Assembly: GCA_001801685.1 (NCBI GenBank)
Contig: MGYJ01000011.1
Location: 1 to 35,485, forward strand
Reading direction: 5' to 3'
From: Gammaproteobacteria bacterium RIFCSPHIGHO2_12_FULL_63_22
GTDB taxonomy: Bacteria > Pseudomonadota > Gammaproteobacteria > Xanthomonadales > Xanthomonadaceae
Length of the DNA: 35,485 nt
Made by a program: the position numbers and the translations under genes. Under the pieces are notes generated by a model. The model was not told the origin of the DNA and did not search any database. It saw only the letters and a list, made by a program, of their open reading frames with translations. This document shows, in pieces, positions 1 to 35,485 of this stretch (position 1 is its first letter; each line of letters starts with the position of its first letter).

Positions 1-451
1 AGCGCAACAGGCTCAGGCCGTCCTTGCCGGTCACGTTGTGCAGCACCAGCTGCACTGCCGGATGTGCGGCGCGGAAGGCCTGCACCAGGGGCGGTAGCAG
101 GTACAGGATGGTGGAACTGCCGGCCGCCACGTGCAGGTCGCCGCCTTCCAGACCCTTCAGCCGGTTGCGGAACTCGCCCTCGATGCCGTCCAGGCCCTCC
201 ACCAGCGGCCTGGCCAGCTCGTACAGGGCGGTGCCGCCCCGGGTAAGGGTCAGGCGCCGGCCGAGGCGCTCGAACAAGGGCGAGCCCATGTCCCGCTCCA
301 GGGCCTGCAGCTGCAGGGTGACGGCCGGCTGGCTCAGGAACAGGGCCTCGGCCGCGCGTGACACGGAGCCCAGCCGGGCCACCTGGCAGAAGGCGCGCAG
401 GGGTTTGAGCCGGTCACCCTTGTAGTAGAAGCGGGGCTTGGCGCCAGCCAT
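1..451 (-). CDS. LysR-family transcriptional regulator (3' part cut by window edge)
   Basis: Reading the minus strand from an ATG at 449-451 gives 150 codons open to the window edge, so the C-terminal part is missing. Residues about 15-75 form a LysR winged helix-turn-helix: FCQVARLGSVSRAAEALFLS, then SQPAVTLQLQALE, then a segment with LFERLGRRLTLT. The start of the periplasmic-binding-like effector domain follows (GDLHVAAGSSTILYLLPPLV). A GGGAA stretch lies a few bases before the ATG. It is divergent from aceB with a 92-base spacer, the classic arrangement for a LysR protein controlling the neighbouring operon, so control of the glyoxylate shunt is a reasonable inference. The sequence looks CysB-like, and the true effector cannot be read. 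Confidence 0.9.
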   Translation of the reverse strand, partial: MAGAKPRFYYKGDRLKPLRAFCQVARLGSVSRAAEALFLSQPAVTLQLQALERDMGSPLFERLGRRLTLTRGGTALYELARPLVEGLDGIEGEFRNRLKGLEGGDLHVAAGSSTILYLLPPLVQAFRAAHPAVQLVLHNVTGKDGLSLLR

Positions 452-472
452 AGGGTGTTCCCGGTCTATATA

Positions 473-499
473 TTCAATTTGTTAATACATTCTATTGAA
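473..499. promoter_or_regulatory. Inverted repeat in lysR-aceB divergent promoter region
   Basis: TTCAAT (473-478) and ATTGAA (494-499) form a perfect inverted repeat with a 15-base spacer in an AT-rich island (about 465-520) within very GC-rich surroundings. Such dyads in a divergent lysR promoter are typical LysR-protein binding sites. On the minus strand a TTGACA (510-515) lies 15 bases before TAGAAT, and a TATATA occurs at 467-472 close to the lysR start, so promoter elements overlap the dyad. The exact promoters could not be fixed. Confidence 0.45.
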
Positions 500-543
500 A
501 CATTTGCTTTGTCAAATTCAAGCAGTCGTTTCACAGTCGGGTC

Positions 544-2172
544 ATGGACAACTCCCTGACTTCCCCAGGCAAAGCCCCCCACGCCGATCCCGTTCCGGGC
601 ATCGAGCTGGCCGCCTCCGCGTTTGCCGGCCAGGCCGAGCTGCTGACGCCGGCCGCCCTCGACTTCTTGGCCGATCTGCATCGACGTTTCGAGGCAACCC
701 GCCAGGCCCGGCTGATCGCCCGTCGGGTCCGCGCCGCACGCTTCGACGCCGGCGAGCTGCCCGATTTCCGCGAGGACACCCGCGCACTGCGCGAGGCCGA
801 CTGGCAGGTCGCCGAGCTGCCGACCGCGCTGCTGGACCGCCGCGTCGAAATCACCGGTCCGGTCGAACCCAAGATGGTGATCAACGCGCTGAACTCCGGC
901 GCGAAGGTCTACATGGCCGATTTCGAGGATTCCACCGCGCCCACCTGGGCCAACCTGCTGACCGGCCAGCGCGCGCTGCGCAAGGCGGTGGCCGGCACGC
1001 TGGACTGGATGGCGCCCGATGGCAGCAAGCACTACGTGCTGAAGCAAGAAGGCCTGGCCGTGCTGATGGTGCGTCCGCGTGGCTGGCACCTGGATGAAAA
1101 ACACATCCGCGTGGACGGCGCGCGCCTGTCCGGCTCCCTGTTCGACCTGGGCCTGTTCGCCTTCCACAACGCCGCGGCACTGGCAGCCAAGGACCTCGGC
1201 CCCTACTTCTACCTGCCCAAGCTGCAGTGCATGGAAGAAGCGCAGCTGTGGGACGAAGTGCTGGCCTTCATCGAAGTGCGCCTCGGCCTGCCGATCGGCC
1301 AGATGAAAGTGACCGTGCTGATCGAGACGCTGCCTGCTGCGTTCGAGATGGACGAAATCCTGCACGCCCTGCGCGGCCGCATCGCTGGCCTGAACTGCGG
1401 TCGCTGGGACTACATTTTTTCCTACCTCAAGACCTTCCGCCGCCATCGCGACCGCATCCTGCCCGAGCGTGCACAGCTGACCATGGGCCAGGGTTTCCTG
1501 AAGGCCTATGCCGAGCAACTGATCCAGACCTGCCACCGTCGTGGCGCGCTGGCGATCGGCGGCATGGCCGCGCAGATTCCGATCAGCGGCGATCCGGAAG
1601 CGAATGAAAAAGCACTGGCTCGCGTCCGCGCCAACAAGCTGCGCGAAGTCGGCGCCGGCCACGACGGCACCTGGGTCGCCCATCCGGCGCTGATTCCACT
1701 GGCGCAGGAAATCTTCGACGCGCAGATGCCCACGCCCAACCAGCGCCAGGTGATGCGCGACGACGTCAAGACAAGCCGCGACGACCTGATCCGCCCCAGC
1801 GTCGGCACCATCACCCGCGCCGGCTTCGACAACAACGTGGAAGTCTGCGTGCGCTACCTCGCCGCCTGGCTCGACGGCCAGGGCTGCGTACCGATCCACT
1901 GGTTGATGGAAGACGCCGCCACCGCCGAAATTTCCCGCGCGCAATTGTGGCAATGGCTGCACCACGGCGACCTGCATCTGGACGACGGAACGCCGGTGGA
2001 CTTCACCCTGTTCGATCGCGCGTTGCTGTCGCTGCCCTCGCGCCTGGCCGATCGCATGCGCCTGCCCGGCGGCGAACGCATCAATGACGCGATCGCATTG
2101 CTGGACGAACTCACCCACGCCGACGAACTCGCCGACTTCCTCACGCTCGCCGCCTACGAACGCATTGATTAA
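544..2172 (+). CDS. aceB: Malate synthase A
   Basis: Condenses glyoxylate with acetyl-CoA to malate, the second step of the glyoxylate shunt, in the cytoplasm. The 542 residues match the usual length of form A. Visible family motifs are ADFEDSTAP at 125-133, VRPRGWH at 176-182 (carrying the catalytic Arg), ETLPAAFEMDEILHALR at 261-277, LNCGRWDYIFSYLKTF around 283-298, GHDGTWVAHP around 372-381, and MEDAATAE at 455-462 with the catalytic-base Asp at about 457. It is followed 18 bases later by aceA, so the two are surely one operon. Expression probably depends on growth on acetate or fatty acids, through the divergent LysR regulator. Nothing odd was seen. Confidence 0.98.
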   Translation: MDNSLTSPGKAPHADPVPGIELAASAFAGQAELLTPAALDFLADLHRRFEATRQARLIARRVRAARFDAGELPDFREDTRALREADWQVAELPTALLDRRVEITGPVEPKMVINALNSGAKVYMADFEDSTAPTWANLLTGQRALRKAVAGTLDWMAPDGSKHYVLKQEGLAVLMVRPRGWHLDEKHIRVDGARLSGSLFDLGLFAFHNAAALAAKDLGPYFYLPKLQCMEEAQLWDEVLAFIEVRLGLPIGQMKVTVLIETLPAAFEMDEILHALRGRIAGLNCGRWDYIFSYLKTFRRHRDRILPERAQLTMGQGFLKAYAEQLIQTCHRRGALAIGGMAAQIPISGDPEANEKALARVRANKLREVGAGHDGTWVAHPALIPLAQEIFDAQMPTPNQRQVMRDDVKTSRDDLIRPSVGTITRAGFDNNVEVCVRYLAAWLDGQGCVPIHWLMEDAATAEISRAQLWQWLHHGDLHLDDGTPVDFTLFDRALLSLPSRLADRMRLPGGERINDAIALLDELTHADELADFLTLAAYERID

Positions 2173-2190
2173 CTCACCAAGGACATCGCC

Positions 2191-3492
2191 ATGAGCACCA
2201 CGCTTCCCACCGCCGACCAGTTGAAAGCCGACTGGGCCACCAATCCACGCTGGGCCGGCATTGAACGCGGCTATCCGGCTGAGGAAGTGGTGCGCCTTCG
2301 CGGCACCGTCGCCATCGAACATTCGCTGGCGCGCTTGGGCGCGGACAAGCTCTGGAAATACCTCGGCGAAAAGCCGTTCGTGAATGCGCTCGGCGCGCTC
2401 ACCGGCAACCAGGCCATGCAGCAGGTGAAGGCCGGCCTCAACGCCATCTATCTGTCGGGCTGGCAGGTCGCCGCGGATGCGAATGTCGCCGGTGAAATGT
2501 ATCCCGACCAGTCGCTGTATCCGGCCAATTCGGTGCCGCTGGTGGTCAAGCGCATCAACAACACGCTGTTGCGCGCCGACCAGCTCAACCACGCCGAAGG
2601 CAACCACGACACCGATTGGCTGCAGCCGATCGTCGCCGATGCCGAAGCCGGTTTTGGTGGCGTGCTGAATGCGTTCGAGCTGATGAAATCCATGATCGAG
2701 GCGGGCGCTGCTGGCGTCCACTTCGAAGATCAATTGGCGAGCGTGAAGAAGTGCGGCCACATGGGCGGCAAGGTGCTGGTGCCGACGCAGGAAGCCGTGC
2801 AGAAACTCATCGCCGCGCGCCTGGCCGCCGACGTGATGGGCGTGCCGACGTTGATCGTCGCGCGCACCGATGCCGAAGCGGCCGACCTGATCACCTCCGA
2901 CATCGATCCCAACGACCACGCCTTCATCACTGGCGAGCGCACGGTGGAAGGTTTCTACAAGACCAGGCCGGGACTCGACCAGGCCATCAGCCGCGGCATC
3001 GCCTACGCGCCGTACGCCGACCTCGTCTGGTGCGAGACCGGCAAGCCGGATCTGGAATTCGCGCGCAAGTTCGCCGCCGCCATCCATGCCAGGTATCCGG
3101 GCAAGATGCTGGCCTACAACTGCTCGCCTTCGTTCAACTGGAAGAAGAATCTCGACGATGCGACCATCGCGTCGTTCCAGCATGAGCTGGCCAAGCTCGG
3201 CTACAGGTTCCAGTTCATCACCCTGGCCGGTTTCCACTCGCTGAACTACTCGATGTTCAACCTCGCCTACGGCTATGCCCGCAACCAGATGAGCGCTTTC
3301 GTCGAATTGCAGGAAGCCGAATTCGCGGCAGCCGAGCGCGGCTTTACCGCGGTCAAGCACCAGCGCGAAGTGGGTACGGGCTACTTCGACTCGGTCACCC
3401 AGGCCATCCAGGGCGGCACCAGCTCGACCACGGCGCTCAAGGGTTCTACCGAAGAAGAGCAGTTCCAGGATGCCCCCGACAAGGCGGCATGA
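2191..3492 (+). CDS. aceA: Isocitrate lyase
   Basis: Cleaves isocitrate to glyoxylate and succinate, the first step of the glyoxylate shunt. The 433 residues fit the short bacterial type. The catalytic signature [11 protein letters not shown] is at 186-196 with the active-site Cys at 188. Other conserved stretches are [11 protein letters not shown] near the N-terminus, [10 protein letters not shown] (about 148-157, Mg-binding region), HFEDQ (177-181), [10 protein letters not shown] and [12 protein letters not shown] purine-rich AAGGACA stands about 8 bases before the ATG. It is the second gene of aceBA; the downstream gene starts after a 163-base gap, so transcription probably ends or weakens here. 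Confidence 0.98.
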
Positions 3493-3587
3493 ACGGATGC
3501 ACTACGGGAGGGCTGGGCCAAACTAGCCAGTCCAGTAAATTTCCCTGAGCGAAATCTACTAATTCGCTGAATCCTTGACTCAAAGCA

Positions 3588-3612
3588 CGGCGGGCCCGTT
3601 CTCGGCCCGCCG
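3588..3612. terminator. Strong GC hairpin after aceA
   Basis: CGGCGGGCC (3588-3596) pairs perfectly with GGCCCGCCG (3604-3612) around a 7-base loop. It lies about 95 bases past the aceA stop and upstream of the GGDEF gene. Only a short TTT follows, so it is a weak candidate for an intrinsic terminator or a 3' end stabiliser of aceBA rather than a textbook terminator. Confidence 0.35.
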
Positions 3613-3620
3613 AGTTTCGC

Positions 3621-3651
3621 TACACTCGGGATATTGCCCCCGGTCCCGAGT
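3621..3651 (+). promoter_or_regulatory. Putative -10 box and overlapping inverted repeat before the GGDEF gene
   Basis: TACACT (3621-3626) resembles a -10 element 29 bases before the proposed GTG start. Overlapping it is a perfect 8-base inverted repeat, ACTCGGGA (3624-3631) and TCCCGAGT (3644-3651), with a 12-base spacer. Its position over the expected transcription start and just before the start codon suits either a repressor operator or a 5' UTR hairpin hiding the start. No convincing -35 was found. Confidence 0.35.
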
Positions 3652-3655
3652 GCCC

Positions 3656-4666
3656 GTGAACCAAGTTGATACCCATTCCTCCAGCCCCGCGCTCCGTGCC
3701 GAGGCCGGATTGCTGCCCAGCGTGCTCAATCCTGAGGAGCGCGCGCTGTTGACCAGCGCGGGAAACGCGCGCGCGGTGCTGCCGGGTGAACAACTGTTTC
3801 GTCGCGGCGACGATGCGCAATCCATGTTCCTGATCGAGTCGGGCGAGGTGCGACTGCGTTTCGAAGACGGCCTGGCCGACAAGATCCTGGGTGCCGGGCA
3901 GTACTTCGGCGAGCTGTCGGTCTTCGTCGGGCAGCACCAGCGTTTCGCCACCGCGGTGGTCGAATCGGAAGGCGTGCTGTTTGAAGTCTCGTCCGATGCA
4001 TTCTCGCGACTGATCGATCGCGCCCCGTCCGCCATCGCCCGCTTCATGCAGCGCAGCTTCACCTACCTGGTTACCGGCGAACAGCAGCTGATGCAAAGCT
4101 TGCGGCGGCGCAATGAAGACCTGATGCAGACGCTCGACACCCTGCGCCAGACCCGCAGCGAGTTGTCCGTTGCCCAGCAGCTGGTGCGGTCGGACGACCT
4201 GACCGGGCTGTCCAACCGTCGCGGCCTGTATCGCTTCCTGGACGAAAGCTCGCGTTATCCAATGGTGGGCAAGCGCCTTGCGCTGCTGCTGATCGACATC
4301 GACCACTTCAAGCGGCTCAACGACATGAGCGGCCACCTGGCAGGTGACTCGGCCCTGCGTGCCGTTGCCGACGAAGTGCGACGCATCGCCGGGCCGCTGG
4401 AATTGCCGTGCAGGCTCGGCGGCGATGAATTCGCCCTGGTGCTGCGCGTCGCCGACGAGGGTGACCTCGCCAACCGCGCGTTGGGCCTGATCGCCGCCAT
4501 CCGCGCCCTGCGCCTGCCCAGCCTGCGCGAACAGACCCTCACCATCAGCGTGGGCGGCGTGTTCTGCGCCGATCCGGGCGGCTGGTCGGCCTGGTACAGC
4601 CAGGGCGACCTGGCCCTTTACGAGGCCAAGAGCCGCGGAGGCGACCGCTGGCGACTTGCACTATAG
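3656..4666 (+). CDS. Cyclic-nucleotide-binding domain GGDEF protein (putative diguanylate cyclase)
   Basis: Predicted to make cyclic di-GMP in response to a bound cyclic mononucleotide. Counting from the GTG at 3656 (336 residues), a cNMP-binding (CAP effector-like) domain spans about 25-125. Its phosphate-binding cassette is FGELSVFVGQHQRFATAVV, including Glu86 and Arg96. A helical linker (about 130-180) leads to a GGDEF domain (about 180-336) with DDLTGLSNRRGLY, IDIDHFKRLND and an intact GGDEF at 255-259, so it is probably catalytically active. No RxxD inhibitory site precedes GGDEF. An upstream TTG at 3575 would add 27 unconvincing residues and sits before the putative promoter, so GTG was preferred. 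The next gene, 67 bases downstream, is a class III nucleotide cyclase. From memory, Xanthomonas campestris has the same pair (XC_0249/XC_0250) in a cGMP pathway. Confidence 0.88.
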   Translation: MNQVDTHSSSPALRAEAGLLPSVLNPEERALLTSAGNARAVLPGEQLFRRGDDAQSMFLIESGEVRLRFEDGLADKILGAGQYFGELSVFVGQHQRFATAVVESEGVLFEVSSDAFSRLIDRAPSAIARFMQRSFTYLVTGEQQLMQSLRRRNEDLMQTLDTLRQTRSELSVAQQLVRSDDLTGLSNRRGLYRFLDESSRYPMVGKRLALLLIDIDHFKRLNDMSGHLAGDSALRAVADEVRRIAGPLELPCRLGGDEFALVLRVADEGDLANRALGLIAAIRALRLPSLREQTLTISVGGVFCADPGGWSAWYSQGDLALYEAKSRGGDRWRLAL

Positions 4667-4733
4667 GGAGAGCCGCTGTCCTCACCGGGGCGAATTTGGC
4701 GTTCCCCGTACTACATAGACGTCAGCGCAGGTC

Positions 4734-7403
4734 ATGATCCCCAAGCCAAGCAGTTCGCCCCGGGCGTCCGTCGGCAGCACCGTCACGCCCATGTTGCGTG
4801 CCGTGCTGCTGGCCGATCTGGTGGACTCGACGGCCTTCATCGAGCGGTTCGGCGATGCCCGGGCGGCGGTGGCACTTCAGCGCCTCGACTTGCAGATCCG
4901 CGACTTGCTGGAGTTCACCGGGGGCCGACTGATCGACAAGGCCGACGGCCTGCTGGCGATCTTCGAACGCCCCATCCAGGCCGTTGATTTCGCGCTGCGC
5001 TACCAGCAAGCCCTGCGTCACTTCAGCAGCAGCGAAGGCTCCACCCTCACCGCACGGGTCGGCATCCATGTTGGCGAAGTGATGACCTGGAGCAATCCCG
5101 ACCAGGCCATCGCGGCGGGTGCCAAGCCTCTCGAAGTGGAAGGCCTGGCCAAGCCAATCGCGGCTCGCCTGATGTCGCTGGCGCTGCCCGGCCAGATCCT
5201 CATTTCAAGCATGGCGCAGAGTCTCGCCCAGCGCGCCCAGGCCGAACTGGGCGAACGCAGCCAGCGCCTGCGCTGGATGGTGCATGGCCGCTACCGCTTC
5301 AAGGGCGTGCCCGCGCCCTTGCTGGTGCACGAGGTGGGCGAGGTCGGATTTGCGCCCCTGGTCGAGCCGCCGTCGGGCCAGAAGGTCTGGCGCGAGTTGC
5401 CGGTGTGGCGTCGGCCGCCGGTGGTGGTGGCCGAAATCCTACTGTTCCTGCTGGTCGGCGGCTTCTACGCGTACAGCGTCCTGCGCAGCCCGCCCGCCGT
5501 AGCCTTCGGCGAACGCGACTGGGTGGTGATCGGCGACATGAGCAACTTCACTGCCGACCCGCGCCTGGAGGACTCGCTGGAAACGGCGTTCCGCATCGGC
5601 CTGGAACAATCGCGCTTCGTGAACATCGTGCCGGAACTGAAAGTGCAGAGCGCACTCGAACGCATGGGGCGCGACAGCCAGACGTCCATCGATCGCGCCA
5701 TCGGCAGCGAGATCGCCATCCGCGAAGGGGCGCGGGTGCTCTTGCTGCCGACGGTGGCGGAAGTGGGTGGCAAGCTCCGCGTCAGCGTCGAGGTGGTGGA
5801 CCCGAACACGCAGGCCACGGTTTACGCGCAGACGGCGGAAGGGCGCGGCGTCAACTCGCTGCTGGCGTCGCTGGACACCGTGGCGGTCGGCATGCGCGAA
5901 AAGTTCGGCGAGTCTGTGAAGGACATCGAGGCCGGCAGCAAGCCCTTGCCCGAGGCAACCACGCGAGATCTCAACGCCTTGCGCGCCTACAGCCTGGGGC
6001 AAAAATTGCGTAGCGAGGGTCGCCTCGAAGAAGCCATTGCGCTGCACGAGGAAGCGATCAAGCTGGACCCGAATTTCGCCATGGCCTTCATCGGACTGGG
6101 GAAATTGCGCCTGGCTTCGGGCGACGACGCGGAATACTTCCGGTTGCTCGGGAAAGCCAAGGCCCTTCGCTCGCGCCTGACCCATCGGGAAATGTTGTTC
6201 CTCGATGCCAACCTGGCAACCTACGGTCCGGCGCCTGAAGCGCTCGCCAAATGGCGCCTGCTTGCCGGTCTCTATCCCGATGAATACCAGGGCTACTACA
6301 ACTACAGCCTGACGTCGTGGTTCCACAGCTATCGTTACAAGGAGGCGCTCGAGTACTTGCGCCCCGCGATGGTGGCGCGAAACCCGAGGCTGCGCTCTGC
6401 CTACTACCTGCAGGGCGTGCTGCAGACGATCCTTGAGCAACCCGGCGATGCGCTGGCCTCATTCCAGACTTACCAGTCGCTGGGTGGCGCGGATTTCAAC
6501 CGTCACCATGCCGAGGCATTTGCGACGATGCGTCGCTTCGACGAGGCGGAAAAACAGCAGGCCTTGCGAAAGCGCACCAATGTCGCCAATGCCGACTTCC
6601 CGCAACGGGTCGACGAAGCCATCTTTCCCCTGGACCGCGGCCGTTGGGACGAAGGTGTCGCGGCCATGAAGCAGCTGGCGGCTGAGTCGCACCTTGCCTC
6701 CTCCGATAGCGGACGCAGGATGCGAATGATGCAGTTGTCGCTCAGTGGGATAGCGGGCGACCCAGAGTTGCGCCGCGAACTTTCCGATTTTGTCACCAGT
6801 CAATCCAAATGGCTGGACAGCGGCAGCGCGTTGACCCAGATCGGCGATACGTTTTCCGTACTGATGGCAGGCGTGCTTGCCGCCGGAAATGGTGATCCGG
6901 CGCTCGGGCGTCGCGCGCTTGCAATGGTGCAGTCGCGGGCATTGGAAAGCGGCTATCCGGCCTTGCTCAATGCAGTCGCCATGCTTGAAACCGAACTGCT
7001 CATCAACCAAGGCAAGCCCGACCGTGCCGTTGAAAGACTGCAACCATTGCACGACGGCAACGAGCTATACCTGAGCCATGAAGTGATGATGCGGGCGCTG
7101 GCGGCCAGCGGCCGCAACCTGGAGGCGGCGAAGGAAGCCGAGTGGCTGTCAAGCCATCGCGGTCGGGCCTACGCCGAGTTCAATATCGACCAGGTCTTGA
7201 ACGCGTCCAATGTTGCGCACAGTAATCTTGCCCTGTTGTCGGGCGCCGAATACCTCGCCGCGGCCGGAAAACTCGAGCCCGCGCGTGTCCGGCTAGGCGT
7301 CTTCCTCCGCAACTGGCCGAACGCGCGAACCCTGCCCTTCCTGCGCGATCGCATGCGCAAGCTGGACGCGGCGCTCGAAAACCCGGCGCCGCGCAAGACC
7401 TGA
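4734..7403 (+). CDS. Membrane-anchored class III nucleotide cyclase with TolB-like and TPR region (peptide-modification-system cyclase type)
   Basis: An 889-residue protein. Residues about 20-160 form a class III adenylate/guanylate cyclase domain, with ADLVDSTAFIERFGD carrying metal-binding Asp28, GGRLIDKADGLLAIFE with Asp71, and RVGIHVGEV at about 108-116. One transmembrane helix follows (about 229-250). Then comes a TolB/FlgO-like domain (about 262-395: DWVVIGDMSNFTADPRLEDS and ARVLLLPTVAEV). Tetratricopeptide-type repeats begin at about 415 (AYSLGQKLRSEGRLEEAIAL) and fill the C-terminal half, probably outside the cytoplasm. The usual NxxxR transition-state motif reads PIAAR (141-145), so the Asn is replaced by Pro, and the lysine that fixes adenine specificity is not in its normal place. 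Product and activity are therefore open. I recall an NCBI family 'putative peptide modification system cyclase' with this layout. The neighbours support it: a cNMP-GGDEF receptor upstream, a peptide and a SagB-like enzyme downstream. Confidence 0.85.
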   Translation: MIPKPSSSPRASVGSTVTPMLRAVLLADLVDSTAFIERFGDARAAVALQRLDLQIRDLLEFTGGRLIDKADGLLAIFERPIQAVDFALRYQQALRHFSSSEGSTLTARVGIHVGEVMTWSNPDQAIAAGAKPLEVEGLAKPIAARLMSLALPGQILISSMAQSLAQRAQAELGERSQRLRWMVHGRYRFKGVPAPLLVHEVGEVGFAPLVEPPSGQKVWRELPVWRRPPVVVAEILLFLLVGGFYAYSVLRSPPAVAFGERDWVVIGDMSNFTADPRLEDSLETAFRIGLEQSRFVNIVPELKVQSALERMGRDSQTSIDRAIGSEIAIREGARVLLLPTVAEVGGKLRVSVEVVDPNTQATVYAQTAEGRGVNSLLASLDTVAVGMREKFGESVKDIEAGSKPLPEATTRDLNALRAYSLGQKLRSEGRLEEAIALHEEAIKLDPNFAMAFIGLGKLRLASGDDAEYFRLLGKAKALRSRLTHREMLFLDANLATYGPAPEALAKWRLLAGLYPDEYQGYYNYSLTSWFHSYRYKEALEYLRPAMVARNPRLRSAYYLQGVLQTILEQPGDALASFQTYQSLGGADFNRHHAEAFATMRRFDEAEKQQALRKRTNVANADFPQRVDEAIFPLDRGRWDEGVAAMKQLAAESHLASSDSGRRMRMMQLSLSGIAGDPELRRELSDFVTSQSKWLDSGSALTQIGDTFSVLMAGVLAAGNGDPALGRRALAMVQSRALESGYPALLNAVAMLETELLINQGKPDRAVERLQPLHDGNELYLSHEVMMRALAASGRNLEAAKEAEWLSSHRGRAYAEFNIDQVLNASNVAHSNLALLSGAEYLAAAGKLEPARVRLGVFLRNWPNARTLPFLRDRMRKLDAALENPAPRKT

Positions 7404-7411
7404 AACGCCTG

Positions 7412-7430
7412 GCCGGGCATGCTGCCCGGC
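7412..7430. terminator. Hairpin between convergent cyclase and peptide genes
   Basis: GCCGGGCA (7412-7419) and TGCCCGGC (7423-7430) form a perfect 8-base stem with a 3-base loop, in the 43-base gap between the cyclase stop and the stop of the minus-strand peptide gene. There is no T-run on either side, so it may act as a bidirectional transcript end only weakly or with help. Confidence 0.4.
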
Positions 7431-7446
7431 GGCCGCCGCAGATGGA

Positions 7447-7761
7447 CTACTCGGCGCAGATGTCGAACTGGTGGAAGATCAGCACGGACGCATCGCCGGT
7501 CCGTTCGTATTCGTCGTAGGTGGCGAGCATCGCTTCGGTCTGTTCGGCAATCTTTTCCGGGCTGGCGAGACCGCCGCGCAAATTTTCCAACGGCAATACC
7601 GGATCGCGCCCCGGTATGCCGCGATCGGCGTCGGGTGTTTCGTGGCCGATGCTCTGCAACGCCCCCCGGACGCTGTGATCAAAGCGTTCGCGAAACTTGG
7701 GCTCGGTTGCGAGTTTCGTCAGTAGCACGCGTGCTACTTCCCTGGAAATGATGCTGGTCAT
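7447..7761 (-). CDS. Putative ribosomally made, modified peptide with nitrile-hydratase-like leader
   Basis: A 104-residue protein. Residues 8-40 (VARVLLTKLATEPKFRERF, then SVRGALQSIGHE) resemble the nitrile-hydratase-type leader (NHLP) of RiPP precursors: an amphipathic helix with an LLxKLAxxPxFRxRF pattern and a following AL. A Pro/Asp/Gly-rich hinge (43-57) leads to LRGGLAS with a Gly-Gly at 63-64. Then comes an acidic helical tail ending FHQFDICAE with the only Cys at 102. The start is well supported: AGGGGA stands 6 bases before the ATG and a promoter-like TTGCGC-N17-TAGCCT lies upstream. It faces the cyclase (convergent) and diverges from the SagB-like dehydrogenase. I recall an NCBI family of 'putative modified peptides' found in this context. 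Whether it is cleaved after GG or modified at all is unknown. Confidence 0.75.
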   Translation of the reverse strand: MTSIISREVARVLLTKLATEPKFRERFDHSVRGALQSIGHETPDADRGIPGRDPVLPLENLRGGLASPEKIAEQTEAMLATYDEYERTGDASVLIFHQFDICAE

Positions 7762-7797
7762 CCGGATTCCCCTGCTACCCCTGATTGGAGCGTGCTC

Positions 7798-7826
7798 AGG
7801 CTAGCGGCTGCATCACGGCAGCGCAA
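7798..7826 (-). promoter_or_regulatory. Putative promoter of the peptide gene
   Basis: On the minus strand, TTGCGC (7821-7826) and TAGCCT (7798-7803) are separated by exactly 17 bases. The -10 is about 37 bases before the peptide ATG, which has a good Shine-Dalgarno. A CCTGA/TCAGG imperfect dyad lies just downstream of the -10. The spacing is ideal; the hexamers are moderate matches to the consensus. Confidence 0.45.
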
Positions 7827-7838
7827 GAATTTCTCCGG

Positions 7839-7852
7839 CACAATCCCGGCCA
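7839..7852 (+). promoter_or_regulatory. Putative -10 box implying leaderless transcript of the dehydrogenase gene
   Basis: CACAAT (7839-7844) ends 7 bases before the ATG at 7852, and no Shine-Dalgarno is present. This places the expected transcription start at or within a base or two of the A of ATG, suggesting a leaderless mRNA. No clear -35 is present. Confidence 0.35.
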
Positions 7853-9012
7853 TGATCTTGAAGCGGCCCACCCTGTTGCTGATCGAGCGCGCCCCTCCGC
7901 GCCCGCTGTCGATGCAGCAACTGTTGTCGAAGGACGATTCGGCCAGCGGCTGGCGCGCACTCGCACCCCACCTGGGTCACGAAGTCCCCCTGCAGTTGGC
8001 TGACCTGGCCGTGTTCGATGCATTGGCCGAGGATGAAGCCGCCTCGCGCGCAGACTTGTCGCTGCGCTTCGGCACCGAGCGCATTGACTACCTGGTGGAC
8101 AGCGGACTGCTGATTGGCGACCACGCGGACCACGAACCATTGCGCCTGCGCGACCGGCTGCTGAAGGACACAGGCTGGTGGACACCTGCCGCCGTGGCGC
8201 ACAGCTTCGGTCGTTGGCAGGGCATCGACGTGGACGCCGACCAGAAACGCGTGGGCAAGCGCACGCTTGGCAGCCTGATAAGGCAGCATGGCCCGCCGCC
8301 TCCCGAGGCATTGGAGTTGCGCGCCAGGCAGGACTGGCTGGTGCTGCCCGCAGCGCGCAAGACCGCCCTGGACAAGCTGCTCGTCCAGCGCACCACCTGC
8401 CGAAATTTCGATCCGGAGCATCGACTTCCCGCGGCCGACCTGGCCAGCCTGATGCATCGGGTTTTCGCGGCGCAGGCCACGCAGGAACTGGCGCCCGGTG
8501 CCGTTGCGCTAAAGAAGAACAGTCCGTCCGGCGGCGGCCTGCATCCGATCGAGGCCTATCTTCTGGTACAGCGAGTGGAAGGCGTACCGCCCGGCCTGTA
8601 CCACTACCACAGCACCGGCCACGCACTGCAGGTGCTGGGCCTTCCGGACGCCGACCAGATCGCAGCCATGGCCAAGGAACTGGTCGCCGGCCAGGCGTGG
8701 TTCGCCAACGCACCGGTGCTGGTGCTGATGGCAGCGCGCTTCAAGCGCAACTTCTGGAAGTATCGCAACCACGCCAAGGCCTGGCGGGTGATCCAGCTCG
8801 ATGCCGGCCATCTGTCGCAGAACCTGTACCTCACCGCGACCGAAATGGGCTACGGCGCCTTCATTACGGGTGCCATCAACGACGAATGCGCCGAGCGCCT
8901 GTTCGAACTGGATGGACTGTCCACGGGGGCCATCGCCGTATGTGGTTTTGGCCGGCGTATTGGTCCGCCGGTGGCTGTCGAATTTGATCCCTTGGGCAAG
9001 GCCGTGCGCTAG
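7852..9012 (+). CDS. SagB-like FMN-dependent peptide maturation dehydrogenase
   Basis: A nitroreductase-fold oxidoreductase of the SagB/thiazole-oxazole dehydrogenase type, 386 residues from ATG 7852. The C-terminal half carries the family marks: RTTCRNFDPEHRLPAADLASL at 180-200 split by FMN-contacting residues, NSPSGGGLHPIEAYLLV at 223-239, LYHYHSTGHALQVL at about 249-262, KYRNHAKAWRVIQLDAGHLS from 303 followed by QNLYL, and GYGAFITGAINDE. Residues about 44-92 look like a small winged-helix-type segment, and about 100-175 is a linker not seen in typical nitroreductases. SagB enzymes oxidise azolines to azoles in peptides, but no YcaO cyclodehydratase is present here, so the real reaction is open. 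An upstream GTG (7792) would add 20 residues before the putative -10. The neighbouring minus-strand peptide is the likely substrate (inference). Confidence 0.85.
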   Translation: MILKRPTLLLIERAPPRPLSMQQLLSKDDSASGWRALAPHLGHEVPLQLADLAVFDALAEDEAASRADLSLRFGTERIDYLVDSGLLIGDHADHEPLRLRDRLLKDTGWWTPAAVAHSFGRWQGIDVDADQKRVGKRTLGSLIRQHGPPPPEALELRARQDWLVLPAARKTALDKLLVQRTTCRNFDPEHRLPAADLASLMHRVFAAQATQELAPGAVALKKNSPSGGGLHPIEAYLLVQRVEGVPPGLYHYHSTGHALQVLGLPDADQIAAMAKELVAGQAWFANAPVLVLMAARFKRNFWKYRNHAKAWRVIQLDAGHLSQNLYLTATEMGYGAFITGAINDECAERLFELDGLSTGAIAVCGFGRRIGPPVAVEFDPLGKAVR

Positions 9013-9024
9013 GCACACCCTGGA

Positions 9025-9438
9025 TCATTCGACGTCCTGAGCCGTCTTGCGCGGCAATCCGTCGCCATCATCAAACGTCACCCAATCCACGTGCGTGTCC
9101 CAGAACACATGCGCCTGCGGCGATCGATCCACCGGGCCGACGAAATTGGCCAGCGTCACGTGCAGTTCGCCCGCCCAGCGTTCCGAGCGGAAGAACAAGG
9201 TGGATCCGCAGCGCGAACAGAAGCCGCGTTCGCCCTGGTCGGATGACCGGTACCAGGCGAGATGATGGCGAGGGTCTTCAATCCGGCACTGGTCGGCATC
9301 CAGTCCCACCCAGGTGACGAAGGCCGAGCCGCTGCTGCGCTGGCACATCGTGCAATGGCAATGCGCCACCCACTTGCTCGGGAGTTGCGCGGTGAACTGG
9401 ATGTCGCCGCACAGGCAGCGGCCGGTGGCGGGATTCAT
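9025..9438 (-). CDS. GFA/CENP-V domain zinc protein
   Basis: A 137-residue member of the glutathione-dependent formaldehyde-activating enzyme (GFA, also CENP-V) superfamily. The zinc-binding cysteines are visible: C8 and C10 (RCLCGD), C27, C29 and C32 (HCHCTMCQRSSG), and C74 and C77 (FCSRCGS), followed by the conserved LFF. It faces the SagB-like gene, with 12 bases between the stops. The GFA fold is common, and most stand-alone members have no proven formaldehyde activity, so a specific substrate should not be assumed. Confidence 0.9.
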   Translation of the reverse strand: MNPATGRCLCGDIQFTAQLPSKWVAHCHCTMCQRSSGSAFVTWVGLDADQCRIEDPRHHLAWYRSSDQGERGFCSRCGSTLFFRSERWAGELHVTLANFVGPVDRSPQAHVFWDTHVDWVTFDDGDGLPRKTAQDVE

Positions 9439-9503
9439 GGCACGGCTCCTGGCCGACGGACCGGCAAATTATGCGCTTGCCGGGCGCGACGCAAGCGCAT
9501 GAC

Positions 9504-11024
9504 TCAGGCGGCGGGGCGCAACTCGTCGCGGTCGAGCTGGCGATAGCCGATCGCCTCCGTCAGGTGCGTGGTGCCGATGCCATCGCTGCCTTCCAGGTCG
9601 GCGATGGTGCGCGCCACACGCAGGATTCGCTGGGTCGCGCGCGCGGAAAGCTGCAGCGCCGCCATCGCCCGTTCCAGCATGGCCTGGTCCCGATCGCGCA
9701 AGCGGCAGAACTGTTCGGTCTCGTCCTGGCGCATGAAAGAGTTGCTCTTGCCGCAGCGCGCATGCTGGCGTTCGCGCGCCGCCAGCACGCGCGCGCGCAC
9801 GGCCAGCGTGGATTCACCGCGCGGCGCATCTCCGCGCATCTCGTGCGGCGCCAGGCGCGGCACGTTTACCTGCAGGTCGATGCGGTCGAGCAAGGGGCCG
9901 GAAAGCCTGGCGCGATAACGAAGCACCACTTCCATCGTGCACCGGCAACGACCCGACGGGTCGCCGGCCCAGCCGCAGGGGCAGGGATTCATCGCGGCCA
10001 CCAACTGGAATCGCGCCGGAAACTCGCAGGTGCCGGCTGCGCGCGAAATCGTGACGATGCCTGACTCCAGCGGTTGTCGCAGCACTTCCAGCGCATGGCG
10101 ACCCCACTCGGCGAGTTCGTCGAGGAACAGCACGCCATGGTGCGCCAGCGACACCTCACCCGGCCGCGGGCCGGTGCCGCCGCCGACCAGTGCGATGGCG
10201 CTGGCGGTGTGATGCGGCGACCGGAACGGACGCACGCGCCATCGCGACACATCGAAACCCTGGCCGCTGACGGAAGCGAGCACCGCGCATTCCAGCGCTT
10301 CTGCCTCATCGGCTTCCGGCAACAAGCCAGGCAAGCGCGAGGCCAGCAAGGTTTTCCCGCAGCCTGGTGGGCCGATGAAGATGAGGTGGTGCGCGCCGGC
10401 GGCGGCGACTTCCAGTGCGCGCCGCGCCTGCAGCTGGCCGCGCACGTCGGCGAGGTCGGCGTACAGCGCGGGCAGGATGGAATCGAAATTGCGCACGGCG
10501 CGCGGCAGTGTCTTCTCGCCATTGAGGTGCGCGACGACCTCGAGCAGGGTGCGGGCGACGAAGATTTCGCCGGCGCAGGCGAGTGCAGCTTCATCGCCAT
10601 TTCCTGCGGGTACGATCAGGGCATGGCCGGCATGGGTCGCTGCGAGTGCGGCAGGCAGTACCGCATCGATGGGGCGCAACTCGCCGGTCAGCGACAGCTC
10701 GCCCAACAATTCCACTCGCGCCAGGGATTGCACGTCGACCACGCCATTCGCAGCCAGGATGCCGATGGCGATCGGCAAGTCGAAGCGTCCGCCGTGCTTG
10801 GGCAAATCCGCTGGCGCGAGGTTGACGGTGATGCGGCGATTGGGAAATTCAAACTGCGCGCAATGGATGGCCGCGCGCACGCGATCGCGACTTTCGCGCA
10901 CGGCGGCTTCAGGCAAGCCGACGATATTCAAGGCCGGCAAGCCCGGTGCGAGATAGACCTCGACCCGCACTGCGGGCGCAAGCACGCCCGTGCGGGCGCG
11001 ACTGTGCGCCAGCGCCAGAGTCAT
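9504..11024 (-). CDS. comM: YifB/ComM family Mg-chelatase-like AAA+ ATPase
   Basis: The 506 residues have the full ComM layout: an N-terminal Lon-protease-like domain (about 1-180, with VGLPEAAVRESRDRVRAAI), then an AAA+ ATPase with Walker A GPPGCGKT at 218-225, Walker B GVLFLDEL at 297-304, and the MNPCPCG element with its paired cysteines. The C-terminus is helical (TQRILRVARTIADLEGSD). In Vibrio and Haemophilus, ComM is a helicase driving branch migration of incoming DNA during natural transformation; the same role is inferred here. It is followed on the same strand by nothing nearby, and ubiK lies upstream with only 11 bases between ubiK's stop and comM's ATG, so both are probably cotranscribed. 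Confidence 0.93.
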   Translation of the reverse strand: MTLALAHSRARTGVLAPAVRVEVYLAPGLPALNIVGLPEAAVRESRDRVRAAIHCAQFEFPNRRITVNLAPADLPKHGGRFDLPIAIGILAANGVVDVQSLARVELLGELSLTGELRPIDAVLPAALAATHAGHALIVPAGNGDEAALACAGEIFVARTLLEVVAHLNGEKTLPRAVRNFDSILPALYADLADVRGQLQARRALEVAAAGAHHLIFIGPPGCGKTLLASRLPGLLPEADEAEALECAVLASVSGQGFDVSRWRVRPFRSPHHTASAIALVGGGTGPRPGEVSLAHHGVLFLDELAEWGRHALEVLRQPLESGIVTISRAAGTCEFPARFQLVAAMNPCPCGWAGDPSGRCRCTMEVVLRYRARLSGPLLDRIDLQVNVPRLAPHEMRGDAPRGESTLAVRARVLAARERQHARCGKSNSFMRQDETEQFCRLRDRDQAMLERAMAALQLSARATQRILRVARTIADLEGSDGIGTTHLTEAIGYRQLDRDELRPAA

Positions 11025-11035
11025 TGGATTGAAGC

Positions 11036-11302
11036 CTAGTTGCGGCTGTCGCCGGGCGTAGCTTGTCGAGCTTCCAGGATCTGCACGGCGCGTTCGAGCG
11101 CGTCGATTTTTTCGCGCGTGCGCAGCAACACGGCCCGTTGTACTTCGAATTCTTCGCGCGTGACCAGGTCGAGTTTCGCCAGGCCTGCCTGCAACGTTGC
11201 CTTCATGTTTTGTTCGATGTCGGCGCGCGCGTCTTTCAGGCCGGGCGGCACGAGTTCGCTCAGGCGACGGGCGAGATCATCGATGGATTTCAGGTCGATC
11301 AT
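11036..11302 (-). CDS. ubiK: UbiK-like ubiquinone biosynthesis accessory factor (BMFP/YqiC family)
   Basis: An 88-residue, highly charged, mostly helical protein: N-terminal MIDLKSIDDLARRLSELVP, an amphipathic middle, then a C-terminal coiled coil (REEFEVQRAVLLRTREKIDA, continuing LERAVQILEAR). This matches the BMFP family, in which E. coli YqiC/UbiK forms trimers and assists aerobic ubiquinone synthesis by bridging the Ubi complex to the membrane. The ATG at 11302 was chosen because GGAG stands 8 bases upstream; the longer reading to 11356 adds 18 Arg-rich residues without a family match. It lies just upstream of comM, probably in the same operon. Confidence 0.85.
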   Translation of the reverse strand: MIDLKSIDDLARRLSELVPPGLKDARADIEQNMKATLQAGLAKLDLVTREEFEVQRAVLLRTREKIDALERAVQILEARQATPGDSRN

Positions 11303-11430
11303 GCGGATTCTCCGTGGGTTGCCGGCAGTGTCGCCGCGGCGCGGCAAACGGCGCAATCAGGCGTGATCGACAACGGGCGTAGGGGGATTCCGACGGGGTC
11401 GGACGCGAGGCCCGGCTGGGAGCAGGGGCC

Positions 11431-11458
11431 ATTATCGGAACATTTTTTTCACGAGCAA
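11431..11458 (-). promoter_or_regulatory. Putative promoter for ubiK-comM
   Basis: On the minus strand, TTGCTC (11453-11458) and GATAAT (11431-11436) are separated by 16 bases and sit in the AT-rich part of the ubiK/amtB divergent spacer. The implied 5' UTR to the ubiK ATG is about 120 bases. No convincing sigma-54 site for amtB was seen in the same spacer. Confidence 0.4.
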
Positions 11459-11511
11459 TCAATCGGGCAAACCTGTACAGAGTCGGAGGCGTCCACTTCG
11501 GAGCCGCCGCC

Positions 11512-12861
11512 ATGCCCGCCGTCCACGCGCCACGACCTGCCTTGTATCGACTCCTGCCACTCGCCCTGATGGCGCTTCCCCTGCCGGCCCTTGCCACGGC
11601 GGCCGCCCCGGCCCCGACCCTGGACAGCGGCGACACCGCCTGGATGCTCACCTCCAGCCTGCTCGTCCTGCTGATGACGCTGCCCGGCCTTGCCCTGTTC
11701 TACGGCGGCCTGGTCCGCTCGAAGAACGTGCTCTCGGTGCTGATGCAGTGCTTCGCCATCGTCTCGCTGGTAACCGTGCTGTGGGTGGCGTACGGCTACA
11801 GCCTCGCCTTCAGCACCCAGGGCATGGTCGAAGGGCAGATCAACCTCAACTCCTTCTTTGGCGGGCTCGACCGGGCCTTCCTGTCCGGCCTGACTCGCGA
11901 CGGCTTGTTCCTGACCGTTCCCGAATCGGTGTTCGTGATGTTCCAGCTGACCTTCGCCGCGATCACGCCGGCGCTGATCGTCGGCGCCTTCGCCGAGCGC
12001 ATGCGGTTCGGGCCGATGATCGCCTTTACCGTGCTTTGGCTGACCTTCGCCTACCTGCCGATCGCGCACATGACCTGGGCCGGCGTCGGCGGCCTGTTCT
12101 GGGACTGGGGCGTGCTCGACTTCGCCGGCGGCACCGTGGTGCACATCAACGCCGGCATCGCTGGACTGGTCGCCGCCTTGATGGTCGGCCGCCGCAAAGG
12201 CTGGCCCACCACCATGATGCCGCCGCACAACCTCACCCTCACCCTGATCGGCGCCAGCCTGCTGTGGGTTGGCTGGTTCGGCTTCAACGCCGGCTCCGCC
12301 GTCGCCGCCAATGGCAGCGCGGGCATGGCCATGCTGGTGACACAGGTCGCCACTGCCACGGCCGCGTTGGCCTGGATGCTGGTGGAATGGAAGCTGCACG
12401 GCAAACCATCGCTGCTCGGCGTCGTATCCGGCGCCATCGCGGGACTGGTTGCGATTACTCCTGCTTCCGGCAGCTGCGGTCCGCTCGGCGCGCTCGCCAT
12501 CGGCGCGGCGGCCGGCGTGCTCTGTTTCCTGGCCTCGTCGCGGCTCAAGCGCAAGCTCGGTTATGACGACGCGCTGGACGTGTTTGGCGTGCATGGCGTG
12601 GGCGGCATCGTCGGCGCGCTGCTCACTGGCGTGTTCGCCGCGACGCAGTTCGGCGGTGTCGGCCTGGCCGAGGGCGTCAGCATCGGCGCGCAGGTCGGCA
12701 AGCAGGCCCTGGCCGTGCTGGTCACCGTCGCCTGGACGGGCGCCGTCACCGCCGCCTCCCTGTTCCTGATCAGCCGCTTCACCTCGTTGCGCGTGGATGC
12801 CGAAGGCGAAACCGATGGCCTCGACCTCGCCCTGCACGATGAGCGCGGTTACACCCTGTAA
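11512..12861 (+). CDS. amtB: Ammonium transporter Amt
   Basis: A 449-residue Amt/Rh channel of the inner membrane that conducts ammonium. A cleavable signal peptide is likely (LLPLALMALPLPALATAAAP near 14-33), as in E. coli AmtB, followed by about 11 transmembrane segments. Key motifs are DTAWMLTSSLLVLLMTLPGL, ALFYGGLVRSKNVLS, the pore region with the first twin His (DFAGGTVVHINAGIAGLVAAL), and the second (LDVFGVHGVGGIVGALLTG). The cytosolic tail is short (DAEGETDGLDLALHDERGY). glnK follows 30 bases downstream, the near-universal pairing in which the PII protein plugs the channel when nitrogen is plentiful. Nitrogen control is expected, but no clear NtrC or sigma-54 site is visible upstream. 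Confidence 0.97.
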   Translation: MPAVHAPRPALYRLLPLALMALPLPALATAAAPAPTLDSGDTAWMLTSSLLVLLMTLPGLALFYGGLVRSKNVLSVLMQCFAIVSLVTVLWVAYGYSLAFSTQGMVEGQINLNSFFGGLDRAFLSGLTRDGLFLTVPESVFVMFQLTFAAITPALIVGAFAERMRFGPMIAFTVLWLTFAYLPIAHMTWAGVGGLFWDWGVLDFAGGTVVHINAGIAGLVAALMVGRRKGWPTTMMPPHNLTLTLIGASLLWVGWFGFNAGSAVAANGSAGMAMLVTQVATATAALAWMLVEWKLHGKPSLLGVVSGAIAGLVAITPASGSCGPLGALAIGAAAGVLCFLASSRLKRKLGYDDALDVFGVHGVGGIVGALLTGVFAATQFGGVGLAEGVSIGAQVGKQALAVLVTVAWTGAVTAASLFLISRFTSLRVDAEGETDGLDLALHDERGYTL

Positions 12862-14087
<1,226 letters not shown>

Positions 14088-14207
14088 TTGCGGCTCCGTG
14101 AAAGTGGCTAGCAAGGCCCCCATTCTACCCGCCCAGCTTTACGTCAAGACCCCCTCCACCTGAACCCACCCCTCGCGCTAGCATGGCCCACCGACACCGG
14201 AGCCCCC

Positions 14208-16055
14208 ATGCATTCCGCCCAAGCCTATCAAGACCTGGTCAGCCGCCTGACCACGCTGGCCGCCACCAATCCGAGGCGCTACAAGCTCCAGCTCGCGCTG
14301 CTGGCGATCGCGGGATTTGCCGTGCTTGGCGGTGCGCTCGCCCTGGCGTTGTCCCTTGCCGCAGGCACGATCGCGTTGATGATTGCCGGCAAGTCGATAC
14401 TGCTCCTGAAGATCGGGTTGCTGGCGCTGGTGTTCGCGTGGGTGCTGTTGAAGTCGATGTGGATCCGCCTCGAAGAACCGGCGGGCGAGCGCATCGAGTT
14501 CACCGATGCGCCGGCGCTCAGCGCCGAGATCGAACGCTTGCGCCTGGCCGCCGGTGCGCCGCCGCTGGAAGCGGTGGTATTCACGCCTGAACTCAATGCC
14601 GCTGCCGCCAGCGTGCCTCGCCTGCTCGGGCTGTTGGGCAGCCGTCATTTCCTGGTGATCGGCCTGCCGTTGATGCAACGCCTGGACCGCGATCAATTCG
14701 CGGCCGTGCTCGCCCACGAGTTCGGCCACTTCGGCGGCGGTCACAGCCATTTCGCCGGCTGGATCTATCGCGTGCGCGCCAGCTGGTATCGGGTCTGCGA
14801 GGGCTTGCAGCAATCCTCGTCGTGGTTTGCCGGGCCGATGATCCGGTTCTTCAACTGGTACGCGCCCTACTTCAATGCCTACAGCTTCGTGCTGGCGCGA
14901 CAGAACGAGTACGAGGCCGATGCGACGGCAGCGCGCATCGTCGGCGCGGGGCCCGCCGCCCAAGCCCTGGTCTCGATCGAACTGGCATCGATGCGACTGG
15001 ATCGTGATTTCTGGCCGTCCGTCGACCGCGCCACGCGCGCCGAGCCCGAACCGCCGATGGCGCTGTATTCCAACCTCGGGCAAACGCTGCGGATGCCCGG
15101 CGCCGATGACCAGACGCGCCTGGCAGAAGCGCTTCGCCGCGAGAGCGACCTCGACGACACCCATCCTGTGCTTACCCAGCGACTCGCCGCGCTCGGCCAG
15201 CCGGCGGCATTACCCGCGCCGCCCGTGCTGAGTGCGGCGGATGAATTGCTGGGCGATTTCCACGCCGTCATGTCGGACCGGTTTTCGCAGGAATGGCGTG
15301 CGCGCGTGTCGCCCGAATGGGAACAGTTGTTCCGCGTGGCCGGCCAGAAGCGCGAACGGCTCCAGGCCCTGGAAGACGCGTGGACCACGCGTGCGCCTGG
15401 CCCTGGCGAAACCGCCGAGCACGCGTGCCTGGTCGCCGACCTTCGCCCGGGCGAAGAAGCGAAGCACCTGCTTGCGCGCGCGGTGGAGGTGGACGCCGAC
15501 CACGCCGAGGCGCACTACCGCCATGGTTGCCTGCTGCTCGATGGTGCCGATGGTTCCGGTGAGGCCGCGTTGGAGCGCGCCATCGTGCTCGACCCCGACT
15601 TTTCGGAGGCGGCCTTGCAGCGCATGCACCAATGGCGCTGGACGAGCATCGGCCGCGATGCTGCCGCGCCGATCGCGGAGCGCCTCAGGGCATTGTTCGA
15701 AGCCCAGCGCGAAGGCGAACGTGAGCGCTCGGTGCTGGCGGCGGGCGACACCTTCCTTGCCCACGGGCTGGACGACCGAAAAGTTGCCGACATCCATCGA
15801 GCAGTTGCCGACCTGCGTGGCGTTGGATCCTTGTGGTTCGCACGCAAGCAGATGCAACACCGCCCCGGCGTGCCGCACTTCATCGTGCTGGTCAAATGGC
15901 GGGCTTTCAGCCGCAGCAATGATTACGCGTTGCGCCAACTCGCCGACCGGCTACCCCTGGACGGAAGCTGGCTGGTCGTGACGGATGAGGGGCTCGCCAG
16001 CCATGCAAAGGCCTTTCGCGCAGCCGCAGGCGCGCCTGTCTACAAGCGCAGCTAG
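14208..16055 (+). CDS. Membrane-bound M48 family zinc metallopeptidase with TPR-like C-terminal region
   Basis: A 615-residue protein. Two strongly hydrophobic segments near the N-terminus (about 27-50 and 52-82) anchor it. The M48 peptidase core has the HEFGH zinc motif at 170-174 with the third ligand in NEYEAD (233-238). An amphipathic segment with WFAGPMIRFFNWYAPYFNAY lies between them. After about 410 the sequence turns into TPR-like helices (EEAKHLLARAVEVDADHAEAH and EAALERAIVLDPDFSEAAL), absent from HtpX. A C-terminal domain of about 100 residues ending VYKRS is unrecognised. GGAG precedes the ATG. Membrane-protein quality control is a reasonable guess from M48 relatives; the substrate is unknown. 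It stands between divergent speE and downstream speA. Confidence 0.88.
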   Translation: MHSAQAYQDLVSRLTTLAATNPRRYKLQLALLAIAGFAVLGGALALALSLAAGTIALMIAGKSILLLKIGLLALVFAWVLLKSMWIRLEEPAGERIEFTDAPALSAEIERLRLAAGAPPLEAVVFTPELNAAAASVPRLLGLLGSRHFLVIGLPLMQRLDRDQFAAVLAHEFGHFGGGHSHFAGWIYRVRASWYRVCEGLQQSSSWFAGPMIRFFNWYAPYFNAYSFVLARQNEYEADATAARIVGAGPAAQALVSIELASMRLDRDFWPSVDRATRAEPEPPMALYSNLGQTLRMPGADDQTRLAEALRRESDLDDTHPVLTQRLAALGQPAALPAPPVLSAADELLGDFHAVMSDRFSQEWRARVSPEWEQLFRVAGQKRERLQALEDAWTTRAPGPGETAEHACLVADLRPGEEAKHLLARAVEVDADHAEAHYRHGCLLLDGADGSGEAALERAIVLDPDFSEAALQRMHQWRWTSIGRDAAAPIAERLRALFEAQREGERERSVLAAGDTFLAHGLDDRKVADIHRAVADLRGVGSLWFARKQMQHRPGVPHFIVLVKWRAFSRSNDYALRQLADRLPLDGSWLVVTDEGLASHAKAFRAAAGAPVYKRS

Positions 16056-16094
16056 CCCCCGTTTGCTGCCCGCTCATTCGCGGGGGGCTAAACT
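16054..16094 (+). promoter_or_regulatory. Hairpin and putative -10 box before speA
   Basis: AGCCCCCG (16054-16061) can pair with CGGGGGGCT (16081-16089, one bulge), directly after the M48 stop. Immediately after it comes TAAACT (16089-16094), a -10-like element 27 bases before the speA ATG, leaving a short leader with GGAG. The same TAAACTAGC string recurs at 35349 before the rRNA-type promoter region, hinting that it is a real -10 form in this genome. The -35 is poor. Confidence 0.35.
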
Positions 16095-16121
16095 AGCGAC
16101 TTGACGAATCCGGAGTTGCCC

Positions 16122-18014
16122 ATGTCCGCCTGGTCCCTCGACCGCGCCCGCCACACTTATTCCATCCCCTACTGGTCGGATGGTTATTTCGACGTGGACG
16201 ACCAGGGCCGCATGTGCGCGTTGCCGCGCGGCGCCGGCGGCCCGGTGCTGGCGCTGCCTGAAATCCTCGAACAAGCCACCGCGACCGGCCTGAAGCTGCC
16301 CTTGCTGTTGCGCTTCTCGGACATCCTGGGCGATCGCCTGCGCAAGATGCAGGCCGCGTTCAAGAAAGCCATGGACGAGCTCGATTACAGCGGCGGCTAC
16401 ACGGCCGTCTATCCGATCAAGGTCAACCAGCATTTCAACGTGGCCGGCGAACTGGCCGCGCAGGGGGACCAGGGCTTCGGCCTGGAAGCGGGTTCGAAAC
16501 CCGAGCTGATGGCCGTGCTCGGCCTGGCGCGCCCCGGCAGCATCGTCATCTGCAACGGCTACAAGGACCGCGAGTTCATTCGCCTCGCGCTGATCGGCCG
16601 CAAGCTGGGCCTGCAGACTTTCCTGGTCGTGGAAAAGCCGTCCGAGCTCGCCATCATCATCGAGGAAGCACAGGCACTGGGCGTGACGCCTGGCCTGGGC
16701 GTGCGCATGCGCCTGGCGTCGCTGGGTGCGGGCAAGTGGCAGAACAGCGGCGGCGACAAGGCCAAGTTCGGCCTCTCGCCGCGACAGGTGCTCGACCTGG
16801 TGGAAAAACTCAAGGCCGCCGACATGCTCGACGCCCTGCAGTTGCTGCATTTCCACATGGGCTCGCAGATTTCCAACGTGCGCGACATCGCCAGTGGCAT
16901 GCGCGAAGCCGTGCGCTACTTCGTCGAGCTCTCGCGCATGGGCTGCGGCATCCGCTACATGGACTCCGGCGGCGGCCTGGGCGTGGACTACGAAGGTACG
17001 CGCTCGCGCGGCTATTGCTCGATCAACTACGGCCTCGACCAGTTCGCGCACACGCTGGTGCAACCGCTGGCCGAAGCCTGCGTCGAATTTTCACTGGCAC
17101 CGCCGATGATGATCACCGAAGCGGGCCGCGCGATGACCGCGCACCACGCGGTGATGGTGGTGAACGTGTCGGAAGTCGAGCGTGCGCCGGAAGGTTCCGT
17201 GCCGCCCTTGCAACCCGCGGAGCCGGCCGTGCTTCGCCACCTGCGCGAAACGCATGCCGCGCTCGGCACCCGCCCGGTGCTGGAGCTATACCTGGAAGCA
17301 CAGCAGGCGCTGTCCGAAGGCCAGTCGCTTTACACGCTGGGACAACTTTCACTCCCGCAGCGTGCCCAACTGGACGACCTGTTCTACGCCATCGCCCACC
17401 ACGTGCGCAAACGGCTGACCGGTGAGGAAAAGAGCCATCGCGACGTGCTCGACGAACTCGACGAACGGCTGGTGGACAAGTACTTCGTCAATTTCTCGGT
17501 GTTCGAATCCATCCCCGATGTCTGGGCGATCGACCAGGTATTCCCGATCGTGCCGATCCGCCGCCTGGACGAGCAACCCGATCGTCGTGGCGTGATCGCC
17601 GACCTGACCTGCGACTCGGATGGACGCATCGACACCTATGTCGAATCCGAAACGCTCGACAGCTCCTTGCCGCTGCATAGCCCGAGGGTGGGCGAGAGCT
17701 ACCGCCTGGGCATCTTCCTCGTCGGCGCGTACCAGGAAACCCTGGGCGACATCCACAACCTGTTCGGCGACACCGACACGGCCAACGTGCGCCTGTCCGA
17801 CGACGGCGGCTACACGCTGGTGCGGCAACGTCGTGGCGACACTACCGATGTCATGCTCGACTACGTGGGTTACGCGCTGGACGACCTGCGCGACGCCTAT
17901 CGCGACAAGGTGAAGGCGGCAGGGCTGGGTGATGCCGAGTCTGGGCACATGCTTGATGCGCTGGAAGCCGGACTGACCGGCTACACCTACCTTCACGAAA
18001 CCGTGCACGAATAA
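16122..18014 (+). CDS. speA: Biosynthetic arginine decarboxylase
   Basis: Decarboxylates arginine to agmatine, the entry to putrescine in bacteria using the agmatine route; PLP enzyme of the alanine-racemase-like fold III. From ATG 16122 it has 630 residues, the normal SpeA size. The PLP-binding lysine lies in VYPIKVNQH (Lys100). Further motifs are GLEAGSKPELMAVL, ICNGYKDREFI, LHFHMGSQISNVRDI, MDSGGGLGVDYEGTRS, and near the C-terminus GAYQETLGDIHNLFGDTD. A TTG at 16101 would lengthen it by 7 residues, but the ATG has GGAG 8 bases upstream. It works with speE in the polyamine pathway; the next gene follows after 10 bases. Confidence 0.96.
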   Translation: MSAWSLDRARHTYSIPYWSDGYFDVDDQGRMCALPRGAGGPVLALPEILEQATATGLKLPLLLRFSDILGDRLRKMQAAFKKAMDELDYSGGYTAVYPIKVNQHFNVAGELAAQGDQGFGLEAGSKPELMAVLGLARPGSIVICNGYKDREFIRLALIGRKLGLQTFLVVEKPSELAIIIEEAQALGVTPGLGVRMRLASLGAGKWQNSGGDKAKFGLSPRQVLDLVEKLKAADMLDALQLLHFHMGSQISNVRDIASGMREAVRYFVELSRMGCGIRYMDSGGGLGVDYEGTRSRGYCSINYGLDQFAHTLVQPLAEACVEFSLAPPMMITEAGRAMTAHHAVMVVNVSEVERAPEGSVPPLQPAEPAVLRHLRETHAALGTRPVLELYLEAQQALSEGQSLYTLGQLSLPQRAQLDDLFYAIAHHVRKRLTGEEKSHRDVLDELDERLVDKYFVNFSVFESIPDVWAIDQVFPIVPIRRLDEQPDRRGVIADLTCDSDGRIDTYVESETLDSSLPLHSPRVGESYRLGIFLVGAYQETLGDIHNLFGDTDTANVRLSDDGGYTLVRQRRGDTTDVMLDYVGYALDDLRDAYRDKVKAAGLGDAESGHMLDALEAGLTGYTYLHETVHE

Positions 18015-18024
18015 GGGGCGGAGA

Positions 18025-18876
18025 ATGCGAACGGGATTCATCGGGCTGGGCGCGATGGGCCAGCCGCTGGCCGGCCACTTGCAGTCGCGCGGCCTGCTCA
18101 GCGTGGTCGGCAATCGCAGCGCGGGCAAGGCAGAACGGATAGCCACCGACTTGCTGGTGCGCGCCGCGGCCGGCGTGGATGATTTTTCCGACTGCGACGT
18201 GGTCGTGCTCTGCGTATCGGCCGATGCCGATGTGCTCGCCAACGTGCAAGCCCTGGCCACGGTGCTGGCGCCGGGAAGCGTGGTGATCGACCACTCCACG
18301 GTTGCCTCCGAAACGGCAAAAAAAGCGCATGCCCTGCTCGCGCAATCGGGCATCGGCTTCCTTGACGCGCCGGTATCGGGCGGTGTCGAGGGCGCGCGCA
18401 ACGGCAAGCTGTCCATCATGGTGGGTGGCGATGCTGCCGATCTTGAAAAAGCACGACCGGTGCTCGAGGCCTATGCATTGCGCATCACGCACATGGGTGG
18501 CCCGGGTAGCGGACAGGCCACCAAGGCCGTGAACCAGGTGTTGGTGGCGGGCATCGCGCAAGCAGTTTGCGAAGGCCTGGCGCTGGGCGAAAAGCTCGGC
18601 CTGGCGCCGGATCTCCTGGTGCCCACGCTGGCGGCCGGCGCGGCCGGCAACTGGTTCCTGGACAAGCGCGGCGCGACGATGCTGGCCGACAACTTCACGC
18701 CAGGCTTCAAGTCGGGGCTATTGCACAAGGACCTGCTGATCGTGCGCGAGATGGCGCGCGCCGCGGGAATCCGCAGCACAGTCATAGACCAATCGATTGC
18801 CGACTACGGCGAATTGATGCAGCGCGGGTTCGGCGACGAAGACACCTCCGCGCTGATCCGCCTCAAGCGCGGCTAG
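18025..18876 (+). CDS. NAD(P)-dependent oxidoreductase, 3-hydroxyisobutyrate dehydrogenase family
   Basis: A 283-residue beta-hydroxyacid dehydrogenase. The N-terminal Rossmann domain starts at once with GFIGLGAMGQPLAGHL. The family substrate-binding signature appears as FLDAPVSGGVEGARNGKLSI (about 112-131), and the catalytic lysine lies in GSGQATKAVNQ (about 161-171), followed by the all-helical C-terminal domain (FKSGLLHKDLLIVREMA). It begins 10 bases after speA and is probably cotranscribed. Substrate cannot be read: 3-hydroxyisobutyrate, tartronate semialdehyde, glyoxylate/succinic semialdehyde reductase and similar roles are all possible. Confidence 0.9.
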   Translation: MRTGFIGLGAMGQPLAGHLQSRGLLSVVGNRSAGKAERIATDLLVRAAAGVDDFSDCDVVVLCVSADADVLANVQALATVLAPGSVVIDHSTVASETAKKAHALLAQSGIGFLDAPVSGGVEGARNGKLSIMVGGDAADLEKARPVLEAYALRITHMGGPGSGQATKAVNQVLVAGIAQAVCEGLALGEKLGLAPDLLVPTLAAGAAGNWFLDKRGATMLADNFTPGFKSGLLHKDLLIVREMARAAGIRSTVIDQSIADYGELMQRGFGDEDTSALIRLKRG

Positions 18877-18899
18877 CCGCGCCGCTCCGCGCGCGCTCC

Positions 18900-19568
18900 T
18901 TACTTGACCTTGATGGCCTGCGCGGTGATGCCGTGGTTGGCCAGCGCCTGCTTGGCGGCGGCCAATGCGCTCGCATTCGGGTACGGCCCCATGCGCACGC
19001 GATGCACGGTGTTGCCGTTGATCTGCGCCACTTCGACCCGTGCGATTTCGCCGGTGAGTGCGATCTTCGCCTTCAGTGCTTCGGCCTCCGTGCTGCCGCG
19101 GAACGCGCCGGCCTGGATCAGGTAGCGCGGTCCCTCGCTGCTGGTGGTTGCTGCGGTCGGCGCGGTGGGCGCCGGATCAACGGTGCTGGCCACTGTCGAG
19201 GCGGCCGCATCGCCGGTCGTAGCCGTCGGCGTCGTCGCATCCACCGGCGTCGGTGGCTTGGCCGCTTCCGCGCGCGCCTGCGCATCGAGCTCGGCGTCCG
19301 GAATCACTACTTCCTTCTCGGGCAGCAGCGTGTAGAAATCGTACTTGGGCTTCGGCTTGTCGGGCGCGACCTCTTCGCCGCGCGTTGCACGCGCCTGCGC
19401 CTGCGGATCGGGCTGCGGCAGCGTGCTCGCCGGCTTGCCCCACTTGTCCTTGAACTGCAGGTAGCCGAACACCACGGCGCCCATCAGCAATCCGGCGATC
19501 AGCCAGACCCATCCCGGTGTCCCTGAGCTGCGGCCACTGCGCCGCGCCTGGTTCTTGGCACGTGCCAT
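18900..19568 (-). CDS. SPOR-domain membrane protein (FtsN-like)
   Basis: A 222-residue bitopic protein: a basic cytoplasmic tail (MARAKNQARRSGRSS), one transmembrane helix (about 19-37), a Pro/Ala/Thr-rich periplasmic linker (about 45-140) and a C-terminal SPOR domain (about 145-220: YLIQAGAFRGSTEAEALKAK, VHRVRMGPYPNASAL). SPOR domains bind glycan strands lacking stem peptides at division septa, so a role in septal peptidoglycan is likely; the architecture resembles FtsN or a DedD-like protein. Its ATG directly follows the argS stop (TAAATG), so translation is coupled. The argS-SPOR pairing is also seen in other gammaproteobacteria. Confidence 0.92.
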   Translation of the reverse strand: MARAKNQARRSGRSSGTPGWVWLIAGLLMGAVVFGYLQFKDKWGKPASTLPQPDPQAQARATRGEEVAPDKPKPKYDFYTLLPEKEVVIPDAELDAQARAEAAKPPTPVDATTPTATTGDAAASTVASTVDPAPTAPTAATTSSEGPRYLIQAGAFRGSTEAEALKAKIALTGEIARVEVAQINGNTVHRVRMGPYPNASALAAAKQALANHGITAQAIKVK

Positions 19569-21332
19569 TTACATCGTCTCCGGAGCCGACACGCCCAGCA
19601 GGGCGAGGCCGTTGGCCAATACTTGCTGCGTGGCCTTGCACAAGCCAAGGCGCGCGTGTCGCGTTTCTTCCTCGGCGGTCAGGATCGGCAGCGCGTTGTA
19701 GAACGCGTGGAACGCCGCTGCCGTATCGCGCAGGTAATGCGCCATTACCTGCGGCGCGCGGCCAGCGGCGGCCGATTCGACCATTTCCGGGAAGCGCATC
19801 AGCTCCACCAGCAACACGTCCTCGGCCTCGCTGGTCAACAACTTGCGCGCCGAGACGGCGGCGCTGTCGTTGTAGGCCAGCTGCTTTTCCTTCAGCTGGC
19901 GGAACAGGCTGGCGATGCGCGCGTGCGCATACTGGATGTAATAGACCGGGTTGTCGTTGGAGTGGCTCTTGGCCAGTTCCAGGTCGAAGTCCAGGTGCTG
20001 GTCGTTGCTGCGCATCACGTAGAAGAAACGTGCCGCGTCGGTGCCCACTTCCTCGCGCAATTCGCGCAGGGTCACGAAGCTGCCGGCGCGCGTGGACATC
20101 TGCACGCGCTCGTGGCCGCGATACAGGATGGCGAACTGCACCAGCTGGATCTCGATCTTGGCCGGGTCCAGGCCCATGCCCTGCGCCGCTGCCTTCAGGC
20201 GGGCGATGTAGCCGTGGTGGTCGGCGCCCAGCACATACAGCGCGCGATCGAAGCCGCGTTCGAACTTGGACAGCAGGTAACCGATGTCGGAGGCGAAATA
20301 GGTGGTCGCGCCGTTCTCGCGGATCAGCACGCGGTCCTTGTCATCGCCGAAGCTGGTGGCGCGGAACCACAGCGCGCCGTCCAGCTCGAACAGGTGGCCC
20401 TGCTCGCGCAATCGTTCGATGGCGTGTTGCACGTAGCCATCGGTGGTCAGCGAGCGCTCCGAGAAGAAGTTGTCGTGCACCACGCCGAAGCCGAGCAGGT
20501 CGCTGCGGATGTCGGCCAGGCACCAGTGCAGGCCGGCATCGAACACGATCCGGTAGTCGGGGGCGCCGAGCAGCTTGCGCGCGCGCGCGATCAGCGCGTC
20601 CACGTGCAGTTCCTTGTCGCCGCCCTCGGTTTCGTCGGCGGGCAGGCCGTCGGTGATGTCCAGCGCGCTGAAGCGCAGCCGGTCGCCTTCCTTCGCGCGC
20701 AGGCTGCGTGCGATTTCCGATACGTACTCGCCCTTGTAGCCGTTGTCCGGGAAGCGCACGTTCACGCCGCTAAGTTCGTGGTAACGCAGCCACACGCTTA
20801 CCGCCAGGATGTCCATCTGCCGGCCGGCGTCGTTCACGTAGTACTCGCGCTGCACCTTGTGGCCGGCCGCTTCCAGCAGGTTGGCGACCGATGCGCCGTA
20901 CGCCGCGCCGCGACCGTGGCCCACATGCAGGGGGCCGTTCGGATTGGCCGAGACGAATTCCACGGTCACCGAATCGCGCGACCCGGGCGTCTGTCGTCCG
21001 TATTCCGCGCCTTGTTCGAACACGCGGCGCACCGTCGCCAGGCGACAGGGCTGCGAAATCTTGAAGTTGATGAAGCCCGGCCCGGCGATTTCGATCCTGG
21101 ACACGTGCTGCGTCTCGCCAAAATTGGCGACCAGTGCTTCGGCCAATTCGCGCGGCTTCATGCCGGCGGGCTTGGCCAGCAGCAGGGCGATGTTGGTCGC
21201 GTAGTCGCCGTGCTCGCGCGATTTGGTCCGCTCGATCACGTAATCGGGGGTAGCCAGGTCCTGGGGAATGCGTTCCTGGCGACGCAGATCCAGCAGGGCC
21301 TGGGCAACCAGTTCGCGCAAATGCTCTTTCAC
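19569..21332 (-). CDS. argS: Arginyl-tRNA synthetase
   Basis: Charges tRNA-Arg; class I synthetase, 587 residues from the GTG at 21330-21332. The N-terminal Add-1 domain begins VKEHLRELVAQALLDLRRQE, aligning with the start of other proteobacterial ArgS proteins and supporting GTG over the longer reading to 21410. The HIGH motif appears as HVGH at 136-139 in ANPNGPLHVGHGRGAAYGAS. A degenerate KMSK-like MSTRAG follows RGHERVQ. The C-terminal DALR anticodon-binding domain ends NGLALLGVSAPETM. The gene is followed without a gap by the SPOR-domain gene. The GTG lacks a clear ribosome-binding site (see the leader entry). Confidence 0.97.
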   Translation of the reverse strand: MKEHLRELVAQALLDLRRQERIPQDLATPDYVIERTKSREHGDYATNIALLLAKPAGMKPRELAEALVANFGETQHVSRIEIAGPGFINFKISQPCRLATVRRVFEQGAEYGRQTPGSRDSVTVEFVSANPNGPLHVGHGRGAAYGASVANLLEAAGHKVQREYYVNDAGRQMDILAVSVWLRYHELSGVNVRFPDNGYKGEYVSEIARSLRAKEGDRLRFSALDITDGLPADETEGGDKELHVDALIARARKLLGAPDYRIVFDAGLHWCLADIRSDLLGFGVVHDNFFSERSLTTDGYVQHAIERLREQGHLFELDGALWFRATSFGDDKDRVLIRENGATTYFASDIGYLLSKFERGFDRALYVLGADHHGYIARLKAAAQGMGLDPAKIEIQLVQFAILYRGHERVQMSTRAGSFVTLRELREEVGTDAARFFYVMRSNDQHLDFDLELAKSHSNDNPVYYIQYAHARIASLFRQLKEKQLAYNDSAAVSARKLLTSEAEDVLLVELMRFPEMVESAAAGRAPQVMAHYLRDTAAAFHAFYNALPILTAEEETRHARLGLCKATQQVLANGLALLGVSAPETM

Positions 21333-21367
21333 GGGGCGTTTTTCATAGGGGCGAGCCGGATATTGTA
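21329..21367 (-). promoter_or_regulatory. argS leader: -10 box and five-codon minigene overlapping the GTG start
   Basis: On the minus strand TACAAT (21362-21367) is a good -10. About 15 bases further, an ATG at 21344-21346 opens ATG AAA AAC GCC CCG TGA, whose TGA overlaps the argS GTG (GTGA, 21329-21332). argS itself has no evident Shine-Dalgarno, so coupling from this tiny frame is possible. It may also be chance. Confidence 0.35.
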
Positions 21368-21440
21368 ACGCGGCCACGGCTCGGTTCCGGCCGCCCGGCC
21401 GGGCTGTCACGTGGTATTCATCGCCCGCGTGCAGACTGGG

Positions 21441-21522
21441 AGCCGGAAGAGAGAGTTGGATTCCGGCGGGTCACACCGCTCGGGCAAGCGCCGGCACCGG
21501 GAAACCGGGGCCGGTTTTTTTT
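21441..21522 (+). ncRNA. Candidate small RNA ending in an orphan intrinsic terminator
   Basis: No plus-strand gene precedes this terminator for 2.5 kb, yet it is a textbook one. Just upstream a perfect 7-base stem, GCCGGAA (21442-21448) with TTCCGGC (21461-21467), encloses a 12-base loop rich in GAGAG and containing GGA. Together with the terminator stem this looks like a two-hairpin RNA. The 5' end is unknown; TATTCA (21415-21420) could be a -10 but no -35 matches. It lies between the argS promoter and the convergent end of the HD gene. Confidence 0.4.
21491..21522 (+). terminator. Rho-independent terminator, plus-strand orientation
   Basis: CCGGCACCGG (21491-21500), a GAAA tetraloop, CCGGGGCCGG (21505-21514) with a single A-G mismatch, then eight T residues (21515-21522). 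The T-run lies only on the plus side, so it stops plus-strand transcription rather than the minus-strand HD gene that ends at 21543. Confidence 0.75.
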
Positions 21523-21542
21523 GCCCCGGATCATCCGACCAC

Positions 21543-22568
21543 CTAGCGGGCGCCGGTCAACTCGCTGAATGCCGAAATGACCTGGTCGCCGTTTGCCGGC
21601 CCTTGCGCCTCGAACTTCGCCAGCATCGCGGCCGTGGTCTCGCGCACCCGCTGCCCGTTGCGCAGCTTGCCGGGGCCGAACACCCGTTCGCCCTCGCGCG
21701 AATTGAAGCGATGCAATTCGTGGAAGTAGCGTTCCTGGCCCACGCCGAGGAAATCGAGGCAGGGTTGCGCCGACTCGGGCCTGTCCAGGGCGCGACCGAA
21801 TCGCATCTCCCGTTCGCGGCAGAGCCGGATCGCGGTTTCGCAAAGCTGCACGAAATCCTCGCCCACGTTGGCGGTATCGAGATCGGCGGCAACCCGTGCC
21901 AAGCGCTCGCCGCGACGGGCGTCGGCATCGGCGCGCCAGCGCGGCAATGCGCTGTCTAGCCACAGGGCCAGGCCCCGGGCCAGGGCGCCGCCTGCAATAT
22001 TCGGCAGTTCGTCGGTAGCCGGGTCTTCCACCACCACGGGCCGCGCGTCGAAGGTGCTGCCGGCAATCATCAGTTCGATCGCGACGAACTGGGCGCGATC
22101 GGCGACCCGGTCGAAGCCGCAGGCGGTGAGGATGCGAAGCGTCTCGGCGATGCTGGCCGCTTCATTGCCGCCGACCGGGCCGGGTACGTCCACGGTTTCG
22201 CGCTGGCGCAGGTCGTGGCAGGCGGCGAACACGAGAAGCATGTCCACGTCGCCGGGTCCCGGCGCTGCCTCGCCCATGCCCTCGACCATGCGCAGCAGGC
22301 GCCGTTGGCCGACTTCAAGGACATGGGTTTCGTTGTGGTAGGCGTGCTGGTCGTTACCGAAGCTGCCGTGGCGCAAGCCCAGGCGCGCCGCGCCCAGCAC
22401 CGCCGCGTCCAGCGCGCGAGGATCGCCGGCGAAGCGCGTAGCTACGTCAGACAGGCTTTCGACCAGGTCGGGCCGCTTCGATGCCAGCAACGCGCGCGCG
22501 GCAGCCGCGTCGGGCAAGGCGAGCTCGATGGCGTCCGCGGGATACAGAGTGGAGTAACCGAGAAGCAA
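21543..22568 (-). CDS. HD-domain-like putative metal-dependent hydrolase
   Basis: About 341 residues if the TTG at 22566-22568 is used. The visible HD-type metal-ligand pattern is NETHVLEV (first His), FAACHDLRQ (the HD pair) and GGNEAASIAETL, with later helices of the same fold. This suggests a phosphohydrolase acting on a nucleotide or signalling molecule, but no partner domain identifies the substrate. TTG is preferred because AGGCGG stands 5 bases upstream and a CATACT -10 (22600-22605) lies just before. An ATG at 22688 would add 40 unconvincing residues and overlap the end of radC by 41 bases. The coding frame itself is certain; the start is not. Confidence 0.75.
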   Translation of the reverse strand: MLLGYSTLYPADAIELALPDAAAARALLASKRPDLVESLSDVATRFAGDPRALDAAVLGAARLGLRHGSFGNDQHAYHNETHVLEVGQRRLLRMVEGMGEAAPGPGDVDMLLVFAACHDLRQRETVDVPGPVGGNEAASIAETLRILTACGFDRVADRAQFVAIELMIAGSTFDARPVVVEDPATDELPNIAGGALARGLALWLDSALPRWRADADARRGERLARVAADLDTANVGEDFVQLCETAIRLCREREMRFGRALDRPESAQPCLDFLGVGQERYFHELHRFNSREGERVFGPGKLRNGQRVRETTAAMLAKFEAQGPANGDQVISAFSELTGAR

Positions 22569-22647
22569 GCTAGCCGCCTGGCGACAGGGTGACGGCGGCA
22601 GTATGACGCAATGCGCCGCGTTGACCAGTCCAGGGGAGGCCCCGGGA

Positions 22648-23322
22648 CTAAAGCCAACCGCGCCGGGCCATGGACGTTGGATCGCCATCGCCGACGATGA
22701 AGTGGTCCAGCACCCGGACCTCGACCAGGGCCAGGGCCTGCTTGAGCCGGGCTGTTACCGCCCGGTCGGCCGCGCTTGCCTCGGGATTCCCGCTGGGGTG
22801 GTTGTGCCCGAAGATGACGGCGGCCGCGTTGTGCGCCAGGCAGCGCCGCGCGACCTCGCGCGGATGGACCTCGGAGCCATCCAGCGTGCCGCGGAACAAC
22901 TCCTCGTAGGCCAGCACCCGGTGCCGCGTGTCCAGGAACAGGCAGGCGAAGACTTCGTGGGGAAGCGGTCGAAGCTTGCGGGCGAAGTAGGCGCCGGCCT
23001 GGTCCGGGTCGGCCAGTGCTTCACCACGCTGCAATTGCTGCCCCAGGTGCCGGGTGCCGAGCTCCAGCGCCGCCACCAGGGCGCAAGCCCGGGCCGGGCC
23101 CAGGCCGCGCAGCTTGGCGAGCTCGCCGCTGGGTCGGTCGAGCAAGCCGCGCAGGCCGCCGCACTCCGACAGCAACTGCCGGCCCAGGTCCACCGCACTC
23201 TGGCCGCGTGGACCGCAGCCTATGAAGATGGCCAGCAGCTCGGCATCCGACAGGGCCGGTGCGCCGCGCGACAGGAGCTTCTCCCTCGGTCTCTCGTCTT
23301 CAGGCCAATCACGAATGTGCAT
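22648..23322 (-). CDS. radC: RadC family protein (JAB/MPN domain)
   Basis: 224 residues from the ATG at 23322. An N-terminal UPF0758 helical part ([31 protein letters not shown]) contains a helix-hairpin-helix-like [10 protein letters not shown]. The C-terminal JAB1/MPN metalloprotease-like domain has the metal-binding [14 protein letters not shown], where the two His and the downstream Asp are the ligands, ending [17 protein letters not shown]. Despite its name, RadC has no agreed role in DNA repair. The ATG at 23322 matches the N-terminus of xanthomonad homologues; ATG 23337 or 23376 would give longer forms. It diverges from coaBC. Confidence 0.93.
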
Positions 23323-23417
23323 GTGACTATCGTGCATGGGCCCGGCGGGCGGCGGGGTCGGGAATCGCCGCGTCATCGGGTAAGCTAAGCCGCAATCGAA
23401 GCGGAGTTGTCTCGACG

Positions 23418-24623
23418 ATGAGTGGCTTGGCTGGACAGCGGATCCTGTTGGGCGTGACCGGTGGAATCGCTGCCTACAAGGCTGCCGACCTCGCGCGCCG
23501 TTTGCAGGACGCGGGCGCGCAGGTGCAGGTCGTGATGACCGATGCCGCCACGCAGTTCGTCACGCCGATGACCTTCCAGGCACTCACTGGCCGGCCCGTG
23601 CGCAGCTCCCTGTGGGATGCCGCCGCGGAAGCCGCGATGGGCCATATCGAACTGGCCCGGTGGGCCGACCGCATCGTCATCGCACCCGCCAGCGCCGATC
23701 TCATCGCGCGACTCGCGCAAGGCATGGGCAGCGATCTGCTCAGCACCATCTGCCTGGCCAGCGAGGCGCCGATCGCGCTCGCGCCGGCAATGAATCGCGT
23801 GATGTGGGCCAACGCCGCAACCCAGGCCAACGTTGCTACGTTGCGCGCCCGCGGCATGCAGGTGCTTGGCCCCGGGGACGGCGACCAGGCCTGCGGCGAA
23901 GTCGGCGCCGGCCGAATGCTCGAACCGATGCAGATCGTCAACGCGCTCGATACCAGCGCCGCGCCGGCGCTGCTGGCTGGACGCCGCTTGCTTATCAGCG
24001 CCGGCCCGACGTTCGAAGACCTCGACCCGGTACGTTTCCTGGGCAACCGCAGTTCCGGGAAGATGGGCTTCGCACTGGCGGCGGAAGCCTCGCGCATGGG
24101 CGCGCAAGTTACGCTGGTCGCCGGCCCGGTATCGCTGTGCACGCCTGATCGCGTGCAACGCATCGATGTCCGCCGCGCGGTGCAGATGCGCGATGCCGTC
24201 ATCGCCGCGCTGCCCGGCCAGGATGTCTTCATCAGCGCCGCCGCCGTGGCCGACTACATGCCGGCGCAAACCGAATCGCGCAAGATCAAGAAGACCGCGG
24301 CATCCCTTTCACTCGAGCTCGTGCGCACCCCTGACATCGTTTCCGAAGTGGCCCGGCATGCACAGCGGCCGACGCTGGTGGTCGGATTTGCCGCGGAAAC
24401 CAACGACGTCGAGCAACACGCGCTCGGCAAGCTGAAATCCAAGGGGCTCGACCTGATCGCGGCCAATGACGTGGCGGCGGAAGGCATCGGGTTCGAGAGT
24501 GATGACAATGCGCTGACGGTTTATTCCACGAGCGATCGACATGCGATCGAGCGGGGGTCGAAGAGCGAAGTTGCGCGGCGGCTGTTGGAGTTGATAGCTG
24601 CGCGGCTGGAGTCGGGCGCTTGA
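23418..24623 (+). CDS. coaBC: Bifunctional phosphopantothenoylcysteine decarboxylase/phosphopantothenate-cysteine ligase
   Basis: Carries two consecutive steps of coenzyme A synthesis, 401 residues from ATG 23418. The CoaC half (about 1-190) is a flavin-dependent decarboxylase with [18 protein letters not shown], the catalytic His76 in [11 protein letters not shown], and the PAMNRVMW substrate signature at 123-130. The CoaB half (about 195-401) begins [20 protein letters not shown], then [12 protein letters not shown], and has the ligase elements AAVADYMPA and VGFAAET. The longer reading from 23259 runs into the divergent radC start and is not used. GGAG precedes the ATG. The stop overlaps the dut start (TTGA), so the genes are translationally coupled. 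Confidence 0.96.
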
Positions 24624-25078
24624 AAGGGGTCGTTGAGCTGAAGGTGCTTGATGCCCGACTCGGCCGCGAGTTCCCGATTCCCGACTATGCCACCGCCCAC
24701 TCCGCAGGCATGGACCTGCGCGCGATGTGCGACGGCCCGCTGGAGTTGGCGCCGGGCGAAGCCCAACTCGTGCCCACTGGCATGGCCATTCACATTGGCG
24801 ACCCGGGCCTGTGCGCGATGATCTTGCCGCGCTCGGGACTGGGCCACAAACAAGGGCTGGTGCTTGGCAACCTGGTTGGATTGATCGACGCCGACTACCA
24901 GGGGCCGCTGATGGTCAGCCTGTGGAATCGGGGGCAGAATCGCCAGACCGTGCAGCCGGGCGATCGCATCGCGCAGTTGGTCCTGATGCCGGTGGTTCGC
25001 GCCAGCTTCCGGGTCGTGGAACAATTCGAACAAAGTGAACGCGGTGTTGGCGGTTTCGGCCACACCGGCGTGCGTTGA
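24620..25078 (+). CDS. dut: Deoxyuridine 5'-triphosphate nucleotidohydrolase
   Basis: Hydrolyses dUTP to dUMP and pyrophosphate, keeping uracil out of DNA and feeding dTMP synthesis; homotrimer. All five dUTPase motifs are present in 152 residues: [27 protein letters not shown] with the catalytic Asp, [12 protein letters not shown], and the C-terminal [10 protein letters not shown]. The start is a TTG overlapping the coaBC stop by 4 bases; no ATG exists between it and the first motif, so TTG is the best choice. The coaBC-dut-phosphomannomutase order is familiar in gammaproteobacteria. Confidence 0.95.
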
Positions 25079-25116
25079 CGGGCACGGGATAATCCCGCGC
25101 CCATCCAGGGGGACAC

Positions 25117-27438
25117 ATGGAAGTTGGATTCAATCTCAAATCTCTGAAGTCCGGGTCGATCGTTCCGATCGTCGCGGGCCTGTTGGTGTTGGTCGCCCTG
25201 TGGATGGCCTGGAGTGGCTGGCAGCTATTTGCCTCCAGTCGCCTGGAGACAGCGTCGGGCGAAGCACGCACCCAGGTGGCCGAAGCAGTGAAGCCGATCG
25301 TCGGCGGGCTGCTCGACCGCGCAGGCACCCTGCGGGGACGCGTTGCCCTGATCAACGCGCTGCGCGCGGCGGATACGGCAGTCGCCACCGAGGTGGTCAA
25401 GGAAACGGTGCCCGGAACCGAGGCGGTCGAGTTCTACAGCCCTGATTTCAACCGTGGTTATGCCGATCCAGGGACGTTCGGCTACGGCAAGCTTGGTTTG
25501 CTGGAACGCGCCTTGCAGGAAGACAAGGCCGTACTGGCGGTGGTGAAGGACAGCGGCTCGCCGCGCCTGGGCATCGCCGTGCCGGTGATCTTCGAAGGTC
25601 AGGTCCTGCGCGTCGCCTACCTGCGCCTGCCGCTTGCCCCGGTGCTGGCCGTGGCCAAGGACGCGGCACCGTCAGGTGCTTACCTGGCCTTGCGCCAGGG
25701 CGGCTACAACGTGGTCGAATCGGGTGCGGCTGCCGAGCTGAAGTTCCGCGCCGAGGAGGGCGCCCTGCCTGTCGAACGGACTGATCTTCGGGTTGTGGCC
25801 GCCGCGCCGCCGATCGAACCGGGCATGTTCGGCCTGCACGGCCTGGCTGAATTCGGCATCGCGCTATTGCTCGGCGGGCTGGCCGCTGCCGCATTGTTGT
25901 TGTCCAGGCGCCGCGAAGCGCAACGTGCCGACGGTCCGGTCCTGGCAGCCAAGCCCGTGGACATGACTTTGTCGGAAATGCAGAGCGCGGGACACATCGT
26001 CGCGCCCGAAGCCTCCAAGGCCGTGCGCAGCACCTCCGAAACGGCGGCCGCGCCCGGCATCGCGCTCGACAGAAGCGTGTTCCGTGCCTACGACATCCGC
26101 GGCGTGGTCGGGCAGACACTCGACGCGAATATCGCGCGGCTGATCGGCCAGGCCATCGGCTCGGTGATGCACGAGCGCAACCAGCGCAGCATCGTGATCG
26201 GTCGCGACGGTCGCTTGTCGTCACCGACCATGGCCGGCGCCCTGATCGAAGGCCTGCGCAAGGCCGGCCGCGAGGTGATCGACATCGGCGAAGTTCCAAC
26301 GCCCATGGCGTACTTCGGCAGTTTCCACTTGCGCACCGGTTGCTGCGTGTCGGTGACGGGCAGCCACAATCCGCCCGACTACAACGGCTTCAAGATCGTG
26401 ATCGACGGCGAAACCCTGTCCGGCGACGCCATCCAGAACATCTACGTGCGCATCGCCGAAAACCGCCTGTTCCGCGCCGATGCGCTGGGCCTGCTGAGCA
26501 TCCGCGACCTCAAGAACGACTACATCGACCGCATCTCGGGCGACATCCAGATCGAGCGCAAGCTCAAGGTCGTCATCGATTGCGGCAGTGGCGTGGCCGG
26601 CGGCATCGCGCCCGACCTGCTTACCGCCATCGGCGCCGACGTCGAACCGCTCTACTGCGAGGTGGATGGCACCTTCCCGCACCACCATCCCGATCCGAGC
26701 GACCCGGCCAACCTGCAGGACCTGATCCGCGTCGTGCAGCGGACCAATGCCGACATCGGCCTGGCCCTGGATGGCGACGGCGATCGCCTGGGCGTGGTCA
26801 CCAAGTCGGGCGAGATCATCTATCCCGACCGCTTGCTGATGTTGTTCGCGGCCGACGTGCTCGAACGCAATCCGGGCGCCTGCGTCATCTATGACGTGAA
26901 GTGCACCGGACACCTGGCCACGCACATCCTGCGCCACGGCGGCAGCCCGCTGATGTGGAAGACCGGGCATTCGCTGATCAAGGCGAAGATGAAGGAAACC
27001 GAGGCCGAGCTCGCCGGCGAAATGAGCGGCCACTTCTTCTTCCGCGAACGCTGGTATGGGTTCGATGACGGCCTGTACGCGGCCGCGCGCTTGTTGGAAA
27101 TTCTCGCGGCATCGCCGGACGATGCCGAAACCCTGTTTGCCGAATTGCCGAAGGGCGTTTCCACGCCCGAGCTCAAGATCGACGTGGCCGAAGGCGAGCA
27201 GTACCGCTTCATCGAGGAATTCGTGGCCAAGGCCAAGTTCGACGGCGCGCGCATCGCGACCATTGACGGCCTGCGCGCCGACTGGCCCGACGGCTGGGGA
27301 CTGGTGCGCGCCTCAAACACCACGCCTTGCCTGGTGCTTCGTTTCGACGCCAAGGACAATGAATCCCTGCACCGCGTGCAGGCATTGTTCCGCGAGCAGA
27401 TCCTCGCGATCAGTCCAACGATGTCGCTTCCCTTCTGA
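25117..27438 (+). CDS. algC: Phosphomannomutase/phosphoglucomutase with N-terminal membrane domain
   Basis: Interconverts hexose 1- and 6-phosphates for surface polysaccharides (AlgC/XanA-type). The 773 residues are about 310 more than the catalytic unit. The extension has two transmembrane helices (about 15-38 and 243-263) flanking a periplasm-sized segment of some 200 residues, then a linker. The catalytic part begins around 318 (SVFRAYDIRGVVG) and has the phosphoserine loop TGSHNPP (Ser416), metal-binding DGDGDR (552-557), the sugar-binding GEMSGHFFF, and a phosphate-binding RASNTTP near the C-terminus. Strong AGGGGGA before the ATG. Pseudomonads and xanthomonads are known to have such long forms. 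The symbol is by analogy; dual specificity cannot be proved from sequence. Confidence 0.93.
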   Translation: MEVGFNLKSLKSGSIVPIVAGLLVLVALWMAWSGWQLFASSRLETASGEARTQVAEAVKPIVGGLLDRAGTLRGRVALINALRAADTAVATEVVKETVPGTEAVEFYSPDFNRGYADPGTFGYGKLGLLERALQEDKAVLAVVKDSGSPRLGIAVPVIFEGQVLRVAYLRLPLAPVLAVAKDAAPSGAYLALRQGGYNVVESGAAAELKFRAEEGALPVERTDLRVVAAAPPIEPGMFGLHGLAEFGIALLLGGLAAAALLLSRRREAQRADGPVLAAKPVDMTLSEMQSAGHIVAPEASKAVRSTSETAAAPGIALDRSVFRAYDIRGVVGQTLDANIARLIGQAIGSVMHERNQRSIVIGRDGRLSSPTMAGALIEGLRKAGREVIDIGEVPTPMAYFGSFHLRTGCCVSVTGSHNPPDYNGFKIVIDGETLSGDAIQNIYVRIAENRLFRADALGLLSIRDLKNDYIDRISGDIQIERKLKVVIDCGSGVAGGIAPDLLTAIGADVEPLYCEVDGTFPHHHPDPSDPANLQDLIRVVQRTNADIGLALDGDGDRLGVVTKSGEIIYPDRLLMLFAADVLERNPGACVIYDVKCTGHLATHILRHGGSPLMWKTGHSLIKAKMKETEAELAGEMSGHFFFRERWYGFDDGLYAAARLLEILAASPDDAETLFAELPKGVSTPELKIDVAEGEQYRFIEEFVAKAKFDGARIATIDGLRADWPDGWGLVRASNTTPCLVLRFDAKDNESLHRVQALFREQILAISPTMSLPF

Positions 27439-27450
27439 GGCCCGTGCGCT

Positions 27451-27466
27451 GCCGTCACGAGACGGC
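27451..27466. terminator. Hairpin between convergent genes
   Basis: GCCGTC (27451-27456), loop ACGA, GACGGC (27461-27466), in the 39-base gap between the phosphomannomutase stop and the DUF4124 gene's stop. There is no T-run; a possible weak bidirectional transcript end. Confidence 0.3.
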
Positions 27467-27477
27467 GGCTGCGGGGA

Positions 27478-28155
27478 TCAGGCGCCGGGTGCCGGCGGTG
27501 GCGTAGCGGCAGCGGCAGGCGCCGTCGCGGCGCCGCGCAATTCGCGATAGCGCGCGAGCATCCGCGCGAACTCTGCATTCAGTGCCGCCAGGTCGGCGCG
27601 TCGCGTGGCCTGCAGGTTTTGCTGTTTCACCTTTTCCGAATGCAGTTCACGCAGGGTCTGGACCCGGTCGTCGAGCACGCGGCGGTTGTCGAGTTCGGTG
27701 TCCGATGCCTGCTGCAAGAGCGTGGCGAGATTTTCGCGCAGGCTCTTGATGCTGATGTCGGTGGACTCGATGGTCATCGTCAACAGGCTGATCCGCTCGC
27801 CATAGGCGCGACGCAGGTCCTGCTCGGTGAGGTAGCTGGCCATCATGATGCCTTCGAGGCGCTTTTGTTCGTTGGCCGCGATAACCGCCTCGGCCGCGGC
27901 CTTGGCTTCCGCCTCGAGTTGCGCGCGTTCTTCGGGCGTCAGTGCGCGATCCACGCTGCCGACCGCAGTTCCGGTCTTGGCGCTGAACTCGCGACGGGCC
28001 TGGTCCACGGCTTCGGGCGGCAAGGCCTGGTCGTAGTGGACCTTGCCCTGCTTGTCGACCCAGCGATAGAGCTTGGCGCCCTTGTCCTGCGCCGAGGCGA
28101 TGCCCGCCACCAGCATTGCGGCCGCCAGGGCCAGGAACAACGGTTTGCGACTCAT
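27478..28155 (-). CDS. Secreted DUF4124-domain protein with coiled coil
   Basis: 225 residues from ATG 28155. A clear Sec signal peptide (MSRKPLFLALAAAMLVAGIASAQ) is followed by a DUF4124 domain (LYRWVDKQGKVHYDQALPPE, about 29-50), then a long charged helical/coiled-coil region (about 70-200, including SLLTMTIESTDISIKSLREN) and an Ala/Pro-rich tail. Function is unknown; DUF4124 proteins are common periplasmic or envelope proteins in beta- and gammaproteobacteria. AGGTGA serves as ribosome-binding site and overlaps the pyrE stop region, so it is cotranscribed with pyrE. A longer reading to 28185 lacks the signal-peptide logic. Confidence 0.9.
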   Translation of the reverse strand: MSRKPLFLALAAAMLVAGIASAQDKGAKLYRWVDKQGKVHYDQALPPEAVDQARREFSAKTGTAVGSVDRALTPEERAQLEAEAKAAAEAVIAANEQKRLEGIMMASYLTEQDLRRAYGERISLLTMTIESTDISIKSLRENLATLLQQASDTELDNRRVLDDRVQTLRELHSEKVKQQNLQATRRADLAALNAEFARMLARYRELRGAATAPAAAATPPPAPGA

Positions 28156-28159
28156 CGGA

Positions 28160-28816
28160 TCACCTGGTTTCGGAACGACTGCCATAGCGCGAACGATACG
28201 CCATCAGTGCCGATTTGTGCGCGGCAAGGTCTGGCCGGTCGTCGGCGAATTCCAGCAGTTCGTCCAGCCCGGCAATGGCGATCACCGGCAGGCCGAACTG
28301 CGCCGCGACTTCCTGCGCGGCCGATCGATCGCCCTCCTGCCCACGCTCCTGCCGGTCCAGCGCGATCACCACGCCGCAAGGCTCGGCGCCCGCCGCCTGG
28401 ATGATTTCCAGCGACTCGCGGATGGCCGTGCCCGCCGTGATCACATCGTCCACGATCAGGACGCGCCCGCTGAGTTTCGCGCCGATCAGGCTGCCGCCCT
28501 CGCCGTGCGACTTGGCCTCCTTGCGATTGAAGGCGACCGGTACGTCGCGACCTTGCGCAGCCAGCGCCACGGCCAGCGTCGTCGCCAGCGGGATGCCCTT
28601 GTAGGCGGGACCGAACAACATGTCGTAGCGAATGCCCGAGGCGGCCAGCGCCTGCGCGTAGCAGTCACCCAGTTGCGCCAGGGCGGCGCCCGAATCAAAC
28701 AGGCCGGCGTTGAAGAAATACGGACTGACGCGCCCGGACTTGAGCGTGAACTCGCCGAAGCGCAGGACATTCCGGGCGATGGCGAGCTCGAGGAACTGTT
28801 GTTGGTAAGGCTGCAT
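28160..28816 (-). CDS. pyrE: Orotate phosphoribosyltransferase
   Basis: Joins orotate to PRPP to give OMP in pyrimidine synthesis. 218 residues from ATG 28816, the usual size; the longer reading to 28942 overlaps the promoter region and is not used. Motifs are [16 protein letters not shown] at the N-terminus, [23 protein letters not shown] in the flexible catalytic loop, and the PRPP-binding [13 protein letters not shown] at 119-131. A CACAAT -10-like box lies at 28851-28856 on the minus strand. It is divergent from xth and followed by the DUF4124 gene. Confidence 0.97.
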
Positions 28817-28953
28817 GTGTTCAGGATTCCGGGCCCGGGGCCGAAACCCGATTGTGCCGCAATGCCGTCGCCGCGACAGCCCCGCCGGCACCGGCTTCGC
28901 AGGTGGGGTCGCGGTGGGATAGGCTTGCCGCCTGCCCATCAATCTGGTCCTGC

Positions 28954-29721
28954 GTGAAAATAATCACCTTCAACGCCAACGGACTTCGTTCGGCCACCAG
29001 CAAGGGCTTCTTCGACTGGTTCGCCACCCAGGACGCCGACATCCTGTGCATCCAGGAAACCAAGGCGCAGGAACACCAGCTCGCCGACGCCTGTTTCCGG
29101 CCCGCCGGATACCAGGTCGTTTTCCGCGACGCCAGCACCAAGAAGGGTTATTCGGGTGTGGCGATCTACAGTCGCCAAACGCCCGACGCCGTGCTGACGG
29201 GCCTGGGCTGGCCCGAATTCGACGAGGAAGGCCGCTACATCGAGGCGCGATTCGGCGACCTCAGCGTGGTGTCGCTGTACCTGCCCTCGGGTTCGTCGAA
29301 GGAAGAGCGGCAGCAATTCAAGTTCAAGGTGATGGACTGGATCGAACCGATCTTCAGCCAGTGGCGCGAGTCCGGCCGCAACTATGTGATCTGCGGCGAC
29401 TGGAACATCGCGCACACACCGAAAGACATCCGCAATGCCAAGGGCAACGAAAAGAATTCCGGCTACCTGCCCGAAGAACGCAACTGGCTGACGAAACTTT
29501 TCGCCGAACACGGCTGGCTCGACAGCTATCGCCACCTCAATCCCGACGGCCAGGACTACACCTGGTGGAGCCAGCGCGGCGCAGCCCGCGCCAAGAACGT
29601 CGGCTGGCGCATTGATTACCAAGTGGCGAGCCCGAACCTGCGCGAACGACTGAAGTCCTGCACAATCCATCCCGAACCCCGATTTTCCGATCACGCGCCT
29701 TACGTGGTGGAGTACACATGA
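28954..29721 (+). CDS. xthA: Exodeoxyribonuclease III (AP endonuclease)
   Basis: A 255-residue member of the ExoIII/APE1 family of DNA repair nucleases. It starts with GTG at 28954: [20 protein letters not shown] matches family N-termini exactly, while the upstream reading from 28852 does not. Catalytic motifs are FNANGLRSA (Asn), LCIQETKAQ (metal-binding Glu), CGDWNIAH (Asp and Asn), RIDYQVAS, and [10 protein letters not shown] (catalytic Asp-His). The stop overlaps the start of the AmpG-like gene (ATGA), so the two are cotranscribed although functionally unrelated. Confidence 0.96.
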
Positions 29722-31046
29722 GCACCGCCCTGTCCTGGCGCCAGCGCCTGCCCTCGGGCTTGCGCCCCTACGTCGAGCGCGAGCCGCTGGCGGCGTTGAT
29801 GCTGGGCATCTCTTCCGGATTTCCGTACGCGATGATTGGCGCGACGCTGACCACGCGCCTGGCGCAGGACGGCATCGACAAGAAAAGCGTCACCGCTTTT
29901 TCGCTGGCCTTCCTGGTCTATAACTTCAAGTTCCTGTGGGCGCCGCTGGTGGATGGCGTGCGCTTGCCCTTGCTTGGCCGCCTCGGCCAGCGCGTGTCCT
30001 GGCTGTTGTTCGCCGGAACGCTGGTGATGGCGGCGGTCGCCTGGCTGGGCATGCTCGACCCCAGTGCGGACCTGGCGCGCGTGGCGATGGCGGCCGTGGC
30101 GGTCGGTGCGGCCGGCGCCACCTACGACATCGTCATCGATGCCTATCGCATCGAAACCCTGCGCCCGGAACAACTGGGTGTCGGCTCGGGCATGTCGCAA
30201 TACGGTTGGCGCATCGGGTCGGTCGCCGCCGGTTCGCTCGCCTTGTACGTGGCGACCCTTGGCAACTGGTCCACCGCTTACCTGTTGTGCGCCGCGTTCG
30301 CCCTGCCGGCGATGGTTACCGGCCTGGTCCTTGGCGAACCCGCGCGGCACGTGGCCGTTTCGGCGCATCGCGGGCTGCGGCAGGCCTGGGTTGCGGTGTC
30401 GGGTCCCTTGCTCGAGTTCATGCGCCGCCGCGGCGCCTTCCTGGTGCTGCTGTTCGTGCTGCTGCACAAGATTGGCGACACGCTGGCCAACCTCACCGTC
30501 CGCCTCCTGCTGAATGACCTGGGTTTCAGCAACGAAGAAATCGCCACTTTCGATGTCGGGGTCGGCTTCTTCGCCTACCTGATCGGCATCTTCATCGGCG
30601 GCGTCATGTACGCCAGCCTGGGCATGAAGCGATCCGTGCTGATCGCGCTGGTGCTGATGGCCGTGTCCAACCTCAGCTTTGCGTGGTTGGCCGGGGCCGG
30701 CCATTCCAACTGGCTGCTTGCCTTCACGATTGGCTTCGAGAACATCGCCAGCGGCATCGGCGGCGTGGTGGTCGTCGCCTACCTGTCGGCTTTGTGCAAC
30801 CTGGCCTACACCGCCACCCAATACGCGCTGCTGTCCGCGGCAGCCAGCATCGTCGGTCGCCTCGTCACGGGCACGACCGCCGGCGGCCTGATCGAATCGC
30901 TGGGCTACGTGCAGTTCTACCTGCTCACCACCCTGGTCGCGCTGCCCGGCGTGCTGCTCTATCTGTTCATGCTGCGGGCCGGGCTGATCGAACAATCCCT
31001 GGGCGATGCCGGCTTTGCCCAGCCGCCCGGCGCGGCGGACGACTGA
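29718..31046 (+). CDS. ampG: AmpG-like muropeptide permease (MFS)
   Basis: A 442-residue inner-membrane transporter of the major facilitator superfamily with about 12 hydrophobic helices. Early motifs fit AmpG: LMLGISSGFPYAMIGATLTT, LVYNFKFLWAPLVDG, and DIVIDAYRIETL in the central part, then LHKIGDTLANLTVRLLLNDL and AYLSALCNLAYTATQYALLSA. AmpG imports GlcNAc-anhydroMurNAc peptides from the periplasm for cell-wall recycling and influences AmpC beta-lactamase induction. The neighbouring anmK (anhydroMurNAc kinase) strengthens this reading. The gene overlaps the xthA stop by 4 bases. Confidence 0.88.
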   Translation: MSTALSWRQRLPSGLRPYVEREPLAALMLGISSGFPYAMIGATLTTRLAQDGIDKKSVTAFSLAFLVYNFKFLWAPLVDGVRLPLLGRLGQRVSWLLFAGTLVMAAVAWLGMLDPSADLARVAMAAVAVGAAGATYDIVIDAYRIETLRPEQLGVGSGMSQYGWRIGSVAAGSLALYVATLGNWSTAYLLCAAFALPAMVTGLVLGEPARHVAVSAHRGLRQAWVAVSGPLLEFMRRRGAFLVLLFVLLHKIGDTLANLTVRLLLNDLGFSNEEIATFDVGVGFFAYLIGIFIGGVMYASLGMKRSVLIALVLMAVSNLSFAWLAGAGHSNWLLAFTIGFENIASGIGGVVVVAYLSALCNLAYTATQYALLSAAASIVGRLVTGTTAGGLIESLGYVQFYLLTTLVALPGVLLYLFMLRAGLIEQSLGDAGFAQPPGAADD

Positions 31047-31156
31047 CCGGACAGGCGGCGGATTTGCGATACGCGCCTGCTGCCTGAACATGAACGAACG
31101 GCGGCATCGGTCGCCCGCCTTGGCCCCGGGGCGGATTCCCAGTTAGGATTGAGGCG

Positions 31157-31450
31157 ATGGCTGATTTCCTGCTACGCGACATCGACGAGCGAGTGGCCGA
31201 ACGCATCAAGGAGATGGCGCGTCAACGCGGCTGGCCCTTGAACGACGTCATCCTGCACCTGATCAAGCAGGCGCTGGGCCTCAGCGATCCCGAACCCGCG
31301 CCGGTGCCCGGCGATATTGCGCGCCTGTTGGGCTCGTGGGACGACGCGGAAACCCGCGCCTTCAATGAAGCGATGTCGGCGTTCACCACCTTGCCCGACG
31401 ATGCGCCAAGTTATGCCATCGAAGAGCACAAGAAACTCAAGCCCGACTAG
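31157..31450 (+). CDS. Small ribbon-helix-helix-like protein, function unknown
   Basis: 97 residues. The N-terminus (MADFLLRDIDERVAERIKEM, then ARQRGWPLNDVILHLIKQAL) has the beta-strand, helix, helix pattern of ribbon-helix-helix DNA-binding proteins such as FitA-type antitoxins. The rest is acidic and probably disordered or weakly helical (DIARLLGSWDDAETRAFNEA). No toxin gene (PIN, RelE or similar) follows: the next gene is the convergent anmK, 35 bases beyond its stop. It is therefore either an orphan RHH regulator or a conserved protein with a resembling fold. I do not recognise it more closely. Confidence 0.7.
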   Translation: MADFLLRDIDERVAERIKEMARQRGWPLNDVILHLIKQALGLSDPEPAPVPGDIARLLGSWDDAETRAFNEAMSAFTTLPDDAPSYAIEEHKKLKPD

Positions 31451-31485
31451 GCGGCGCTTTCCAGCCGCGACGTCCGCGCGGAATT

Positions 31486-32628
31486 TCAGTTGCCGGCGTG
31501 ATGGATGCAGCCCAGCACGCGCAGGCCGCGCGCCCCGGTAACCGCCGGCAGGTTGCCCGGTCGCCCACCCAGGGTTTCGCGAGCCAGCCACGCAAACGCC
31601 ATGGCTTCGACAAAGTCGGGATCGAGCCCATGCGCGGCCGTGGATTCCACCGACACGCCAGGCAATTGTTCCGCCAGGTTCCGCAGCAGCACCGGGTTGT
31701 GCACGCCACCGCCGCAGACCAGCACCCGCGTGCAATCGGCTTGGTTCGAGCGCAGGGCGTCGGCGATCGTGCGCGCGGTAAAAAGATTCAAGGTTGCCTG
31801 CACGTCGGCGGGCGACAGCGCGCTCCCGGCGAGCCGCGCATCCAGCCATTCGATGTGGAATTGGTCGCGCCCGGTGCTCTTGGGTGGCGGCAGCGACAAC
31901 CACGGATCCGCCAAGAGGGATTGCAGCAAGCCCTGATCCGCGCGGCCCTGCGCGGCGAGGCTGCCGCCTGGATCGTAGCGTTGGCCCTGATGGCGCAGGA
32001 TCCACGCATCCATCAATCCGTTGCCCGGTCCGGTATCGAACCCGCGCACCGTGCCGACGGCAGGCAACAAGGTCAGGTTGGCGATGCCGCCGATGTTGAG
32101 GATGGCGCGATTTTCCCGCGGATCCGACAGGGTGGCGGCATGGAAGGCCGGCACCAGCGGCGCGCCATGGCCGCCTGCGGCGACATCACGACGACGGAAG
32201 TCAGCCACGGTGGTAATGCCGCAACGTTCGGCGATCACGCTCGCATCCCCGAGTTGCATCGTGAAGGGAAACGCGCCCTCGGGCTGGTGCCGCAAGGTCT
32301 GTCCGTGCGAACCGATCGCCGTCACGTCGGCAGCAGCGACGCCACCGTCGGAAAGCAATCGTGTTGCGGCGGAGGCAAGCGCCTCGCCCAGCGCGGTATC
32401 CAGGCGCCCGACATCATCTAGCAACACGTCCGACCGAGCCTGGGACAGGCGCAAGACCTGTTCGACGAGTGAATCGTCGAGCGGATAGGTACGGGCGGCA
32501 ATCAGTTCGGGCGCCGGCGAAAATCGCACCAGCGCGGCATCGATGCCATCGACGCTGGTGCCTGAAATCAGCCCGAGGAAAAGGCCGGAATCACCCGTGC
32601 CAGCGGACGCCACGGTCGGATCCGGCAT
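31486..32628 (-). CDS. anmK: Anhydro-N-acetylmuramic acid kinase
   Basis: Phosphorylates and opens 1,6-anhydroMurNAc released in cell-wall recycling, giving MurNAc-6-phosphate. The 380 residues of the ASKHA kinase fold include [16 protein letters not shown] near the N-terminus (phosphate-binding loop), [37 protein letters not shown] and [13 protein letters not shown]. The ATG lies 4 bases after the stop of the M23 peptidase gene, so the pair is an operon linking murein hydrolysis to recycling of its products; the AmpG-like importer is on the other strand 0.5 kb away. Confidence 0.96.
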
Positions 32629-32632
32629 CGGC

Positions 32633-33934
32633 CTAGCGCGAGGCCAGGCGCGTGTTCTTCTCGACCATCAGCAACTTCGCGACTGCCGGGGCGGTGGCGG
32701 CGCGGAACTTCACCAGCGCTGCGCCAGACAAGGGTTGCGGCTTGGGCATGGTGACGGTGAGCGGATTGACCTGCTTGCCGTTGATGCGGAATTCGTAATG
32801 CAGGTGCGGGCCAGTGGCCAGGCCGGTCATGCCGACGTAACCGATCGTGCTGCCCTGGCTGACGCGCTGGCCGGACTTGAACTTGCCCCACGAGGACATG
32901 TGCCCGTACAAGGTGCTGCGGCCCTGGCCGTGGTCGAGGATGACGGCGCGGCCGTAACCTGCCTTCCAGCCGACGAAGGAAACCTTGGCATCGCCGGCCG
33001 CCATGATCGGCGTACCGCTGCGTGCTGCGTAGTCCACGCCCTTGTGCGCGCGCATGCGGCCGAGCACGGGATGCTTGCGCATGCCGAAGGTGGACGACAG
33101 GCGCGCGAACTCGATCGGAATGCGCATCAGGACTTTCTTGAGCGGCCGGCCGGTTTCGTCGAAGTATTCGGTCTTGCCTTCGGGCGCATAGCTGAAAGCG
33201 GTGTAGCGCTTGCCACGATTGGTGAAGGTCGCGCCGATGACATCGCCGGTGCCGATGCGCTGGCCGTCGCGCCAGAGTTCTTCGTACACCACCTGGAAGG
33301 TGTCGCCGCCACGCACGTCTTCGACGAAGTCGATGTCGTACTTGAAGATATTGGCCATCTCGTTGATGGCGCCGCTCGACAGGCCGGCACGGGCGCCGTC
33401 GGCGTACAGCGAACGGGTGATCGTGCCTGCCGCGATCTCGACGCGACGTTCGATCGGGCGCAGCTGCACCTTTTCGACGATGGCATCGCCCGCGACCTTC
33501 AGGTCGATGCGGCTGCCCGCGTCACGATCGAAGCGCAGCGTCTTCAGTTGGCCGGCGGCATCGATTTCAAATGCCAGTTCCTGGCCTTCACGCAGGTGGG
33601 TCAATGCCCGCCGGGACGAGGTTTCATCCAGCAGCCGGTGCATCAGCGTGGCCGGCAGTTTCAGTTGCTCGAAAACGATACCGAGGGTCTCGCCGCTGCG
33701 AACCCGGACGAACTGCCAGCCCGAACGCGTGGCCGCGCCCAGCTGTTTCGACTTGGGCAAGGGCAGTTCGAGCGAAATGAGGTTGGAAGCCGCGGCGGCG
33801 GGCGCACGGGTGGCCATGGCCAGGCCGGGAACGATTGCCACCAGCGAAATGCCGACAAAACCGAACAGGCCTGCGACCAGCCAGCGTTCGTGCGACCATT
33901 TACGCGGCGCGGATTGATTGGGGGGATTGGACAA
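32633..33934 (-). CDS. M23 family murein endopeptidase (MepM-like)
   Basis: A cell-wall DD-endopeptidase-type protein, 433 residues from the TTG at 33934. An N-terminal transmembrane anchor ([20 protein letters not shown], about 17-37) leads to an OapA/LysM-like region (about 75-105, [20 protein letters not shown]), then a middle domain (about 120-290), and a C-terminal lytic domain with zinc ligands in HKGVDYAA and GPHLHYEFR, plus [19 protein letters not shown]. The TTG has GGAG 6 bases upstream; an ATG at 33979 would add 15 residues but overlaps a TTGACG-N18-TATGGT promoter candidate. It resembles E. coli MepM, which opens cross-links for wall growth. Operon with anmK. Confidence 0.92.
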
Positions 33935-33974
33935 AACGCACTCCGCGGGCCAGCCCGGCCAGTTGGGACGGGCT

Positions 33975-34004
33975 ACCATAACCAGAGTTAAATACGTGCG
34001 TCAA
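33975..34004 (-). promoter_or_regulatory. Putative promoter of the M23 peptidase-anmK operon
   Basis: Minus strand TTGACG (33999-34004), 18-base spacer, TATGGT (33975-33980). The predicted transcription start lies about 35 bases before the TTG start codon, consistent with that start and with its GGAG. The surrounding tyrS/M23 divergent spacer is AT-richer than its flanks. Confidence 0.45.
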
Positions 34005-34107
34005 ACCCTTGTGAAACCTGGCTTTTTCGTGCCCCGGGTTTAACCTGGAGTTAACGCTGAATGCACATTCCTTGCCCTTTTTGCCGGATTTTCTGCTGAA
34101 CGTGACC

Positions 34108-35316
34108 ATGACCGACCTGACCCATGCGCTACAAATCATCGGCCGCGGCGCCGAAGAGATCCTCAAGACCGAAGAACTGGAGGCCAGGCTCAAGCTGGGT
34201 CGTCCGCTGCGGATCAAGGCCGGATTCGACCCGACCGCGCCCGACCTGCACATCGGGCACACCGTCTTGCTCAACAAGATGCGGCAGTTCCAGGACCTCG
34301 GCCATCAGGTCATCTTCCTGATAGGCGACTTCACTGGGATGATCGGCGACCCGACCGGCAAGAACGTCACCCGCAAGCCCCTGACCCGCGAAGACGTGCT
34401 GGCCAATGCCGAAACCTACGCCGAGCAGGTGTTCAAGGTGCTCGACCGGGAAAAGACCGAGCTGCGCTTCAATTCGGAGTGGTTCGACAAGATGGACGCC
34501 GCCGGCATGATCAAGCTGGCCGGCCAGCACACGGTCGCCCGCATGCTCGAGCGCGACGACTTCGCCAAGCGCTTCGCCGGCCAGCAACCGATTGCCATCC
34601 ACGAATTCCTGTACCCGCTGGTCCAGGGCTACGACTCGGTCGCCCTGAAGGCGGACGTGGAGCTCGGTGGCACCGACCAGAAATTCAACCTGCTGATGGG
34701 CCGCGCCCTGCAGGCGCACTACGGCCAGCCGCCCCAGATCGTGCTGACCATGCCGCTGCTCGAGGGCCTGGATGGCGTCAACAAGATGGGCAAGTCGCTC
34801 GGAAACTACATAGGAATCAACGAGCCCGCGAAGGATATCTTCGGCAAGACCATGTCCATTTCGGACGACCTGATGTGGCGCTGGTTCACCCTGTTGTCCT
34901 TCGAAAAGTCCCTGGCAGACATCGAGGCGATGAAGGCTGCGGTTGCCGGCGGCGCCAATCCGCGCGACTTCAAGGTGCAGCTGGGCCGCGAGTTGGTGGA
35001 CCGCTTCCACGGCGCCGGGGCTGGCGAGGCCGCCATCGCCCACTGGAACGAGGTGGTCCGGGGTGGCGCCGTGCCGACCGACCTGCCGCTGCTCGACATT
35101 CCGGTGCCGGCCGAAGGCATTCGCCTGGGAGCCCTGCTGCGGGCTGCTGGCCTGGCCGCTTCCGGCGCGGAAGCGGGCCGGAAGATCGCCGAACGGGCCG
35201 TCCGCGTGGATGGCGTGGTCACCGAAGACCGCGACCTGATCCTGTCCGCCGGGTCGGAGCACCTGCTGCAGCTGGGCAAGCGAGGCTTTGCCCGCGTGCG
35301 TTTGGTCGCGGCCTGA
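34108..35316 (+). CDS. tyrS: Tyrosyl-tRNA synthetase
   Basis: Charges tRNA-Tyr; class I synthetase, 402 residues from ATG 34108. It has [20 protein letters not shown] with the HIGH motif at 48-51, a tyrosine-pocket region ([16 protein letters not shown]), [26 protein letters not shown], and KMGKS at 226-230 as the KMSKS loop. The C-terminal S4 RNA-binding domain covers about 340-402. This is the TyrS type with an extended N-terminal helix common in xanthomonads and pseudomonads. A TTG at 34072 would add 12 residues and is not needed; a GTG at 34102 cannot be excluded. No strong ribosome-binding site is seen. Confidence 0.96.
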
Positions 35317-35323
35317 AAAATCT

Positions 35324-35354
35324 TTGCCGCATTGCAGAAGTTTTTGTGTAAACT
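35324..35354 (+). promoter_or_regulatory. Putative upstream rRNA-operon promoter
   Basis: TTGCCG (35324-35329), a 19-base spacer and TAAACT (35349-35354), just after the tyrS stop, preceded by an A/T-rich stretch. The spacer is long, so this is only a candidate for a first promoter ahead of the stronger one below. Confidence 0.3.
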
Positions 35355-35432
35355 AGCCGACCCGCAACCCGATTCGTTTTTCTTCACGGAAACGGCCGGT
35401 GGGCGGGACGCAAGAAACCTCGAACTTCGCTA

Positions 35433-35460
35433 TTGACGGTCTTGGTTATTGCCCTATAAT
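35433..35460 (+). promoter_or_regulatory. Strong sigma-70 promoter, probably for an rRNA operon
   Basis: TTGACG (35433-35438), 16-base spacer, perfect TATAAT (35455-35460), followed by a GC-rich start region of the stringent-control kind (GTGCGGCTCGG). It is the only consensus promoter seen in the window. In xanthomonads an rRNA operon commonly lies after tyrS, so 16S rRNA is expected just beyond the edge; this last point is inference. Confidence 0.8.
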
Positions 35461-35485
35461 GTGCGGCTCGGTTGGGCGAAACGCC

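What the first reader, a model, noticed from the sequence alone, without database searches (positions are those of the whole stretch)
3656..9012. Second-messenger pair joined to a predicted peptide-modification cassette without known core-modifying enzymes
Seen: cNMP-GGDEF protein, then a class III cyclase with membrane, TolB-like and TPR parts, then a short peptide with an NHLP-type leader, then a SagB-like dehydrogenase, within 5.4 kb and with tight spacing. Known (from memory): Xanthomonas campestris uses a cyclase/cNMP-GGDEF pair in a cGMP pathway controlling virulence traits, and NCBI has uncharacterised families for such a cyclase, peptide and SagB-like dehydrogenase occurring together. 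Inference: these are one system, in which a cyclic nucleotide and c-di-GMP report or control production, modification or sensing of the peptide. There is no YcaO, LanM, radical SAM enzyme, protease or exporter nearby, so either the chemistry is new or partners lie elsewhere. Linking the published signalling pair to a RiPP-like cassette would be new to me.
Basis: partly seen in the sequence, partly recalled or inferred. Interest (0 to 1): 0.88.

Follow-up and report, generated by a model that had tools for sequence, protein, structure and literature searches.

The report
Swappable peptide-sensing module on cyclase
A bacterial signalling locus related to one known in Xanthomonas also carries a small peptide gene and a peptide-modifying enzyme, and in the relatives compared the peptide, the enzyme and the sensing half of the signal-making protein are replaced together as one block, as expected of a peptide signal and its receptor.

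Summary
The four genes are real: cNMP-GGDEF protein, class III cyclase, 104-aa NHLP-related peptide (minus strand, unlike the rest) and SagB-like dehydrogenase; the last three exceed NCBI cut-offs. Cyclase, peptide and dehydrogenase families pass cut-off in the same 43 of 200 genomes of the order. The cNMP-GGDEF protein is in 42 of those 43 and, at like score, in 2 of the other 157. Residues tested in Xanthomonas XC_0250/XC_0249 are largely conserved, so the published cGMP pathway looks like the output arm of this cassette. New: in 28 Xanthomonas loci the GGDEF protein and cyclase domain average 90-93% identity between allele types, while the cyclase's periplasmic sensor half, the peptide and the dehydrogenase switch together among six divergent types, needing 11 changes on the backbone tree, with breaks before the membrane helix and just past the dehydrogenase. 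This resembles pherotypes. Best reading: the processed peptide is the ligand of a receptor guanylate cyclase. Modification, export and binding are inferred; linkage alone could give part of the pattern. 41 of 43 cassette genomes gave no YcaO match, so the dehydrogenase's chemistry is unknown.

The parts
3656..4666 (+). cNMP-binding domain + GGDEF diguanylate cyclase; ortholog of the XC_0249 type
   Evidence: PF00027 and PF00990; cGMP-contact residues F73, E90, H98, E146 of XC_0249 kept, N145 is G here; GGDEF motif intact (119 of 119 family members)
4734..7403 (+). membrane class III nucleotide cyclase of family TIGR04510; ortholog of the XC_0250 type (889 aa; XC_0250 is 886 aa)
   Evidence: 910.7 bits; six residues tested in XC_0250 (D41, D71, L73, A150, L157, A161) have the same letters in the window; AlphaFold2 model mean pLDDT 90.6
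4782..5348 (+). cytoplasmic cyclase domain, about residues 17-205
5415..5483 (+). single membrane helix, about residues 228-250
   Evidence: helix in model; hydropathy peak with more K+R before than after in 108 of 108 homologs, i.e. N-terminus inside
5517..7400 (+). predicted periplasmic sensor half: alpha/beta domain about residues 262-390 (TolB/LpoB-like) and helical TPR solenoid about residues 395-882
   Evidence: secondary structure; TPR families in most and LpoB (PF13036) in 3 of 28 homologs scanned; the part of the cyclase that switches between alleles
7447..7761 (-). 104-aa NHLP-related peptide (TIGR04509), antisense to its neighbours
   Evidence: 25 of 25 homologs scanned match TIGR04509 and the Os1348 NHLP clan model at E<=0.1; profile matches nitrile hydratase alpha, E 3.8e-5; dN/dS 0.04-0.19 in Xanthomonas alleles
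7852..9012 (+). SagB/McbC-like flavin dehydrogenase (TIGR04511) with an N-terminal non-nitroreductase part
7762..7851 (.). 90-nt divergent intergenic stretch between peptide start and dehydrogenase ATG; presumed to hold both promoters (not tested)
   Evidence: sequence

Best explanation
The locus is a peptide-sensing signal system. The SagB-like flavoenzyme recognises and processes the NHLP-related peptide (inferred). The peptide's C-terminal part reaches the periplasm (inferred; route unknown) and acts on the TolB-like/TPR sensor half of the membrane cyclase (inferred from allele co-switching). The cyclase domain then makes cGMP (shown in print for XC_0250, predicted here), which binds the cNMP domain of the GGDEF protein and raises c-di-GMP (shown in print for XC_0249, predicted here). 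Sensor half + peptide + dehydrogenase form one specificity module that is exchanged as a block; cyclase domain + GGDEF protein form a conserved output module.
For: (1) Co-occurrence: same 43 of 200 genomes for the three families, 42 of 43 with the GGDEF protein. (2) Output arm: residues shown to matter in XC_0249/XC_0250 are conserved in 119 and 128 homologs with few exceptions (paper parts). (3) Allele switching, 28 Xanthomonas loci: sensor identity within types >=0.73, between <=0.56; peptide tail >=0.70 vs <=0.44; dehydrogenase >=0.73 (one broken copy, L170, left out) vs <=0.66; cyclase domain mean 0.96 vs 0.93 and GGDEF 0.92 vs 0.90. (4) 11 changes of type on the backbone tree. (5) DNA breaks: 98% identity falls to about 45% at cyclase codon 191-213 in 7 of 7 pairs and recovers 36-243 nt past the dehydrogenase frame in 6 of 7. 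(6) Wider set: in 361 pairs with close cyclase domain and GGDEF, 222 have sensors under 60% and all 222 have peptide tails under 55%; of the 139 others 135 have tails at or above 55%; 56 of the 361 pairs lie outside this Xanthomonas group. Across 108 loci rank correlation sensor-dehydrogenase 0.80, cyclase domain-GGDEF 0.76; sensor-dehydrogenase 0.73 after removing cyclase domain and GGDEF. (7) Module-wise loss: two genomes keep aceA-GGDEF-yifB without cyclase, peptide and dehydrogenase; one (G091) keeps sensor, dehydrogenase and five peptide copies with a strongly diverged cyclase domain and no GGDEF match. (8) Peptide is under purifying selection, tail dN/dS 0.04-0.11. (9) Sensor topology outside.
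Against: The three switching genes are neighbours, so one recombination tract would carry them together without any contact between their products; no locus with the module split was available to break linkage. The peptide's leader also differs between types (0.39 vs 0.77), not only the tail. Peptide-tail correlation with the sensor is moderate once backbone is removed (0.44), and 14 of 222 pairs with divergent sensors have dehydrogenases still >=60% alike. No signal peptide, protease or exporter is evident: peptidase C39 is found in 26 of 43 cassette genomes but not in the own one. The window's peptide is a weak member (35.8 bits, cut-off 34) and lacks the family's DD and LASK lysine. N145, part of the guanine-reading pair, is G in the window. 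X. campestris 8004 itself was not retrieved.
Confidence: 0.58

Rival explanations
1. Competition module: the processed peptide is a narrow-spectrum bacteriocin and the matching sensor half is its receptor or immunity part, so that alleles are kept diverse by warfare. The cyclase then reports attack by non-kin.
For: Linked peptide/enzyme/receptor-like polymorphism is also what toxin-immunity loci show; alleles are shared between genera (type A sensor 0.54-0.56 to L006 of another genus although the cyclase domain is only 0.73-0.76). Sensor-only extra copies in L013 and L087 could be orphan immunity.
Against: No exporter or toxin-like features; sensor is fused to a conserved second-messenger enzyme; tails are strongly constrained within a type (dN/dS 0.04-0.11).
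Confidence: 0.15
2. Hitchhiking: only one of the three parts (for instance the periplasmic sensor, as a target of phage or predators) is under diversifying selection, and its neighbours are swept along by linkage.
For: All three are adjacent; the leader and intergenic DNA diverge as well; alleles look older than the backbone (synonymous pS in sensor, peptide and dehydrogenase 0.43-0.61 vs 0.34-0.39 in GGDEF and cyclase domain).
Against: Across 108 loci from many genera the sensor tracks the dehydrogenase (0.80) far better than it tracks its own cyclase domain (0.51) to which it is more tightly linked. Orientation of the dehydrogenase can flip (5 of 41) while it stays beside the peptide. Families co-occur genome-wide.
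Confidence: 0.15
3. One reading: cGMP and c-di-GMP control production or modification of the peptide, which is an unrelated end product.
For: Same locus; second messengers often control secondary products (general knowledge).
Against: Does not explain why the sensor half, and not the cyclase domain or the GGDEF protein, co-varies with peptide and dehydrogenase.
Confidence: 0.07
4. The peptide is an unexported small regulatory partner and the flavoenzyme a redox sensor; they act on the cyclase as a protein complex.
For: No signal peptide or exporter; peptide purifying selection over its whole length; 13 of 108 peptides have no Cys, so no universal heterocyclisable residue of that kind.
Against: The co-varying half of the cyclase is predicted to be outside the membrane (108 of 108), where a cytoplasmic flavoenzyme cannot touch it.
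Confidence: 0.05

Closest known systems
Xanthomonas campestris XC_0250/XC_0249 cGMP-to-c-di-GMP pathway (PMC3770947; parts 1-3 of 4 read)
   Same: Adjacent genes; 886 vs 889 aa cyclase with the six tested residues; cNMP-GGDEF with four of five mutated cGMP-site residues.
   Different: The paper's text has no mention of a peptide, operon, XC_0248, XC_0251 or XC_0252 and calls the TPR part a domain of uncharacterised function. Here a peptide and SagB-like enzyme are part of the unit, and the TPR part switches alleles with them. Window has G for N145.
NCBIfam TIGR04509/TIGR04510/TIGR04511 (NHLP-related RiPP peptide, peptide modification system cyclase, peptide maturation dehydrogenase)
   Same: All three over curated cut-off in the window.
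   Different: The family names say nothing on function, on the GGDEF partner, on XC_0250 or on allele switching.
McbC / ThcOx / BmdC / SagB azoline oxidases
   Same: Fold over most of the protein; Nitroreductase and SagB domain models; invariant K-Y (that K-Y is catalytic is recalled).
   Different: No YcaO cyclodehydratase match in the own genome or in 41 of 43 cassette genomes, so no azoline substrate is expected.
Os1348-Os1351 cluster of Pseudomonas sp. Os17 (PMC7726476; abstract, discussion and passages)
   Same: NHLP-clan small protein beside a SagB-type dehydrogenase gene; all 25 peptides scanned match the Os1348 model at E<=0.1; its authors raise a possible signalling role.
   Different: No cyclase reported there; window peptide scores 14.6 bits, far under that model's cut-off of 40.
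Peptide pheromone loci with pherotypes (agr, ComQXP/ComCDE; recalled)
   Same: Peptide, its processing enzyme and the sensor domain vary together while the output domain is conserved.
   Different: Receptor is a one-helix membrane guanylate cyclase, not a histidine kinase; Gram-negative; no identified exporter. Extracellular signalling not shown.

Membership tests
XC_0250/XC_0249 pathway orthologs | Cyclase residues D41, D71, L73, A150, L157, A161 | tested here: met
   All six letters present in the window; in 128 homologs D41 124, D71 126, L73 98, A150 115, L157 125, A161 126
XC_0250/XC_0249 pathway orthologs | cGMP-site residues F73, E90, H98, N145, E146 in the cNMP domain | tested here: inconclusive
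   F73, E90, H98, E146 in 119 of 119; N145 is N in 103, S in 11, G in 5 including the window
XC_0250/XC_0249 pathway orthologs | Adjacent genes | tested here: met
   67 nt apart in the window; GGDEF gene upstream of 38 of 46 cyclase copies
XC_0250/XC_0249 pathway orthologs | Guanylate cyclase activity; cGMP-stimulated diguanylate cyclase | not testable with these tools
   biochemical
TIGR04509/04510/04511 cassette | Scores over NCBI cut-offs | tested here: met
   35.8/34, 910.7/400, 460.5/240
TOMM (thiazole/oxazole-modified microcin) | SagB/McbC-fold dehydrogenase | tested here: met
TOMM (thiazole/oxazole-modified microcin) | YcaO cyclodehydratase | tested here: not met
   no match at E<=1e-10 in the own genome; 2 of 43 cassette genomes have one
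RiPP | Precursor peptide with a known leader type beside a modifying enzyme | tested here: met
   NHLP clan by TIGR04509, Os1348 model, nitrile hydratase alpha profile match; dehydrogenase adjacent
RiPP | Post-translational modification and release of a core | not testable with these tools
   needs mass spectrometry
RiPP | Leader peptidase/exporter of the C39 type | tested here: not met
   no match at E<=1e-6 in the own genome; 26 of 43 cassette genomes have at least one somewhere
Pherotype-type peptide signalling locus | Peptide, processing enzyme and sensor domain vary as a linked set over a conserved output | tested here: met
   (Xanthomonas group and other genera; not the window itself, which has no close relative in the set)
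Pherotype-type peptide signalling locus | Extracellular peptide activates the matching receptor only | not testable with these tools
   experiment needed
Os1348 family (NF038399) | Score over cut-off 40 | tested here: not met
   window peptide 14.6 bits

The most novel reading that the evidence does not exclude
Bacteria have a peptide-gated receptor guanylate cyclase: a dehydrogenase-modified ribosomal peptide with pherotypes, made and sensed by Xanthomonas and its relatives, switches on cGMP and through it c-di-GMP, biofilm and, in plant pathogens, virulence. It would be the missing input signal of the XC_0250/XC_0249 pathway and a functional parallel to animal natriuretic-peptide receptors.
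Probability: 0.45. Interest if true: 0.95.

Novelty: new variant of a known kind. Interest (0 to 1): 0.86.

Why it matters
The input of the only cGMP pathway described for Xanthomonas virulence and biofilm is unknown (the 2013 paper and a 2019 review call the sensor a domain of uncharacterised function). This locus offers a concrete candidate ligand, its processing enzyme, and a set of natural allele swaps that already separate sensing from output. If right, it adds peptide signalling with pherotypes to a large group of plant-associated and environmental bacteria and a new job for a SagB-type enzyme without YcaO.

Tried and rejected
Canonical TOMM chemistry: rejected for the own genome, no YcaO. 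A C39 exporter as obligate partner: rejected, 17 of 43 cassette genomes have no match at E<=1e-6. Other conserved neighbours as parts: malate synthase and isocitrate lyase genes stand upstream in 34 of 44 loci and yifB/amtB genes follow in some, but the four-gene set is kept without them in L028, L032, L038 and L039, so they look like shared chromosomal position. Wider spread: in 349 genomes of the phylum TIGR04511 passes its cut-off in 6, all of the own order. Cys as the general target of modification: 13 of 108 peptides have none. The sensor half was not folded or searched alone; its fold list is filled by the cyclase domain, so nothing is said on relatives of the sensor.

Correction of my own notes: entries say that the G091 cyclase lost its metal aspartates. 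The alignment shows both aligned Asp kept; what it shows is strong divergence, DG changed to DQ and about 12 residues missing before A150. The copy that lost them is L040 (second copy of G059).

Limits of counts: whole-genome searches scored only some first-look candidates (4 per genome, 10). The 80 named loci are the best 80 of 451 by similarity to L001 and so lean to Xanthomonas and kin. One search used 108 distinct loci of 152 (129 had exactly one of each gene; 21 duplicates removed). For the Xanthomonas set 30 loci were on hand; L166 (all genes disrupted) and L172 (remnants) were left out; types were set by eye from the peptide tail, and L163 was split from type C after sensor clustering, which sharpens the numbers; with L163 inside C. 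The PDB chain 5h5o as the XC_0249 domain is inferred from seven matching residues; the paper names 4KG1. No claim of absence from print goes beyond searches of an open-access library.
Full report
What is in the window. The window is G000:C11:1-35485 of a 4.26-Mb draft genome of the Xanthomonas/Lysobacter order (group codes only, species unknown). Genes 3656-9012 are a cNMP-GGDEF protein (+), a class III cyclase (+), a 104-aa peptide (minus strand) and a SagB-like dehydrogenase (+). Upstream lie a gene at 544-2172 that sits where malate synthase does and isocitrate lyase (2191-3489); downstream a GFA-family gene and yifB on the minus strand. The name malate synthase for 544-2172 is recalled from its sequence, not from a family search.

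The unit is conserved. TIGR04510, TIGR04511 and TIGR04509 pass their cut-offs in the same 43 of 200 genomes of the order (one peptide match, G136, reads through a stop). A profile of the cNMP-GGDEF protein finds it at 418 bits or more in 42 of these 43 and in 2 others (G106, G111); a third, G030, scores 255 bits. Of 349 genomes across the phylum, 6 pass the TIGR04511 cut-off, all of the own order. In 35 genomes of the Xanthomonas group all four are found in 28 and none in 5; one (G572) lacks the dehydrogenase, one (G568) holds only remnants of peptide and dehydrogenase; in two of the 28 (G549, G566) genes are disrupted. Order and strand are as in the window in most loci: of 81 cyclase copies in the 80 named loci, 79 have the GGDEF gene, 79 the peptide (77 antisense; L102 and L121 have some on the same strand) and 77 the dehydrogenase. 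In five unnamed loci the dehydrogenase is flipped but stays beside the peptide.

It is the published pathway plus two genes. The 2013 paper showed that XC_0250 makes cGMP and that cGMP bound by XC_0249 raises its c-di-GMP synthesis; both affect biofilm and virulence. It calls the TPR part a domain of uncharacterised function and notes adjacent homologs in xanthomonads and Stenotrophomonas; a term search of it finds no peptide, operon, XC_0251 or XC_0248. The residues tested there are conserved across the family, with N145 replaced in 16 of 119, the window among them. The best cNMP match to chain 5h5o among 35 Xanthomonas-group genomes is 97%; X. campestris 8004 itself was not seen. None of nine searches of the paper library found the link.

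The new observation: a switchable module. In 28 Xanthomonas-group loci the peptide tail falls into six types. Between types the GGDEF protein averages 90% identity and the cyclase domain 93%; the sensor averages 37% (maximum 56%), the dehydrogenase 44% (maximum 66%), the tail 29% (maximum 44%). Within types the sensor is at least 73%, the tail at least 70%, the dehydrogenase at least 73% when the broken copy L170 is left out (with it the minimum is 24%). On a tree of the backbone DNA the types need 11 changes (least possible 5; shuffled mean 12.2, as low in 33 of 200), with sister pairs of different type on starred branches. In the pair L149/L025 the flank, GGDEF gene and cyclase domain are 98% identical, then identity drops to about 45% from codon 199 of the cyclase through the dehydrogenase, and returns to 98% 220 nt past it. 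Seven pairs give breaks at codons 191-213; six recover 36-243 nt past the dehydrogenase frame; the seventh, L158/L152, does not, L152 having a large insertion in that gene. The same is seen in other genera: L001/L010 (GGDEF 0.99, cyclase 0.98, sensor 0.43, dehydrogenase 0.57, tail 0.42) and L006/L014 (0.98, 0.99, 0.37, 0.51, 0.46). Type A sensors are nearer to L006, of another genus, than the average between Xanthomonas types, though the cyclase domain is not.

Wider statistics. Over 108 distinct loci, pairwise identities fall into two blocks that cut the cyclase protein in two: cyclase domain with GGDEF (0.76), sensor with dehydrogenase (0.80) and peptide (0.61). With cyclase domain and GGDEF removed, sensor-dehydrogenase stays 0.73, sensor-tail 0.44. 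Pairs are not independent, so these are descriptions, not tests. Of 361 backbone-close pairs, 305 are within the Xanthomonas group. Exceptions: 14 pairs with divergent sensor keep a dehydrogenase of 60% or more, and 4 pairs with similar sensor have divergent tails.

Losses follow the modules. L139 and L140 read aceB-aceA-GGDEF-yifB with no trace of the other three. L043 (G091) has aceB-aceA, five peptide copies, dehydrogenase, a cyclase with a strongly diverged catalytic domain, and no GGDEF match in its genome. L044 has the sensor half behind a protein-kinase-like start.

Selection. Peptide dN/dS is 0.13-0.19 in the leader and 0.04-0.11 in the tail within types; synonymous divergence is higher in sensor, peptide and dehydrogenase (0.43-0.61) than in GGDEF and cyclase domain (0.34-0.39), as if the alleles were older than their backbones or move more.

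Reading. A peptide that varies in step with an enzyme inside the cell and a sensor outside it is most simply the messenger between them. That the enzyme modifies it, that it is exported, and that it binds the sensor are inferences. Linkage is the main doubt: the three genes are neighbours and can be swept together. What speaks against linkage alone is that the boundary falls inside a protein, at its domain border, in all seven pairs, and that the sensor tracks the dehydrogenase better than it tracks its own cyclase domain. The window itself has no close relative in the set (nearest GGDEF 0.74), so the switch is shown for its relatives, not for it; against its three compared group mates its sensor (0.37-0.39), dehydrogenase (0.38-0.43) and tail (0.09-0.22) are again less alike than GGDEF (0.71-0.74) and cyclase domain (0.63-0.66).

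Noticed in passing
L043:4526-6711 (-), genome G091: Five tandem, nearly identical copies of the peptide gene beside the dehydrogenase, with a strongly diverged cyclase domain and no GGDEF partner found.
   Followed up: partly
L044:2357-5281 (-), genome G073: Sensor half (54% to that genome's other copy) fused to a protein-kinase-like N-terminus in place of the cyclase; no peptide or dehydrogenase on the 8-kb contig.
   Followed up: partly
L013:11240-13357 (+) and L087:9797-11914 (+): A second, sensor-only frame of about 706 codons after the dehydrogenase; the two are 97% alike but only 31-32% like the full cyclase beside them.
   Followed up: partly
L031:4787-14710 (-), genome G110: Tandem cyclase-peptide-dehydrogenase modules behind one GGDEF gene; cyclase domains 72%, sensors 39% alike.
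   Followed up: partly
window:544-3492 and relatives: Malate synthase-like and isocitrate lyase genes stand directly upstream in 34 of 44 loci; a genome paper lists a glyoxylate-shunt region XCC0232/XCC0240 as missing in X. fragariae and others (passage).
   Followed up: no
L076: A record titled Bacillus subtilis SK7B5 carries a Stenotrophomonas-like copy of the locus; likely contamination or mislabelling.
   Followed up: no
L152, L166, L170, L172: Disrupted or decayed copies of the dehydrogenase, and in L166 and L172 of other genes too, in some Xanthomonas-group genomes.
   Followed up: partly
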